From Nannocystaceae bacterium (GTDB taxonomy: Bacteria; Myxococcota_A; Polyangia; Nannocystales; Nannocystaceae): a stretch of DNA of 64,000 nt. The stretch spans positions 1 to 64,000 of the forward strand of contig JAIBBS010000020.1 in assembly GCA_019694555.1 (NCBI GenBank), read 5' to 3'. Both the position numbers and the translations under genes were made by a program. Shown one piece after another: positions 1-64,000 of the stretch (positions are counted from its first letter, which is position 1; each line of letters starts with the position of its first letter). The notes under the pieces are model-generated. The model searched no databases, was not told where the DNA came from, and worked only from the letters and a program-made list of their open reading frames with translations.

Positions 1-164
1 CGGTGCCCGGCACCGAGCCGGTCGTGGTCGATCGCGATCCCGGCCTCGACCACGGGCACGAGGACGTCTACGTCGCCGTGCGCGACGCGTTCGCAGCCGC
101 GACGCGGCAGCTGCAGGACCACGCGCACCGACGCGCGGACGCGCGGACGCGCGGCGCGGACTGA
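1..164 (+). CDS. HPF/RaiA-like ribosome hibernation factor, 3' end only
   Basis: Only the last 53 codons lie in the window. The visible part reads HEDVYVAVRDAFAAATRQL and then a short basic tail. This resembles the last helix of small HPF/RaiA (sigma-54 modulation) proteins, which bind the 30S decoding region and silence ribosomes in stationary phase. The beta-sheet domain is upstream of the window, so the call rests on this helix alone. The gene is convergent with the hydrolase gene that follows. Confidence 0.55.
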   Translation, partial: VPGTEPVVVDRDPGLDHGHEDVYVAVRDAFAAATRQLQDHAHRRADARTRGAD

Positions 165-210
165 GAGGCCGGCAGCGAATGCTGACGGGCTCAGCCTGTC
201 GGCGGACGAG

Positions 211-234
211 CGGCTGTCACCGCGGCGTCAGCCG
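211..234. terminator. Imperfect palindrome between convergent genes
   Basis: CGGCTG and CAGCCG flank a CCGCGG core, giving a GC-rich stem with two mismatched pairs. The stop codon of the minus-strand hydrolase lies in its right arm. There is no T-tract, so termination here is inferred. Confidence 0.35.
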
Positions 235-1103
235 CCGTGCGTCGCGAGCCAGCCGGTGATCATCTCCACGATGGGCTGCCGCAGCGCCGGTGGCTCGTTG
301 TGCAGCTCGTGGTAGTAGCCCTCGAAGCTGCGCAGGGTCTGGTCGCGACCGGCGGCGCCCTCGATGCCCGCGAAGATGCGCTGCACCGCCGTGTGATCGA
401 CGATGCGATCGCCGGTGCCGCAGTACCACAGGCACGGCATGCGGATGCGCGAGGCCTCGCGCTCGACCCGTGCGATCGCAGCGTTCATCGCCGCGAACCA
501 TCCTGCGGTGACGACCCCGACGCGCAGCGGATCCTGCTCGTAGCGCCGCACCACCTCCGCGTCGCGCGAGACCGCGTCGGCGGGGATGCCCGAGGGCAGC
601 GCGAGCTTGGGCGCGAGCCGGGCCGCGAGCTTGCCGGCCGCGAGCTTGAGCGGGTTGACCTTCATCGCCAGGCCCAGCAGCGGGCTCGAGACGATCGCGC
701 CGCGCAGCTGCAGGTCGCGCTCGTGATCGAGCAGGTACACCAGCGCGATCAGCCCGCCCATCGAGTGTCCGAACAGGAACCACGGCAGGTGCTGCGGCCG
801 CTGCTCCTCCGGCAGGCGACCGGCCTGATCCCGCATGACCCGCAGCAGATCGTCGGCGTAGTCCTCGAAGCGCACGACGTCGCCGCGGCGACCGCCCGAG
901 CGGCCCAGGCCGCGGTGATCGGGCCCGAACACCAGCGCGCCGGCCTCGACCAGCTCGCCGGCGAGCTGCGCGTAGCGACCGCTGTGCTCGGCGCCGCCGT
1001 GGGCGACCACGACCACGCGCTGCGGTGGCCCGTCGGGCCGCCAGACGTCGACGTGCAACTCGGTCCCGTCGGCGGCACGAACCGTGTGTTCGGAGTACTG
1101 CAT
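228..1103 (-). CDS. Alpha/beta hydrolase, monoacylglycerol-lipase-like
   Basis: This 291-residue serine hydrolase belongs to the alpha/beta-hydrolase fold and looks like monoglyceride lipases and lysophospholipases. The oxyanion strand is VVVVAHGGAEHSGRY near residue 30. The nucleophile elbow GHSMGG puts the catalytic serine at 114. The acid is probably Asp232 in GTGDRIVD, and the base is His265 or His268 in YYHELHNE. No signal peptide or membrane segment is seen, so it should be cytoplasmic. The ATG is chosen because the fold begins right after it. The upstream gene is divergent, so this is probably monocistronic. The lipid substrate cannot be read from sequence. Confidence 0.85.
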   Translation of the reverse strand: MQYSEHTVRAADGTELHVDVWRPDGPPQRVVVVAHGGAEHSGRYAQLAGELVEAGALVFGPDHRGLGRSGGRRGDVVRFEDYADDLLRVMRDQAGRLPEEQRPQHLPWFLFGHSMGGLIALVYLLDHERDLQLRGAIVSSPLLGLAMKVNPLKLAAGKLAARLAPKLALPSGIPADAVSRDAEVVRRYEQDPLRVGVVTAGWFAAMNAAIARVEREASRIRMPCLWYCGTGDRIVDHTAVQRIFAGIEGAAGRDQTLRSFEGYYHELHNEPPALRQPIVEMITGWLATHGG

Positions 1104-1212
1104 CGGCGGGGCAAGCCTCGCAAAGCGGGCGCGCGCGGGCAACTGTCGCCGTGCGTGCGGCGCGGGCGTCCCGGCAGGGCACGGATTGCCCCTACACTGG
1201 CATGCGGCCCCC

Positions 1213-1953
1213 GTGACCCCGCTGGTCGATCGCCTCCCGTTCGCGCTGCTGGGCGCCGTGCCGGCGCTGGTGGTGATGCTGCTGGTCGATCGGCTCGCCG
1301 AGGCGCGCGACGAGCCGCGCTGGCTACTGCGGCACGCGACCGTCTGCGGCGCGCTGGTGATCGTGCCCGTGCTCGTGGTCGAGCTGGCGCTGGTGCTCGC
1401 GGGCGTGCCGCTGCGCGGACACGACGCCGGCACCGTCGCGTGCGCGGCCTTCGTCGGCGCGGCGCTGCCCGAGGAGCTGGGCAAGGCCGCGTGCCTGCTG
1501 TGGCTGCTGCACCGCCGGGTCGAGTTCCATCGCCGTGGCGACGGCATCGTCTACGGCGCGCGCGTGGGCCTGGGCTTCGCGCTGGTCGAGACCGTGGCGT
1601 GGTCGCTGACCACGACCAACCCGCGTCAGCTGCTGCTGCTGCTGCTCGCGCGCGCGTGCCTGTCGGTGCCATGCCACGCGCTGTGGAGCGCGATGATGGG
1701 TTACGCGGTCGCGCGTCGGCGCATCGACGGCGCGCGCGGGCTGGGGCTCGCGGCCGCCGGCGCGATCGCGGCCCACGGCAGCTTCGACTTCGGCCTGGGC
1801 CTCGCGCAGCTCGCCGATCAGTCGGCCGACGCGCCCGCGTTCGTGCGCGGCGCTGCGGTGGCGCTGCTGGCCGCGGTCGCGTCGCTGGTGGCCGTGCACG
1901 CGCTGCTGCAGCGCGCGCGCACGCGCGATCGCATCGACGCCGCCAACGAGTGA
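1213..1953 (+). CDS. PrsW-type intramembrane metalloprotease
   Basis: The 246-residue protein has about seven hydrophobic helices and the motif set of the PrsW/CPBP-related glutamic-type membrane proteases. These are EExxK at residues 87-91 (LPEELGK), a conserved Glu at 126 in GFALVETVAW, His155 in CHALWS, and HGSFDF at 188-193. PrsW cleaves an anti-sigma factor in Bacillus. The target here is unknown and no anti-sigma gene is adjacent. The GTG start is the first that leaves the whole first helix intact. A TACACT hexamer lies 14 nt upstream without a -35. Its stop codon is part of a palindrome shared with ftsA. Confidence 0.75.
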   Translation: MTPLVDRLPFALLGAVPALVVMLLVDRLAEARDEPRWLLRHATVCGALVIVPVLVVELALVLAGVPLRGHDAGTVACAAFVGAALPEELGKAACLLWLLHRRVEFHRRGDGIVYGARVGLGFALVETVAWSLTTTNPRQLLLLLLARACLSVPCHALWSAMMGYAVARRRIDGARGLGLAAAGAIAAHGSFDFGLGLAQLADQSADAPAFVRGAAVALLAAVASLVAVHALLQRARTRDRIDAANE

Positions 1954-1966
1954 CGCCGCGGCGTCA
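1951..1966. terminator. 16-bp perfect palindrome holding both convergent stops
   Basis: TGACGCCGCGGCGTCA reads the same on both strands. Its first triplet is the stop of the PrsW-like gene and its last triplet is the stop of ftsA. There is no T-tract. It may act as a shared 3' end for both transcripts. Confidence 0.45.
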
Positions 1967-3232
1967 GAACATCTCGCGCACCCACGCGCCGAAGCGGCGC
2001 GCGAGCCCGGGTCCCTCGTCGCGACGCGGACGCGGCGCCTCGACCCGCACCGGTTCGTGGTTGGCGCCGAACAGCACCAGGCCCACGCCGGTCGCGTACT
2101 TGGGATCGGCGATGACGCCGGCGAAGCCACCCTCGGCCAGGCGTGCGTGGGGTCGCGCGCGGCTGCCCCCGCTGGCGCTGGGGACCCCGCGGCGCACCGG
2201 CATCTGGAAGATGTCCTCGGCGATCTCGAGCATGCCGTCCATCGCCGCGGCACCGCCGGTCAACACCAGGCCGCTGGCGGCCAGCTCCGCGCAGCCGCTG
2301 GCGAGCAGCTCCTGCTGTGCCATCAAGAAGATCTCCTCGACGCGCGGCTCGATCACCTCGGCGAGGAAGCGGCGCTTGAACCCGCGCGGCGGCCGGGGGC
2401 CCACGCCGGGCACCTCGATCTCTTCGTCGTCCTGCACCATGCTGATGAGCGCGCAGCCGTGCTTGCGCTTGATGGCCTCGGCCTCGGGCACGCTGGTGCG
2501 CAGGCCGTGCGCCACGTCCTGGGTGATGCGGTGGCCGCCGAGCACGATGACCGAGGTGAAGACGTTGCTGCCCTCGTGATAGACCGCGATGTCGGTGGTA
2601 CCGCCGCCGATGTCGATCATCACCACGCCGAGGTCGCGCTCGTCCTCGTGCAGCACCGCCATGGCGCTGGCGAGCGGCTCGACCACGACCTCCACGACCT
2701 CGAGCGAGGCGCGGTTGCAGCACTTGACGATGTTCTGCACGCTGGTGACCGCGGCCGTGATCACGTGCGCGCGCACCTCCATGCGCACGCCGTTCATGCC
2801 GATGGGGTCACGGATCTGCCCCTGACCGTCGATGATGTACTCGAGCGGCACGGTGTGGATGATCTGCCGGTCGAGCGGGATGTTGACCGCCTTGGCCTGC
2901 TCGATCACGCGGGCGACGTCGGCGTCCTCGACCTCGCGCGAGCGCATGCTGACCTGGCCGGTGCTGCTGAAGCCGCGGATGTGACCGCCGGCGATGCCGA
3001 CGAACACCGACTGCACGTCGGCCGCGGCCATCTGCTCGGCCTCCTCGACCGCGGCCTGGATGCTCGCGGTGGTGGCCTCGATGTTGACGACCACGCCCTG
3101 CCGCAGTCCGTCGGACGGGCTCGTGCCCACGCCGAGGATCTCGACACCATTCGCGGTGACCTCGCCGATGATCGCGGCGACCTTGGTGGTGCCGATATCG
3201 AGGCCACAGATGACTTCTCCGACCTGCGCCAT
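1964..3232 (-). CDS. ftsA: Cell division protein FtsA
   Basis: FtsA is the actin-like ATPase that tethers FtsZ to the membrane and recruits later divisome proteins. The 422-residue length is normal. The first phosphate loop is GLDIGTTKV at 10-18 and the second is IDIGGGTTD at 206-214. The SHS2/1C subdomain lies around 85-165. The C-terminal tail FGAWVREMF is the conserved amphipathic membrane-targeting helix after a basic linker. The start MAQVGE gives the standard N-terminus. It sits 14 bp downstream of ftsQ and is surely cotranscribed with it, but ftsZ lies upstream of both instead of downstream. Confidence 0.97.
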   Translation of the reverse strand: MAQVGEVICGLDIGTTKVAAIIGEVTANGVEILGVGTSPSDGLRQGVVVNIEATTASIQAAVEEAEQMAAADVQSVFVGIAGGHIRGFSSTGQVSMRSREVEDADVARVIEQAKAVNIPLDRQIIHTVPLEYIIDGQGQIRDPIGMNGVRMEVRAHVITAAVTSVQNIVKCCNRASLEVVEVVVEPLASAMAVLHEDERDLGVVMIDIGGGTTDIAVYHEGSNVFTSVIVLGGHRITQDVAHGLRTSVPEAEAIKRKHGCALISMVQDDEEIEVPGVGPRPPRGFKRRFLAEVIEPRVEEIFLMAQQELLASGCAELAASGLVLTGGAAAMDGMLEIAEDIFQMPVRRGVPSASGGSRARPHARLAEGGFAGVIADPKYATGVGLVLFGANHEPVRVEAPRPRRDEGPGLARRFGAWVREMF

Positions 3233-3246
3233 GTCCAAATGCTCCG

Positions 3247-4329
3247 TCAGTGATGGCGGGGAATCCGCGGGATGCGATTGCGCCGCGCGTGCGCGGGCAC
3301 GTTGGGCGCGGCCGCAGCCGCACCGGGTTGGGTCTCGTCGCTGGCGACGTTGGCCGCCGCCGCCGCGCGCTCGTGCGCCTCGACCACGAGCTGCGGCACG
3401 TCCTTGGCCGGGAAGAAGCTCGCGACCACGCGCTCGGGTGCCTCGGGGTCGTGCTCGCGCGGCCCCTCGAGGTGCGCGACCGCGAGCTTCTCGGCGTCGT
3501 CGCCCATCGCGGCCCGCAGCGCATCGAAGCGCGCCAGCGCGTGCCCGACATCGCCGCGACCCAGACGCAGCTGCGTGCCGATCTGCGCGGTGTACAGCGT
3601 CACGCCACCCCACGGGTCGACGTGGACCTCGGACAACAGCGGCCGGCGCTTGGTCTGCCACGCGGTGACGACCTCGAGCGCGCGCGCGACCACGGCCGCG
3701 GCGGCCTCGGGCTCGGCCACGAGCTGCGCCGCGGTCACGCCGGTGATGACCGGCAGCTGGCCGCGTTCACCGGGCTCGAGCCGCTTGAACGCCTCGCCGT
3801 CGCGGTTGACCAGCAGCTGCGTGCCGGCTGCGAGCACGGCCACGGCCTCGTGCTCCTCGATCTCCACGCGCAGCGCATCGGGCAGCTCGCGGTTGACCAC
3901 CGCGCGCGCGACCCAGGGCTCCGCGGTGATGCGCTCGGCCAGGCCGTCGAGCTCGAGCGACAGGATGTTGGTGCCCGGCGCCAGCGCCAACAGCTCGCGC
4001 AGGCGCGCCTCGTCGACGTGGGTGGTCGGCTGGAACTGCAGCGCGCGGACCTCGAAGCGCGGCGAGGTCGTGGCGTAGGCGTAGCCCTCGCGCACGCCCA
4101 CGAGCACGCCGTAGGCCAGCGCCGCGCACAGGCCCAGGCGCACGCCGACGCGCACGCTGGTGCGCAGCCATCGGCGCACGCGCGACGGCGGCGGCGCGAC
4201 CGCGGGCTTCGACGTCGCGCGCTCGTGCCCGGCCGTCGCGGCCGCGACCGTGGGCGCACGCGGCACGCGACGCGCGTTGCCGGCGGACTTGCTCGCCCTG
4301 GTCTTGCTGCTGTCGGCGCGGGTTGCCAT
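3247..4329 (-). CDS. ftsQ: Cell division protein FtsQ
   Basis: This 360-residue bitopic protein has a long Ala/Arg-rich cytoplasmic tail (1-60), one membrane helix at about 62-83, a POTRA domain at about 92-162 (FEVRALQFQ to LRVEIEEHEAVAV), and the FtsQ beta domain. FtsQ links early and late divisome proteins through FtsB and FtsL. The last 60 residues are Ala/Pro-rich and low complexity. The chosen ATG excludes an upstream stretch that overlaps the putative promoter. The order with ftsA is canonical. Confidence 0.92.
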   Translation of the reverse strand: MATRADSSKTRASKSAGNARRVPRAPTVAAATAGHERATSKPAVAPPPSRVRRWLRTSVRVGVRLGLCAALAYGVLVGVREGYAYATTSPRFEVRALQFQPTTHVDEARLRELLALAPGTNILSLELDGLAERITAEPWVARAVVNRELPDALRVEIEEHEAVAVLAAGTQLLVNRDGEAFKRLEPGERGQLPVITGVTAAQLVAEPEAAAAVVARALEVVTAWQTKRRPLLSEVHVDPWGGVTLYTAQIGTQLRLGRGDVGHALARFDALRAAMGDDAEKLAVAHLEGPREHDPEAPERVVASFFPAKDVPQLVVEAHERAAAAANVASDETQPGAAAAAPNVPAHARRNRIPRIPRHH

Positions 4330-4366
4330 CGCGGGGGTGCCACCTTCGAGTGGGGCGGTATCTTGC

Positions 4367-4395
4367 CCAATACCTTCGTGCCCCATGCGACGCAA
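4367..4395 (-). promoter_or_regulatory. Possible promoter for ftsQ-ftsA
   Basis: TTGCGT and TATTGG are separated by 17 nt, between the ftsZ terminator and ftsQ. The hexamers are weak matches. A separate promoter is nevertheless expected, because a T-tailed terminator lies just upstream. Confidence 0.35.
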
Positions 4396-4460
4396 AAAAC
4401 CGGTTTGGCGCGTGCGGCAGCGCGCGAGGCGTGATCGCGATCGCTGCGATCCACGGCGCA

Positions 4461-4496
4461 CAAAAAGACGAAGGGCGGCCCCGAAGAGCCGCCCTT
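4461..4496 (-). terminator. Intrinsic terminator of ftsZ
   Basis: The 9-bp stem AAGGGCGGC/GCCGCCCTT has an 8-nt loop and, read on the minus strand, is followed after four bases by five T residues. It lies 43 nt past the ftsZ stop and separates ftsZ from ftsQ-ftsA. Confidence 0.85.
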
Positions 4497-4538
4497 GCCA
4501 CCGTTGTCACACCGTGAAAAAAGACCTGATCGAGCCAA

Positions 4539-5861
4539 TCAACGATAGAAGCCGTTTTCGTCGCGACGGCGGAGGAAGGCGGGAATCTCGGACGGATCGG
4601 CCGCGACCTCGGCCCGCGACCACGTCGCGGTCTGGGCCGGACCCGAGACCTGCGGCGGCGTCAGGCCGCGCGGGTTCGAAGCCGCGGCGCTCGGTGCCGG
4701 CGCGGCAGCGCGGCCGGTGAGCTGGGCGTTGGAGAACAGCCCTGGCTGACGCTGGCCCGCGGTCGCCTGCACGGTGACCTCCTTGCGGTTGCCGGGCCCG
4801 GCCGCGGGGCCGATCGCACCGACGGCGACCATCTGCGACTGCCGGCGACGGCCGGTGTGCGAGCGGATGGCCTCCTCGAGATCCTCGTGCGCGGGCACGT
4901 GCTGGTCGAAGCCGGTCGCGATCACGGTGATGCGCAGCGCGTCACCCATGTGTTCGTCGATGACGGCGCCGAAGATGATGTTGCAGTCCTCGTGCGCGGC
5001 CTCTTGGATCAGCGACGCGGCCTCTTCGACCTCGTGCAGCTTGAGATCGGTGCCGGCGGTGATGTTGATGAGGATGCCGCGGGCGCCCTGGATCGTGACG
5101 TCCTCGAGCAGCGGGCTGTTGATGGCCTGCTGCGCCGCGGCGATGGCACGGCCCTCCTCGGAGGCGATGCCCATGCCCATCAGCGCGCGGCCCTGGCCGG
5201 ACATGATGGTGCGGACGTCGGCGAAGTCGACGTTGATGATGCCGGGGATCGTGATGAGATCCGACACGCCCTGGGTCGCGTGCTGCAGCACCTCGTCGCA
5301 GAGCTTGAAGCTGTCGAGCAGGCTGGTCGAGGTGCTGGTCACGTCGAGCAGGCGATCGTTGGGGATCGTGATGAGGGTGTCGACCGCCTTCTCGAGGTTG
5401 GCGATGCCCTCCTCGCCCATGCGCATGCGACGTCGCCCCTCGAAGCGGAACGGCTTGGTCACCACGCCGACGCACAGCGCCCCGCACTCGCGCGCGACCT
5501 GGGCCACGATCGGCGCGGCACCGGTGCCGGTGCCACCGCCCATGCCCGCGGTCACGAAGACCATGTCGGCGCCGCGCAGGGCCTCGGTCAGCTCGGCCAC
5601 GCTCTCGAGCGCCGCCTCGCGGCCTCGCTCGGGGTTGGCGCCCGCACCGAGGCCGCGCGTGATCGCAGAGCCCAGCTGGATCCGCAGCGACGCCCGGCTC
5701 TTCTCGAGCGCCTGGATGTCGGTGTTGGCGGCGATGAACTCCACGCCCTCGACGCCATGTCCGATCATCGTGTTGACGGCGTTGCCGCCGGCTCCACCGA
5801 CACCGATGACCTTGATCCGCGCGTGGTCGGGAAATGCCTCTTCGAGCTCGAAGTACGCCAT
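4539..5861 (-). CDS. ftsZ: Cell division GTPase FtsZ
   Basis: FtsZ is the tubulin-like GTPase that polymerises into the division ring. The 440-residue protein has [10 protein letters not shown] at 21-30, the tubulin signature GGGTGTG at 108-114, and the T7 synergy loop ([10 protein letters not shown]). A variable Pro/Ala-rich linker covers about 330-420. It ends with the conserved peptide [19 protein letters not shown] that binds FtsA. It begins the minus-strand series and has its own terminator, so it is not part of a ftsQ-ftsA-ftsZ transcript. Confidence 0.98.
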
Positions 5862-5943
5862 GGTGACGCTCGCCTCTTCCGCACCCCGCCCGCCGTGGGA
5901 ACGCCGATCGCACCGGCGGCACGATCGCGGGGTCGCCTGGCCC

Positions 5944-5972
5944 CCCTAACAGGCTGCGATCCGGGCCCGCAA
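5944..5972 (-). promoter_or_regulatory. Weak candidate promoter for ftsZ
   Basis: TTGCGG lies 17 nt before TTAGGG on the minus strand, about 85 nt upstream of the ftsZ start. The -10 match is poor. Confidence 0.25.
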
Positions 5973-6015
5973 GAAATCGACGAAGCCGCGGGCTCGCCCC
6001 CGGCCGGCCGCGGCC

Positions 6016-6029
6016 CGTCCCCGGGGACG
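6016..6029. other. 14-bp palindrome in the ftsZ/orf80 divergent region
   Basis: CGTCCCCGGGGACG is a perfect dyad in the 266-bp region between divergent genes. It could be an operator or simply a GC-rich coincidence. Nothing else coherent is seen in this region apart from the weak ftsZ promoter. Confidence 0.25.
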
Positions 6030-6127
6030 TCCCCGCGCCGCGGTGCGCCGTCGGCCCGCTGCGGGCTCGCGATTCCGGGCACTTGGCCGCGGCGAGGGCG
6101 GGCAGGCGGCTTGCGAAGACCCGGGGC

Positions 6128-6370
6128 ATGAACCGACCCCGCTTCGAGCCCCAGGGCTACGTGCCCACCGACCGCGACGCCGCCGCCGATCGGCGCGACG
6201 GCCTCGACGACGAGGCGCCGACCTGGCCGGCGCTGCCGCTGCCCGAGCCGGACTGCGATGCCGAGGCCAGCACGGTGCGACTGCTGTTCGACCCCGAGCT
6301 CGAGCGCGAGCGGGCGATCTGGCGCGCGATGGTCGCGGCGCACACGCGCGCGGGGCACTGGCCGCAGTGA
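6128..6370 (+). CDS. Hypothetical acidic 80-residue protein
   Basis: I do not recognise this gene. The product is soluble and rich in Asp, Glu, Arg and Pro, with no signal peptide or membrane helix. The second half (VRLLFDPELERERAIWRAM) looks helical. Codon use matches its neighbours: the third positions are nearly all G or C. It is divergent from ftsZ and 61 bp upstream of a small membrane-protein gene. Confidence 0.5.
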   Translation: MNRPRFEPQGYVPTDRDAAADRRDGLDDEAPTWPALPLPEPDCDAEASTVRLLFDPELERERAIWRAMVAAHTRAGHWPQ

Positions 6371-6431
6371 GCCGCGGCTGCGTCCGCGCGGGTCGATCGC
6401 GGCGGCGCGGCGGCGGTCTATCTGCCACGCC

Positions 6432-6737
6432 ATGCGAGCGCTCGCGTCCGCCCTGGTCGGCCTCTTCGGCAGCACCGTCGTGCTCGCGGCGCTGGGGTCT
6501 TGGTTCCTGCGGCCCTACCTGCACGTCGGCGGCGGGCTGCACGACAGCCCCGCGTGGGTGCGCGTGGTATCGGCGGCGGTGCCGCTGGCCGCGATGACGC
6601 TGTGGGTGCTCGCGCTGCGCGGCATGCATCGTCGCGGCTGGCTCGTGCCGATCGCGGCCGCGGTCGGCGTCACGCTCACGCTGCTGGTGTCGGTGGTGCT
6701 GCTGTTCTCGATGGCGCCGGGGCTCGCGTGGCGCTGA
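6432..6737 (+). CDS. Small membrane protein, three helices
   Basis: This 101-residue product of no recognised family has three hydrophobic segments at about 4-25, 44-62 and 72-96, with short charged loops (RGMHRRGW) between the second and third. There is no catalytic motif. A CTATCTG stretch 7-8 nt before the ATG resembles a -10 element, and no Shine-Dalgarno sequence is visible, so the message may be leaderless. It converges on a lipoprotein gene, and their two stop codons fall in a weak 5-bp inverted repeat (TGAGC/GCTCA). Confidence 0.55.
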   Translation: MRALASALVGLFGSTVVLAALGSWFLRPYLHVGGGLHDSPAWVRVVSAAVPLAAMTLWVLALRGMHRRGWLVPIAAAVGVTLTLLVSVVLLFSMAPGLAWR

Positions 6738-6756
6738 GCGGGCGCGCGATCGCAGC

Positions 6757-7338
6757 TCAACCGTTGCAGCCGTCGAACGACGGACTGCCGGGCCCGAGAT
6801 CGGCCCACTCGATGGGCCCGTCGGCGACGCCGAAGCGCATGTCGGTGTACGACTCGACGTCGATCAGCGCCTCCGCGTCGCCGCGGTTCTCGCTGCAGCA
6901 ACCATCGCAGTCGGCGTCGGCGCAGGTATCGATCACCGTGACCACGCGCGTGTGATCGCCGGCGCGCAGGCACAACCGGTGCAGCGCGAGATCACCGAGC
7001 GGGAACACGGCGACGATGTCGTGGCCGCTCACCCATGCCTCGGACATCGTGTTCTCGCAGGCGGCGAACTGCCCGAGGTAGTCGCAGCCGTGGTAGACCA
7101 CGCACTCTTCGCTGCCCGGATCGGGATACGACTCGTAGGTGGTCTTGTTGGCGGTGTGCCACTGCAGCCCGGGGTCGTCGCACAGCCCCACGCCGCCGCT
7201 GCCGTCGTCGCTGCCAGGCCCGGCGCCGCTGTCGGGCCCGCCGGCGTCGCTGCTGGCGGACATCGAGCCGGCACCACCGCTGGTGCCGCAGGCGAGCGCG
7301 AACGCGAATGCAGGGAGCGCGATGCCGGGCTTGGTCAC
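6757..7338 (-). CDS. Cys-rich secreted lipoprotein
   Basis: This 193-residue protein has an N-terminal hydrophobic stretch ending in FALACG, a plausible though not ideal lipobox. A Ser/Gly/Asp-rich linker follows, and then a domain with about eleven cysteines (VVYHGCDYLGQF, DTCADADCDGCC). It is probably anchored in the envelope with disulfides. The GTG start lies 7 bp after the aroE stop and is preceded by GAGGA, so it ends the xseA-terC-aroE operon. The function is unknown. A relation to its metabolic neighbours is not evident. Confidence 0.7.
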   Translation of the reverse strand: MTKPGIALPAFAFALACGTSGGAGSMSASSDAGGPDSGAGPGSDDGSGGVGLCDDPGLQWHTANKTTYESYPDPGSEECVVYHGCDYLGQFAACENTMSEAWVSGHDIVAVFPLGDLALHRLCLRAGDHTRVVTVIDTCADADCDGCCSENRGDAEALIDVESYTDMRFGVADGPIEWADLGPGSPSFDGCNG

Positions 7339-7345
7339 GGGATCC

Positions 7346-8175
7346 TCAGCGGTTGAGTGCGCGCCGCATCGTCGCGACGACCGAGGCCGGCAGCGCGATG
7401 CCCAGCCACAGCTCGAGCGCGCGCACGCCCTGCCACAGCAGCGTCGCGAGCCCGTCCTGCGTGCGCGCGTGGACGTTGTCGGCCTCGTCGAGCAGGCCGC
7501 CGGGCGCGCGGGGATAGACCAGATCGACCACGCGCGTGCCCCGTCGCAGGCGCTCGAGCGGCAACGGCGAGGCGAAGCGCTCGGGTCCGCCGCGCATGCC
7601 GACGGTGGTGGCGTTGACCAGCAGCTCGCAGCCCGCGAGCGCCTCGCCGAGATCGCCGTAGCCGCAGCGTGCCACGCCGTCGAGCGCGGGCAGGCGCGCG
7701 GGCTCGCGGCTGACCCACACCACCTCGGCCGCGGTCTCGCCGTGGCGCAGGCCGTCGACCACCGAGCGCGCTGCGCCGCCGCCCCCGAGCACGACCGCAT
7801 GGCGCGGCGGGTTGCCGCCGAGCTCGGCCAACGCGTCGAGGAAGCCCGCGCCGTCGGTGTTGTGGCCGATGAGCTCGCCGCGACGGATGAGCACGGTGTT
7901 GATCGCACCGATGCGCGCGGCCTCGGGCGCGAGCCGATCCATGTGCGCGACCGCGGCGCGCTTGTGCGGCACCGTGAGGTTCAGCCCGCCCAGCCCCATC
8001 GCGCGCGCGCCGGCGAGCGCGTTGGCGAGCGCGTGCGGCCGCACGTGGAACGCGAAGTAGCGGTGCGGCATGCCCATGGCCGCGAACGCGGCGTTGAGCA
8101 TGTCGGGCGAGCGCGAGTGTCCGACCGGATCGCCGAACACGCCGAAGCACCGGCCGGGGTCGTTCGCGTTCTCGT

Positions 8176-8179
<4 letters not shown>
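7346..8179 (-). CDS. aroE: Shikimate dehydrogenase AroE
   Basis: AroE reduces 3-dehydroshikimate to shikimate with NADPH in aromatic amino-acid synthesis. The 277-residue protein shows the shikimate-binding GHSRSP at 20-25, the catalytic lysine in LNLTVPHK (Lys73), the catalytic Asp in HNTDGAGF (Asp109), and the nucleotide loop GGGGAARS at 132-139. The GTG start overlaps the terC stop as GTGA, which points to translational coupling. All key residues are present, so it should be active. Confidence 0.95.
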
Positions 8180-8930
<751 letters not shown>

Positions 8931-8934
<4 letters not shown>

Positions 8935-10397
8935 CGCGCGGACGGATCCTCGGGATCGGTCGAGCGATCGTCGACCGTCGCGCGCAGCGTACCGCGCCAC
9001 AGCCGGACTTGGATCCCCTCCCCCACGGCGACCGCGGACGCGCTCGTCAGCGCGCGGCCATCGGGGCCGTAGGCCACCGCGTAGCCGCGCTGCAGCACCG
9101 ACAGCGGCGACAGGGCCTGCAGCGACGCGGCCGCGGCCGACAGGCGCAGTCGCGCGCGGGTCGGCAGCCGCGGTCCGACCGCGAACAGTCGGTGCTGCAG
9201 CGCCGCCAGCCGGGCACTGGCGGCGGGGGCCAGCCGCGCGCCGAGCTCGCGCAGCCGCAGCAGCAGCCGCTGCAGCCGCTCGCGCCGTCGCGCGCTGCGG
9301 GCCGACACCGCCTCGACCAGGCGCCGCTGCACCGCGCGCAGGGCCTGGCGATCGCGATCGATGCGCTGGCGCGGGTGCTGCTGCGCCAGCGCGCGCTCGA
9401 ACCGCGACAGCGCGCGGCGAGGCTGCGTGACCACGGCGCGGCCGACCGCGACCAGGGCCATGACCGCGTGATCGAGCCGCGCGCGGCGATCGAGCGGATG
9501 ACGGCGACCGGCGCGGTGCAGCCGTCCCGCCAGGCTCGCGAGCTGCCGCAGCAACGCCTCGCGGTCGGGCACCACCAGCTCGGCGGCCTGCGACGGCGTC
9601 GCCGCGCGCACGTCGGCGACCAGATCACAGATCGTGACGTCGACCTCGTGGCCGACCGCCGAGACCACCGGCACCGGGCACTGCGCGATCGCGTGGGCCA
9701 GGGCCTCGTCGTTGAACGCCCACAGGTCCTCGACCGAGCCGCCACCGCGACCGATGATGATCACGTCGAGCTGCGGCCACCGCGACAGCCGCTGCAGCGC
9801 GCGCAGCAGCGAGCGCGCGGCCTCGTCGCCCTGCACGACCGCGGGCGCCACCAGGTAGCGCATGGGGCAGCGGCGCTGGCCCACCTGCACGATGTCGTGC
9901 AGCGCGGCGCCGTGGGCCGAGGTGATGACGCCGACGGTCCGCGGCCAGCGCGGCAGCGGTCGCTTGCGCGCGAGCTCGAACAGGCCCGCGGCCGCGAGCC
10001 GGGCCTTGCGCTGCTCGAGCTCGAGCATGCGCGCGCCCAGGCCCGCGGGCTCGGCTCGATCGGCGTACAGCTGGAAGCGGCCCTGCTTGGCGAAGATGCC
10101 GACGCGACCGAACACGCGCAGGGCCTGGCCCTCTTGCAGGCGGAAGCGCAGCCGCTCGAGCGTGGAGCGCCACATCGCCACCGGCAGCATCGCGGCGTCG
10201 TCCTTGAGCGTGAAGAAGCCGTGACCCGCGGCGCCGATGCGCAGGTTCGAGACCTCGCCCTCGACCCACACCGCGCCGATGCGACCGTCGAGCGTGGCGT
10301 GGGCGAGCCGCACCAGCGCGCCCACGGTCATCGCGGTCGGACCACCGTCGGGGGGTCGCGGCGCGCCGGGTCGGAACGAGAGCTGCGTCTGCGCCAT
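8931..10397 (-). CDS. xseA: Exodeoxyribonuclease VII large subunit
   Basis: XseA is the catalytic subunit of a single-strand-specific exonuclease. The 488-residue protein has the N-terminal OB fold (about 24-115), the catalytic block GRGGGSVEDLWAFN at 216-229, GHEVD at 249-253 and TPSQAAE at 267-273. A long Arg/Leu-rich coiled coil follows, and then the C-terminal segment LQRGYAVAYGPDGRAL. A small orf precedes it by 8 bp where xseB is often found. Confidence 0.95.
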
Positions 10398-10405
10398 CGC
10401 CGGGC

Positions 10406-10618
10406 TCAGCTGGCCGCATGCGCAGCGGACTCGAGCACGCGTCGCAGCTCGCGCAGCTCGGCTTGCACCCGATCGACGCGCTGCTCGAAGTCGGCGAGCA
10501 ACTGCTCGAGCGTGCGCGGCGGCGGCAAGCCCATCGCTGCGCGGGCGTCGGCGCGCGCGGCCGACTCGGGCGGCACGTCACCGCGCGTGGGCACACCGGT
10601 CGCCTCGCCGCTCGTCAT
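10406..10618 (-). CDS. Short coiled-coil protein; possible XseB replacement
   Basis: This 70-residue protein has a disordered N-terminus and a helix (TLEQLLADFEQRVDRVQAEL and onward) in its second half. It occupies the position of xseB, the small subunit of exonuclease VII, which is also a short helical protein. It lacks the usual XseB pattern with a Gly-containing turn between two helices, so the assignment is open. It is the first gene of the xseA operon and has a strong promoter upstream. Confidence 0.5.
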   Translation of the reverse strand: MTSGEATGVPTRGDVPPESAARADARAAMGLPPPRTLEQLLADFEQRVDRVQAELRELRRVLESAAHAAS

Positions 10619-10631
10619 CGGGTCGCCGCTG

Positions 10632-10660
10632 ATGGTAGGGCACGACCCCGCTCGTGTCAG
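10632..10660 (-). promoter_or_regulatory. Promoter of the coiled-coil orf-xseA-terC-aroE operon
   Basis: CTGACA and TACCAT are separated by exactly 17 nt, a good housekeeping-sigma promoter. The predicted start of transcription is only about 6 nt before the ATG. Confidence 0.65.
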
Positions 10661-10704
10661 GCGCAATCCCGACGACGCGCGCGGACGCGGGCTTGGCGGC
10701 TTTC

Positions 10705-10733
10705 TTGCCCCGGCCGGCGCGAGCACGTCTACT
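10705..10733 (+). promoter_or_regulatory. Promoter of the lipoprotein gene at 10740
   Basis: TTGCCC, 17 nt, then TCTACT. The -10 element ends 6 nt before the GTG start codon, so transcription would begin at or next to the start codon. Confidence 0.5.
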
Positions 10734-10739
10734 GCCCCG

Positions 10740-11375
10740 GTGCGCCCGTCCCTGCCCGTCCGTGTCGCGATCCCGCTGGTGAGCGCGCTGCTGGCGTCGT
10801 GCGGACTGTTCCAGGAGCTGCAGTCGGCCGACTCGGCCACGACCGGCAGCTCGAGCAGCAGCGGCTCGAGCGGCGCAGACGGCGGCAGCGGCGGTGGCTG
10901 CGAGATCGCCAGCGAGGATCGCTGCGACAACCAAGACACGCTGCGCAGCTGCGACCCGAGCTCGGGCGAGGTCACGGTCTACTCGTGCACCGACGTGTGC
11001 GGCGACAACCTCAACTTCAGCTGCCTGCGCGCGACCGCGGAGGGACAGCACGCGTGCTGGTGCGTGGCCCCGGGCACGCACCAGCAGCTCGACTGCCCCG
11101 ATCTCGAGGCATGCCTGCGCGCGTGCGCGGACGATCCCGCGGCCTCGACGACGTGCCCCGACGCGTGCTTCTCGCGCACGACCTCGAACACGATCCGGGC
11201 CTACGGCGCGCTGGTGTTCTGCGCCAACGAGTACTGCAGCACCGCGTGCACCGAGGATCCGGCGTCGTGCAGCCAGTGCATCGAGGACGCGATCCAGTTC
11301 GGCGGTGGCGACTGCACGCTCGAGCGCGCGCTGTGCGACGACGACACCAGCGACGACGACCCGTGGTGGCCGTGA
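10740..11375 (+). CDS. Cys-rich lipoprotein with Ser/Gly linker
   Basis: This 211-residue lipoprotein has the signal peptide VRVAIPLVSALLASC with lipobox LLASC, a GSSSSSGSSG linker, and then a domain with about 23 cysteines (CDNQDTLRSCDP, DLEACLRACADD, CSQCIEDA). The pairwise spacing suggests a disulfide-knotted surface domain. Its C-terminus is acidic (DDDTSDDDPWWP). No enzyme motif is seen. This architecture recurs several times in the window. It is divergent from the xseA operon. Confidence 0.75.
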   Translation: MRPSLPVRVAIPLVSALLASCGLFQELQSADSATTGSSSSSGSSGADGGSGGGCEIASEDRCDNQDTLRSCDPSSGEVTVYSCTDVCGDNLNFSCLRATAEGQHACWCVAPGTHQQLDCPDLEACLRACADDPAASTTCPDACFSRTTSNTIRAYGALVFCANEYCSTACTEDPASCSQCIEDAIQFGGGDCTLERALCDDDTSDDDPWWP

Positions 11376-11434
11376 GGCCCGGGCCCGCGCGCGATGCGAT
11401 CGCGACGCCGGCTTTGGCGTAGCCTGGGGCGCGC

Positions 11435-12271
11435 ATGGCCGAGTGGATCGAGATCGAGGACGGCCCCGCCGGCGAACGCGGGCGCGTGCGCGTCGACCGG
11501 CGCGGCACGGGCCCGACGGCGCTGTTGCTGGTCGGCGGGATGACGCAGACGCTGGCGAGCTGGGGCGGACAGCTGCGACCGCTGTCGGCCCGACGCACGG
11601 CGATCGCCTACGAGGCGCGCGGCCAGGGCATGACCGCGCTGTCGCTGACCGATTGCTCGCTGGCGCAGCACGTCCGCGACTTCGCGGCGCTGGTGCCGGC
11701 GCTGGGCCTGCGCGCACCGGTCGATCTGTGCGGCTTCTCGTTCGGCGGCCGCCTGGCGCTGGCGGTGGCCGCCGAGGCGCCGCAGCTGGTGCGCAAGCTG
11801 GTGGTGTGCGGCGTGGGCCTCGACCGCTCGATCGTGGCGCGGCTGATCGTGCAGGGCTGGATCGCAGCGCTGCGCACCGGCGACCTCGAGGCGCTCGCGC
11901 GCGTGAGCCTGCCGGACATCGTCGGCCCCGACTACCTCGCCGCCAACGAGCACCTGATCGAGCCGATGATCCGCGCGAGCATCGAACGCAACCGCTACGA
12001 CGGCGTCGCCGCGCTCATGCACGCGACCCAGACGCTCCCGCCCGACTCGCCCTGGACCACCGCCGCGCTCGCACGCCGCGTCGCCGCCGCGGGCGTGCCC
12101 GCGCTGTGCATCGGCGGCGCACTCGACCGCCTCGCCGCACCCGACGACGTGCGCGCGCTGGCCGAGGTGCTCGGCGCGGAGGCGGTCGTGCTCGATCGCG
12201 TGGGGCACACGGTGGCGATCGAGGCCGCGGCGGCGTGGCGGGGGGCGGTGGAGGGGTTCTTGGATCGGTGA
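11435..12271 (+). CDS. Alpha/beta hydrolase
   Basis: This 278-residue hydrolase resembles esterases and haloperoxidase-like enzymes. The nucleophile elbow GFSFGG places the serine at 102, the acid is Asp in GGALDRLAAPDD, and the base is His in DRVGHTVAIE. The oxyanion segment is LLLVGGMTQTLASWG. No signal peptide is present. TAGCCT ends 9 nt before the ATG, and no ribosome-binding site is seen. The substrate cannot be assigned. Its stop lies in a hairpin shared with fmt. Confidence 0.85.
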   Translation: MAEWIEIEDGPAGERGRVRVDRRGTGPTALLLVGGMTQTLASWGGQLRPLSARRTAIAYEARGQGMTALSLTDCSLAQHVRDFAALVPALGLRAPVDLCGFSFGGRLALAVAAEAPQLVRKLVVCGVGLDRSIVARLIVQGWIAALRTGDLEALARVSLPDIVGPDYLAANEHLIEPMIRASIERNRYDGVAALMHATQTLPPDSPWTTAALARRVAAAGVPALCIGGALDRLAAPDDVRALAEVLGAEAVVLDRVGHTVAIEAAAAWRGAVEGFLDR

Positions 12272-12291
12272 TCGGCTCCCCCCGAATCACC
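12267..12291. terminator. Hairpin sharing the stops of hydrolase and fmt
   Basis: GGTGATCGG pairs with CCG and ATCACC, with one bulged base and a C-rich loop. The TGA of the plus gene pairs with the TCA of the minus gene. No T-tract. Confidence 0.4.
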
Positions 12292-13222
12292 CCAATCGCT
12301 CGTCCGTTCCGAACGGCCGCCCCGCCGCATACGCGCGCGCAGGCATGCGGCGCTTGCCCGCGGGCTGCAGCTCCGCGATGCACAGCGCCGCGCCGTCGCC
12401 GGCGGCGACGTGCAGGCCCGCGGCGTCGATGGCGAGCACGGTGCCTGCGGCGTGCTCGGCCGCGCCGCGCGGCGAGAGCGTGGCGGCGAACAGCTTGAGT
12501 TCGTCGCCGCCGCGGAGGCAGCACGCCAGCGGCCACGGATCCATGCCGCGAATGTGATCCACCAGCGATTGTGCGCTGCGGCTCCAGTCGATGCGGCCTT
12601 CGTCCTTGCGCAGCGGGGGTGCCAGCGTCACGCCGTCGTCGGGCTGCGGCTGCGGCGGTGCGACGTCGGGGAAGCGCGTGAGGAACTCGCCCAGCGTCGC
12701 CGCGCCGAGCTCGGCCAGGCGCACGAACAGCTCGCCCTGGGTCTCGTGCGGCCCGATCGGCGTGCGCACCATCGCGTGCACCGGACCGGTGTCGAGGCCC
12801 TCGTCCATCTGCATGATGGCCACGCCGGTCTCGCGATCGCCGGCCAAGATGGCGCGCTGGATCGGCGCCGCGCCGCGCCAGCGCGGCAGCAGCGACGCGT
12901 GCACGTTGAGGCAGCCGTGCCGTGGCAGCGCCAGCAGCGGCGGCGGCAAGATGCGCCCGAACGCCACCACGATCGCGACGTCGAGCGCGTGCTCGCGCAG
13001 CGCCGCCGCCAGCGTGCCGTCCTTCATCTTCGTCGGCTGCAGGATCGGCACACCGAGCGCGAGCGCGGCCTGCTTCACGGCCGGGGCCGTCAGCGCGCGG
13101 CCGCGACCCGCGGGCCGATCGGGCTGGCACACCACCACGCGCAGATCACAGCGCGCCGCGACCTCGCGCAGGCTGGGCAACGCGAACTCCGGCGAGCCCA
13201 GAAACGCCGCCCGCAGCGTCAT
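12287..13222 (-). CDS. fmt: Methionyl-tRNA formyltransferase
   Basis: Fmt formylates initiator Met-tRNA with 10-formyl-tetrahydrofolate. The 311-residue protein has the formyl-folate site with catalytic Asn106 and His108 in LNVHASLLPRWRGAAPIQ and Asp144 in DEGLDTGP, followed by the C-terminal tRNA-binding OB domain. Its ATG overlaps the stop of the upstream DUF4388 protein. No def (peptide deformylase) gene is adjacent, unlike in many bacteria. Confidence 0.96.
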   Translation of the reverse strand: MTLRAAFLGSPEFALPSLREVAARCDLRVVVCQPDRPAGRGRALTAPAVKQAALALGVPILQPTKMKDGTLAAALREHALDVAIVVAFGRILPPPLLALPRHGCLNVHASLLPRWRGAAPIQRAILAGDRETGVAIMQMDEGLDTGPVHAMVRTPIGPHETQGELFVRLAELGAATLGEFLTRFPDVAPPQPQPDDGVTLAPPLRKDEGRIDWSRSAQSLVDHIRGMDPWPLACCLRGGDELKLFAATLSPRGAAEHAAGTVLAIDAAGLHVAAGDGAALCIAELQPAGKRRMPARAYAAGRPFGTDERLG

Positions 13223-15198
13223 GGCTCCTCCAGCTGCGCGAGGTAGGCGTTGCGCAGCATGTCGTGCGCCAGCACGTCGCGCGCCTCCGCCAGCGCCGCG
13301 CGCAGCTCCGCCAGCGCCTGTCCCAGCTCCGCGACCGTCGCCGGCTCGAGCCGCGCGTCGCCGAAGGTGCGATCGAGATCGGCCCACGCCACGCGCACGT
13401 CCGCACGGGTCGCATCGCGCTCGAGCCCCAGCAGCGCGAAGTAGTCGGCCTCGCGCGCCAGCGCCAGCCGGGCCTCGATGCGCCGGCGATCGATCGCGAC
13501 CGGATCGTCGATCACGCGCGGCGCCGGCATCGGCTCGCCGGTCAGATCGAGCAGCTCGAGCACGTGCAGCGCGTAGATCACCGTGAGCAGCTCGGCCTCG
13601 TCCGCGGCCGGATCCGCGAGCAGCTCGCTCAGGCTCGCGCGACCGTCGAGCCGCGACAGCCACGCCTCCTCGCCCGGCAGCAGCTGCAGGCCCTCGGCGA
13701 GATCGCGGCGGGCATTCGCGCGCGACCACGCCTCGTCGCGCAGCTGCGGGTGCGCGCCGGGTCCGCCCAGCAGCCCCAGCAACCGCGCCGGTTCCATGCG
13801 CTGACGGATGCCCTCGACCAGCAGCACCGCCGTCGGCGTCGTCAGCTGGATCGGCTCCTCGCAGGTCGCGTCGGGCTCGAGCACCCAGTGGCCCTCGCGC
13901 CACGGCAACGTCGAGTCGACGATGCGCGCCAGGTGTTCCTGCAGCGCCGTGAGCAGCTCGGCCTGTTTGAGCAGCCCGGCCTCGACCAGGATCTGCCCCG
14001 CGCGGCGGCCCTCGGCCTCGGTCAAGCGCCGCGCCTCGGCGTACTGCGAGCGCGTGAGCATGCCGCTGCGCAGGAGGCCGTCGAGCAGGCGGTCGTGACC
14101 GGCGCTGCTGCGCGCGAACACGATCGCGCCGGCGTCGAACCACACCGCCTTTTCCACCCGCGCCGAGGCCAGCACCAGCTTGCCGGAGAACGCTGCGCGG
14201 TGCAGCCGGCTGAGCAACCGCGGCACCTCGACCGTCGCCAGATCGCCCTGACGTTCGAGCGGCAGCGGCACGCGTCGACGGGGACGATCGGCGAACTCGG
14301 ACGTCACCGCGACCACCGGTGCGGTGTGCTCGCGGACCTCGCCGGTCGCGTGCTCGGCCGCGCCGTAGCGGTTCGCGGTGGACGCACGCGGACCCAGCGG
14401 TCCCGCGTCTTCGAGCAGCACGGTGGTCTCGCGCGGTCCCTTGGGCACGCGCGACGAGCCTGGCTCGGGCTCGCGCACCACCACCGGCGGCGCGATGAGC
14501 TTGAGCTCCGCGACCTCGAGCCGCTCCTGCGACTCGCCGGGATCGATGGCCTCGTCCGCGTCGGGCAGCGGCACGTCGTCGAGGCCGAGCTCCGCGAGAT
14601 CGAGATCGTCGGCCGAGTCCGACATCGCGCCGCGCTCCGCCGGCGAGCGGCGGCGTGCGTCGAGGATGCCGAAGGTGCGGTGCAGCTGCCCCGCCATCGG
14701 CGAGTCGTCGCCGCCGCGCGTCGGCGTCGGCACCACGCGCACCGGGCCGGTCTCCTCGATCACCTCCGTGCGCGTGGGCCAGGTGCCGCCGGTGCTCTCG
14801 GGCTCGGGCGGGACCGACACCGCCACCGGTGCCCGCAACGGCGGTCCCGCCAGCGCATCGACGGCGATCTGCAGCGTCTCGTCGGTGATGGGCTCCTCGA
14901 GGAAGTGATCGGCGCCCAGCTCGAGCACGTCGGCGAGATCGAAGCCCGAGGCCGCCGGTCGCCCGCACAGCGTCACCGGGATCGCAGCGCCGCGCTGCAG
15001 CCGACGCAGGGTCGCCATGAAAACCGGCGGATCGACGTCGTCCAGGCACACCACGATCAGCCGCGGCTCGCCGCGCTCGAGCGCGGCCGCGAGCTCGCCG
15101 GGCGCGAGCACGGACGCGGCGTAGCCCAGCGCGCGCACGCGCTCGAGCAGCGTGGCGCGCTGGCCCGGATCGCCGACGATCAGCACCTCGGGTTCCAC
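13219..15198 (-). CDS. Receiver-like, DUF4388 and DnaJ-like fusion protein
   Basis: This 659-residue protein has a myxobacterial-style layout. Residues 1-115 look like a response-regulator receiver fold (EVLIVGDPGQRA, LIVVCLDD, LELGADHFLEEPI). A long acidic, disordered linker follows. A DUF4388/PATAN-type region spans about 316-480 (LLSRLHRAAFSGKLVLAS). The C-terminal 76 residues resemble a J domain (DYFALLGLERDATRADVRVA) but lack HPD, so Hsp70 stimulation is unlikely. It may be a signalling adaptor for motility or polarity. It starts with GTG and lies between priA and fmt in one operon. Confidence 0.75.
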   Translation of the reverse strand: MEPEVLIVGDPGQRATLLERVRALGYAASVLAPGELAAALERGEPRLIVVCLDDVDPPVFMATLRRLQRGAAIPVTLCGRPAASGFDLADVLELGADHFLEEPITDETLQIAVDALAGPPLRAPVAVSVPPEPESTGGTWPTRTEVIEETGPVRVVPTPTRGGDDSPMAGQLHRTFGILDARRRSPAERGAMSDSADDLDLAELGLDDVPLPDADEAIDPGESQERLEVAELKLIAPPVVVREPEPGSSRVPKGPRETTVLLEDAGPLGPRASTANRYGAAEHATGEVREHTAPVVAVTSEFADRPRRRVPLPLERQGDLATVEVPRLLSRLHRAAFSGKLVLASARVEKAVWFDAGAIVFARSSAGHDRLLDGLLRSGMLTRSQYAEARRLTEAEGRRAGQILVEAGLLKQAELLTALQEHLARIVDSTLPWREGHWVLEPDATCEEPIQLTTPTAVLLVEGIRQRMEPARLLGLLGGPGAHPQLRDEAWSRANARRDLAEGLQLLPGEEAWLSRLDGRASLSELLADPAADEAELLTVIYALHVLELLDLTGEPMPAPRVIDDPVAIDRRRIEARLALAREADYFALLGLERDATRADVRVAWADLDRTFGDARLEPATVAELGQALAELRAALAEARDVLAHDMLRNAYLAQLEEP

Positions 15199-15213
15199 GG
15201 TCGCGGCCGCAGT

Positions 15214-17726
<2,513 letters not shown>

Positions 17727-17730
<4 letters not shown>

Positions 17731-18362
17731 GGGCGCGCAGTCCCGCCGCGCGGTCGATCGGACGGCGACAGACCCCGCTCGATCGCGAGCCGCAGATCGC
17801 GGCGACCGAGCCACAGCTCGATCACGCCGCACGCGATCGCGAGCACGCCGATCACGAGCAGCACCTCGACCACACTGCCACGCCACAGCTGCACCAGCGC
17901 CGCGTCGCTGGCGTCGGCCGCCCGCGCGGCACCGGCGATGCGCCCGCGCAGCGCGACCACGCCCAGCGCGAGCAGGCCCGCGGTCACGCCGAAGCCCAGC
18001 GTCACGCGGTGGGGCCGTGGCGCCAGCGCCAAGCCCGACGCCATCGCGGGGCGGATCGGACCCAGGCGAGAGGCGATCGCGGCCGCGAGCGCGGCGATCG
18101 CCACCGCCGCAGCCGCGAGCGCGAGCAGCAGCACGGCCGCCTGCGACACGGTCGTGACCAGCAGTGTGCGCGCGGCCACGGCGTCCCCGCGCAGCGCCGC
18201 GCCGACCTGGTCGGCGATGCCCGGCGCGACGTCGAACCCGACGCGGCACACCGCGGCCCATGCCACACACGACAGCCCCACGGTCCACCACGCCGACGAC
18301 GGACGCACGCCGGCCTGCCACGCCTTGCGCAGCTGCGCGACCGTCGAGCTCGGCGCCGCCAT
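17727..18362 (-). CDS. FlhB/SctU-like membrane protein without cytoplasmic domain
   Basis: This 211-residue protein has four hydrophobic segments after the N-terminal STVAQLRKAWQAGVRPSS, and ends in ELWLGRRDLRLAIERGLSPS. That layout (basic N-terminal helix, four helices, then a basic RRDLR helix) is that of FlhB/SctU, the switch protein of type III export. The autocleaving NPTH domain is absent. Other export-gate genes lie about 6 kb away on the same strand. Similarity is judged by eye, so an unrelated four-helix protein is possible. It is translationally coupled to priA. Confidence 0.45.
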
Positions 18363-18372
18363 CTGCCCTCGG

Positions 18373-18401
18373 AGATACCAGCGGCGACGCGGCTTCGCCA
18401 A
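18373..18401 (-). promoter_or_regulatory. Promoter of the sctU-like/priA/fmt operon
   Basis: TTGGCG, 17 nt, then GTATCT on the minus strand, 10 nt before the ATG. This leaves a leader of only a few bases. Confidence 0.45.
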
Positions 18402-18529
18402 GGTTTGCGCGCGTGGGTGCGTCGCGCAGGCCCCGAGCCGGCGATCGCCCCGCGGCCGCGCCGACGCGGCGCTGCGCCCCGGCGCGATCGGTGCCGCGCG
18501 ATCGACCGCGCGCGGGTATGCTGCGCCCG

Positions 18530-20845
<2,316 letters not shown>

Positions 20846-21937
20846 TCAGAAGCCGACGCCGAGCTTGAACGCGACGCGGTCGTAGCTCGCGACCTTCTGC
20901 TGCCACACGAAGGTCGGGCGGATCCAACCCAGCGACGCGTGGATCCACATCCACGGCGCGACCGCGAACTGGGCCCCGAGATCGAGACCCAGGGTGTACA
21001 GCAGCGCGAGGTCGTTGCGACCGAACAGCTCCACGCGGGCCCCGCCCACGCCGCCTTGGAACTCGAGCATCGGCGTGACCACGCCGGGATACTGCATGCC
21101 CAGGCCCAAGCGCTCCATCAGCAACAGGTCGGCACGATCGCCGCGCGCGGCGGCGCGGCCACCTTCGATGCCGAACTCGGTCAGCAGGTTCACGCGCACG
21201 TAGCGACGCAGCGGCGTGACCTCGAGCGACGCGAGGTGCCAGTCCTGCGCGCGACCGAGGCGATCGCGGATGCCGAAGTAGCGGTAGCCGACCACGAACG
21301 CGGCCGAGCGCTTGGGCGGATGCGGCGGCCGGCGATACTCGGGCCGCGCGTCGTCGACCGTCGGCGTCGCGGTGCGCACGATCGCCTTGGTCGGCGTGCG
21401 TGGGTTGGTGCGCGGCGGCTGCGGTGGCGCGGCCTGATCCTCGCGCCGCCAGGTCTCGACCTCCTCGCGCGAGACCAGACGCAGCGGCGCGGCCTCGGCA
21501 CCCGCACCGGCGCCGGCCTTGGGCAGACGCCGCGGCGACGGCTTCTGGAAGCCCGCGGGGCCGTCGGCCTCGATCTCGGGCCCCGGCGGCGGCGGCTCGG
21601 TCGGTGTCGCCGTCGTGGGTGCGCGCGGCGAGGCCCCGGCGGCCGGCGGCGGCGGTGCGCGCTTGCTCGGCGCAGGCGGTGGCGCGGTGGGCGCGCCGGG
21701 CGGCGGCGGAGCAGGCTCGCGCGGAGCAGGCTCGCTCGGTGCCTCGCTCGATGGGGCCTCGCTCGGTGCGGGCTCGCTCGGTGCGGGCTCGCTCGGTGCG
21801 GGCTCGCTCGGTGCGGGCTCGCTCGGTGGCGGCGGGCTCGGTGCCTCGCTCGGCGGCGGGGCCGGCATCGCACGGCCCGGCAGCGGCGGCAGCTTCGGCG
21901 GCCCCAGCACCAACGCGAGCACCAGCGCTGCGATCAC
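20846..21937 (-). CDS. Pro-rich envelope protein with C-terminal beta-barrel-like domain
   Basis: This 363-residue protein has an N-terminal hydrophobic signal (VIAALVLALVLG), then about 150 residues of Pro, Ala, Ser and Glu that include tandem PAPSE pentapeptides. The C-terminal region from about 200 has alternating aromatic strands (AAFVVGYRYFGI, MLEFQGGVGGARV, ending VAFKLGVGF). A terminal aromatic residue is typical of outer-membrane barrels. The Pro-rich part could span the periplasm. GTG overlaps the stop of the upstream lipoprotein, and its own stop abuts that of the RCC1 gene. Confidence 0.65.
   Translation of the reverse strand: MIAALVLALVLGPPKLPPLPGRAMPAPPPSEAPSPPPPSEPAPSEPAPSEPAPSEPAPSEAPSSEAPSEPAPREPAPPPPGAPTAPPPAPSKRAPPPPAAGASPRAPTTATPTEPPPPGPEIEADGPAGFQKPSPRRLPKAGAGAGAEAAPLRLVSREEVETWRREDQAAPPQPPRTNPRTPTKAIVRTATPTVDDARPEYRRPPHPPKRSAAFVVGYRYFGIRDRLGRAQDWHLASLEVTPLRRYVRVNLLTEFGIEGGRAAARGDRADLLLMERLGLGMQYPGVVTPMLEFQGGVGGARVELFGRNDLALLYTLGLDLGAQFAVAPWMWIHASLGWIRPTFVWQQKVASYDRVAFKLGVGF
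21761..21820 (-). repeat. 15-bp coding tandem repeat (PAPSE)
   Basis: Four perfect copies of GCTCGGTGCGGGCTC (plus-strand reading) are followed by a degenerate fifth. They are in frame and encode a Pro-Ala-Pro-Ser-Glu run. Copy number could change by slippage without breaking the frame. Confidence 0.9.
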
Positions 21938-22680
21938 GGCGTGCCTCGCAGCTCGATGGTCGCGGCCATCTCGTCGAGGTCGCCGTCGCTGGGTGCGAAC
22001 AGCGAGCCGAACGCGGCGCGGATGGTTCGCTCGCCGCCGTCGTAGTAGAGCCCGCGCACGTACAGCCCCGGCGGGATCACGACGTCGTAGCGCCACGGCG
22101 TGCCCGCGGCGTCGGTCTTGCGCAGCTCCTGCACGAGCTCGGCCGCCTGCGTCGTCACCAGCAGATCGAGCTCCGCGAGCGCGACGTCCTTGGGCGAGCG
22201 CAGATCGACGTCGAGCAGGCCCGGCAGGTCCGCCGTCGTCGCGTCGGTGCCCAGCCCATCGGTGCCCAGCCCATCGGTGCCCAGCCCATCGGTGCCCAAT
22301 CCGTCGGTCGCCAGTCCCAGGCCGGTGCTGCCGAACAGGCCCTGCGCGGTCGAGGGCAGCAGATCGGCGATCGTGTGATCGCGCGTCGCGGGACCCAGCG
22401 CGAACGCGTGCGTCGGCGGCGAGCCCGACACCTGCAGGCCGAAGATCTCCGCGGGAATCTCGAGCCTGAGCGTGAGCCCGTCGTCCTGCGTCACGTTCCA
22501 CGGCGGCGTGACGTACGTGACGCCGTACGCGTCGTCCTGGCTGCGCCAGGTGGTCACGCCCTCGACGTAGTTCGCGGCATCGCAACCCGTCGCGGCCGCG
22601 AGCACGATCGCCATCGCGCGCGCCCGACGGCGTCGTCGCGAGGTCGCTCCACGGCTGGGATCCAGCGGCACGGCTCCCAC
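21934..22680 (-). CDS. Lipoprotein with GLGTD repeats
   Basis: This 248-residue protein starts at a GTG that supplies an Arg-rich region before the hydrophobic core and lipobox AAATGC; an internal ATG would leave no positive charge. The mature part has an immunoglobulin-like look (LTLRLEIPAEIFGLQV, YDVVIPPGLYVRGLYYDG). A central run of GLGTD pentapeptides interrupts it. It is coupled to the Pro-rich protein by GTGA, so the two probably act together in the envelope. The 201 bp upstream holds nothing recognisable. Confidence 0.65.
   Translation of the reverse strand: MGAVPLDPSRGATSRRRRRARAMAIVLAAATGCDAANYVEGVTTWRSQDDAYGVTYVTPPWNVTQDDGLTLRLEIPAEIFGLQVSGSPPTHAFALGPATRDHTIADLLPSTAQGLFGSTGLGLATDGLGTDGLGTDGLGTDGLGTDATTADLPGLLDVDLRSPKDVALAELDLLVTTQAAELVQELRKTDAAGTPWRYDVVIPPGLYVRGLYYDGGERTIRAAFGSLFAPSDGDLDEMAATIELRGTP
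22246..22320 (-). repeat. 15-bp coding tandem repeat (GLGTD)
   Basis: Three perfect copies of GGTGCCCAGCCCATC (plus-strand reading) are followed by two diverged ones. They encode a Gly-Leu-Gly-Thr-Asp series in frame. Confidence 0.9.
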
Positions 22681-22881
22681 GGGTTCGTCGCCATGCCGCC
22701 GCGGCTTGAGCCGCGCACCGCCGCAGGGCCAGCGACGGCGCGGCCCGTCCCTGCCCCGGACACCTGCTGCGGCCGAGCACGGCCCGCTCCGCGTGCCGTC
22801 CCCGTGCGCGCGCCGGTCACCGCAGCCCTGCGCTTGCGCTCGCGTCGCGACGCGACACCGTGGGCAATCGCGGGTGCTCGA

Positions 22882-24273
22882 TCACTCGATGCGGGCGATC
22901 TCGCTGAGATACCCCGCGGCGTCGCGGTCGAGCGACACCACCGAGATCGAGTCGTCGAGCGTGTTGGCGACGTAGGCGCGCTGCGCGACGGGATCGATCG
23001 CGATCTCGTCGGCGCCCTCGCCCAGCTCGAGCTGCGCGAGCACGCGCCAGCTCGACAGCCCCACGATCGCGAGCTCGCCCTGCGCGTAGCAGCTGACCAG
23101 CGCCAGCGCTTCGCCGTCGCTGGGGCGGTGGATCGCGAGCAGGTTCGGTTGCTCGCACAAAGGCAGCATTCCGACGATGGCGTCGCGCGGGTCGCCGTCG
23201 TCCGCGACGGTGGTGTCGACGCGCAGCAGCGAGGCCGGCGTGGTCTGCACCACCAGCAGCGAGGTGCCGCCGGCGGGATCCTCGAACGCGAGATCGCCGA
23301 GGTACGGCTGCTGGTGCACGCCCTCGGGATTGACGGTCGCGAGCGACGACTCGTCGCCGGGCACCAGCACGTCCAGCCCCGGCGCGACCGCGAAGCGGCG
23401 CACCGACGGGAAGAAGCGCTGGCTGGTGTAGAGCACCGAGCGCGTGCACTCGCGGCTGCCCGCGGGCGGGTTGGCGAGGTCGCACGGCCGCGCGTCGACG
23501 CCGAAGCCGCCGGCGTACTCGGTCTCGTCGAAGGGGTCGCTGCGGTAGAACTCGCCGACCACGTCCGCGAGCTCGGGTCCGAGCTCGCCGTCGAGTGCGA
23601 TCAACGAGATCGCGCCGCCCAGCAGGTGCGGCACGTAGGCGAAGCGGTAGCCCTGATCGTCCACGACCACCCGCGAGGGATCGTCGGGCAGCTCGACGCC
23701 GGGGCGATCGAAGGCCTGGTCGAGCATGTGCACGTCGTCGCACTCGCCGTCTTGGGCCTGGCCGCAGTCGAGCGTGGGACCGCCACCGGACTCGATCACG
23801 TCCATCCACACCACCGCGGCCGGCAGACGCTGCACCGTCAGCAGCCGCAGCGGCCCGCCCTCGCCCCCGGGGCGATCGATCGCGAGGTTGCCGACCGCGC
23901 TGCCCAGCCCGACCGCGGCACCGGGCACGACCATCGCCTTGGCGTCGCAGCGCAGGCGGCCGTCCGCGGGCACGTCCACGCAAGCCTTGCCGCCGCCGTC
24001 CAGCGGCGCCAGATCGAGCGTCAGCACGCCGCCACGCTCCTGCGAGCGATCCCAGTTGCCGTTGGTGACGAACAGCAAGCGGCCCTCGGGCGAGAGCGCG
24101 ACGCCGGTGGGCTGGCGCAGATCGTCGAGCGTCGCCTCGGGCCGATCGCGACCGCAGGCCGCGATGCCCAGCAGCAACGTCCCCGCGATCGCGACGGCTC
24201 GCACGCGCCCCGAGGATGGCACGTTTCGCCCGCGCGGCGTCGCGCCCGGCGGCGCGTCGCGTCCGCGACTCAC
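22882..24273 (-). CDS. Propeller-like lipoprotein in the export-gate operon
   Basis: This 463-residue protein has a long signal peptide with core VAIAGTLLLGIAAC (lipobox GIAAC). The mature part has YVTN/YncE-like repeats (TGVALSPEGRLLFVTN, and EIAIDPVAQRAYVANTLDDSI near the end), so a seven-bladed beta-propeller on the outside of a membrane is likely. It has several Cys pairs. The GTG start overlaps the sctT stop as GTGA; two further GTGs downstream would also precede the signal. Being the last gene of a type III gate operon is unusual. Confidence 0.7.
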   Translation of the reverse strand: MSRGRDAPPGATPRGRNVPSSGRVRAVAIAGTLLLGIAACGRDRPEATLDDLRQPTGVALSPEGRLLFVTNGNWDRSQERGGVLTLDLAPLDGGGKACVDVPADGRLRCDAKAMVVPGAAVGLGSAVGNLAIDRPGGEGGPLRLLTVQRLPAAVVWMDVIESGGGPTLDCGQAQDGECDDVHMLDQAFDRPGVELPDDPSRVVVDDQGYRFAYVPHLLGGAISLIALDGELGPELADVVGEFYRSDPFDETEYAGGFGVDARPCDLANPPAGSRECTRSVLYTSQRFFPSVRRFAVAPGLDVLVPGDESSLATVNPEGVHQQPYLGDLAFEDPAGGTSLLVVQTTPASLLRVDTTVADDGDPRDAIVGMLPLCEQPNLLAIHRPSDGEALALVSCYAQGELAIVGLSSWRVLAQLELGEGADEIAIDPVAQRAYVANTLDDSISVVSLDRDAAGYLSEIARIE

Positions 24274-25016
24274 GGCCCCAGCAGCACGCGCGTGCGCGCA
24301 GCCTCGAGCGCGGCCTCGGGCACCGCCGGCAGCGCCGACGCGCCCCAGCGTGCGGCATCGATCGCCCACGACGCCCCGAGCGCGGCGAGCACCGCGGCGA
24401 GCCGCAGCATCGGCGTCACCGCGGACGCGAGCACCGGCGCCACACCGGGGCCGCGCGAGGCCACCGCCGCGAGCAGCTCGACCGCGACCGCGGCGAGCAA
24501 CGCCGGGGTCGCGAGCGCGAGCGCGAGCGTGGTCGCCGACGTGATCGCGGCGATCGACCACGGCCCGAGCTGCGCGACGGCGGGGATCCATGCCTGCGGA
24601 TCGCCCAGCGGAAACAGCGAGCCCAGCGACACGTTGCCCTGCAGCGCCGCGTGGTGCAGCCCCAACGCCAACGCCAGCGCGCTCACCAGCGCGAGCACCA
24701 GCGCGACGAAGCTGGCCGGCGGCGTCCGCAGCACCAGCGCGGAGGTCGTGGCCGCGCCGATCACCGCGTGGGTCGGCCACGCGAGCACGAGCCCGATCAC
24801 GGTGCCCAGCACGAGCTCGGCGATCAGCGCCGGCACGAAGCCCCAGGCGAGCACGGGCGCGCCGCCGCCGGGCAGCGACAACGCGAGCACGCCGCCCAGC
24901 AGCGCGGCCACGGCCCAGCTGGTGCCCGGCATCGCCGCGCGCAGGCCCGGCTGCACGCGCACGATCGCGAAGCAGCGCGCGAACGCCAGCACCAGCGCGG
25001 CCACGACCGCGTTCAT
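24270..25016 (-). CDS. sctT: Type III export-gate protein SctT/FliR
   Basis: This 248-residue, all-helical membrane protein of FliR/SctT type forms, with SctR and SctS, the helical gate through which type III substrates pass. Hydrophobic helices fill the whole length. ARCFAIVRVQPGL near the start and the central FVPALIAELVLGTVIGLVLA match the family pattern of an early PxL motif and a conserved Glu-containing helix. ATG overlaps the sctS stop. Whether it belongs to a flagellum or an injectisome cannot be told from this gene. Confidence 0.8.
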   Translation of the reverse strand: MNAVVAALVLAFARCFAIVRVQPGLRAAMPGTSWAVAALLGGVLALSLPGGGAPVLAWGFVPALIAELVLGTVIGLVLAWPTHAVIGAATTSALVLRTPPASFVALVLALVSALALALGLHHAALQGNVSLGSLFPLGDPQAWIPAVAQLGPWSIAAITSATTLALALATPALLAAVAVELLAAVASRGPGVAPVLASAVTPMLRLAAVLAALGASWAIDAARWGASALPAVPEAALEAARTRVLLGP

Positions 25017-25282
25017 GGCCCGCGCCCGAGCGCGCCCAGCTGCTGCCACGCGGCCGCGGTGTGCTCGGTGAGCTGCGTGGCCCAGCCGGCGCCGAAGGCC
25101 GCGATCGCGGCGAAGACCGCGACCGCCCGCAGCAGCAGCCCCAGCGTCGGATCGGTCAGGCCCAGTGCGCGCGTGAGCACGGCGGTCGCGAGCACGCCCG
25201 CGACCGCGGCGGCCACCAGCGGCAGCGCGATGAGCAGCGCCACCGCGAAGCCGTCGTGGACCGTGGCCAGCGCCTCGTTCAC
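25013..25282 (-). CDS. sctS: Type III export-gate protein SctS/FliQ
   Basis: This 89-residue protein has the two-helix hairpin of FliQ/SctS: an ALLIALPLVAAAVAGVLATA helix with the conserved Pro, a linker ending TDPTLGLLLRAV (compare TQIQDPTLSF in relatives), and a second helix. SctS packs around the SctR5-SctT1 gate. It lies between sctR and sctT with GTGA and ATGA overlaps, the canonical R-S-T order. Confidence 0.82.
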   Translation of the reverse strand: MNEALATVHDGFAVALLIALPLVAAAVAGVLATAVLTRALGLTDPTLGLLLRAVAVFAAIAAFGAGWATQLTEHTAAAWQQLGALGRGP

Positions 25283-25908
25283 GCGTAGCCCTCGATGAGC
25301 CCGCCGACGATCACGGTCCAGCCGCCGACCGCGAGGAAGAGCAACAGCTTGAGCGGCACCGACACCAGCGCGACCGGCAGCTGCGTGAAGCCCAGCAGCG
25401 TGACCGCCTGGGCCACGAGCAGGTCGACCACGACCAGCGGCACCAGCACCACGACCGCCATCGTCAGCGCCTCGCGCAGCTCGGTGACCAGGAAGCCCGG
25501 CACCACCACCAGCGGATCGTCGAGCGTGCGCTGCTGCAGCGACGAGAAGAACTCGAGCTCGCCGGCATCGGCGTGGCGCTGCAGGAACGACAGCCACGGC
25601 GCTGCGGCATCGAACCATCCGCCGCCGGCCGCGACGCCCGCGAGCCCGCCTTGGGCCTCGACCTCGCCCCACACGGCGCCGGCGGTCGGCGCCATCACGA
25701 TCGCGGTCACGACCAGCGCCAGCGCCAGCATCACCGGCAACGGCAGCAGCGCCTCGGCGCCCAGGCCCACGCGCACCGCTCCCAGCAGCACCGACGACTT
25801 CGCGAACGCCGTCGCGACCACCAGCACGATCGGCACGATCGCGAGCCACGCGAGCGAGCCCGCGCCTGCGTCGAGCTCAGCCACCTTGGTCCCAGCCCCC
25901 GCGTCCAC
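25279..25908 (-). CDS. sctR: Type III export-gate protein SctR/FliP
   Basis: This protein of up to 209 residues is clearly FliP/SctR, the pentameric gate subunit. The C-terminal block has [42 protein letters not shown] and [11 protein letters not shown], all near family consensus. The N-terminal half has [13 protein letters not shown] in place of the usual TSFTRIIIVLSFLR. No cleavable signal is evident. The first GTG overlaps the FliO-like gene by 32 nt; a second GTG at 25884 would reduce this to 8 nt. Confidence 0.88.
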
Positions 25909-26227
25909 GGGTGCCGCCCGCGACGATCGGCGTGCCGCCGCGGACGCCCGTGGGCTCGCGCGGGCCGTCGTTCTTCACCGCGCGCAGCCGATCGCCCAGG
26001 TCGCACAGCAGCGTCGGCGCGGCGCCGGTGCCGGCACCGACGACCAGCCGCCGGTCCTCGATCACGACCACGTAGACCGCGTGCTGCGGCGAGAGCCGGA
26101 TGGTCCGCAGCACCTGCGGGTCGGCCTGACGGGCCCGCCGTCCCAGGAACGCCAGCACGCCCGCGAGCGCCGCGAGCACGAGACCGACTTCGACCAGGAC
26201 CAGGGCAGACGACGCCGCGAGCAGCAT
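25877..26227 (-). CDS. FliO-like protein, first gene of the export-gate operon
   Basis: This 116-residue protein has one N-terminal membrane helix (about 3-28) and then a small beta domain ([20 protein letters not shown]) that matches the FliO pattern, followed by a disordered Gly/Arg-rich tail. FliO is a chaperone for FliP assembly in flagellar systems and is usually missing from injectisomes. TACCGT lies 6 nt before the ATG with no ribosome-binding site, so it is probably leaderless. Confidence 0.6.
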
Positions 26228-26233
26228 GCGACC

Positions 26234-26261
26234 ACGGTAGGCCGCCGCCCCGTGGCGACAA
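26234..26261 (-). promoter_or_regulatory. Promoter of the export-gate operon
   Basis: TTGTCG, 16 nt, then TACCGT, 6 nt before the first start codon. The -35 element uses the last T residues of the rplQ terminator. Confidence 0.55.
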
Positions 26262-26286
26262 AAAAACCCGCAGAGATCCTGCGGGT
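26258..26286 (-). terminator. Intrinsic terminator of the alpha operon
   Basis: The perfect 8-bp stem ACCCGCAG/CTGCGGGT has a 5-nt loop and, on the minus strand, a run of about seven T residues. It is 57 nt past the rplQ stop. Confidence 0.92.
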
Positions 26287-26343
26287 CCTTCGCGGTCGCG
26301 CGTCGCCGGGCCGGACGGGCTCACCCGCCCGACCCTGCTGCGC

Positions 26344-26748
26344 TCAGACCAGCTCGACGATGGCCATCGGCGCGCCGTCGCCGGGTCGCGGCGCGGTGCG
26401 GACGATGCGGGTGTACCCGCCCGGCCGGTCCTTGAAGCGCGGCGCGACCTCGGTGAAGAGCTTGGTCAGCGCCTCGCGGGTCCGCACCAGCCGGCCGGCC
26501 ATGCGGATCGCGTGCACCACCTGCGCCTGCTCGGCCTTGGTGCGCTCGTCGAGCGGCTTGGCCACCAGCGCGTGCACGCCGATGCTGCGCGTGATCACGC
26601 GCTCGACGTACTTGCGGAGCTCCTTGGCCTTGGGCTCGGTCGTGGTGATCCGCCCGTGCTCGACGAGCGAGGTCGCCATGTTGCGGAACATGGCGCTGCG
26701 GTGGGTGCTGTTTCGGCCGAACTTCCGGCCAGCGTCGCGATGTCGCAT
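26344..26748 (-). CDS. rplQ: 50S ribosomal protein L17
   Basis: L17 (134 residues) binds 23S rRNA near the tunnel exit. The N-terminus [20 protein letters not shown] is the family signature, and [12 protein letters not shown] follows. It is the last gene of the alpha operon and lies 24 bp after rpoA. The sequence after residue 110 is a short variable tail. Length is typical. Confidence 0.98.
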
Positions 26749-26772
26749 GTCTCGTGCCTCGTGCGCCTTCGA

Positions 26773-27786
26773 TCAGGCGTCGTCGCGGGCCGGTGGCGGG
26801 CCCTGCCAGTTGGGGATCTTCATGCCCAGCGACAAGCCCATCTGCGCCAAGATCTCCTTGATCTCTTTGAGGGACTTGCGACCGAAGTTCTTGGTCTTGA
26901 GCATCTCGGCCTCGGTCTTCTGCACCAAGTCGCCGATGTAGTGGATGTTCGCGTTCTGCAGGCAGTTGGCCGAGCGGACCGACAGCTCGAGCTCGTCCAC
27001 CGAACGCCACAGGTACTCGTTGAGCTTGTCCTCTTCGGTCGGCTCGGCCGCGGTGGCCTCCTCGATCTCCTCGCGATTGATGAAGATCGAGAGCTGCTCC
27101 TTGAGGATCTTGGCCGCGAACGCGACCGCGTCGTCGGGGCGGACCGAACCGTCGGTCCAGACCTCGAGCACGAGGCGGTCGTAGTCCGTGCGCTGCCCGA
27201 CGCGCGCGTTGGTGACGCGGTAGTTCACCTTCTGGATCGGCGAGAACAGGCTGTCGATCGGGATCACGCCGATCGGCATGCCCTCGCGCTTGTTCTGGTC
27301 CGCGGTGGCGTAGCCACGACCCATCTCGCAGGTCAGCTCCATGCGCAGATGGCCGCCCTTCGACAGCGTCGCGATGTGCTGACCGGGGTCGAGCACCGAC
27401 ACGCCGGTGGGGCACTGGATGTCGCTGGCCTTGACCTCACCCTCGCCCTGCTTGTCGATCGTCAGCGTGCGCGGCGTGGAGTCGTCCATGCGCAGGCGCA
27501 GCGCCTTGATGTTGAGGATGATGTCGGTGACGTCCTCGACCACGCCTTCGATGGTCGTGAACTCGTGCAGCGCGCCCTCGATCCGAACCGTCGTGATCGC
27601 GGCGCCCTGCAGCGAGGACAAGAGCACGCGCCGCAGGCTGTTCGCGAGCGTGATGCCGTAGCCGCGCTCGAGCGGCTCGCACGTGAACTTGCCGTAGCTG
27701 TCCGTGAGGCTCTCGCCCTCGACCTCGAGCTTCTTGGGGCGGATGAGGTCGCGCCAGTTGCGGGCAATGGTGTTGGTGTCCTGCAT
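26773..27786 (-). CDS. rpoA: RNA polymerase alpha subunit
   Basis: Alpha dimerises to nucleate RNA polymerase assembly and its C-terminal domain contacts UP elements and activators. The 337-residue protein has the N-terminal assembly domain ([20 protein letters not shown] near 30-50) and, after a charged linker, the C-terminal domain with [17 protein letters not shown] and [13 protein letters not shown]. The ATG at the start of [11 protein letters not shown] is chosen; an upstream in-frame start would extend it into the intergenic region. Confidence 0.98.
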
Positions 27787-27835
27787 CCCTCGTTCTCCTC
27801 GCGCGCGCGGGCCCACGTGGGCCCGCGCCGTCGCA

Positions 27836-28465
27836 TCACTTGCTGTAGAGCTCGACGATGAGCTGTTCGTCGATGTCGGCCGCGATGTCGGAGCGGGCCG
27901 GCAGCGCGGTGACCTTGCCGCGCATGTTGTCCTTGTCGAGTTCGATCCAGGTCGGCCGCGAGGTGCGGTCGACCTTGGACAGCGCGTCGACGATCTTCTG
28001 GATGCCGCGGCTGCTCTCGCGCACCTCGATCACGTCCCCGGGCTTGACCAGGTAGCTGGGGATGTCGATGCGCTTGCCGTTGATCGTGAAGTGACCGTGG
28101 CGAGCGAGCTGGCGCGCCTCGGCGTGGCTGCCACCGAAGCCGCAGCGCAGCACGACGTTGTCGAGGCGACGCTCGAGCAGCGACAGCAGGTTCTCGCCGG
28201 TGACGCCCTTCATGCGGGCCGCGCGGTAGTAGTACCCGCGGAACTGCCGCTCGAGGATGCCGTACATGCGCTTGACCTTCTGCTTCTCGCGCAGCTGCTG
28301 GCCGTAGTCCGACGGCCGACGCTTGCGGCCCTGACCGTGCTGGCCTGCGGGGTAGGGTCGGCGCTCGTACGCGCACTTCTGCGAGAAGCAGCGATCGCCC
28401 TTGAGGAAGAGCTGCACGTCTTCGCGACGGCAGAGACGACAAACGGGTCCGGTATAGCGAGCCAT
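27836..28465 (-). CDS. rpsD: 30S ribosomal protein S4, zinc-binding type
   Basis: S4 nucleates 30S assembly and lines the mRNA entry channel. The 209-residue protein keeps four N-terminal cysteines (9, 12, 26, 31), so it is the zinc-binding form. The S4 RNA-binding domain ([20 protein letters not shown]) follows around 100. The gene sits 49 bp upstream of rpoA in the usual order. Confidence 0.98.
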
Positions 28466-28472
28466 GTTCGGT

Positions 28473-28877
28473 TCAAACCCTGCGGCGCTTCGGGGGGCGG
28501 CAGCCGTTGTGGGGGATCGGGGTCACGTCCTTGATGGAGGTGACGCGCATGCCGGCGGCCTGGATGCCGCGCAGCGCCGACTCGCGACCCGCACCCGGGC
28601 CGCTGATGCGGATCGACACCGTGTGGACGCCGTGGTCGGCGGCCTTGCGCGCGGCCTCGTCGGCGGCGAGCTGCGCCGCGAACGGCGTCGACTTGCGCGA
28701 GCCCTTGAAGCCGCGCACGCCGGCGGACGCCCACGACAACACGTTGCCGTTGACGTCGGTGACGCTGACGATGGTGTTGTTGAACGTGGACCGGATGTGC
28801 ACGATGCCGGTCGAGACGTTCTTCTTCGCGCGCTTCTTGGCGGGCTTGTTCTGCTGCCCCTGCTGCGTGTTCGCCAT
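28473..28877 (-). CDS. rpsK: 30S ribosomal protein S11
   Basis: S11 (134 residues) forms part of the platform near the mRNA exit. It has [19 protein letters not shown] and the conserved end [10 protein letters not shown]. The N-terminus is a lysine- and glutamine-rich tail typical of the family. It lies 3 bp after rpsM and 7 bp before rpsD. Confidence 0.98.
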
Positions 28878-28880
28878 GGA

Positions 28881-29255
28881 CTAGACTCGCTTCTTCTGCG
28901 CGATGGTGGCGCGCTTGGGACCCTTGCGCGTACGCGCGTTGGTGTGCGTGCGCTGGCCTCGGACCGGCAGGCCACGGCGGTGTCGCAGCCCGCGGTAGCA
29001 ACCGAGATCCATCAAGCGCTTGATGCTCATCTGCACGTCGCGACGAAGGTCGCCCTCGACCTTGAAGGTGGTCTCGATGACGTGACGGATCGCGCTGACC
29101 TGCTCGTCGGTGAGATCGTCGGTGCGAACCGACGGACCCACGCCCGACTTGTCGAGGATCTGCGCCGCGGTGACGCGGCCGATTCCGTAGATGTACGTGA
29201 GGGCGACTTCGATCCGCTTGTTGCGGGGAAGGTCGACGCCGGCGATGCGTGCCAT
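28881..29255 (-). CDS. rpsM: 30S ribosomal protein S13
   Basis: S13 (124 residues) is in the 30S head and contacts the P-site tRNA and the 50S subunit. [19 protein letters not shown] opens it, [17 protein letters not shown] is the conserved core, and the basic tail [13 protein letters not shown] follows. It is 3 bp after rpmJ. Confidence 0.98.
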
Positions 29256-29258
29256 GGA

Positions 29259-29372
29259 CTAGCCCTGCCTCTGCTTGTGCTTGGGGTTCTCACAGATGAC
29301 GCGCACGGTGCCCTTGCGGCGGATCACCTTGCACTTGTCACAGATCTTCTTGACGCTGGCGCGGACTTTCAT
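29259..29372 (-). CDS. rpmJ: 50S ribosomal protein L36, zinc-binding type
   Basis: This 37-residue gene encodes [20 protein letters not shown] and the rest of L36. Cys11, Cys14, Cys27 and His32 form the zinc site, so this is the zinc-dependent form, in keeping with zinc-type S4 downstream. The stop is TAG. It lies between infA and rpsM as in most bacteria. Confidence 0.97.
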
Positions 29373-29388
29373 GGCATCACGGAACGGC

Positions 29389-29670
29389 TTACGGCTTGTG
29401 TCGAGGGCTGGGCGTGGGGTCGAGGATCGTGGTTCGCTGGTCGGGGTCGTGTGCGGCCACGGGACCGAGGACGGTTCCGCGGGCGGGGTCGAGCCGGGCG
29501 CGACGCACTTCTACACGCATCCCGGTGGTGATGGGCAAGCCCAGTCGTTTGGCTTCGGTGGAGAGTCCGGCGACCAGCGTCGATCCGTCAGAGAGAAGAA
29601 GGCGAAACAGCTGGTTGCCCAGCTCGTGCTGCACCGTCGCGGTGAGCACGTCCTCGCGAGTCGAAGACAT
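29389..29670 (-). CDS. infA: Divergent translation initiation factor IF-1
   Basis: IF-1 blocks the A site during initiation. The 93-residue product aligns with IF-1 ([20 protein letters not shown], then DPARGTVL) and is in the infA position before rpmJ. It is unusually diverged: the SGKMR-NYIRI core is replaced by [11 protein letters not shown], and a tail of about 25 residues is added. It may be the only IF-1 or a paralog. Codon use is like the neighbours. The leader is almost entirely one hairpin. Confidence 0.75.
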
Positions 29671-29678
29671 GCGAAGTG

Positions 29679-29696
29679 CCCTGGGGGGCCCCAGGG
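29679..29696 (-). promoter_or_regulatory. Hairpin over the infA ribosome-binding region
   Basis: CCCTGGGG and CCCCAGGG are perfectly complementary and separated by 2 nt, ending 8 nt before the ATG. The only Shine-Dalgarno-like bases (AGGG) are inside the stem. Confidence 0.55.
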
Positions 29697-29703
29697 AGCG
29701 CGG

Positions 29704-29732
29704 AGTGTAGGAGTCACCCCCGCGGCTGTCCA
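29704..29732 (-). promoter_or_regulatory. Promoter of the infA-rpmJ-alpha operon
   Basis: TGGACA, 17 nt, then TACACT. The predicted start gives a leader of about 27 nt that consists mostly of the hairpin. Confidence 0.65.
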
Positions 29733-29831
29733 GCCGGCAATCGGCGGGGGCCCGCGTTGAGGATCCGCACTACTTCGGCCCCAGGCCGGGGGCAGCGCGG
29801 ACGGCCCTGCGTGCGCGTTGCAGGCCCGAGC

Positions 29832-30353
29832 ATGCGCACTTCGCTCGGACTGCTCGGATGGCTCGCAGCGCTGGTCACCACGGTCGGCTGCGGCACCGCC
29901 GATCCGCCGCGATCGGCCGCGGAACCGGCCGCCGCGCCCCGATCGCCCGCTACGCTCGGTGCGCCGGACGACGCCGCGCCGCCGGCCACCGCGGCGCCGC
30001 GAGGCGGCCCGGACTGCGGCGCGCTCAGCCGCACCGCGTGCATGGCGTCGCCGCACTGTACGCTGCAGCACGCCGGCACCGCCGATCGACGAACGTACCG
30101 GTGCCGGCCCGCGACCGCGCCGTGCGAGATCGGCTTCGCCCAGTCCGGGTTCTTCGGCTCCGGTGACGACATCCCCGCGGCGAAGCGCCAGCAGGCCGAC
30201 TGCAACGCGCGGCCCGGCTGCGTGTACGAGCCCGGCGGCTGCTACTGCCCGTGCCGCGGCGATGGCCAGACCACCGTGCCCGATGGGCCCGACGCGCCAC
30301 CGTGCCGCTGCGAATGCGGCGGCGGGACACCGCCGGTCTGCCGCGCGCGCTGA
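29832..30353 (+). CDS. Cys-rich lipoprotein
   Basis: This 173-residue protein has a signal peptide ending ALVTTVGC, a Pro/Ala-rich linker of about 40 residues, and a domain with about 15 cysteines (CGALSRTACMASPHC, CNARPGCVYEPGGCYCPC, CRCECGGG). The close pairs suggest a disulfide-rich fold. It is divergent from infA, within the block of accessory genes that separates adk from infA. Function unknown. Confidence 0.7.
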   Translation: MRTSLGLLGWLAALVTTVGCGTADPPRSAAEPAAAPRSPATLGAPDDAAPPATAAPRGGPDCGALSRTACMASPHCTLQHAGTADRRTYRCRPATAPCEIGFAQSGFFGSGDDIPAAKRQQADCNARPGCVYEPGGCYCPCRGDGQTTVPDGPDAPPCRCECGGGTPPVCRAR

Positions 30354-30447
30354 AGCAGCGCGGCCGCAATTCGAAATGCTGCCGCGCGCGCCGTGGTACG
30401 CGAAGGCCGGTCGCCACCGCGGCGGCCCTGCGAAGGATCGACGACCC

Positions 30448-31086
30448 ATGCACCGAAGCACCGCCGCCCTGCTCGCCACGCTCACGCTCGCGCCCGCATG
30501 CATGGAGCGCGGCAACGGTGAGCCCGCGACCGTGCGCCCGGAGCTCGGCGCCTTCTCGAAGGTCGACGTCGGCGGCGTCTTCGTGGTCCAGACCGAGGTC
30601 GCACCGGGTCCCGCGACCGTCGAGCTGCGCGGCGACAGCAACCTGCTGCCGCTGGTCGAGCTGCGCGTCGAGGGCGGCACGCTGCACGCGAGCACGCGCG
30701 ACAACATCTTGCCGCGGCTCGACCTCGAGCTGGTGCTGCACACGCCCGAGCTCAGCGCGCTCGAGCTCTCGGGGGCCGCGCGCGGCGACGTCACCGGTGT
30801 GCACGGCGACAGCTTCGAGCTCGAGCTCTCGGGCGCGAGCCGAGCCCGCGTGGCCGGCAGCGTGAAGACGCTGCGGCTCGAGCTCTCGGGTGCCTCGACC
30901 GCCGAGGCGCAGTCGCTGATCGCCGACGACGTCGACGCGGACCTCAGCGGCGCGAGCTCGGCCGAGATCGTCGCCAACGCCTCGCTCACCGCCGATGCCA
31001 GCGGCGCCAGCCGGCTGGGCTGGCGTGGCAACGCGACCCGCATCGATCGCGACGCCACCGGCGCGTCGCACATCGAGCGGCACTGA
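30448..31086 (+). CDS. Lipoprotein of the DUF2807 (GIN, adhesin-head-like) type
   Basis: This 212-residue protein has a short signal peptide with lipobox LAPAC. The mature part is a right-handed beta-helix built from repeats such as LELSGAARGDV, LELSGASRARV and ADLSGASSAEI, which is the DUF2807 putative auto-transporter head domain. It begins with the typical FSKVDVGGVFVVQTEV strand. GAAGGA lies 7 nt upstream of the ATG, so unlike several neighbours this gene has a clear ribosome-binding site. Confidence 0.8.
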   Translation: MHRSTAALLATLTLAPACMERGNGEPATVRPELGAFSKVDVGGVFVVQTEVAPGPATVELRGDSNLLPLVELRVEGGTLHASTRDNILPRLDLELVLHTPELSALELSGAARGDVTGVHGDSFELELSGASRARVAGSVKTLRLELSGASTAEAQSLIADDVDADLSGASSAEIVANASLTADASGASRLGWRGNATRIDRDATGASHIERH

Positions 31087-31116
31087 TCGCAGCGGACGCG
31101 CCGCCGATCCGATCAG
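31083..31116. terminator. Hairpin joining stops of convergent genes
   Basis: CTGATCG pairs with CGATCAG across a 20-nt loop that has further internal complementarity. The TGA of the DUF2807 gene pairs with the TCA of the desaturase gene. No T-tract. Confidence 0.4.
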
Positions 31117-31976
31117 CCCAGCTCGGTCACGGGCACCGCGTCGTCGGACAGGCCCGCGGACTCCTCGGGCTGCACCGCCTCGCACGCCTGCGGCGCACCG
31201 GCCTCGCCGGCCCTCGCGATGGCGCGCTCGGTCAGGCGCATGCGCTGCACGTGCGCGCCGAACTCGATGATGCCGAGCCACGCGAGCACGCGCATGACCG
31301 CGAAGGTCGGGTCGAACTCGAACCACCGCGCCGCGAAGTCGGGCGACATCGGGTACTTGTGGTGGTTGTTCTGGTACAGCTCGCCGACGCACAGCATGTC
31401 GACCACCAGCGAGTTGCGCGACTTGTCAGGCAGCGCGAAGTTGCGATAGCCGTAGCGGTGACCGCACCAGTTGACGATCGCGCCGTGGACCGGGCCCATG
31501 ATGAAGTGGACCGGCAGCAGCAGGTACTGCCACCACGCCGTCGCGAACGTCACGTAGAACGCGGTGTACAGCCCCATGAACACGAAGCGGCTGGCCCAGC
31601 TCTGGCCGATGCGATCGACCGCCGGCCAGCTCGGCAGGCCGCCCATGAAGCGCGGCTCGGGCTGCTCGCCGTGGTGCGCGTAGCGGTCGTACTCCCGCTT
31701 GGTCGCCCACATCATCGACCAGACGTTGGTGTGGTTCTCGGGCGAGTGAGGATCGCGCGCGCCGTCGCTGAAGGCGTGGTGGAGGCGGTGCAAGATGCCG
31801 TAGCCGCGCGGGTCGAGGAACGACGAGCCCTGCACGACGTAGGCACCGAGGTAGAAGAAGCGCTCCCACGCGCGCGACATCGAGAACATGCGATGCGCGC
31901 CATAGCGGTGGTGGAAGAAGCTCTGGAAGAAGACCGCCAGCAACCAATGGGAGGCGAAGAACGCCGCAATGGCCAT
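31113..31976 (-). CDS. Acyl-CoA/fatty-acid desaturase
   Basis: This 287-residue membrane di-iron desaturase has three histidine boxes: HHRYGAH at 22-28, HRLHH at 63-67, and NNHH at 203-206, with an extra HGAIVNWCGH region near 164. It probably introduces a delta-9-type double bond into acyl chains. The N-terminus is short, with less than one helix before the first box. TAGCCT ends 6 nt before the ATG and no ribosome-binding site is visible, so the short start is probably genuine. Its C-terminal 40 residues are acidic. Confidence 0.88.
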   Translation of the reverse strand: MAIAAFFASHWLLAVFFQSFFHHRYGAHRMFSMSRAWERFFYLGAYVVQGSSFLDPRGYGILHRLHHAFSDGARDPHSPENHTNVWSMMWATKREYDRYAHHGEQPEPRFMGGLPSWPAVDRIGQSWASRFVFMGLYTAFYVTFATAWWQYLLLPVHFIMGPVHGAIVNWCGHRYGYRNFALPDKSRNSLVVDMLCVGELYQNNHHKYPMSPDFAARWFEFDPTFAVMRVLAWLGIIEFGAHVQRMRLTERAIARAGEAGAPQACEAVQPEESAGLSDDAVPVTELG

Positions 31977-32058
31977 GCCGTCAGGCTAGCCGGGCCGGCG
32001 GCCCCGGCCGCGTCGAAGTTCGGCCCGCGATTGTCTTGGTTTGGTCGCCGGCCCGGCC

Positions 32059-32079
32059 CGGGCCCCCTGCGAGGGCCCG
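32059..32079. other. GC-rich hairpin between desaturase and monooxygenase genes
   Basis: CGGGCCC and GGGCCCG flank a 7-nt loop. It lies about 105 nt beyond the monooxygenase stop on the minus strand and may end that message, but it has no T-tract. Nothing else is seen in the roughly 200-bp gap. Confidence 0.25.
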
Positions 32080-32184
32080 CGTGTGCGTCGACGCCCGCGG
32101 GATCGCGCACACGACCGACCGATCACTGCGCGTGCGCCGGGCGGTCCCGCCGCGGCCGGCCCCCGCGTGGTCGGCCGGCGCAGG

Positions 32185-33612
32185 CTAGTCGGTCATGCAG
32201 ATGCGGTATTGGCTGGGCAGGATGTCGATGGGGTACAGCAGCGCGAAGTTGAAGCACATCTCGTCTTCGGTGCGCTCGCCGAAGTGCACGTCGCTGCCGC
32301 CGGGATTGTCGTAGGTGCACGTCGTGGTCAGCGAGTCGCCGGCCTTGATCACGAACGGCGGCTCGTGCGGATACGAGATCTGGTTGTCGAAGCTGAACGC
32401 GGGCACGTCGACCAGGGTCATGTCCTGACCGTCGCGCGTGACCGTGGTGTTGAACTTGCGGCCGAGCCCGTGCATGTGCGGGAAGCTGGCCATCACGTTG
32501 AGATCGACCGGCAGGAAGTTCGTGATCGCCGACGGGCAGTGCCCCACCGCGTCGACGCCGGTGGCGCCGGCGGGCACGTCGATCGTCGTCGTGCCCAGGG
32601 TCAGCACGCCCGCGGTGTGCTCGCGCGGCGTGTCGGTGGTGCAGAAGGCCACGCCGCTCTTGTCGAACGCGTCGGCGTGGTGATCGGTGTTGTGGTAGTG
32701 GACCTGCAGGATGAAGTAGTCGTCGGGGCCGCCGAGCTCGAGCCCGACGTCGTCGGGCATGACGAAGTTCTGCCCGCCGGGCGCCCAGCCCGACACGAAC
32801 ACCGCGTCGCTGGGCATGTCGCACGGGCCCGCGCCGCCATCGACCTGCGGCTGCTGCGTGCGGAACAGGATCCAGTGGTGCAGCACGCGCTCGTCGTCGG
32901 TGATCGGCGCCCACGCGGTGCCCTGCAGCGTGCCGTTGAACGGCGACGCGAAGGTGAAGCACATGTAGAGGTTGTCGGCGCCGCTCTCGGGCACGTGGAA
33001 CGGCTCGTCGCTGCCGTCGCCGGCGGCCGCGACGAAGGTGTGGCTGGGCTCGCACGGCAGCGCGTCGGGACCGACGCCGGTGTCGCCCTCGGTGTCGCCG
33101 GTGGTGCCGCCGCCGCAATCGTCGGCGTTGCCCGCGGGCGCGCCCGCGTCGAACCACGCGTGCAGCACGGCCTTGTCCGCGTCGGACATGACCATGTTCT
33201 CCGGCATCGGCGCGACCGGATCCTCGATGCGCATGTCGGCGAGCTGGTACACCGCCATCGTCGGCATCGTCACCGCGGGCACCTGCCAGTCGTCGATGCT
33301 CGCGAGCGACATCGGTGCGCCGTAGAGCCCGTCGGGCGGCGCGTGGCACAACAGGCAGTTGCGCTCGACCACGTCGGCGACGTCGCACGGCAAGCCCGTG
33401 GTGCCGCCGCCGGTGGTCCCGCCACCGGAGCTGTCGACACCGCCACCGCTGCTGCCGCTCGCGGCGGTCGTGCCCGAGCCGGTGCCGTCGTCGCAACCGG
33501 CCAGGCCGCAGGTCCCCTCCGCGCTGGTCGTCTCCGCGATGCCGCTCGAGTCCCCGCCGCATGCGGCGACCCACGCGACGAACCACATGCACACTCGGCT
33601 GCGCTGGCGCAT
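32185..33612 (-). CDS. Lipoprotein with one heme site and a copper monooxygenase (PHM-like) domain
   Basis: This 475-residue protein has signal MRQRSRVCMWFVAWVAAC and a Ser/Gly/Thr linker. A short cytochrome-like segment has one heme site, CLLCH, near 85. Residues about 180-475 look like an ascorbate-dependent type II copper monooxygenase: HHW near 245, HYHN near 305, and HMH in FPHMHGLGRKF near 378, all candidate copper ligands. It probably hydroxylates or oxidises a substrate at the cell surface. An in-frame ATG at 33639 would give a longer signal. Confidence 0.75.
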   Translation of the reverse strand: MRQRSRVCMWFVAWVAACGGDSSGIAETTSAEGTCGLAGCDDGTGSGTTAASGSSGGGVDSSGGGTTGGGTTGLPCDVADVVERNCLLCHAPPDGLYGAPMSLASIDDWQVPAVTMPTMAVYQLADMRIEDPVAPMPENMVMSDADKAVLHAWFDAGAPAGNADDCGGGTTGDTEGDTGVGPDALPCEPSHTFVAAAGDGSDEPFHVPESGADNLYMCFTFASPFNGTLQGTAWAPITDDERVLHHWILFRTQQPQVDGGAGPCDMPSDAVFVSGWAPGGQNFVMPDDVGLELGGPDDYFILQVHYHNTDHHADAFDKSGVAFCTTDTPREHTAGVLTLGTTTIDVPAGATGVDAVGHCPSAITNFLPVDLNVMASFPHMHGLGRKFNTTVTRDGQDMTLVDVPAFSFDNQISYPHEPPFVIKAGDSLTTTCTYDNPGGSDVHFGERTEDEMCFNFALLYPIDILPSQYRICMTD

Positions 33613-33766
33613 CCCCGACAGTCCCCCAACGCGCATCATTGCGCAGGGTCGAGCCGCCGCGCCAGCCCGGCGCCCGCACGCTCGTGCGCGCCGCCGCCAG
33701 GCCGATGCGGGGGGGTTGCCGGCCGCGCGCGGCAATGCGCGGCCGGGGCCCCGCCGGCGGCGATGC

Positions 33767-33814
33767 GGGCTCACGGCACCGCGGCGATGCGAGCTCAGAG
33801 CACCGCGGCGATGC
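33767..33814 (-). repeat. 24-bp duplication of the adk 3' end
   Basis: Two near-identical 24-bp units (GAGCTCAGAGCACCGCGGCGATGC and a copy with four changes) lie in tandem, with a partial third copy downstream. The first holds the last codons and stop of adk. The second repeats that stop-containing sequence beyond the gene. Confidence 0.75.
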
Positions 33815-34427
33815 GGGCGTAGACCTCGTCGGGATCGCCCACGCCGTCGACCGCGACGACGATGCCCTTGGACTGGTAGCGCGCGATCACGGGCCGCGTC
33901 TCGGCCTCGAACTTCGACAGCCGCGCGCGGACCTTGTCGGGCGTGTCGTCGCTGCGCTGGTACAGCGCCTCGCCGGTGATGTCGCAGATGCCCTCGACCT
34001 TCGGCGGGCTGTACTTGACGTGATAGACGTGCCCCGAGGGCGACATGCGCCGGCCGGTGACGCGCTCTTCGATGAGTCCGAAGGGCACCTGCAGATCGAT
34101 GACCTTGTCGATGCGCACGGCGGCATCGAGCGCCTCGGCCTGCGGCAGCGTGCGCGGGAAGCCGTCGAGGATGAAGCCCGCGGCCGCCGCCGGGGTCGCG
34201 AGCGCCTCGAGCAGCAGGTCGATCACCAGCGCATCGGGCACGAGGCCGCCCGCGTCCATGAAGCCCTTGGCCCGGAGCCCCAGCTCGGAGCCGGCCGCGA
34301 CCGCGGCGCGCAACAGATCGCCGGTGCTGATGTGCGCGTAGCCGAGCTGCTCCTGCAGCTTCTTGGCCTGCGTGCCCTTGCCCGAACCGGGTGCGCCGAT
34401 GAGGATGAGTCCCTTGCGATCGCCCAT
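33795..34427 (-). CDS. adk: Adenylate kinase
   Basis: Adk interconverts ATP, AMP and ADP. The 210-residue protein has the P-loop GAPGSGKGTQ near 11-20, the AMP-binding DGFPRT segment, and an insert (LID) region GRRMSPSGHVYHVKY. The LID has no zinc cysteines, so it is the non-zinc form. It lies downstream of secY as in many spc operons but has its own promoter 9 nt before the start. Confidence 0.97.
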   Translation of the reverse strand: MGDRKGLILIGAPGSGKGTQAKKLQEQLGYAHISTGDLLRAAVAAGSELGLRAKGFMDAGGLVPDALVIDLLLEALATPAAAAGFILDGFPRTLPQAEALDAAVRIDKVIDLQVPFGLIEERVTGRRMSPSGHVYHVKYSPPKVEGICDITGEALYQRSDDTPDKVRARLSKFEAETRPVIARYQSKGIVVAVDGVGDPDEVYARIAAVL

Positions 34428-34436
34428 GCGGCAGCG

Positions 34437-34465
34437 AGCCTAGCGACGCGCCGCGGCGCGCTCAA
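34437..34465 (-). promoter_or_regulatory. Promoter of adk
   Basis: TTGAGC, 17 nt, then TAGGCT, 9 nt before the ATG. The match in spacing and hexamers is good, and the message would have almost no leader. Confidence 0.6.
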
Positions 34466-34509
34466 GGGCCCCGACGCGCAATCGCAGCGCCGTGCGTGCG
34501 CGCGCCGGC

Positions 34510-35826
<1,317 letters not shown>

Positions 35827-36049
35827 GACGACAGGCGAAGAGCCGACCGGCGCGTCCTCGGGGGGCCGCGGCCGGGCGGCGACCATACCTTAGGCGCCCG
35901 CTGCCCGCATCTGACCGCGACAACCGACGCCGGTGCGGCCCGCGGGCGCGCCGGACCCCGCCCGGACGGGCGATCTCGGGCCGGGCCGACGCCCGTCCGC
36001 GGCCGCGCGCGGGAACATCGCCGACGGCTCGCGCGTCCGGCCGCGCGCC

Positions 36050-36817
36050 ATGGGACCCAGCCCGCGCCGACGCCTCCCCTTCGACCTGCTCGCCCCCTCC
36101 CTCGCGGTGATCGCCGCGGCCTGGATCCCCGCCAGTACCTGGGAGCGGGTCAAGACCAAGCCCAAGGAGCGGGTGCTGCAGGTGACGGGATCGGCCAAGC
36201 GGCGGATCGTCTCGGACACCATCGAGTGGACCGCGGTGGTCGACACGCGCGATCCCGATCGCGTCGGCGCCTACCGCCGCCTGCACGCCGACGTCGACAA
36301 GACCGTGGCGTACCTCGCTGCCCAGGGCATCCCCAAGGAGCAGATCCGGGTGTCCTCGGCCACGCTGCAGGAGCTCACGCGCTCGGAGATCGTCGGCAGC
36401 GGCGACGAGCGCTACGAGCGGCAGGTGCCCGACGGCTTCGCCGCGTACCAGAACGTCACCGTGCGCTCGACCGACGTCGCCACCGTCGAGCGGGTCTCCC
36501 GCGAGGTCACGCAGCTGCTCGAAAGCGGCATCTCGGTGAGCTCGTCCTCGCCGGCGTACTTCTACACCAAGCTCAGCGAGCTCAAGATCGAGATGCTGGC
36601 CGAGGCCAGCAAGGACGCGCGCGTGCGGGCGGAGAACGTGCTCGAGGCCGCCGGCGGTGGCGCCATCGCGCGGCTGCGCTCGGCCGACATGGGCGTCATC
36701 AACGTCAACCCACCCAACTCGACCAGCACCTCGTGGGACGGCAACAACGACACCACGTCGCTCGAGAAGGACATCATCACGATCGTGCACGCGAGCTTCG
36801 AGCTCGGCGACGAGTGA
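36050..36817 (+). CDS. SIMPL-domain (DUF541) protein
   Basis: This 255-residue protein has a possible N-terminal membrane anchor (LLAPSLAVIAAAWIP) and a SIMPL/DUF541 domain with the usual opening VLQVTGSAKRRIVSDTIEW and the later ARVRAENVLEAAGGG segment. SIMPL proteins are periplasmic or membrane-attached and are linked to cell-envelope stress, without a known reaction. It is on the opposite strand to the spc operon and interrupts it between rplO and secY. Confidence 0.85.
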   Translation: MGPSPRRRLPFDLLAPSLAVIAAAWIPASTWERVKTKPKERVLQVTGSAKRRIVSDTIEWTAVVDTRDPDRVGAYRRLHADVDKTVAYLAAQGIPKEQIRVSSATLQELTRSEIVGSGDERYERQVPDGFAAYQNVTVRSTDVATVERVSREVTQLLESGISVSSSSPAYFYTKLSELKIEMLAEASKDARVRAENVLEAAGGGAIARLRSADMGVINVNPPNSTSTSWDGNNDTTSLEKDIITIVHASFELGDE

Positions 36818-36853
36818 CGCGACCGCGCCGTCGGTGACGGACCGCAGACGCGA

Positions 36854-36886
36854 CGAAGCCCGGGCCGCGCGAGCGGTCCGGGCTTC
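36854..36886. terminator. Hairpin between convergent SIMPL and rplO genes
   Basis: The arms GAAGCCCGGGCCGC and GCGGTCCGGGCTTC pair over about 13-14 bp with one G-T wobble and a short loop. There is no T-tract on either side. It probably serves as a two-way 3' end. Confidence 0.55.
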
Positions 36887-36905
36887 GATTCGTGCGGCGT
36901 GGGGT

Positions 36906-37373
36906 TCAGGCCGCGGCTTCGCCGATGAGCTCGACGCTGCCACCGGCAGCCTCGACCTTGGCCTTGGCGGCCTCGCTCGCGGCGTGCACCTTGAACTTGA
37001 GCGCCACTGCGATCTCGCCGGTGCCCAGCAGCTTGAGCGGCATCGACTCGGCGCGCTTGGGCAGCAGCTTGCGCGCCTTGAGCGTCTCGAGCGAGACCTC
37101 CTCGCCGGCGCTGAACTTGCCCGCGACCAGCGCGAGGTTGACCGCGTGGTACTCCACGCGGAAGTTGTTCACGAAGCCACGCTTGGGCACGCGGCGGTGG
37201 ATCGGGTTCTGGCCACCCTCGAAGCCCGGACGCGGCGGCTGACGACGGGCCATCTGGCCCTTCATGCCGCGGCCCGACGTCTTGCCCTTGCCCGAGCCGA
37301 CGCCGCGACCGACGCGCTTCATCTTCTTGCGGGCGCCCTTGGGGGGCTGCAGCGTGTGAAGTGTCGTTCCCAT
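36906..37373 (-). CDS. rplO: 50S ribosomal protein L15
   Basis: L15 (155 residues) has the conserved Gly/Arg/Lys-rich N-terminus (RVGRGVGSGKGKTSGRGMKG) and the RRVPKRGF core, and helps late 50S assembly. It lies 10 bp after rpmD and closes the upstream part of the spc operon, since secY is not directly downstream. Confidence 0.97.
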   Translation of the reverse strand: MGTTLHTLQPPKGARKKMKRVGRGVGSGKGKTSGRGMKGQMARRQPPRPGFEGGQNPIHRRVPKRGFVNNFRVEYHAVNLALVAGKFSAGEEVSLETLKARKLLPKRAESMPLKLLGTGEIAVALKFKVHAASEAAKAKVEAAGGSVELIGEAAA

Positions 37374-37383
37374 CTCGTCCTGC

Positions 37384-37569
37384 CTACTCCACCGGTTCCA
37401 CGGTGACGAGGTGCTGCACCTTGCGGATCATGCCGCGGATCGCGTCGTTGTCGGGGTGCACGGCCGAGCGATGCAGCTTGGTGAGCCCCAGGCCCTTGAC
37501 GGTGCGCTTCTGCGACTCGGAGCGGTTGATCGCGCTGCGAACGAGCGTGACCTTGAGCTGAAGTGCCAT
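37384..37569 (-). CDS. rpmD: 50S ribosomal protein L30
   Basis: This short L30 (61 residues) has [20 protein letters not shown] and [20 protein letters not shown], both close to consensus. Some bacteria lack L30; here it is kept between rpsE and rplO with 10-bp gaps on both sides. Confidence 0.96.
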
Positions 37570-37579
37570 GACAGCCCTC

Positions 37580-38125
37580 TTACCCTTCTGCGAACGACGC
37601 CACGTCGACGCCGCGCTTGATGGCGACCTGCTCGGGGCTACGCAGCTGACGCAGCGCTTCCATGGTCGCGTGGATGACGTTGAGCGGGTTGTTGGTGCCG
37701 ATGCACTTGCTCAGCACGTCGTGGATGCCGGCGCACTCGACCACCGCGCGGACCGGGCCGCCCGCGATCACGCCGGTACCGGGCGAAGCCGGCCGCAGCA
37801 GCACCTGGCCGGCGCCGTGGATGCCCAGCACGTCGTGCGGGATCGTGGTGCCCGACAGCGGCACCTCGAACAGGCTGCGGCGCGCGTAGTCGGTGGCCTT
37901 GCGGATGGCCTCGGGCACCTCGCGGGCCTTGCCGTAGCCCATGCCGACCTTGCCGTGCTCGTCGCCCACGACCACCACGGCCGTGAACGAGAAGTTGCGG
38001 CCGCCCTTGACGACCTTGGCCACGCGGTTGATGTAGACGACGCGATCGACGAGGTCGCCCTTGTCTTCGTTGTCGTCGTCGCGGCGGCCGCGGGAGTTGT
38101 CGGAATCGCGTCGAGAGTGCGCCAT
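37580..38125 (-). CDS. rpsE: 30S ribosomal protein S5
   Basis: S5 (181 residues) helps decoding accuracy and mRNA entry. After an Asp/Arg-rich N-terminal tail come [20 protein letters not shown] and [15 protein letters not shown], the double-strand RNA-binding-like fold, and then the S5 C-terminal domain ([18 protein letters not shown]). MAHSRRDSD is used as start, 1 bp after rplR. Confidence 0.97.
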
Positions 38126-38126
38126 G

Positions 38127-38489
38127 TCAGAACTCCAGCCCGGCCTCGCGGGCAGCTTCGGCGAGCGCGCTGATGCGCCCGTGGTAGGCGTAGCCGTTGC
38201 GGTCGAACACCACCTTGGTGATGCCCGCACCCTTGCACGCCTGGGCGATCGCAGCGCCGACCACCTTGGCCTCGCCGCTCTTGTCCTGCCCGCCCAGCTG
38301 CTCCTTGATGGTCTTGCTGAGGGTCGAGACCGCGACCAGCGACGTCGCCGTGCTGTCGTCGATGACCTGGGCGTAGATGTGCTTGTTGCTGCGGAACACG
38401 GTCAGCCGCGGCCGCTCGGTGGTGCCGGTGACCCGCGCGCGCACGCGCGCCTTGCGACGCAGCCGCTGCTCGATGGACTTGGTGCTCAT
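38127..38489 (-). CDS. rplR: 50S ribosomal protein L18
   Basis: L18 (120 residues) binds 5S rRNA together with L5. It has [20 protein letters not shown] and the C-terminal [20 protein letters not shown]. Its ATG overlaps the rplF stop by one base (TAATG), so it is coupled to rplF. Confidence 0.97.
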
Positions 38490-39028
38490 TACTTCTTCCC
38501 TCGCTTTCCTTCCTTGCGAAGGATGGTCTCTTCGACGTACTTCACGCCCTTGCCCTTGTACGGCTCGGGCGGCCGGAAGTCGCGGATGTCCGCGGCGCAC
38601 TGGCCCAGGGCCACGCGGTCACAGCCGCTGAGGATCAGGCGGCCTTCCTTGGTGACCTCGGCCTTGACGCCGTCGGGCAGCGGGTAGTTGACGCCGTGCG
38701 AGAAGCCCAGCGTGAGCTCCACGCTCTGGCCCTTCACCGCGGCGCGGTAACCCACGCCGACGATGTCGAGCTCGCGGGTGTAGCCCGTGCCGACGCCGGT
38801 GATGAGGTTGGCCATGCGCGCGCGCACCATGCCGTGCATGGCGCGGTGGCGCTGGTCGTTGCTGGCCCGCTTGAACAGCAGGCGATCGCCCTGCTGCTCC
38901 ATGGTGACACCCTCGGGGATGTCGAAGCTGAGCGTGCCCTTGGGACCCTTGGCCGACACGGTGCGGCCGGAGGTCGTGAGCGTCACGCCCTTGGGCACGG
39001 TGATGGGTGCGTTGCCGATGCGACTCAT
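38489..39028 (-). CDS. rplF: 50S ribosomal protein L6
   Basis: L6 (179 residues) is near the sarcin-ricin loop. It starts MSRIGNAPITVPKGV and ends with the signature DIRDFRPPEPYKGKGVKY, both typical. The two-domain beta structure is intact. It lies 25 bp after rpsH. Confidence 0.98.
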   Translation of the reverse strand: MSRIGNAPITVPKGVTLTTSGRTVSAKGPKGTLSFDIPEGVTMEQQGDRLLFKRASNDQRHRAMHGMVRARMANLITGVGTGYTRELDIVGVGYRAAVKGQSVELTLGFSHGVNYPLPDGVKAEVTKEGRLILSGCDRVALGQCAADIRDFRPPEPYKGKGVKYVEETILRKEGKRGKK

Positions 39029-39053
39029 GGTGGGGTCTCTTCTCCGTGCGGGC

Positions 39054-39449
39054 TCACCACACGCTGCAGACCAGCTCGCCGCCCACGCCGGCCCGGCGGG
39101 CCGCGCGGTCGGTCATCATGCCGCGGCTGGTCGAGACGATGAGGATGCCGAGGCCGTTGCGGACCTTGGGAATCTCGTCATGGGACGCGTAGCGACGCTG
39201 CCCCGGACGGCTGATGCGCTGCAGTCCCTCGATGGCCGACTGGCCCTCGCGGAAACGCAGGTTGATCTCGATGACGCCCTGGGGCCCCTCGGGCTTGAAG
39301 GCCACGTCTTCGATGTAGCCCTCCTCCTTCAGGATCTGCGCCAGCCGCAGCTTGAGCTTGCTGCCGGGCAGCGAGAGCGTCCGGTGCTTCGCCGCGACCG
39401 CGTTGCGGATCCGCGTGAGCATGTCGGCGATGGGATCGGTCATGGACAT
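39054..39449 (-). CDS. rpsH: 30S ribosomal protein S8
   Basis: S8 (131 residues) binds helix 21 of 16S rRNA and regulates the spc operon in enterobacteria. It has DPIADMLTRIRNAVAAKHRT and the C-terminal ILIVSTSRGMMTDRAARRAG. It directly follows rplE because rpsN is missing. The start may be ATG two codons later (MTDP). Confidence 0.97.
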   Translation of the reverse strand: MSMTDPIADMLTRIRNAVAAKHRTLSLPGSKLKLRLAQILKEEGYIEDVAFKPEGPQGVIEINLRFREGQSAIEGLQRISRPGQRRYASHDEIPKVRNGLGILIVSTSRGMMTDRAARRAGVGGELVCSVW

Positions 39450-39472
39450 CGTGCACTTCCTCTCGCGTCAGC

Positions 39473-40141
39473 TCAGGCGGCGCGGAACGGGACGCCCAGG
39501 TGGGTGAGCAGAGCGCGACCTTCGTCGTCGGAGCGCGCGCTGGTGTGGATGCAGATGTTCATACCGGGGACCTTTTCGAGCTTGTCGATGTCGACCTCGG
39601 GGAAGATGAGCAACTCCTTGATGCCCATCGTGTAGTTGCCGCGGCCGTCGAAGCCCTTGCGGCTGATACCCCGGAAGTCGCGCGTACGCGGCAACGCGAC
39701 CGAGATGAAGCGGTCGAAGAACTCCCACATCCGCGGGCCGCGGAGCGTCACCATGCAGCCGATCTTCTGCCCCTCGCGGAGCTTGAAGGTCGCGATCGAC
39801 TTGCGCGCGCGGGTCACCACCGGCCGCTGACCGGAGATGTTGCCCAGCGCCTCGAACGCCTGCTCGAGCAGCTTGGGCACGCGCAGGGCCTCGCCCAGGC
39901 CGATGTTGAGCGTGATCTTGCGCAGTCGCGGGATCTGCATCGTGTTGGCGTAGCCGAACTCCTTGCTGAGCGCCGGCCTCACCTTTTCTTCGTACTTGAC
40001 CAGCATCCGCGGCCGGTCGCCGGGCCCACGCTTGGTGGGCTCGTCCATCACGTTGCGGAACTTGAACGCGAAGCCGGCTTCCTTCTTCTTCTTCTGCCCG
40101 GCTCCGGCACCGCCGCCACCCTTAGCTTTTGCTTCCGCCAT
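39473..40141 (-). CDS. rplE: 50S ribosomal protein L5 with N-terminal extension
   Basis: L5 binds 5S rRNA in the central protuberance. The conserved part begins [20 protein letters not shown] at residue 46 and includes [10 protein letters not shown] and [17 protein letters not shown]. The preceding 45 residues are Gly/Lys/Ala-rich ([17 protein letters not shown]) and have no counterpart in normal L5 of about 180 residues. The reading frame stays open to the ATG 11 bp from rplX, so the extension is probably translated. Confidence 0.93.
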
Positions 40142-40152
40142 GGTGGTTGCTC

Positions 40153-40470
40153 CTACTTATCGATCTGCTCACCCGACTTCACTGCCACGCGAACGCGGCG
40201 GCCGTCGGTGAGGGTTGAGATGCGCACCCGCGTGGGCTCACCGGTCTTGGGATCGGCCAGCATCACGTTGGAGAGGTGGATGGGGAACTCGCGCTTGACG
40301 CGACCACCCTGGGGGTTCTGTTGCGTCGGCTTGATGTGCTTGGTGCGGACGTTGATGCCCTCCACGACGACGGCGTCGTCGCTGGGCAGCACCCGCAGCA
40401 CCTTGCCCTTGGTGCCCTTCTGCTTGCCGGCGATCACCACCACGGTGTCGCCCTGCCGTACGCGCTGCAT
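40153..40470 (-). CDS. rplX: 50S ribosomal protein L24
   Basis: L24 (105 residues) starts 50S assembly. It has the KOW motif ([20 protein letters not shown]) and the downstream [20 protein letters not shown]. Its ATG overlaps the rplN stop by one base. Typical length and position. Confidence 0.97.
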
Positions 40471-40838
40471 TACAGCACCTCCGGCGCGAGGCTGATGATC
40501 TTGAGGAACTTCTTGGCCCGCAGCTCGCGCGCGACGGGTCCGAAGATGCGCGTGCCGATGGGCTGCTTCTGGTTGTCGATCAGCACCGCGCTGTTGCTGT
40601 CGAACCGGATCACGCTGCCGTCGGCGCGGCGCAGCCCCTTCTTGCTGCGCACGACCACGGCCTTCATGACCGAGCCCTTCTTGACCTTGCTGTTGGGCAG
40701 CGCGTCGCGGATCGAGACGACGATGACGTCGCCGACCGAGGCGTAGCGGCGCTTCGAACCGCCCAGGACCTTGATACAGAAGACTCGACGGGCGCCGGAG
40801 TTGTCGGCGACATCGAGGACGCTTTCGACCTGGATCAT
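40470..40838 (-). CDS. rplN: 50S ribosomal protein L14
   Basis: L14 (122 residues) sits at the subunit interface. [19 protein letters not shown] and the C-terminal [20 protein letters not shown] match the family nearly exactly. It overlaps rpsQ by 4 nt and rplX by 1 nt, so the group is translationally coupled. Confidence 0.98.
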
Positions 40839-41125
40839 ACGGCGACCGCCTTCTCCACCACGGTCTGGAGGCGCCAGCGCTTGTCACGGGAGATCGGCGA
40901 ACACTCGACGATGATCACCTTGTCGCCGACCTGCGCCTCGTTGCGCTCGTCGTGGGCCTTGTAGCGCTTCCGCTCGTTCACGTACTTCTTGTACTTGGTG
41001 TGGCGGAATCGACGGCTGACCTGCACGACGCAGGTCTTGTCCATCTTGTTGGACACGACGGTGCCCAGCAGCTGCCGCTTGCGGCGCTCGGCACCGGTCG
41101 CGGCGGTAGCGTCTTGCGTGCTCAT
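40835..41125 (-). CDS. rpsQ: 30S ribosomal protein S17
   Basis: S17 (96 residues) is an OB-fold 16S-binding protein. [34 protein letters not shown] and [17 protein letters not shown] are all present. The first 15 residues form a variable tail. It overlaps rpmC by 4 nt. Confidence 0.97.
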
Positions 41126-41349
41126 GTGGTGGCCTCGCTCCCCGGTCGGCTGGCGCCCAGACCCAGCTCGCGCTCGCGCACGATGGTCTTGATGCGGGCG
41201 ATGTCCCGCTTCAACTTGCCCAGCTGGGCGCTGTTGCGCATGCGCTGGGTCGCCCGCGCGATGCTGAGCTTGACCAGCTGATCGCGCAGATCCTTCTCGA
41301 GCGCGACGAGCTCGTCGTCGCTCTTGTCTCGAAGCTCGGAGGGTTTCAC
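41122..41349 (-). CDS. rpmC: 50S ribosomal protein L29
   Basis: L29 (75 residues) is a two-helix protein at the exit tunnel and part of the SRP and trigger-factor docking site. [20 protein letters not shown] and [18 protein letters not shown] are characteristic. It overlaps both rplP and rpsQ by 4 nt. Confidence 0.97.
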
Positions 41350-41762
41350 AGCTCCGCCTCCCTCTTGATGACGCGGGTCTTGATCGGCAGCTTGTGGTGC
41401 GCGCGGTGGAACGCCTCGCGCGCGAGCTGCTCGGGCACGCCCTCGAGCTCGTAGATGACCCGGCCGGGGCGCACGACGGCGACCCAGAACTCCGGGCCGC
41501 TCTTGCCCTTACCCATTCGAGTCTCGGCGGGCTTCTTGCTGACCGGCTTGTCCGGGAAGACCCGCACGTACAGCTTGCCGCCGCGCTTGACGTGGCGGTT
41601 GATGGCGACGCGAGCGGCCTCGATCTGACGGGAAGTCAGCCAGCCACAGGTGGTGGCCTGCAGACCGAAGTCACCGAAGTCGACGGTGCTGCCGCCCTTG
41701 GCGGCGCCGGTCATGCGGCCCTTGAAGACCTTGCGGAACTTGACGCGTGACGGTGTGAGCAT
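41346..41762 (-). CDS. rplP: 50S ribosomal protein L16
   Basis: L16 (138 residues) is near the A-site tRNA. It has [20 protein letters not shown], the [20 protein letters not shown] loop and the C-terminal [16 protein letters not shown]. It follows rpsC by 9 bp and overlaps rpmC. Confidence 0.97.
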
Positions 41763-41771
41763 GGCTCGTCC

Positions 41772-42452
41772 TCATCCCCGCTGCGGGTGGGGGAAGCGGT
41801 CCTGCTGGCCACCGCCGCCCTGACGGTGGTCGTAGACCTCGCCCTTGAAGATCCAGCACTTCACGCCGATGGATCCGGCGGTGGTGCGGGCCTCGGTGAA
41901 GCCGTAGTCGATGTCGGCACGAAGGGTGTGCAGCGGAATGCGACCCTCGCGATACCACTCGCGACGGCACATCTCCGCGCCGCCCAGGCGGCCGGCTGCG
42001 TTGACGCGGATGCCCTTGGCGCCGAACTTCATCGCGGTCTGCACGGCGCGCTTGAGCGCGCGGCGGAAGGCGATGCGGCGCTCGAGCTGCTGCGCGATGT
42101 TCTCGGCCACGAGCTGCGCGTTGACCTCGGCCTTGCGCACCTCCTGGATGTTGATGAACACCTCGGACTCGGTCAGCTTCTGCACGTCCTTCTTGAGCTG
42201 CTCGACGCCCGCACCGCGCTTGCCGATGATGATCCCCGGGCGCGCGGAGAAGATGTTGATCTTCACCTTGTTGGCGGCGCGCTCGATGGTGATCTCCGAG
42301 ATGGAGGCGCTATTGAGCTTCTGCTTGAGCACCTTGCGCAGGCGCAGGTCCTCGTGCAGCCACTGGCGATAACGCTGGTGCTCGAACCACTTGCTGTTCC
42401 AGGTCTTGACGATCCCGATGCGGAAGCCGACTGGATGTGTCTTCTGGCCCAT
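41772..42452 (-). CDS. rpsC: 30S ribosomal protein S3
   Basis: S3 (226 residues) lines the mRNA entry tunnel and has helicase-like activity there. It has [14 protein letters not shown], the KH-domain GXXG loop in [18 protein letters not shown], and the C-terminal [19 protein letters not shown] 38-bp gap separates it from rplV. Confidence 0.98.
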
Positions 42453-42490
42453 GTGTGAACGTCCTTCGTGACGAAAGCGTGGCGCCGGCG

Positions 42491-42829
42491 TCAGCCGACT
42501 GCGCCCTCTGCCAGCTCGACGAACACGTGGCTGGTCTTCTTGTTGATGCGGTTGGCGCGTCCCATCGCGCGCGGACGCCAGCGCTTGAGCACGGGCCCCT
42601 GGTCCACGAGCACGGTCTTGATCACGAGCTTGTCGACGTCGCCGTCGCCCTTGTCCTCGGCGTTGGCGACCGCGGACACGAGCAGCTTGAAGAACTCGCG
42701 CGAGCCCGACTTGTTCATGAAGCGCAGCGAGTTGATCGCCCGCGTCACGGGCATGCCGCGCAGCATCTTGGCCAGCACCCGCAGCTTGCGCGGCGCGATG
42801 CGACAGTGGGAAAGGCGTGCGGTGGACAT
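42491..42829 (-). CDS. rplV: 50S ribosomal protein L22
   Basis: L22 (112 residues) has a beta-hairpin that lines the exit tunnel; macrolides bind near its loop. It contains [37 protein letters not shown] and the hairpin [20 protein letters not shown]. The chosen ATG begins [10 protein letters not shown], 4 bp after rpsS. Confidence 0.97.
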
Positions 42830-42833
42830 GGCG

Positions 42834-43112
42834 TCAGGCCTTCTTCGCCTTGCGGTCGGCGGCGTGGCCACGGAAGGTCCGCGTGGGCGCGAACTCGCCG
42901 AGCTTGTGGCCGACCATGTTCTCGGTCACGTAGACCGGAATGAACTTGTTGCCGTTGTGGACCATCAGGTTGGCGCCGACGAAGGTCGGCAGGATGGTCG
43001 AGCGGCGCGACCAGGTCTTGATCGCGCGGCGTTGCTTCTCGTTGGCGGTCGCGTCCACCTTCGCGATGAGGTGGTCGTCGCAGAACGGACCCTTGCGTAC
43101 GGAGCGTGGCAT
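42834..43112 (-). CDS. rpsS: 30S ribosomal protein S19
   Basis: S19 (92 residues) in the 30S head has [39 protein letters not shown] and [18 protein letters not shown], the full family signature. It lies 20 bp downstream of rplB. Confidence 0.98.
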
Positions 43113-43132
43113 CGTGGGGTTCCCCTGGTCGG

Positions 43133-43957
<825 letters not shown>

Positions 43958-43960
43958 GGC

Positions 43961-44254
43961 CTAGCTCTCCTCGCCGTACAGGTCGATGGAGTCCTCCGCG
44001 TGCAGCGTCACGATGGCCTTCTTCCACGCCGGCTTGCGGCCGTAGAAGCGACCCACGCGGCGCAGGTCCGAGCGGACCATCTGCGTCCGCACCGCCTGCA
44101 CGCGCACGCCGAAGACCATCTCGACCGCCGAGCGGATCTCGATCTTGTTGGCGTCCTTGTGGACCTCGAACACGTACTGGTTGTTGGCCGAGACGAGGTC
44201 GTTGCTCTTCTCGGTCACGATCGGACGCACGATGACTTGGTGCGGGGTGATCAT
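43961..44254 (-). CDS. rplW: 50S ribosomal protein L23
   Basis: L23 (97 residues) is the docking site for trigger factor and SRP at the tunnel exit. IVRPIVTEKSNDLVSANNQY and FEVHKDANKIEIRSAVEMVF are typical. Its ATG overlaps the rplD stop. Confidence 0.97.
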   Translation of the reverse strand: MITPHQVIVRPIVTEKSNDLVSANNQYVFEVHKDANKIEIRSAVEMVFGVRVQAVRTQMVRSDLRRVGRFYGRKPAWKKAIVTLHAEDSIDLYGEES

Positions 44255-44907
44255 GCGGCACCTGCTGCGGCGCGACGGGGCACCGTCTTCTTGAGGCGCT
44301 CCTCGAGCTCGCGGACGGCCGCCTCGGCGATCACGAGCTTGGGGTAACGCAGGATGTCGTAGACGTTGAGGCCGCGGACATCGAGGAAGTTGGCCTCGGC
44401 CAGGTTCTTCGAGGTGCGGCGCAGCCACTCGTTGTCGCCGCGGTCGACCAGCAGCGCGCGCGGGGCCTTGATCGCACCGAGGCCCTGGGCCAGCAACTTG
44501 GTCTTGGGCGCGTCACCGGCGAAGGCCTTCACGACCACGAGGTCGCCGGCCTGGGCGCGCAGCGACAGCGCCGAGCGCAGCGCGCCCGCCATCGCACGCT
44601 TGTTGACGTGCAGGATGTACAGGTGCGGCACCGGGCCGTGGACGCGACCGCCCTTGGGGTACAGGTTCACGCGCTTGTTGCCGTGACGCGCGCCGCCCGA
44701 GCCCTTCTGCTTGATGTACTTGTCCTTGGTCAGGTTGACCTCGCTGCGGCCCTTGACCTTGGCGGTGCCGCGGCGCTTGGCCGCGCGCAGCGAGCGAACG
44801 GCCTCCCACAGCAGGTGCTCCTTGACCGGCGCGCCGAAGACGGCGTCGTCCACGTCGATGGAGCCGGCAGCGTTGCCCGCGAGATCGATGACGGAAAGCT
44901 TCGCCAT
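44251..44907 (-). CDS. rplD: 50S ribosomal protein L4
   Basis: L4 (218 residues) has a tunnel-lining loop ([40 protein letters not shown]) and helps assembly. In E. coli it also represses the S10 operon. The start is 7 bp after rpsJ; rplC, which should lie between, is absent. AGGT before the ATG can serve as ribosome-binding site. Confidence 0.97.
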
Positions 44908-44914
44908 GGCTACC

Positions 44915-45223
44915 TCAGGTCTTGATCTCGACGTCCACGCCGGCGGACAGATCGAGCTTCATCAGCGCGTCGAGGGTCTGCTTGTTGGGCTCGAGGATGT
45001 CCAGCAGCCGCTTGTGCGTGCGGATCTCGAACTGCTCGCGGGACTTCTTGTCGATGAAGGGACCCCGGAGCACCGTGTACTTGTTGATCTTGGTCGGCAG
45101 CGGGATGGGCCCGGCGACCGTCGCACCCGTACGCCGCGCGGTCTCGGCGATTTCACGCGCCGACTGATCGAGCAGCTTGTGGTCGTAGGCCTTGAGGCGG
45201 ATGCGAATCTTGAGGTTCTCCAT
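44915..45223 (-). CDS. rpsJ: 30S ribosomal protein S10
   Basis: S10 (102 residues) is in the 30S head and is NusE in antitermination complexes. It has [40 protein letters not shown] and [20 protein letters not shown], so the NusB- and NusG-binding surfaces are intact. It follows tuf by 81 bp with a strong hairpin in between. Confidence 0.98.
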
Positions 45224-45254
45224 GGGAGCTCTCCGAGGTGGAGTGGGACCGGCC

Positions 45255-45293
45255 AGCCGACCCGGTCGCGAGTGCGTCGCGCCCGAGCCGGCT
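45255..45293 (-). promoter_or_regulatory. Hairpin between tuf and rpsJ
   Basis: Outer arms AGCCG/CGGCT, a middle part with G-T pairs, and an inner CGCGA/TCGCG build an almost continuous stem of about 16 bp with a 5-nt loop. No T-tract follows, so it may be a processing, attenuation or autoregulatory site for the S10 operon instead of a terminator. Confidence 0.5.
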
Positions 45294-45304
45294 GCCGCGG
45301 TCGA

Positions 45305-46498
<1,194 letters not shown>

Positions 46499-46776
46499 GT
46501 CTGGGTTCCTCTGGTGTGGAGCGGTTCGGGGTTCGTTCGGGGTGGATGCAGCGTTGGTCCCGGGGTACGACGCGAGGCCCGCGAGCCCGGCGATCCGTCT
46601 CCGCGGCTGCGGAGCTGATGTCGCCTGGCTGGGGCCTGCCCGAGCGGTGGCTCGGCGGTTCACCCTCGTGCGCACCCGTTGTCTCGGTGCGCAGTCGCGG
46701 TGCATGAAGCCTGTCGCTGTGGTCGCTTCTCGGTGCCTCTTCTGCGGTCCCGCCCGGGACCCTCCCCGACGGCGGG
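46499..46776 (-). promoter_or_regulatory. Long untranslated leader of tuf
   Basis: About 278 nt separate the predicted transcription start from the ATG. No tRNA gene, riboswitch or open reading frame is evident in it. It has several short GC-rich inverted repeats. Leaders of this length on highly expressed translation genes often have roles in message stability. Confidence 0.4.
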
Positions 46777-46782
46777 CGCGCT

Positions 46783-46811
46783 TCTATAGCGAAGGCGCTC
46801 GGTGATCGCAA
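46783..46811 (-). promoter_or_regulatory. Strong promoter of tuf
   Basis: TTGCGA, 17 nt, then TATAGA, the best -10 in the window. A GC-rich stretch follows at the start site, a discriminator typical of stringently controlled translation genes. Confidence 0.75.
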
Positions 46812-46936
46812 GCGGTCCAAGGCTCGCGGCGCACGACGGCGCCGCAACGGGCGTGAGCAGACGCATGATCCTGCACGCATGACGGGTGCAGCGGGCCTGC
46901 CGGAGCCCGCCGGCGAGGCTGCTACGGTCGGCCGCG

Positions 46937-48427
46937 ATGGGCGCGGACTCCGATCGCGTGGGACTGCGGCGCGCGGCGCTGGTGCGCAGCTATGACGCCG
47001 GCGAGACCACGGTCGTGCTCGGCGAGGGCGGCGACGGCCGGGCGCTGGGCGGTGACTCCGCGCGGCTCGCCCGTGCGGTGCTCGAGCTGCTCGAGCAGCC
47101 GCGGAGCATGACCGAGCTGGTCACGCTGCTCGAACACCGCGCCGGCGCGCCGCTGCAGTCCCCCGAGCAGCGGCAGGTGATCGAGTCGCTGGTGGGGATC
47201 TTGCGCGAGCTCGGTGCGATCGAGCCCGCGATCGCGCCGCGGCGCGGCGGCGCACCGCACAAGCCCGGCGCACGCGTGGTCCTGGGCCTGACCGGCGCGG
47301 TCGCGACGATGCACGCGCCGGCGCTGGTGCAGGCGCTGCTCGAGCGCGGCCACCACGTGCGCGTGGCCGCCACCGCCGAGGCGCTGCGCTGGGTCCGACC
47401 CGAGTCGCTCGAGGTGCTCACGCACCGGCCGGTCGCGAGCCAGCTGTGGACCGAGGATCGCAAGCACCTGGTGCCGCACATCGAGCTGGCGCGCTGGGCC
47501 GACGCGGTGCTGGTCTACCCCGCGTCGGCCACGACCCTGGGCCGCATCGCCCACGGCGACTACAGCTCGATCGTCTCGGCGATCGCGTTGACCACGACCG
47601 CACCGGTGATGCTCGCGCCGTCGATGAACGCAGCCATGTATGCGAGCGCCGCGGTGCAGCGCAACCTCGCGCAGCTCGTCGACGACGGCATGCACGTGGT
47701 GCGACCGACGCTGGGCATCGAGGTCGCCGATGCGCCCGATGCCCGCACGCCGACGCTGGGCGCCGCGCCGCCGCCCAAGGTGGTGCTGCAGCTGCTCGAG
47801 ACCATGCTGGCGCAGGCCCACGGCGGTCGCGTGGCCGGGCACGGCCCCGAGGACTGGGACGCGATGTACCGCCGCGCCGCCGAGGCGTTGCCGTGGCACA
47901 GCGATCGCGTCGACGACGACCTCGCCGCTGCGATCGCCACGCACGTGCCCGCGGGCGCGGCGGTGCTCGACGTCGGCACCGGGCTGGGCACGCTCGCGCG
48001 GCACTGCGCCGCCGCCGGCCACCGCGTGGTCGCGACCGATCTGTCCGCGGTCGCGCTCGAGCGCGCGGCCGCGATCGATCCCGACGCCGCGGTGGTGTGG
48101 TTGCAGGACGACGTGACCGACTCGCACGTGCGCGGGCGCTTCGACGCCATCGTCGATCGCGGCTGCCTGCACCTGCTCACGCACGAGGGCGCGCGCCGCC
48201 ACGCCGCCAGCATGGCGCGGTTGCTGCGACCGGGCGGCGTGCTGCTGCTCAAGACCTTCGGCGCGCAGGCGGCCGCGACCCGCGGCACCACGGCCTACGA
48301 TCGCGCCGAGGTGCTCGCGCTGCTGGGCGACGCATTCGCGCTGCACGACGATCGCGCCAGCACCATGCCGGGTCCCGATCAGGAGCCGCCGGCGCACCTG
48401 TTCGTGCTGCGCCGCCGCGAGGCGTGA
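46937..48427 (+). CDS. Three-part fusion: winged-helix-like N-domain, HFCD flavoprotein, class I methyltransferase
   Basis: This 496-residue protein seems to join three parts. Residues 1-100 resemble a small leader-binding or winged-helix domain (LLEQPRSMTELVTLLE). Residues 112-290 are a PPC-decarboxylase/EpiD-type FMN flavoprotein. The active-site His181 (VPHIELARWAD), the PASATT motif at 195-200, and PSMNAAM at 228-234 are all kept. Residues about 305-496 are an S-adenosylmethionine methyltransferase (VLDVGTGLG at 343-351). EpiD-type enzymes decarboxylate C-terminal cysteines of peptides, so a peptide-modifying role is conceivable; a coenzyme-A pathway role is less likely. No precursor gene is seen nearby. 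TACGGT ends 8 nt before the ATG. Confidence 0.7.
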   Translation: MGADSDRVGLRRAALVRSYDAGETTVVLGEGGDGRALGGDSARLARAVLELLEQPRSMTELVTLLEHRAGAPLQSPEQRQVIESLVGILRELGAIEPAIAPRRGGAPHKPGARVVLGLTGAVATMHAPALVQALLERGHHVRVAATAEALRWVRPESLEVLTHRPVASQLWTEDRKHLVPHIELARWADAVLVYPASATTLGRIAHGDYSSIVSAIALTTTAPVMLAPSMNAAMYASAAVQRNLAQLVDDGMHVVRPTLGIEVADAPDARTPTLGAAPPPKVVLQLLETMLAQAHGGRVAGHGPEDWDAMYRRAAEALPWHSDRVDDDLAAAIATHVPAGAAVLDVGTGLGTLARHCAAAGHRVVATDLSAVALERAAAIDPDAAVVWLQDDVTDSHVRGRFDAIVDRGCLHLLTHEGARRHAASMARLLRPGGVLLLKTFGAQAAATRGTTAYDRAEVLALLGDAFALHDDRASTMPGPDQEPPAHLFVLRRREA

Positions 48428-48443
48428 CGATCAACGCGCGGCG
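48413..48443. terminator. Hairpin over the ends of two convergent genes
   Basis: CGCCGCG pairs with CGCGGCG around a loop that holds both stop codons (TGA and TCA, 3 nt apart), which can also pair. No T-tract. Confidence 0.4.
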
Positions 48444-49585
48444 TAGGGCTCGAAGCGCTGCTCGCTCTTGCGAGTGCGGTTGAGCGCGTCGAGCTCGTCG
48501 TCGCCGTACGCATCGGCCGAGCCCGCGGGCAGGTGCTTGCGCACGAACTCGACGATGCGCGCGCGCGCCCGCGTGCCCGCGTCGCGGCGCAGGCCGTCGA
48601 TCGGCGAGTCGGGCGCGTCCTCGAAGCCCGGCAGCGTGACGTGCATGCGCTCGTCGCAATCGTCCCAGCGCGTGAACAGGGTCTTGCGCCGGGCGAGCGC
48701 CGGGCGATCGGCCGACCACAGCTCGATGAGCTCGCGGTACAGCGCGGCCAGGCGCGCGTCGATCTGACGCTCGGCGTAGTCGAGGGCGATGCGCAGCCGC
48801 AGCTCGAAGGTCTGCGCGAGCAACCGCGACTTGTCGCGCGACCACAGCTCGCGCTTCTGCGACTTGCGCACGACACTATGGAGGTCTGGCAGCTTGATGC
48901 CCTGCTCGCTGACGCCGACGATGTGATCCTTGAAGTGGACGCGGCCGTCGGGGCCCAGCCGCGCGGTGAAGTGACCCGCGGGCTCGCGGTAGACGTAGGT
49001 GCCGCGACGGTCGCGGACGAAGCCCGCGTCGCCCAGGGTGCGCGGCGCAGCGCCACGATCGCCCTCGCCCTCGGCTTCGCCTTCGCCGGTCGCGTCGCCG
49101 CCCGCGAGCGCGCGCGCCTGCGCCGACGACACGCGCGGGCTGGGGACGCTCGACTCGCCGCCGTCGCTGCCGCGTACGTGGCCGCGCAGCGACAGCGACA
49201 ACGGGGCCACCGTCGACCCACCGCCGCCGGCGTCGCCCGACGCAGGCGGTGCCGGCTCGCGCGGCGGCGCGCTCGCGGCGGGCTCGCGCCCGCGCCGCGC
49301 GGTGCGACGGTGGCGCGTCGCCGGTGCGGCACCGGCCGCCGCCTCGCCGTCGGGCTCGGGGATCGCCGCCGCAGGCACGGGCGACTCGACCGGCTCGACC
49401 GCGTGCGCGGAGCTCGGCTCGCGCCACGGCACCAGCTCGATCGGCGCGATCGCATCGCCGCTGCCCGCGGTGCCGGGCGAGCGCAGCGAGGCGTCACCGG
49501 AGCGCATCGCGAGCACGGCGATCGCCAGGCCGTGCGCGAGCAGCGATCCCAGCGCGAGCGCGACGTGGCGGCGCGTCGACGACAC
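48431..49585 (-). CDS. TonB-like single-span envelope protein
   Basis: This 384-residue protein has an N-terminal membrane helix (HVALALGSLLAHGLAIAVLA) and a long Ala/Pro/Glu/Gly-rich stretch. A C-terminal domain from about 190 follows (RDRRGTYVYREPAGHFTARL, GIKLPDLHSVVRKSQ, ending KSEQRFEPYAAR). The topology is TonB-like, but the C-terminal domain is not a recognisable TonB domain. The GTG start just before the helix is chosen. TACGCT lies 11 nt upstream. Function unknown. It is divergent from the cbb3 operon; the 284 bp between has no convincing promoter or FNR box. Confidence 0.6.
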   Translation of the reverse strand: MSSTRRHVALALGSLLAHGLAIAVLAMRSGDASLRSPGTAGSGDAIAPIELVPWREPSSAHAVEPVESPVPAAAIPEPDGEAAAGAAPATRHRRTARRGREPAASAPPREPAPPASGDAGGGGSTVAPLSLSLRGHVRGSDGGESSVPSPRVSSAQARALAGGDATGEGEAEGEGDRGAAPRTLGDAGFVRDRRGTYVYREPAGHFTARLGPDGRVHFKDHIVGVSEQGIKLPDLHSVVRKSQKRELWSRDKSRLLAQTFELRLRIALDYAERQIDARLAALYRELIELWSADRPALARRKTLFTRWDDCDERMHVTLPGFEDAPDSPIDGLRRDAGTRARARIVEFVRKHLPAGSADAYGDDELDALNRTRKSEQRFEPYAAR

Positions 49586-49869
49586 GGTCGCCGGCCAGCG
49601 TACCGCCGGGCGCCCGCGCGGCGACGAAGCACGCCCCGGCGACGTCGCATCCGGGCGCACGCAGGCTTTTGCAGATCGTGGCCGCGCGGTGCGAAGCATC
49701 TGCGCGTCAGGCTCCGCCGCGAGGTCGCAGGCCTGGCCGCGTCCCGATCCGGCCCGCGATTTCGGCGTCGGCCGCAAGCGTTGCGTTGCGCGCTCGCGAC
49801 GTTGGCAACCCGTTCGGTGGTGAACGACGTTCCCGGTGCGATAGCAGAGGGGAGCCTCCAGGGCCCGCC

Positions 49870-50031
49870 ATGAGCGTGCTTTATGCGCTGATCCCGTTTG
49901 CGGCCGTCATCGTTGCGGCCGCGCTGCTCGCGTTCCGCTGGGCCATCCGGTCCGGCCAATTCGACGACCTCGACACCCCTCCCCTGCGCGTGTTGTTCGA
50001 CGAGCGCGCCGAAGGCGAGAGCAAGCCATGA
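49870..50031 (+). CDS. ccoS: cbb3 oxidase assembly protein CcoS
   Basis: CcoS (53 residues) is a small one-helix protein needed to insert heme b and copper into cbb3 oxidase. [20 protein letters not shown] is followed by the signature [15 protein letters not shown]. It is unusual as the first gene of the operon; it is usually placed after ccoI. ATGA overlap with ccoNO. Confidence 0.92.
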
Positions 50032-52163
50032 CCCAAGTCACCGTCCGCTACGACGACGCCATCGTTCGCCGCTTCGCGCTCGCCACCCTCGTCTGGGGTG
50101 TGGTCGGCATGCTCGCGGGCCTGTGGCTCGCACTCGAGCTCGCGAGCCCATCGCTCAACCTGGGCATCCCGCAGATCCAGTTCGGCCGCCTGCGTCCGCT
50201 GCACACCAACGCCGTCATCTTCGCGTTCGTCGGCAACGGCATGTTCGCCGGCATCTACTACTCGACCCAGCGACTGCTCAAGGCGCGCATGTTCAGCGAC
50301 ATGCTGTCGAAGGCCCACTTCTGGGGCTGGCAGCTCATCATCGTCTCGGCCGCGCTGACGCTGCCGATGGGCGTGACCTCGGCCAAGGAGTACGCCGAGC
50401 TCGAGTGGCCCATCGACATCGCGATCGCGCTGGTGTGGGTCGTCTTCGCCATCAACCTCTTCGGCACCCTGGCCAAGCGCCGCGAGAAGCACCTGTACGT
50501 GGCGGTGTGGTTCTACATCGCGTCGGTCGTGACCGTCGCGATGCTGCACATCTTCAACTCGCTGGCGATCCCGGTCTCGATCTTCAAGAGCTACTCGGTC
50601 TACGCCGGCGCCCAGGATGCGCTGGTGCAGTGGTGGTACGGCCACAACGCGGTGGCGTTCTTCCTGACCACGCCGTTTCTCGGGCTGATGTACTACTTCA
50701 TGCCCAAGGCGGCCAAGCGCCCGGTCTACAGCTATCGGCTGTCGATCATCCACTTCTGGGCGCTGGTGTTCCTCTACATCTGGGCCGGTCCGCACCACCT
50801 GCTCAACTCGGCCATGCCCGACTGGGCGCAGTCGATGGGCACGGTGTTCTCGATCATGCTGCTGGCACCGAGCTGGGGCGGCATGATCAACGGTCTGCTG
50901 ACCCTGCGCGGCGCGTGGGACAAGCTCCGCACCGACCCGATCCTGAAGTTCTTCGTGGTCGCGCTGACCTTCTACGGCATGTCGACCTTCGAGGGGCCGA
51001 TGATGTCGCTCAAGTCGGTCAACGCGCTGTCGCACTTCACCAACTGGACCATCGCCCACGCCCACGCTGGTGGCCTGGGTTGGAACGGCTTCTTCATCTT
51101 CGGCATGCTGTACTGGCTGATGCCGCGGCTGTGGAGGACGCAGCTGCACAGCCAGGCGCTGGCGACTGCGCACTTCTGGCTGGGCCTGCTGGGCATCGCT
51201 GCCTACGTGCTCAGCATGTGGGCCGCCGGCATCAGCGAAGGCCTGATGTGGAAGGAGTTCGACGCCGACGGCCGCCTGGTCTACAGCGCGTGGGCCGAGA
51301 TGGTCCCGCCGCTCGCGGCGATGTACTGGGTCCGCGTGCTGGGCGGCGCGATGTTCATCAGCGGTCTGCTGGTGATGGTGTGGAACCTCTACAAGACCTG
51401 GCAGAGCCGCGGCACCGTCGCCGACGAGACCGTGGAGATCGAGGTCGCGGACAAGCCTGCCGAGGCGACCTCCAGCGTCGACTGGCACCACCGCCTCGAG
51501 GGTCGCCCGCTCGCGTTCACCCTGGGCGTCACCGTCGCGGTCGCGGCCGGTGGTCTGTTCGAGATCATCCCGTCGATGGCGATCAAGTCGAACATCCCCA
51601 CCATCGCCGCGGTGCGACCGTACACACCGCTCGAGCTCGCGGGCCGCGACGTCTACGTCTCCGAGGGCTGCGTGAACTGCCACTCGCAGATGGTGCGGCC
51701 GTTCCGCGAGGAGACCCTGCGCTACGGCGAGTACTCCAAGGCAGGTGAGTACGTGTTCGACCGCCCGTTCCTGTGGGGCTCGCGTCGCCTCGGTCCCGAC
51801 CTGCAGCGCGTCGGCGGCAAGTACCCCGACCTCTGGCACTACAACCACATGCTCGACCCGCAGTCGATGTCGCCGGGCTCGCTGATGCCGTCGTACCGCC
51901 ACCTCTTCGACGAGGAGCTGGTGCTCGACGACATCGAGAAGAAGGTCGCCATCTTCCACGACACCTTCGATGCACCGTACACCGCGTACGAGCTCGACCA
52001 CACCGAGATCCTCGCTCGCGCCCAGGCCGGCCAGATCGCCGACGGGCTGGTGCAGCAGGGTCTGCCGGATGTCCGCACCAAGAAGATCGTCGCGCTCATC
52101 GCCTACCTGCAGCGGCTCGGGACCGACATCCGCGCCGCCGCAGCCACGGAGACCGCCGGATGA
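50028..52163 (+). CDS. ccoNO: Fused cbb3 cytochrome oxidase subunits I and II (CcoNO)
   Basis: This 711-residue fusion joins the catalytic subunit CcoN and the monoheme subunit CcoO of the high-affinity proton-pumping oxidase. In CcoN, His59, His344 and His346 are heme ligands, His206 and His256-257 bind CuB, and Tyr250 is the cross-linked tyrosine. A linker near 470-505 leads to a membrane helix and the CcoO heme site CVNCH near 548-552, with the [13 protein letters not shown] motif later. Fusions are known but not common. All essential ligands are present. Confidence 0.97.
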
Positions 52164-52348
52164 AGGCCGAAGTCCTCTCTCGTACCGACCTGTTGTTCCT
52201 GCCGGAAATCGCCCTGGTCGTGTTCATGGCCGTGTTCGTCGGCGCGCTGTGGCTGGTGCTGCGGCCCGGCGCCAAGCAGGCCTACGCACGCCACGGCTTC
52301 ATCCCGCTCGACAACGAACCCAACGACGACTCCGAGGTGGCGCCATGA
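52160..52348 (+). CDS. ccoQ: cbb3 oxidase subunit CcoQ
   Basis: CcoQ (62 residues) is a one-helix subunit that stabilises the complex. The helix is at about 15-34 ([20 protein letters not shown]), followed by [18 protein letters not shown]. Its start overlaps the ccoNO stop, and its stop overlaps ccoP, both as ATGA. Confidence 0.9.
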
Positions 52349-52893
52349 GCGACGTACCCGACCGCAGCTTCGACTACGACTACGACGGCATCCAGGAGTA
52401 CGACAACCCGCTGCCGCGCTGGTGGGTCTACCTCTTCATCGGCACGATCATCTTCGCGGCCGTGTACTACCCGTACTACCACTTCGGTAGCGGCAAGTTG
52501 CCGTCGCAGCAGTGGGCCGAGGACATGGAAGAGTGGAACCGGCTGCACCCGCCGGTGCCGCTGCCCAACGAAGACGAGCTCATGCCGATGTCGAGCGACA
52601 AGGGCGTGCTCGAGCGCGGCAAGGGCGTGTTCGCGACGCGCTGCGTCTCGTGCCACGGCCCCGACGGCGGCGGCCAGGTCGGCCCCAACCTCACCGACGA
52701 CTACGCCATCCACGGCTACTCGCGCGCGAACATCGTCAAGGTCGTCAACGACGGCGTCGCGGCCAAGGGCATGATCGCCTGGGGCCCGCAGCTGTCGCGC
52801 GAGGACGTCGTGGCCGTGGGGCTGTACGCGTACAGCCTGCGCGGCAGCAAGCCCGCCAACCCCAAGGCGCCGCAGGGCGACCCCATCCGCTGA
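52345..52893 (+). CDS. ccoP: cbb3 oxidase cytochrome subunit CcoP, one-heme form
   Basis: CcoP accepts electrons from soluble cytochromes. This 182-residue protein has the N-terminal ending PLPRWWVYLFIGTIIFAAVY (membrane helix) and one heme site CVSCH at 100-104, followed by GPNLTD. Ordinary CcoP is about 300 residues with two hemes; here only one cytochrome domain is present and the end is a short Pro-rich tail. There is no frameshift sign, so the short form appears native. Confidence 0.93.
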   Translation: MSDVPDRSFDYDYDGIQEYDNPLPRWWVYLFIGTIIFAAVYYPYYHFGSGKLPSQQWAEDMEEWNRLHPPVPLPNEDELMPMSSDKGVLERGKGVFATRCVSCHGPDGGGQVGPNLTDDYAIHGYSRANIVKVVNDGVAAKGMIAWGPQLSREDVVAVGLYAYSLRGSKPANPKAPQGDPIR

Positions 52894-52912
52894 TCGCAGC
52901 ACGAGCACGACC

Positions 52913-54301
52913 ATGGACGCACCGCAGACACCGCTCGAGGCCCCCAAGACCATCGGTCAGGGTGGACGCCGCGTGTGGCTCTACCCGGAGTGGTTCCGCG
53001 GCCGCATGCTCACCTGGCGCACCGCCGCGCACTGGCTGCTCATCGTCGCGCTGCTGATCGGACCGTGGGTCGACATCGGTGGGCACCCGGCCACGCGCAT
53101 CGACATCCCCGGGCGCCGCATCCACTTCTGGGGCCTCACGCTGTTCGCCACCGACGGCGTGTACCTGCTGTTCCTGTTCGGCTTCGTGGTCTTCTCGGTG
53201 TTCCTGTTCACCGCGCTGTTCGGGCGCGTGTGGTGCGGCTGGGCCTGCCCGCAGACGGTGTTCCTCGAGTCGTTGGTGCGACCGATCGAGCGCTGGATCG
53301 AGGGCTCGGCGGCGCAGCGACAGAAGCTCGACGCGGCGCCGTGGACCGCGGGCAAGATCGGCCGCAAGCTCGCCAAGTACGCCGCGTACCTCGTCATCGC
53401 GGGCGGCGTGGGCACGACCTTCACGGCCTACTTCCTCGGCCGCGCCGGCACCTTCGAGGCGCAGCTGCACCCCAGCAGCCACCCCGCGGGCACGTTCACG
53501 TTCCTCTTCATCACCGGGTTGTTGCTGTTCGACTTCGCGTACTTCCGCGAGCAGACCTGCCTGGTGGTGTGCCCCTACGGCCGCTTCCAGTCGGCGCTGC
53601 TCGATCGCAACTCGCTGACGGTGGTCTACGACGCGCCGCGCGGCGAGCCCCGCGGCAAGAAGGGCACCGCCGGTGCCGGTGACTGCGTGGACTGCCGTCG
53701 CTGCGTCACGGTGTGCCCGACCGGCACCGACATCCGCCGCGGCGTGACGATGGAGTGCACGCAGTGCATGGCCTGCATCGACGCGTGCGACGACATCATG
53801 GCGAAGCTGCATCGCCCCGTCGGCCTGATCCGGGTCGCGAGCGAGAACGCCATCGCCAAGGCGCCGACGCGCATCGTGCGGCCGCGGGTGATCGCGTACG
53901 CGGTCGGCCTGGTCGCCGTGCTGGTGGCGTTCGGCATCACCGCGGCCCACCACAGCGAGATCGAGCTGGGCCTGAGCCGCGTGGTCGGCACGCCCTACAC
54001 GACCCTGCCCGACGGCCGCATCCAGAACGCGATGCAGCTGCGGATCTCGAACAAGGGCGAGCAGCCGCACGAGTTCACGGTCGAGCCCGTGACCAGCGGC
54101 ATGGAGCTGCTCACGCCGATCTCGCCCTTTGCGGTGAAGCCCGGCCGCGTCGAGCACATGCCGGTGTACCTGCTGCGCGCGCCCGCGGACGTCCGCGATC
54201 GTCACGAGACCGTGCGCCTGCGCGTGCGCGACGAAGGTGAGTTCAGCAAGGAGATCGACGCGCAGTTTCTCGCGCCCGATCCCGCAGGAGGTTCGCGATG
54301 A
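52913..54301 (+). CDS. ccoG: cbb3 assembly protein CcoG, polyferredoxin
   Basis: CcoG (462 residues) is a membrane iron-sulfur protein that reduces copper for oxidase assembly. It has several membrane helices, the WCGWACPQT motif near 107, CPYGRFQS, and two Cys-rich clusters (DCVDCRRCVTVCPTG near 258 and ECTQCMACIDACD). The periplasmic C-terminal Ig-like domain begins near 380. ATGA overlap with ccoH. Confidence 0.95.
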   Translation: MDAPQTPLEAPKTIGQGGRRVWLYPEWFRGRMLTWRTAAHWLLIVALLIGPWVDIGGHPATRIDIPGRRIHFWGLTLFATDGVYLLFLFGFVVFSVFLFTALFGRVWCGWACPQTVFLESLVRPIERWIEGSAAQRQKLDAAPWTAGKIGRKLAKYAAYLVIAGGVGTTFTAYFLGRAGTFEAQLHPSSHPAGTFTFLFITGLLLFDFAYFREQTCLVVCPYGRFQSALLDRNSLTVVYDAPRGEPRGKKGTAGAGDCVDCRRCVTVCPTGTDIRRGVTMECTQCMACIDACDDIMAKLHRPVGLIRVASENAIAKAPTRIVRPRVIAYAVGLVAVLVAFGITAAHHSEIELGLSRVVGTPYTTLPDGRIQNAMQLRISNKGEQPHEFTVEPVTSGMELLTPISPFAVKPGRVEHMPVYLLRAPADVRDRHETVRLRVRDEGEFSKEIDAQFLAPDPAGGSR

Positions 54302-54813
54302 ATGCCCCCGTGACCGTGCCGGTCGTGCAACCCAAGCGGCGCTCGCCGTGGCCGTGGGCGCTCGCGCTGGGCCTGGGCCTGGGCGTCGGCGGCAACCTGT
54401 GGATGGTCTCCATCGCGCTGTCGCACCGCTCGGCGCTCGAGCCCGGGGACCACGAACACGACGCGGTCGCGTTCGACGAGGTCATCGCGACGCGACGCGC
54501 GGCCGCGGCGCTGAACTGGCGCGTCGAGCTCGATCGCTGCCAACCCGGCGCCAGCGGCTGCACCCTGCGGGTGGACGTGACCGACGCGCACGGTGCAGCG
54601 GTGCCCGGGCTGGCCGGCACCATCGAGGCCCGGCGCAGCGACGACGCCTCGCTCGATCGCAGCGCGCCGCTGCGCCCGCGCGAGGGCGGCGGCTACGAGG
54701 TCGCGCTGCCGCTGGTGCGACCGGGCTTCTATCGCCTCGCCATCACGCTGCAGGGCGGCAGCGCGCCGTGGGTCGGCGAGCGCGAGCTGCTGTGGGATCC
54801 GCCGGAGACGTGA
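54298..54813 (+). CDS. ccoH: cbb3 assembly protein CcoH/FixH
   Basis: This 171-residue FixH-like protein has one membrane helix (about 16-40) and a periplasmic beta domain (WRVELDRC, LRVDVTDAHGAAVPGLAGTI, RPGFYRLAITLQG). FixH takes part in copper supply to the oxidase with CcoI. The sequence is diverged but position and layout fit. Confidence 0.88.
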   Translation: MNAPVTVPVVQPKRRSPWPWALALGLGLGVGGNLWMVSIALSHRSALEPGDHEHDAVAFDEVIATRRAAAALNWRVELDRCQPGASGCTLRVDVTDAHGAAVPGLAGTIEARRSDDASLDRSAPLRPREGGGYEVALPLVRPGFYRLAITLQGGSAPWVGERELLWDPPET

Positions 54814-55526
54814 CGCCGATGTTCGGCATGCTGCTGTCGATCGTCGTGGCCAGCGTGCTGGGCAGCCTGCACTGCGCGGCGATGTGCGGCGCGATCGCGA
54901 CGGTCGTGGGCACCGCGCACGGCGAGGGCGGTCGGTGGCGGCGGCTGCTCGCGTACCACGGCGGCCGCGGCCTCGCCTACGTCGGGCTCGGTGCGATCGC
55001 CGGCACCGCCGGCGCCGGCATCGATCGCGCGGCGCTGGCGACCAGCGGCGCACACGACGTCGCGCGCATCGCCATGGGCGCAACGCTGTTGATCTTCGCG
55101 CTGCGGCCGTTGTTCGCCCGCTGGCGCGCGCGCTCGGGCACGGTGCCGCTGCGGCGGGGCCCCGCGCGCACCGCAGGCTGGCTCGCCCGCGCGCTCGCGA
55201 ATCGACGCGGGCCCGGCTGCGCCAGCGTCGGCCTGCTCACCGGCGCGATGCCCTGCGGATGGCTGTGGAGCTTCGCCCTCGCCGCGGCCGCGACCGCGAG
55301 CCCGGGCACCGGTGCGCTGGTCATGCTCGCGTTCTGGCTCGGCACGCTGCCGAGCCTGCTCGGCGTGGGCGCGATCGCAGCGGTGGTCGGTCCGCGGCTG
55401 GGTCGCCACGCGCCCACGCTGACGGCGATCGTGCTGGTGCTCGTCGCGATCGCGACCATGGCCGGTGCGATCGGCCCCGGCGCCGGCGCGGACGACCAGG
55501 AGGCCCCGTGTTGCCACCACGAGTGA
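54810..55526 (+). CDS. SafE/DsbD-like membrane protein of the oxidase cluster
   Basis: This 238-residue protein with about six helices has the family motif VLGSLHCAAMCGAI near 17-30 and a second GLLTGAMPCGWLW motif, the cysteine-containing helix pair of DsbD/CcdA-like proteins. Such genes are regular members of cco clusters and probably help copper transport or thiol transfer. It ends CCHHE, a possible metal-binding tail. GTG overlaps the ccoH stop as GTGA. Confidence 0.88.
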   Translation: MTPMFGMLLSIVVASVLGSLHCAAMCGAIATVVGTAHGEGGRWRRLLAYHGGRGLAYVGLGAIAGTAGAGIDRAALATSGAHDVARIAMGATLLIFALRPLFARWRARSGTVPLRRGPARTAGWLARALANRRGPGCASVGLLTGAMPCGWLWSFALAAAATASPGTGALVMLAFWLGTLPSLLGVGAIAAVVGPRLGRHAPTLTAIVLVLVAIATMAGAIGPGAGADDQEAPCCHHE

Positions 55527-57955
55527 GCGAAGGGCCCTGCGCCCACTGCGGCCAGATGGCGCCGGCGGGGCCCGAGCCGCGCTTCTGCTGCAGCGGCTGC
55601 GAGACCGTCTACCACGCGCTGTCGGCCTGCGGCCTGGACGGCTACTACGCGATGCGGCGCGAGCTCGCGGCGACGCCCGAGCCCGGTGCGACGCGACCAC
55701 GTTCGCGCGACCACGCTGGCCTCGACGACGCCGATCGGCTCGCCGAGCACGGCTTCTCGCCCGGCCACGTGGTGCTGCGCCTGACCGGGCTGCACTGCGC
55801 CGCGTGTGTGTGGCTGCTCGAGCGCCTGCCCAAGGTGCTGCCGGGGGTCGAGCGCGCGCGCGTCGACTTCGGCAAGGCCACGCTCGAGCTGCGCTACGAC
55901 CCCCAGCGCGTGGCGCTGTCGCGCATCGCGGACTTCGTGTTCGACCTGGGCTACCCCGCGCGGCTGGTCGCGGCCGAGGCCGAGGCCGATGCGCGCAAGC
56001 GGACGCGCGCGCAGCTGTGGCGCATCGGCGTGACCGGGGCGCTGGCGGGCAACACCATGATGGCGGCGTTCGCGTTGTACGCGGGCGAGCTGTCGGGCAT
56101 GGAGGCGGGCTTCGAGCGCCTCTTCACCCTGCTCGGGCTGGTGTTCGCGCTGCCGGTGGTGACGTGGGGCGCGATGCCGTTCTACCGCGGTGCGCTCGCG
56201 GGCCTGCGCATGCGCACGTTCCACATGGATCTGCCGATCGCGCTGGGCATCATCGCCGGCTTCTCCGGCAGCCTGGTCAACGCCGCGCGCGGCAACGGCC
56301 ACGTCTACTTCGACACCGTCGCGATCCTGGTGTTCTTGCTGTTGCTGGGTCGCCACCTGCAGACCTGGGGGCAGCGGCGCGCGCAGACCCGCGGCGAGCT
56401 CATGGCCACGCTGTTGCCCGCGCACGCGTACCGGCTCGAGGACGGCGCGTGGGTGCGCGTGCGCGCGGACAAGCTCGCGCCCGGGGATCGCGTGCGCGTG
56501 GCCGCCGACGCGCAGGTGCCTGCGGACGGCGAGATCGTGGCCGGTGCCGGTCACGTCGACGTCGCGATCCTGACCGGCGAGTCGGTGCCCGAGGCGGTCG
56601 CCGTCGGTGCGACGGTGTTCGCCGGCGCGACCAACGTCGGCGGCGCGTTCGAGCTGCTGGTGCGCAAGGTCGGCGCCGACACCCGCCTGGGCACCATCGT
56701 CGCGCGCGCGTGCGACGACGACACCCGCGTCGCGCCGATCGTGCGGCTGGCCGATCGCATCGCGGGTTGGTTCGTGCTCGCGGTGCTCGTGCTCGCGGCG
56801 CTCGGCGGCGTGCTGTGGTCGACCCTCGACGGCGCGCGCGCGTTCGACGTCGTGGTCTCGCTGCTGGTGGTGTCGTGCCCGTGCGCGCTGGGCCTGGCCA
56901 CGCCGATGGCGCTGTCGGTCGCACGCGGCCGCGCCGGCCACCAGGGCCTGATCCTGCGCTCGGCCGCGGCGATCGAGCCGCTCGCCCGCGCCCGCCGCAT
57001 CGTGCTCGACAAGACCGGCACGCTCACCGAGGGGCGCCTGCGCATCGTCGCGTCGTCGGTGCCCGCGTCGGCGCTGCCGTGGATCGCCGCGATGGCGCGG
57101 CGCAGCCGTCATCCCATCGCGCGCGCCGTCGCAGGCTGGGCCGACACCGAGGGCCGCGCGAGCGCCAGCGTCGAGGACTTCGTCGAGCAGGCCGGCCTGG
57201 GCATGTCGGCAATGGTGGACGGCACGCCGGTGCGCATCGGCAGCGCGCAGTGGATCGCCGCCGACGACCCGGCCGTCGCGCGTGCGCTCGCGGCCGCGCA
57301 GACGCCGGTCGTGATCGAGCGTGCCGGCGTCGTGGTCGGCGTGGTCGCCGTCGCGGATCGCATCCGCGACGAGACCCCCGAGGTGCTCGCGCGGCTGCGG
57401 CGGCTGGGCCTGTCGATCGCACTGCGCAGCGGCGACCATCCCAACGTCGTCGCGGCCGTGGCCGCGCGGCTGGGCCTGGACGACGCGCGCGGCGGTTGCT
57501 CGCCCGAGGACAAGGCGGCGCTGGTGTCCCAGACGGCGTCGATCATGGTGGGCGACGGCATCAACGACGCTCCGGCGCTGCGTGCCGCGGCCGCGGGCAT
57601 CGCGGTCAGCGGTGGCGCCGAGGCTGCGCTCGCGGTCGCCGACGCGTATGCGACCACCGGAGATCTGCGCAGCGTCGCCGTGCTGCTCGAGGGCGCTCGC
57701 GCGACCGGCCGCGTGGTGATGCGCAACCTCGGGTTCTCCCTGATCTACAACGTCGTCTTCGCCTCGCTCGCGCTCGGCGGCGCCATCACGCCGCTGCTCG
57801 CGGCGATCCTGATGCCGATCTCGTCGCTGACGGTGATCGGCAGCTCCCTGGTGGGCGGCGGCTTCCGCGGGCCAGCACACGCGAATTCTTTGCCGTCGGG
57901 CGCAGACGCGCCGCAATCGTTTCAACTGGCAGCCGCACCGCCGTGCTCTAAATGA
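55523..57955 (+). CDS. ccoI: Copper-translocating P-type ATPase CcoI
   Basis: CcoI exports copper to the cbb3 oxidase assembly site. The 810-residue ATPase has an N-terminal CAHCG-CCSGC metal-binding segment, an HMA domain with GLHCAACVW near 88, the CPCALG ion site near 451, DKTGT near 495, HP in SRHPIARAV, and GDGIND near 676. The start chosen is the GTG that overlaps the preceding stop as GTGA; another in-frame GTG lies 15 nt upstream. The last 30 residues are a variable tail. Confidence 0.96.
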   Translation: MSEGPCAHCGQMAPAGPEPRFCCSGCETVYHALSACGLDGYYAMRRELAATPEPGATRPRSRDHAGLDDADRLAEHGFSPGHVVLRLTGLHCAACVWLLERLPKVLPGVERARVDFGKATLELRYDPQRVALSRIADFVFDLGYPARLVAAEAEADARKRTRAQLWRIGVTGALAGNTMMAAFALYAGELSGMEAGFERLFTLLGLVFALPVVTWGAMPFYRGALAGLRMRTFHMDLPIALGIIAGFSGSLVNAARGNGHVYFDTVAILVFLLLLGRHLQTWGQRRAQTRGELMATLLPAHAYRLEDGAWVRVRADKLAPGDRVRVAADAQVPADGEIVAGAGHVDVAILTGESVPEAVAVGATVFAGATNVGGAFELLVRKVGADTRLGTIVARACDDDTRVAPIVRLADRIAGWFVLAVLVLAALGGVLWSTLDGARAFDVVVSLLVVSCPCALGLATPMALSVARGRAGHQGLILRSAAAIEPLARARRIVLDKTGTLTEGRLRIVASSVPASALPWIAAMARRSRHPIARAVAGWADTEGRASASVEDFVEQAGLGMSAMVDGTPVRIGSAQWIAADDPAVARALAAAQTPVVIERAGVVVGVVAVADRIRDETPEVLARLRRLGLSIALRSGDHPNVVAAVAARLGLDDARGGCSPEDKAALVSQTASIMVGDGINDAPALRAAAAGIAVSGGAEAALAVADAYATTGDLRSVAVLLEGARATGRVVMRNLGFSLIYNVVFASLALGGAITPLLAAILMPISSLTVIGSSLVGGGFRGPAHANSLPSGADAPQSFQLAAAPPCSK

Positions 57956-58012
57956 CGTGACGGACGCAGCCCTCGCGTCGTCTCCCGGCTGCACCCGACC
58001 AGAAGGACAATC

Positions 58013-58423
58013 ATGACACCCATCCAGCTCACAACCCGCGTCGTCAACGTCTCGATCGGCCTGTGCCTCGGGCTCGGCCTGCTCGTCGGCGCGTGCGGCG
58101 GTGGTGGCGACCAGAAGAAGAAGTCCAACGCCGATCCGGCGGTGGTGGCCGAGGCCAAGCAGGTCTGGGACACCCGCTGCGCCACCTGCCACGGTCCCCA
58201 GGGCATGGGCAACGGCGTGAACGCGGCGACGCTCAAGACCAAGCCGCGCACGTTCAAGGACGCCGACTGGCAGAAGAAGACCACCGACGAGCGCATCAAG
58301 CAGGTCATCGTCGAGGGCGGGGCCGCGGTGGGCCTGTCGGCCGACATGGCGCCGAACTCGGATCTCAAGGACAAGCCCGCCGTCGTCGACGAGCTCGTCG
58401 CGATGGTCCGCAGCTTCTCCTGA
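58013..58423 (+). CDS. Lipoprotein cytochrome c
   Basis: This 136-residue protein has a lipobox LVGAC (Cys28), a lysine-rich linker, and a class I cytochrome domain with CATCH at 56-60 and GPQGMGNG after it. A Met ligand could be in LSADMAPNSDL. It may carry electrons to the cbb3 oxidase encoded just upstream, which would complement its one-heme CcoP. GAAGGA lies 5 nt before the ATG. Confidence 0.88.
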   Translation: MTPIQLTTRVVNVSIGLCLGLGLLVGACGGGGDQKKKSNADPAVVAEAKQVWDTRCATCHGPQGMGNGVNAATLKTKPRTFKDADWQKKTTDERIKQVIVEGGAAVGLSADMAPNSDLKDKPAVVDELVAMVRSFS

Positions 58424-58448
58424 CCCGGGCGCACCGCCCTCACCCGTC

Positions 58449-58476
58449 GCCGCGCTGCGATCACTCGCAGCGCGGC
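58449..58476. terminator. 12-bp perfect hairpin between convergent genes
   Basis: GCCGCGCTGCGA and TCGCAGCGCGGC pair perfectly around TCAC, which contains the minus-strand stop. There is no T-tract, but the stem is very stable. Confidence 0.6.
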
Positions 58477-59129
58477 AGCTCGTCGGACTCGACGAGGCCT
58501 TCGAACAAGCAGCGGTAGCGCGGACCCGGATCGGGCAGCGCGAGGCAGGTCTCGAAGTGGCCCGGCGGCAGCGTCCGCGCGGTCGGGATCTCGGAGGAGG
58601 GTACGTCGTGCTGACCGCCCCACGAGCCGAGGATCGCGTGCCCGGCGTCGAGGATCCGGATCGTGAACGTGGTCTGGTACGTGCCCTCGAAGTACGCGGT
58701 GAGATCCTCGCTCTGGATCTCCAACACGCCGGGCTGGCCGTCGCGCAGCGCCTCCAGGGCGCACTGCAGCGCGGCTTCGTCGTAGAGGTACTCGCCGTCG
58801 CACGGGTAGAAGAGCACCGGTCGCGCGCACGCGAGCGTGACCAGCGGGCACAGCACGTCGGCGGGGCACACCACCGGCTCGGCGAAGTCGCCGATGCGCT
58901 CGTCGCCCTCGCGCCAGCACTGGCACGCGTCGAAGCAGCCGGCGCCGCAACCAGCGGTGGTGCCCGCGGTGGTGCCGTCGGCGGACGACGTCGCGGTCGC
59001 GCTCGCGCCGGTGCCGGCGCTCGTGCCCGACTCCGCGCTGGTGCCGGTCGAGTCGCCCGAGGCGACGCTGCGCTCCGGGCCACAGCCCAGGGCGAAGACG
59101 AGCAGGGGTACGGCAATCGCAGCGCGCAT
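58461..59129 (-). CDS. Lipoprotein with Ser/Thr linker
   Basis: This 222-residue protein has a signal peptide ending VFALGC, a Ser/Thr/Gly/Ala-rich linker of about 50 residues (TAGTTAGC), and a domain with about 13 cysteines. Its C-terminal part (FTIRILDAGHAILGSWGGQH) has beta-strand character. Function unknown. It converges on the cytochrome c gene and lies just downstream of fusA on the same strand. Confidence 0.7.
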   Translation of the reverse strand: MRAAIAVPLLVFALGCGPERSVASGDSTGTSAESGTSAGTGASATATSSADGTTAGTTAGCGAGCFDACQCWREGDERIGDFAEPVVCPADVLCPLVTLACARPVLFYPCDGEYLYDEAALQCALEALRDGQPGVLEIQSEDLTAYFEGTYQTTFTIRILDAGHAILGSWGGQHDVPSSEIPTARTLPPGHFETCLALPDPGPRYRCLFEGLVESDELPRCE

Positions 59130-59185
59130 GGTCTCGCCGTGTGTGACGGCGCGAGCCCCGGTGGTTCGGCTCACGCCGACGTCGA

Positions 59186-61318
59186 TCAGTAGCCGCGCAT
59201 GCGCGTGACGATCGCCTGCTGCACGTCGGGCGGCACGATGTCGTAGTGGCTGAACTGCATGGTGTAGCTGGCCCGACCCTGGGTCGCCGAGCGGATCGCG
59301 GTCGCGTAGCCGACCATCTCCGCCAGCGGCACCTCGGCCTTGACCACCTGCGCGGTGCTGCGCCCGCCCTCGGTCGCGGCGCGCGCCGGCTCCATGCCCA
59401 TGATGCGACCGCGGCGGCCGTTGAGATCCGAGACCACGTTGCCGGTGAAGTCGTCGGGCACGACGACCTCGACCGCCATCATCGGCTCGAGCAGTACCGC
59501 GCCGGCCTCTTCGAAGCCCTGCATGGTCGCCATCGCCGCCGCGGCCTGGAAGCTGGCGTCCGACGAGTCGCCCTCGCGGTAGGCCGCGGCGACCAGGCGC
59601 ACCGACGTGTCGACCACGGGGTAGCCCAGCAGCGGACCGCGCGTGAGCGCGTCCTCGCAGCCGGTCTTGGTCGACTGCACGAACACCGGCGGCAGCCCCG
59701 GCTGACCGGTGGGCGTCTTGGGCACGGCCGACTCGAACGCGTTGCCGGCCCCGCGCTCGCGCGGCTCGAGCTCGAGCACGACCTTGGCGTACTGGCGCTT
59801 GCCGCCGGCGTCGCGTTCGTACTCGAGCGTCTTGGTGAACGGCCGCGACAGCGCCTCGCGGTACGCGACCTGGGGCTTGCCCACGTGCACCTCGAGCCGG
59901 TGCTCGCGCATCATGCGGTCGATGATGATCTCGAGGTGCAGCTCGCCCTGGCCGCACACCAGGGTCTGACCGCTGTCGCGATCCTGCTGCACGCGGAAGC
60001 TCGGATCCTCGCGCACGAACCGCGCCAGCGCCTCGTCGAGCGCGGGCTGGTCCGCGGCGGTCTTGGCCTCGATCGCGCGGAAGATGACCGGCTCGGGGAT
60101 CTGCATGCCCGCGAGCACGACCTTCTCCTTGTCGTCGGCGAGGATCAGCGTGTCGCCGGTGCCGGTGAACTTGAGCCCGACCGCGGCCGCGATGTTGCCG
60201 ACGCCGACCTCCTCGATCTCGGTGGTCTTGTTGGCGTGGATCTGCAGCAGGCGCTGGGGCTTCTCCTTGCGCCCCTTGCTGGTGTTCTGCAGCGCGTCCT
60301 TGATCCGCAGCTTGCCGGAGTAGACGCGGAAGAACACCAGCGGCCCGCGGTGGGGATCGAAGAGCACCTTGAACGCCAGCGCGAGGAACGGCTCGTCCGC
60401 CCGCGGCGCGCGGGTCACCAGCGCGCCGTCACCCTCGCGGTGGGCCTCGACCGGCGGCAGATCCGAAGGCGCGGGCAGGTACTCGATCACCGCGTCGAGC
60501 AGCGGCTGCACGCCCTTGTTCTTGAGCGAGCTGCCGCACAGCACGACCACACCGCGGTTGGCCAGCGTCGCGCGGCGCATCGCCGGCCGCAGCTGCTCCG
60601 CCGGCACCTCGCCGCCGTGCTCGAGGTACGCGGCCATGATGTCGTCGTCGACCTCGCCCACGGCCTCGACCAGGCGCAGGCGCGCGGCCACGGCCTGCTC
60701 GTGCAGCGGTGTGCCCGTGGCCAGCGGCGCGCGCACGACCTTCTCGCCGTGCTCGCCCTCGAAGCGCAGGGTCTCGAGCGTCAGCAGATCTACGATGCCG
60801 CTGAAGTCGCCCTCGAGCCCCATGGGGATCTGCGCGACCATCGGGTGCGCGCCGAGCCGGTCGCGCAGCATGTCGACCGTCAGCTCGAGCGTGGCGCCGA
60901 CGCGGTCGAGCTTGTTGACGAAGGCGATGCGCGGCACGTGGTAGCGGTCGGCCTGACGCCACACCGTCTCCGACTGCGGCTCGACGCCCGAGACGGCATC
61001 GAACACCGCGATGGCACCGTCGAGCACGCGCAACGAACGCTCGACCTCGACGGTGAAGTCGACGTGGCCGGGCGTGTCGATGATGTTGATGCGGTGCTCC
61101 TGCCAGAAGCAGGTGGTCGCGGCGGCGGTGATGGTGATGCCGCGCTCCTGCTCCTGCGGCATGTAGTCCATCACCGCGGCGCCGTCGTGGACCTCGCCGA
61201 TGCGGTGGGTGATGCCGGTGTAGAACAGGATCCGCTCGGTGGTCGTGGTCTTGCCCGCATCGATGTGGGCCATGATGCCGATGTCGCGGATGCTCTGGAG
61301 CTCGGGATCAGAAGCCAT
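59186..61318 (-). CDS. fusA: Elongation factor G
   Basis: EF-G (710 residues) drives ribosome translocation. It has the P-loop [16 protein letters not shown] near 18-30, [24 protein letters not shown] for guanine, and the five-domain ending [20 protein letters not shown]. It is not next to rpsL, rpsG or tuf, so it could be a second EF-G copy instead of the str-operon one; the motifs are those of canonical EF-G. It has its own promoter. Confidence 0.95.
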
Positions 61319-61342
61319 GACGCGGCACCAACCGTGGCGCGG

Positions 61343-61371
61343 TGCATATCACCCCGGCCGCGGGGCGGCAA
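61343..61371 (-). promoter_or_regulatory. Promoter of fusA
   Basis: TTGCCG, 17 nt, then TATGCA, directly after the stop of the upstream lipoprotein gene. The leader would be about 20 nt. Confidence 0.5.
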
Positions 61372-62181
61372 TCACAGCCACGGACCGCAGGCCGCGGGCA
61401 CGCGGCCGCTGCAGCGCCCGTCCACACACCAGCGCGTGAAGCTGCGCGGCAGCTGGGTGTCGTCGGGCGCGCAGGGCCCGGGATCCCACGCGACACTGCT
61501 CTCGCACGCTGCGCCCGCACCGACCCGCGCCACGCAGGTGCCGCCCTCGGGCGCGCACCAGCCCGAGGCGTCGCACGCCGCGGGCGCGTCACACTGCGAA
61601 CCGGGCGCGACGCGCTCGCGACACGTGTCGCTGCCGGCGTCGCACCACAGGCCCTCGGCGCAGGCCCACGGTTGCTGCGCGCACGGCTGTCCCAACCCGA
61701 TCGCGACCGGCGTGGTCGGCTCGGCACAGCGCTCGCCGCCGGCGCAGATCGTGGGCTCGGCGCAGCTGCTGGCCGACAACGCGTGCAGGCTCAGCGAGCT
61801 GCAGGCGTCACCGGCCTCGCCGTCGCCGCGCGCGACGCTGCAGTACGGCAACGGTGCGGCCTGCTGCGGATCGGCGCAGGCCTCGTCGGACTCGAAGTAC
61901 GCGATGACGTCGGCGAAGCACGCGGGGTCGAACACGACGCCGGCGTCGCGCAGCGCCGCGACGCGCTCGTCGTACTGCGCGTGCAACGTCGCGGTGCACA
62001 TCGCAGCGTCGACGAAGCCGGCGGGCTCGCAGTCGCAGCGCACCAGCGCCTCGCAGCGCGCGGCGGCGTAGCGCGCGAGAAAGTCCTGCGGCAGCTCCGG
62101 CGGCGGCGCGACCTCGCCGGGGCCGCAGGCCAGCAGCCCCAGCAGCCACGCGCACATCGATCGGCGGCTGCAGCCGGGCAC
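61372..62181 (-). CDS. Cys-rich lipoprotein
   Basis: This 269-residue protein has signal MCAWLLGLLAC, a domain with alternating hydrophobic and charged helices (DFLARYAAARCEALVRCDC), and a second half with about 20 cysteines arranged as short EGF-like or Dickkopf-like repeats (CAEGLWCDAGSDTC, CDASGWCAPEGGTC). The GTG start is directly preceded by a promoter. It probably sits on the outer surface. Function unknown. Confidence 0.7.
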   Translation of the reverse strand: MPGCSRRSMCAWLLGLLACGPGEVAPPPELPQDFLARYAAARCEALVRCDCEPAGFVDAAMCTATLHAQYDERVAALRDAGVVFDPACFADVIAYFESDEACADPQQAAPLPYCSVARGDGEAGDACSSLSLHALSASSCAEPTICAGGERCAEPTTPVAIGLGQPCAQQPWACAEGLWCDAGSDTCRERVAPGSQCDAPAACDASGWCAPEGGTCVARVGAGAACESSVAWDPGPCAPDDTQLPRSFTRWCVDGRCSGRVPAACGPWL

Positions 62182-62187
62182 CTGGGC

Positions 62188-62216
62188 ACGGTAGCGAGCC
62201 CGCGCGGCAGGGTCAA
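62188..62216 (-). promoter_or_regulatory. Promoter of the lipoprotein gene at 62181
   Basis: TTGACC, 17 nt, then TACCGT, 6 nt before the GTG. The -35 overlaps the stop codon of the ferritin-like gene. One of the best matches in the window, and it implies a leaderless message. Confidence 0.65.
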
Positions 62217-62986
62217 CGCGGCGCCGGCCCCAGCCGCGCCGCGAGCCCGGGCACGATCACGTGCGCGATCGTGTCGTCGCACAGCGTCCTCGCGCTCGCG
62301 CCGTCGCACAGCCCCCACGCCGCCGCGGCCGCGGGTGGCCGCGAGGCCAACGGCAGGTGCGCGTGCTGGTGCGCGCGCTGGTGTTCGAGCGCGACGTCGG
62401 CATAGGCCCACAGCCGCACGCGCGCGTCGGCATCGAGCGCGGGTCGTTCGCCTTCGCACAGCGACGCGAGCAGACGCCAGCCGGCGCGCGCATGTCCGAC
62501 CTCGTCGGCGAGGATCGCGGTCAGCAGCGTGCGCAGCGGCCCCTGCGGCATCTGCAGCCGCTCCGCGTCGATCAGCGCGACCGCGATGGTCTCGCTCATG
62601 CAGCACACCGAGATCACGTTGCGCGCCAGTGCCTCGATCGGCGCGACCTCGTCGTGACCAGGGACCGGTGTCGGCGCCTCGATCGTGGCGACCGCCTCAC
62701 CGCCGAGCGCCTCGACCACCGCGCCGCACAGCGCACCGTGGTGACGCTCCTCGTGCGCGAAGCCAGCGAGCTCGCGCGCGGTCGCGTCGAGGCCCGCGGC
62801 CGCGGCCTGCTGCGCCAAGGCTTCGAACACCGGCGCGCTGCCGTGCTCGTTGATCATGCGCGCGCGCCAGGTCGCGATCGCGGCGGCGCGCACCTGCGGC
62901 CCCAGACCCTGCGGCAGGCGATCGGGATCGGGCAGCGTCGGCTGCAGCGCGCGCGACCAGCCGCGCAGATCGAGCCGCGCGCTCAC
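62213..62986 (-). CDS. Ferritin-like-fold protein
   Basis: This 257-residue protein has a helix bundle with candidate metal ligands: AGFAHEERHHGALCG near 90, SETIAVALI near 145, and ADEVGHARAGW near 170. This ExxH-type pattern is that of ferritin-like di-iron proteins. No membrane segment is seen. GTG overlaps the stop of the upstream lipoprotein gene. It could be an oxidoreductase or iron-handling protein; the substrate is unknown. Confidence 0.65.
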   Translation of the reverse strand: MSARLDLRGWSRALQPTLPDPDRLPQGLGPQVRAAAIATWRARMINEHGSAPVFEALAQQAAAAGLDATARELAGFAHEERHHGALCGAVVEALGGEAVATIEAPTPVPGHDEVAPIEALARNVISVCCMSETIAVALIDAERLQMPQGPLRTLLTAILADEVGHARAGWRLLASLCEGERPALDADARVRLWAYADVALEHQRAHQHAHLPLASRPPAAAAAWGLCDGASARTLCDDTIAHVIVPGLAARLGPAPR

Positions 62987-63438
62987 GCGAGCACCTGCCC
63001 GACACCCGCGTGCATCGCCGGCGGCACCGCGGGGCCCCACGGCGAGCACGCCTGCACCACCGCACGCTCGGCCGTGCCGCGATCGAGCATGGCGCAGCAG
63101 TGCCAGAAGTGCTCCTCGCTGTAGCCCGTCGCGAGCACGTCGGCGCAGCACTCTTGCGCGCGCGGTGACACCACCGGCCGCTTGTCGTCGCCGTCGTCGG
63201 CGAAGGTCCGATCGAGCACGGGCTCGCAGCTGCCCTCGGGCACGTGGCGCGCCGGCGAGGCGGTCACGCGGACCTCGGGATCGGGTTCGGGATCGGGGCT
63301 GGGCGTGGGCGCGGCCGCGGGCGTCTGGGTCGGGCGCGCGGGCGCGGTCGTGGCGCGGTCGCAGCCCGCGAGCGTGGAGGCCACGAGCGCGAGGTGAGCG
63401 GCCGCGAGCAGCGCGCGGCGGTGGACGTCGGGATGCAT
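62983..63438 (-). CDS. Small Cys-rich lipoprotein
   Basis: This 151-residue protein has a signal peptide ending VASTLAGC, a Pro/Thr/Asp-rich linker, and a short domain with CC pairs (AQECCADVL, HFWHCCAML) and Trp/His residues. It could bind metal or be disulfide-linked. It is coupled by GTGA to the ferritin-like gene, so the two may cooperate. Confidence 0.65.
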   Translation of the reverse strand: MHPDVHRRALLAAAHLALVASTLAGCDRATTAPARPTQTPAAAPTPSPDPEPDPEVRVTASPARHVPEGSCEPVLDRTFADDGDDKRPVVSPRAQECCADVLATGYSEEHFWHCCAMLDRGTAERAVVQACSPWGPAVPPAMHAGVGQVLA

Positions 63439-63589
63439 GGTCGTGCGAAGGCTCCTCACTGCCAAGCTACGGGCCGGACGCGCGCGCGACCATCAACATG
63501 ATCTCCACTGGAGTGTTCAGCTGCGGCGACCGCCGGCCCGCACGGCACGAACTGCGCGCTGCGGTGGCGGCCGGCCGAAACCATCGCAG

Positions 63590-63619
63590 CTGACCCGCGA
63601 CGCCCGATCCCGCGATGCT
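63590..63619 (+). promoter_or_regulatory. Possible promoter of the membrane protein gene at 63626
   Basis: CTGACC, 18 nt, then GATGCT, 6 nt before the ATG. The hexamers are moderate matches. Confidence 0.35.
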
Positions 63620-63625
63620 CGCTCC

Positions 63626-64000
63626 ATGACCGGCGACACCGTCGCGCTGCAGCCGTCGATCGGCATCCCGCATCCGCCGGGACCCGCCGGACGCTGGACC
63701 ACGGTGGTGCTCGCGGTGCTCGCAGCGGTCTCCGCGGTCGCCGGCGGGGTCACGCTGCTGCTCGCCGCACCCGGCAGCATCGCGGTCCCACCGGCCTCGG
63801 TGCTCGCGCACACGCCCTTCGCGAGCTTCGTGGTGCCGGGCCTGCTGCTCGCGTTCGTGGTCGGCGGTGCCGCAGCCGTGTGCGCGGTGCTGGTGGCGAC
63901 GCGCTCGCGCGCGGCGATCGACGCGACGCTGCTCGCGGGCGCGGCGCTGTCGGTGTGGATCGTCGCGGAGCTGGCGATGCTGCGCGCGCTGTCGTGGTTG
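63626..64000 (+). CDS. Membrane protein, 5' part only
   Basis: The first 125 residues are visible: a short cytoplasmic start (MTGDTVALQPSIGIPHPPGP) and then three hydrophobic segments at about 25-47, 63-90 and 98-122. No family motif can be seen. The reading frame continues past the window end. Confidence 0.55.
   Translation, partial: MTGDTVALQPSIGIPHPPGPAGRWTTVVLAVLAAVSAVAGGVTLLLAAPGSIAVPPASVLAHTPFASFVVPGLLLAFVVGGAAAVCAVLVATRSRAAIDATLLAGAALSVWIVAELAMLRALSWL

Follow-up and report, generated by a model that had tools for sequence, protein, structure and literature searches.

A conserved, switchless FlhB/SctU-like gene upstream of priA in Nannocystaceae, probably part of a reduced, non-flagellar export gate

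The window, which is the whole 64,000-nucleotide stretch of contig JAIBBS010000020.1 from a Nannocystaceae bacterium that was analyzed here, carries a short FlhB/SctU-like gene on its minus strand (Table 1). The reading frame opens with an ATG at position 18362 and closes with a TGA at 17729–17727. Its product contains four hydrophobic segments (residues 24–50, 64–103, 119–146, and 154–187) and ends in the basic sequence GRRDLRLAIERGLSPSDRPRGGTARP. Both ends of the protein are basic, and together with the four transmembrane segments this is the layout of the FlhB/SctU membrane domain; the initial annotation had described the four helices and a basic end. No NPTH/FlhBC domain, the autocleaving part of FlhB, is found in the window protein, whose reading frame closes at priA. 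Matches to PF01312 that seemed to continue past the stop codon were rejected; priA starts in another frame, and no FlhB domain is hidden there. Upstream of the truncated gene and on the opposite strand lies an RCC1-repeat protein with at least 11–14 repeats (18164–20845, plus strand).

Table 1. Genes of the truncated flhB locus and of the gate operon in the window
Feature	Coordinates	Strand	Remarks
Truncated FlhB/SctU-like gene	17727..18362	-	211 aa; four TM helices; without FlhBC/NPTH domain
priA	15214..17730	-	GTG start overlaps the truncated-flhB TGA (GTGA); PriA profile match directly downstream in relatives
FliR/SctT-like gene	24270..25016	-	PF01311 19.6 bits (cut-off 27.8), E 7e-4; overlaps fliQ stop (ATGA)
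FliQ/SctS-like gene	25013..25282	-	PF01313 25.3 bits (cut-off 25); overlaps fliP stop
Divergent FliP/SctR-like gene	25279..25908	-	PF00813 125 bits
FliO-like gene, first in the gate operon	25877..26227	-	PF04347 21.1 bits, just under the cut-off of 22

The FliO-, FliP-, FliQ-, and FliR-like genes form an operon of four overlapping genes on the same strand (26227–24270), 5.9 kb upstream of the truncated flhB; the distance had been estimated at about 6 kb. The operon adjoins the ribosomal rpsM-rpsK-rpsD-rpoA-rplQ genes, and it is conserved in 28 of the 29 family genomes. In a midpoint-rooted FliP tree, from which Cystobacterineae sequences were left out, the divergent FliP proteins form a clade (100/100) that joins the FliP of two class relatives, G035 and G051 (94/91), outside flagellar FliP (100/99). 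These two are the other genomes with a truncated FlhB, so that both truncated-FlhB lineages come together in the FliP tree. The gene following fliR (about 22882–24230) encodes a putative lipoprotein with weak β-propeller similarity, and Nannocystis and Paraliomyxa have similar genes at the corresponding position. Two neighboring minus-strand open reading frames, 21934–22680 and 20846–22045, encode short amino acid repeats (GTDGL... and EPAPS...). The divergent fliP adjoins lon in G035 and G051 (L233 and L234), and in Nannocystis lon is situated between fliR and the truncated flhB.

The sequence of the window protein alone leaves its identity non-significant. Its sole Pfam match is to FlhB, in register from the N terminus, but with an E value of 0.49, below the cut-off. 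A search against NCBIfam returned only an irrelevant WzzB-like match. Orthologues were then collected from relatives by protein search, and 16 of them were aligned for a profile. PF01312 matches 13 of these 16 Nannocystaceae orthologues, the best with an E value of 6e-7, and when it was run over the family genomes, many species gave a weak match to the syntenic gene. A search of 177,635 Protein Data Bank sequences with the orthologue profile (E ≤ 10) yielded two entries, both FlhB (E 8.5e-5 and 0.01). Profile-profile comparison with canonical FlhB gave an E value of 3.5e-7 and covered the last helix and the stretch "MTKQEVKDE" with which the cytosolic domain begins. Sensitive profile searches thus do recover the similarity to FlhB/SctU that had been proposed, and the orthologues settle the homology. 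The comparison with PF01312 that had been suggested is significant for the orthologues, although not for the window protein by itself.

Gene order decides the question in the same direction. Orthologues lie directly before priA wherever the downstream sequence was read, and class-level relatives were found by searching the phylum with the orthologue profile. Two of these, G393 and G032, have at the same site, directly before priA, an FlhB that is full length and retains NPTH. A third, G222, whose closed chromosome measures 10,327,335 bases, has a full-length FlhB with GAGV in place of NPTH. G035 and G051 carry a truncated gene before priA that is slightly longer than the Nannocystaceae form. 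The occurrence of full-length FlhB at this position decides the homology of the truncated gene, which from sequence comparison is strongly supported as a reduced descendant of FlhB/SctU, its function being inferred. The type III genes of G222 are scattered over this 10.3-Mb chromosome (contig C1; L228), with flhB at 1.96 Mb, SctJ at 5.48, fliP at 7.98, SctQ at 9.10, and the ATPase at 9.79.

The GTGA overlap between the truncated flhB stop codon and the priA start codon is an arrangement suited to translational coupling, as the initial annotation had noted. The flhB-priA pair was in place while FlhB was still full length, so that most simply it predates the truncation. The coupling is probably a legacy of that gene order and calls for no functional explanation. 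It is very improbable, and was already disfavored, that the gene encodes a membrane protein of four helices that has no relation to the gate and is tied to PriA or replication. The constant association with priA and the negative structure search described below would agree with such a protein, but FlhB is the only match of the orthologue profile in the Protein Data Bank, and full-length FlhB stands at the same site in relatives.

The truncation goes further than had been claimed. The switch domain is indeed absent, but the gating loop is reduced too. Compared with the long conserved loop of FlhB, the loop between helices 2 and 3 is shortened in the truncated proteins, and a Q-T/V-G motif that is present in 13 of 15 full-length proteins occurs in none of the 22 truncated ones. 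The protein is therefore not simply FlhB minus the switch. AlphaFold run on the 22 truncated sequences predicted a fairly confident helical bundle (pLDDT 81). When this model was compared with the Protein Data Bank by Foldseek, no match was better than E 3, and FlhB was not returned. As a control, the canonical FlhB membrane domain predicted from 15 sequences gave as its top match 6s3l_K, the FlhB of the FliPQR-FlhB structure (E 1.5e-3, probability 1.00). Either the isolated truncated chain collapses in the prediction, or the fold may have changed. Relative to FlhB/SctU as represented by PF01312 and the Vibrio FliPQR-FlhB gate (6s3l), the truncated protein retains the N-terminal motif, the four transmembrane segments, the start of the cytosolic helix, and the genomic association with FliPQR and FlhA. 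It differs in having no FlhBC/NPTH, in its shorter loop without the motif, and in a fold that Foldseek does not recover. The failed fold search, the missing domain, and the missing loop motif together lead us to call it a reduced derivative rather than an ordinary FlhB.

Truncated orthologues are present in 26 of the 29 family genomes, as judged by direct matches, profile matches, and position before priA. One of these calls (G005) is very weak, at 9.9 bits, and rests mainly on position. In the other three genomes (G008, G014, and G019), where the gene was not found, the contigs ended before priA or were fragmentary. NPTH is absent from every orthologue read, the weak call included, and no separate FlhB cytosolic domain is credible by score in the genomes that lack a flagellar set. 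When the divergent FliP was used as a query, matches at 44–69% identity came from Nannocystis exedens, N. pusilla, N. poenicansa, N. bainbridge, Paraliomyxa miuraensis, Enhygromyxa salina, and Plesiocystis pacifica. Beyond Nannocystaceae the identity falls to 36% or less, which places the extent of the system at this family. Among five Nannocystis species the truncated flhB shows no length change, and its pairwise dN/dS is 0.29–0.62; the corresponding values for FliP are 0.14–0.35. The truncated flhB is under purifying selection, and it is constrained less than FliP. In the genus that comprises G005 and G015 (L221, 8549–9049; L224, 343–867), erosion of the gene before priA has gone further, and its N-terminal FlhB motif is gone.

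The genome that contains the window also carries a canonical flagellar set on another contig (C8), with FlhB (E 9.7e-109), FliP (E 6.8e-75), and FlhA (E 1.7e-251), so that the full-length SctU whose presence elsewhere was in question does exist. Given this canonical fliPQR-flhB-flhA cluster, the truncated protein might be imagined as an accessory subunit of the flagellar export gate, but the truncated gene is equally present where there is no flagellar set at all, for example in closed Nannocystis genomes, and such a role is almost certainly not the explanation.

In the Nannocystaceae that lack flagella, among them Nannocystis with closed or nearly closed genomes, no YscJ_FliF match above the cut-off was found for the MS-ring/SctJ. 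Profile search of the flagella-less members likewise gave no FliM/N match above the cut-off for the C-ring, and for the type III ATPase only weak matches to the T3SS ATPase C-terminal domain, of the ATP-synthase type. A weak second "T3SS ATPase" in the genome of the window was rejected as ATP synthase β, the atpD identity being confirmed in this genome only. Lone matches below the cut-off, to FliF in G010 and to FliM/N in G006, are regarded as noise. Class relatives with a full or intermediate FlhB keep at least two of the three components (ATPase, MS-ring, and C-ring), and usually all of them. Across lineages these states plausibly form a series, not proven to be a single path, from an intact NPTH, through loss of NPTH and then loss of the domain with the ATPase and rings kept, to loss of all of them.

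Nearly all family genomes contain a second, divergent FlhA at a separate locus. Its cytosolic part is shortened, and we take the stretch that is largely absent to belong to the first and second subdomains, the chaperone docking region. The ten proton-path and charged-channel residues of FlhA were taken as assigned in a 2026 preprint (PMC13308203), and positions were assigned by motif spacing; the membrane part keeps nine of the ten in all six sequences read. The exception is the otherwise invariant proton-path residue N137, which is a glutamine in all six (L108–L112 and L115). The divergent FlhA lies directly beside a gene that, from its sequence, is tryptophan 2,3-dioxygenase-like, both in the genome of the window (G000, contig C372; L108, 8082–10031) and in Nannocystis (L110, 7513–9870).

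FliO-P-Q-R, the truncated FlhB, and the divergent FlhA co-occur, and we infer that the products of these scattered genes assemble into one system. With a probability of roughly 0.65, we read the truncated FlhB as a derivative that has been conserved without its switch and that belongs to a second, non-flagellar gate, itself reduced and probably driven by protons. The minimal gate partner without a substrate-switch function put forward in the initial annotation would fit this anatomy. By sequence comparison the truncated protein keeps the domain of four helices with which FlhB docks on the FliPQR/SctRST channel. FliPQR would form the inner-membrane channel, the truncated FlhB would complete and brace the helical assembly, and the FlhA ring would couple proton flow to gate opening. 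Such a gate would not switch between early and late cargo, and in species without flagella it would also lack a dedicated ATPase and a ring scaffold. It would serve as a conduit across the inner membrane that works in a single mode, either for a fixed cargo or in a new job. Since the proton path of FlhA is kept and the cargo-handling domains are reduced, a proton-coupled inner-membrane conduit is the simplest functional reading. We propose only tentatively that the Nannocystaceae gate consists of nothing but FliPQR, the membrane domain of FlhB, and a trimmed FlhA, driven by protons without an ATPase, rings, a full cargo-docking domain, or a substrate switch, and that it functions in a new job.

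A switchless FlhB can work in principle. Salmonella flhB mutants without the cleaved domain still form a gate and secrete late substrates, the gate being locked in the late-substrate mode in a sensitized background (PMC13344023). That gate resembles the one proposed here in that its FlhB has no switch domain, but it belongs to a laboratory mutant that keeps the N-terminal part of FlhBC, the full loop, the ATPase, and the rings.

The same genes could instead be the decaying remains of a type III system ancestral to Myxococcota, in which the truncated FlhB persists mainly by co-transcription with priA and erodes slowly. The progressive loss of parts across lineages, the dN/dS of the truncated flhB above that of FliP, and the loss of the N-terminal motif in the genus of G005 and G015 all point this way. 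Against it stand the undisrupted open frames in 26 of 29 genomes, the strong conservation of FliP, the second FlhA, and the FlhA proton-path residues, and the retention of the gate genes at separate loci unlinked to priA, and we consider slow decay a real but rather doubtful account. Another possibility is that the core complex of FliP, FliQ, FliR, FlhA, and FlhB has been freed from the flagellum to serve nanotubes or inward transport, as proposed for other bacteria, a role that the literature reports for the core proteins (PMC9380563, PMC7064499). All five are present, FlhB and FlhA in reduced form, and the set, without other secretion parts, broadly resembles that core. Those systems are not known, however, to lack FlhBC and part of the FlhA cytosolic domain, and such a role appears unlikely.

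Of the known systems, the Cystobacterineae Myxo non-flagellar T3SS (Abby and Rocha 2012, PMC3459982) is also an export apparatus of Myxococcota outside the flagellar clade, and like the Nannocystaceae it gives no sign of a needle system sought here. It retains an ATPase and SctJ, the small protein of the inner ring, neither of which the flagella-less Nannocystaceae show by profile search, a comparison with that system as published. Lysobacter enzymogenes OH11, a non-flagellated predatory soil bacterium, retains export gate genes without flagella (PMC7277350) and provides a precedent for the reuse of such genes. In contrast to the Nannocystaceae it keeps FliI and can export flagellin, and an FlhB truncation is not described in PMC7277350. 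In the open-access literature that we searched, neither a truncated FlhB in myxobacteria nor the flhB-priA pair is reported, which is weak evidence of novelty.

FlhB has been described as essential to all type III secretion and always with the cytosolic switch domain (PMC7064499). If the reduced gate exists as proposed, it would be a natural experiment in the smallest possible gate, family-wide in myxobacteria, and would provide a naturally occurring example for the debate on whether the core complex has a role of its own. A gate without the switch domain, accompanied by apparent intermediates, would make it testable which parts serve proton-coupled opening and which only cargo order.

The truncated gene has also been rearranged in one genome. 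In the Enhygromyxa-like genome G023 (L226, 5062–5685 and 13445–13792), the 3' part of truncated flhB is duplicated together with the priA start, flanking about 8 kb of other sequence.

Follow-up and report, generated by a model that had tools for sequence, protein, structure and literature searches.

Type III exporters are the machines that build flagella and injection needles, and the question raised by this locus is what the gate of such an exporter is doing where much of the remaining machine is not in evidence. The window, by which we mean the whole stretch of 64,000 nucleotides analysed here (positions 1 to 64,000 of contig JAIBBS010000020.1, assembly GCA_019694555.1, from a Nannocystaceae bacterium), carries a run of overlapping genes that the original prediction, made from the sequence alone, had read as FliO-like, SctR, SctS and SctT followed by a propeller lipoprotein, and for which it had proposed a reduced or repurposed export gate. 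The gene assignment is confirmed below by Pfam, TIGR03500 and profile-profile matches and by gene order, and we judge it probable, if well short of certain, that the locus encodes the inner-membrane components of a second type III export apparatus, non-flagellar and reduced, ATPase-less and probably proton-driven, which would derive from the myxobacterial non-flagellar T3SS. The relevant features are given here in their order along the minus strand, with gene calls from an in-house caller for which some start positions are uncertain:

26256-26286, minus strand: intrinsic terminator that separates rplQ from fliO, with a perfect 8-bp stem and a T-run
25877-26227, minus strand: FliO-like protein, single-TM, 116 aa, at the head of the unit (PF04347, TIGR03500, conserved motif)
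25279-25884, minus strand: SctR/FliP homologue, 201 aa, without methionine gasket (PF00813, PDB profiles)
25013-25282, minus strand: SctS/FliQ homologue, 89 aa, with a D46/R54 salt-bridge pair (PF01313, hhalign)
24270-25016, minus strand: SctT/FliR homologue, 248 aa, highly diverged (PF01311 below cut-off, hhalign)
22882-24204, minus strand: lipoprotein, 440 aa, with a seven-bladed beta-propeller of YncE/YVTN/lactonase type (AlphaFold2, Foldseek, profiles)
21934-22614, minus strand: signal-peptide protein of a family without a name, with a GTDGL tandem repeat (cluster in 7 genomes)
20846-21937, minus strand: probable outer-membrane beta-barrel protein, 363 aa (sequence features, locus homologues)
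17727-18362, minus strand: SctU/FlhB remnant of 211 aa, reduced to the four-TM domain (hhalign, PDB match, Foldseek, synteny)
15214-17730, minus strand: priA, which marks the locus by synteny in several Polyangia families and stands outside the machine (Pfam PriA domains)

Profile comparison divided the four gate proteins into two that exceed their cut-offs and two that do not. SctR scores 125 bits against PF00813 (cut-off 26.9), its PDB profile matches being FliP and SpaP only, and SctS scores 25.5 bits against PF01313 (cut-off 25), with a family profile that aligns to FliQ over 89 columns (hhalign E 1.1e-9). The FliO-like protein, in contrast, falls slightly below the cut-off of PF04347 in the Pfam search (21.1 bits, E 3e-4); it matches TIGR03500 at 24.3 bits, shares the conserved motif H..hVv...gRrLLvGtGpsG.P.LL.eL with its relatives, and was recovered by HMM in 23 of 23 loci. 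SctT likewise remains under the PF01311 cut-off of 27.8 with 19.6 bits (25.7 bits for one Nannocystis SctT), but its family profile aligns with that of FliR over 180 columns at E 1.7e-6. The sctR, sctS and sctT genes lie in the canonical R-S-T order and overlap, with fliO/sctR, sctR/sctS and sctS/sctT sharing 8, 4 and 4 bases, respectively, and the lipoprotein gene begins with a GTG at 24204, 65 bases downstream of sctT. The intrinsic terminator ahead of fliO (RNA fold z -3.8, not listed by the pattern scan) suggests that the gate unit is separate from the upstream ribosomal-protein genes.

The five genes at 22882-26227 hold as described, but the locus extends beyond them to the barrel-like protein and the truncated SctU. 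The former has an N-terminal hydrophobic stretch, a Pro-rich linker and a barrel-like C-terminus with a final Phe; its gene shares a GTGA overlap with the preceding one, a Pfam search of the product returned zero matches, and homologues occur inside the gate loci of two other Polyangia families, f4 and f23 (HMM E 1.4e-19 in G099 and 1.8e-11 in G113). The preceding gene, encoding the GTDGL-repeat signal-peptide protein, is kept in part of the Nannocystaceae (7 genomes), and its product also had zero matches in Pfam. The barrel protein is missing from all non-flagellated members, an absence that was set aside and not used as evidence because the pattern may be phylogenetic.

The SctU remnant had escaped the first reading of the sequence, and a statement that SctU is absent from the window would be wrong. 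An intermediate verdict of complete absence, reached from a Pfam match of 10 bits (E 0.49), was overturned by profile-profile comparison and by synteny with priA, immediately upstream of which the remnant lies. The family profile of the remnant aligns with FlhB over 203 columns (hhalign E 4.7e-8) and with the SctU of other Polyangia at E 5.3e-10, against control values of E 0.08-0.7 for the FliP, FliQ and FliR profiles; among PDB sequences FlhB alone matches it (E 0.37), and Foldseek ranks the FlhB chain 6s3l_K of the FliPQR-FlhB complex (TM 0.55) first for its model, a result used for the rank alone, the E value of 1.8 being non-significant by itself. The N-terminal signature PS..R...A...G is retained. 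The protein ends in the linker, so the NPTH autocleavage domain is gone, and a full SctU/FlhB carrying that domain was not found, with no second Bac_export_2 match in the genome. The remnant is profile-positive in 11 of 23 loci, several of the others ending short of its position, and the SctU-PriA order is shared with the families f4, f13 and f23. In the flagellar gate, FliPQR is enwrapped by the four helices and loop of FlhB (PMC7064499), and a TM-only SctU could therefore complete the gate with no specificity switch. The curated cut-offs, for their part, overlook both SctT and SctU in the Nannocystaceae gate.

The same genome encodes a complete flagellum, with FlhA, FlhB, FliR, FliQ, FliP and flagellins on contig C8 and FliF, FliG, FliE and a T3SS ATPase on contig C151. 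A standard locus with gate genes of its own might have undone the original prediction, and such a locus does exist; since the flagellum has its own gate, however, the one in the window is a second, additional gate, and the reading survives. It was also correct that SctV, ATPase and basal-body genes are missing from the window, but elsewhere in the genome a second SctV, distinct from the flagellar FlhA copy, stands alone on contig C372 (25081-26958), flanked on one side by a tryptophan-dioxygenase-like gene and on the other by Mce/ABC genes, and in a profile search it scores 391 bits across its N-terminal half and 43 bits in its C-terminal domain, which is kept but weakly conserved. No dedicated SctN/FliI ATPase or FliF/SctJ ring was found for the second gate, the sole ATPase match and the PF01514 match in the genome both belonging to the flagellar locus, and neither the window nor the compared loci showed a secretin, needle or rod. 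As SctV is remote from the gate, their partnership would rest on shared distribution and congruent trees. In both the SctR and the SctV tree, whose non-flagellar sequences come from Polyangia only and include no Myxococcus T3SS, the Nannocystaceae form one clade (100/100), the flagellar sequences form a separate clade of 11 members (support 100), and the non-flagellar copies of other Polyangia fall between the two, so that the gate does not group with flagellar FliPQR in either tree.

This gene set is widespread in the family. In a sample that takes in Nannocystis (N. poenicansa, N. pusilla), Enhygromyxa salina and Paraliomyxa miuraensis, SctR orthologues occur in 27 of 29 genomes, those of G005 and G015 backed by synteny, and the two genomes lacking one are 65-71% complete; a divergent SctR is present in all 24 further Nannocystaceae genomes examined. 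FlhB, FliF/SctJ and a T3SS ATPase, on the other hand, occur in only 8 of these 24, all flagellated and with at most one of each. In the 16 non-flagellated genomes, some of them single-contig or few-contig Nannocystis and complete Nannocystis included, none of the three was detected by HMM, an absence that holds at the stated HMM sensitivity and is not proof; because PF01312 overlooked the SctU remnant, an ATPase in truncated form, or a SctJ that has diverged strongly, may have been overlooked too. A weak T3SS-ATPase match in G006 proved to be the beta subunit of F1-ATPase. A divergent SctV is nevertheless present in 14 of the 16; this solitary SctV and the gate are all of a T3SS that was detected in them, and an outer-membrane exit was not found in these members. 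The proposal of a reduced or repurposed gate is well supported by these genomes. They also contradict the idea that the locus supplies the cell's own flagellum with an alternative or auxiliary gate, which draws on the complete flagellar locus in the window's genome but would leave the retention of a second gate in 16 genomes without flagellar FlhB, FliF or FliI, and the separate clades in the trees, without an explanation; we reject it as hardly tenable.

Within the Nannocystaceae the FliO-R-S-T-propeller order is conserved in the compared loci (G014 is without the propeller gene, which adjoins sctT in nearly all others), a recurrence far beyond chance. Open frames, gene order and start/stop overlaps are maintained across about 12 genera, and in G011 the gate block has been relocated away from the ribosomal genes yet is intact as a unit. 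Other Polyangia families (f4, f9, f11, f13 and f23) share the order FliO-SctR-S-T-(barrel)-SctU-PriA, with the barrel in f4 and f23, and the solitary second SctV, but hold fuller sets: most have a second T3SS ATPase, preceded in four loci by a FliH/SctL-like gene, and their SctU ranges from full length in f13 through a partly degraded form in f23 to a cut one in f4. Together these form a graded reduction series across Polyangia of which the Nannocystaceae are the endpoint.

Among known systems, one close comparison is with the "Myxo" non-flagellar T3SS, or needleless T3SS*, of Myxococcus (Abby and Rocha 2012, PMC3459982; Herrou 2025, PMC12075869). Both are non-flagellar myxobacterial export apparatuses with no secretin or needle and with FliO present (PMC12248157), and a FliO-like gene outside flagella, which the original prediction called unusual, had already been described for Myxococcota (PMC12248157). 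The Myxococcus loci, however, are compact and include an ATPase, SctJ and a sorting platform, whereas in the Nannocystaceae neither an ATPase nor SctJ was found for the gate, SctU has shrunk to its TM domain, SctV is encoded away from the other genes, and the operon has a propeller lipoprotein as a fixed member. With the flagellar FliPQR-FlhB-FlhA gate there is homology in FliO, P, Q, R and FlhA, the same FlhB TM fold and a shared set of FlhA charged residues, but the Nannocystaceae gate is without the FlhB cytoplasmic domain, FliF, FliHIJ and the M-gasket, and occurs in non-flagellated species. The FT3SS-like genes of Lysobacter enzymogenes are likewise export-gate genes in a new role in a predatory, non-flagellated bacterium (PMC7277350), although Lysobacter has retained FliI and FlhB and is able to export flagellin (PMC7277350), whereas the Nannocystaceae gate has no detectable ATPase or switch domain.

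Whether a gate so reduced still works bears directly on the reading of the locus as a decaying relic of a lost non-flagellar T3SS with no present function. Such decay would account for the undetected ATPase and ring, the truncated SctU, the lost gasket and the strong divergence of SctS, SctT and SctU, and homologous Myxococcus systems were formerly called degenerate (PMC3459982, PMC10196010). The residues tell against it. All 15 of the 15 SctV sequences have, in E. coli FlhA numbering, D45, R85, R94, R147, E150, R154, D158, D199, D208, D249 and R270; the acidic residue D208 of FlhA is indispensable in Salmonella for export driven by the PMF (PMC3139655). The first and last Met of the M-loop are 99% conserved among about 2500 homologues (PMC8239009); in the Nannocystaceae SctR the last (third) Met is found in 0 of 22 and the first in 4 of 22, as against 11 of 11 in flagellar FliP, so that SctR lacks the methionine gasket of known T3SS pores. 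Alongside these polar M-loops, SctS carries D46 and R54 in 14 of 14; D46 is rare, homologues that have it are associated with polar M-loops, and the FliQ substitution E46D was recovered as a suppressor where the M-loop had been deleted (PMC8239009). Such matched changes suggest a pore still under selection and not decay. Values of dN/dS among Nannocystis are well under 1 (0.12-0.57), those for distant pairs (0.4-1.0) being discarded as uninformative because dS is near saturation. With the maintained frames, order and overlaps and the gene set that came through relocation intact, these data make a relic improbable.

The lost gasket, the shortened SctU and the fast evolution of SctS, SctT and SctU would also be compatible with a loss of protein transport as such. 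SctRST(U) and SctV might then form a proton- or ion-conducting complex, or one coupled to signalling or motility, with the propeller as periplasmic sensor; the charged network of SctV is retained while the secretion-related ATPase, switch domain and gasket have gone, and FT3SS homologues govern twitching in non-flagellated Lysobacter (PMC7277350). Against this, SctV has retained its C-terminal domain, albeit weakly conserved, and the D46/R54 compensation suggests that the pore still opens, and we regard a non-exporting complex as unlikely. A further proposal, that FliPQR/FlhA build a CORE-type basal complex of membrane-nanotube or hat-like form, draws on the same core protein set having been proposed for nanotubes and for an fT3SS-linked inner-membrane hat structure (PMC9380563); FlhB is here merely a remnant, however, and no feature of the locus indicates tubes, which makes this very improbable.

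Returning to the favoured reading of a reduced exporter, the gate would have been inherited vertically in the Nannocystaceae and may have been reduced from the fuller non-flagellar T3SS of other Polyangia. SctR, SctS and SctT would form the pore, their assembly aided by FliO, the switch-less SctU would enwrap it, and SctV would couple export to the proton motive force; the cargo would most likely be a small set of cytoplasmic proteins crossing the inner membrane on the proton motive force alone. Export without FliI is possible, if weak, in Salmonella (PMC7277350, PMC3139655). The lipoprotein, which carries the lipobox IAAC, gave a confident AlphaFold2 model (pLDDT 87.8) whose Foldseek matches are of the YncE/lactonase/YVTN type (E 1e-9), with profile matches to 1l0q/YncE. 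Type III substrates are without a Sec-type lipoprotein signal, and the suggestion that the gate serves the lipoprotein is unsupported as stated; since the propeller bears such a signal, it is likelier to be a periplasmic partner than a substrate, and the conservation of the operon points to a conserved partner at the exit of the gate, possibly followed in some lineages by the outer-membrane barrel. We therefore put forward tentatively, as a possibility a little short of an even chance, that these predatory bacteria possess a minimal exporter of SctRST, TM-only SctU and SctV, free of ATPase, switch and ring, which would deliver proteins on PMF alone to the periplasm or onward through the propeller lipoprotein and barrel.

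The Nannocystaceae gate would offer a natural test of how little a type III exporter needs, as Salmonella is known to export without the ATPase only in mutants, and then weakly, whereas here evolution has apparently retained the gate and a proton-coupled SctV and shed the switch of SctU along with the ATPase and the ring. Minimal energy and gating needs would become testable in cultured Nannocystis and Enhygromyxa, and non-flagellar T3SS relatives would extend past the Cystobacterineae; a survey of 17 myxobacterial genomes, including Nannocystis exedens, had placed T3SS mainly in Myxococcales (PMC10196010). Genes of about 810-820 aa that adjoin the gates of other families, and that had been considered as candidates for the lost parts, are Lon in f8 and PriA in f4, f13 and f23.

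In several Polyangia, the genes of the non-flagellar type III secretion system (NF T3SS) seem to be scattered singly, gene by gene, over the genome: fliO and sctR are paired alone, with lon or other genes as their neighbours and sctS and sctT not adjoining (loci L133, L134, L135, L143 (family f8), L148 (f22), and L224 (f11)). In the non-flagellar loci that carry the second T3SS ATPase (L208-L211; families f13, f9, and f4), a FliH/SctL-like gene of 187-220 aa lies upstream, and in L209 and L211 an additional gene (272-292 aa, unknown family), possibly a part of the sorting platform, comes before it. In most Nannocystaceae genomes, a gene resembling tryptophan 2,3-dioxygenase adjoins the solitary sctV (contig C372 of the window's genome, G000, and loci L109-L127), and in several this sctV lies beside Mce/MlaD-MlaF genes.

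At the Nannocystaceae gate loci, the barrel-like gene was seen only in flagellated members and in the partial genome G015, with none among the non-flagellated members examined, a restriction of which either phylogeny or function could be the cause. Two genes of the window adjoin it:

18518-20845, +, large RCC1-repeat protein (~14 repeats, lipobox LASAC)
21934-22614, -, protein bearing a signal peptide and a tandem GTDGL repeat

The former, with the SctU remnant on one side and the barrel gene on the other, is kept at the same place in five Nannocystaceae loci; the latter, which has no Pfam match, is translationally coupled to the barrel-like gene via GTGA.

Elsewhere the window carries:

32185-33612, -, copper type II ascorbate-dependent monooxygenase resembling peptidylglycine monooxygenase
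50028-57955, +, cbb3 oxidase/Fix operon

Animals are the better-known source of the monooxygenase family, and the operon includes a CcoN-CcoO fusion, a single 711-aa frame that holds both COX1 and FixO.
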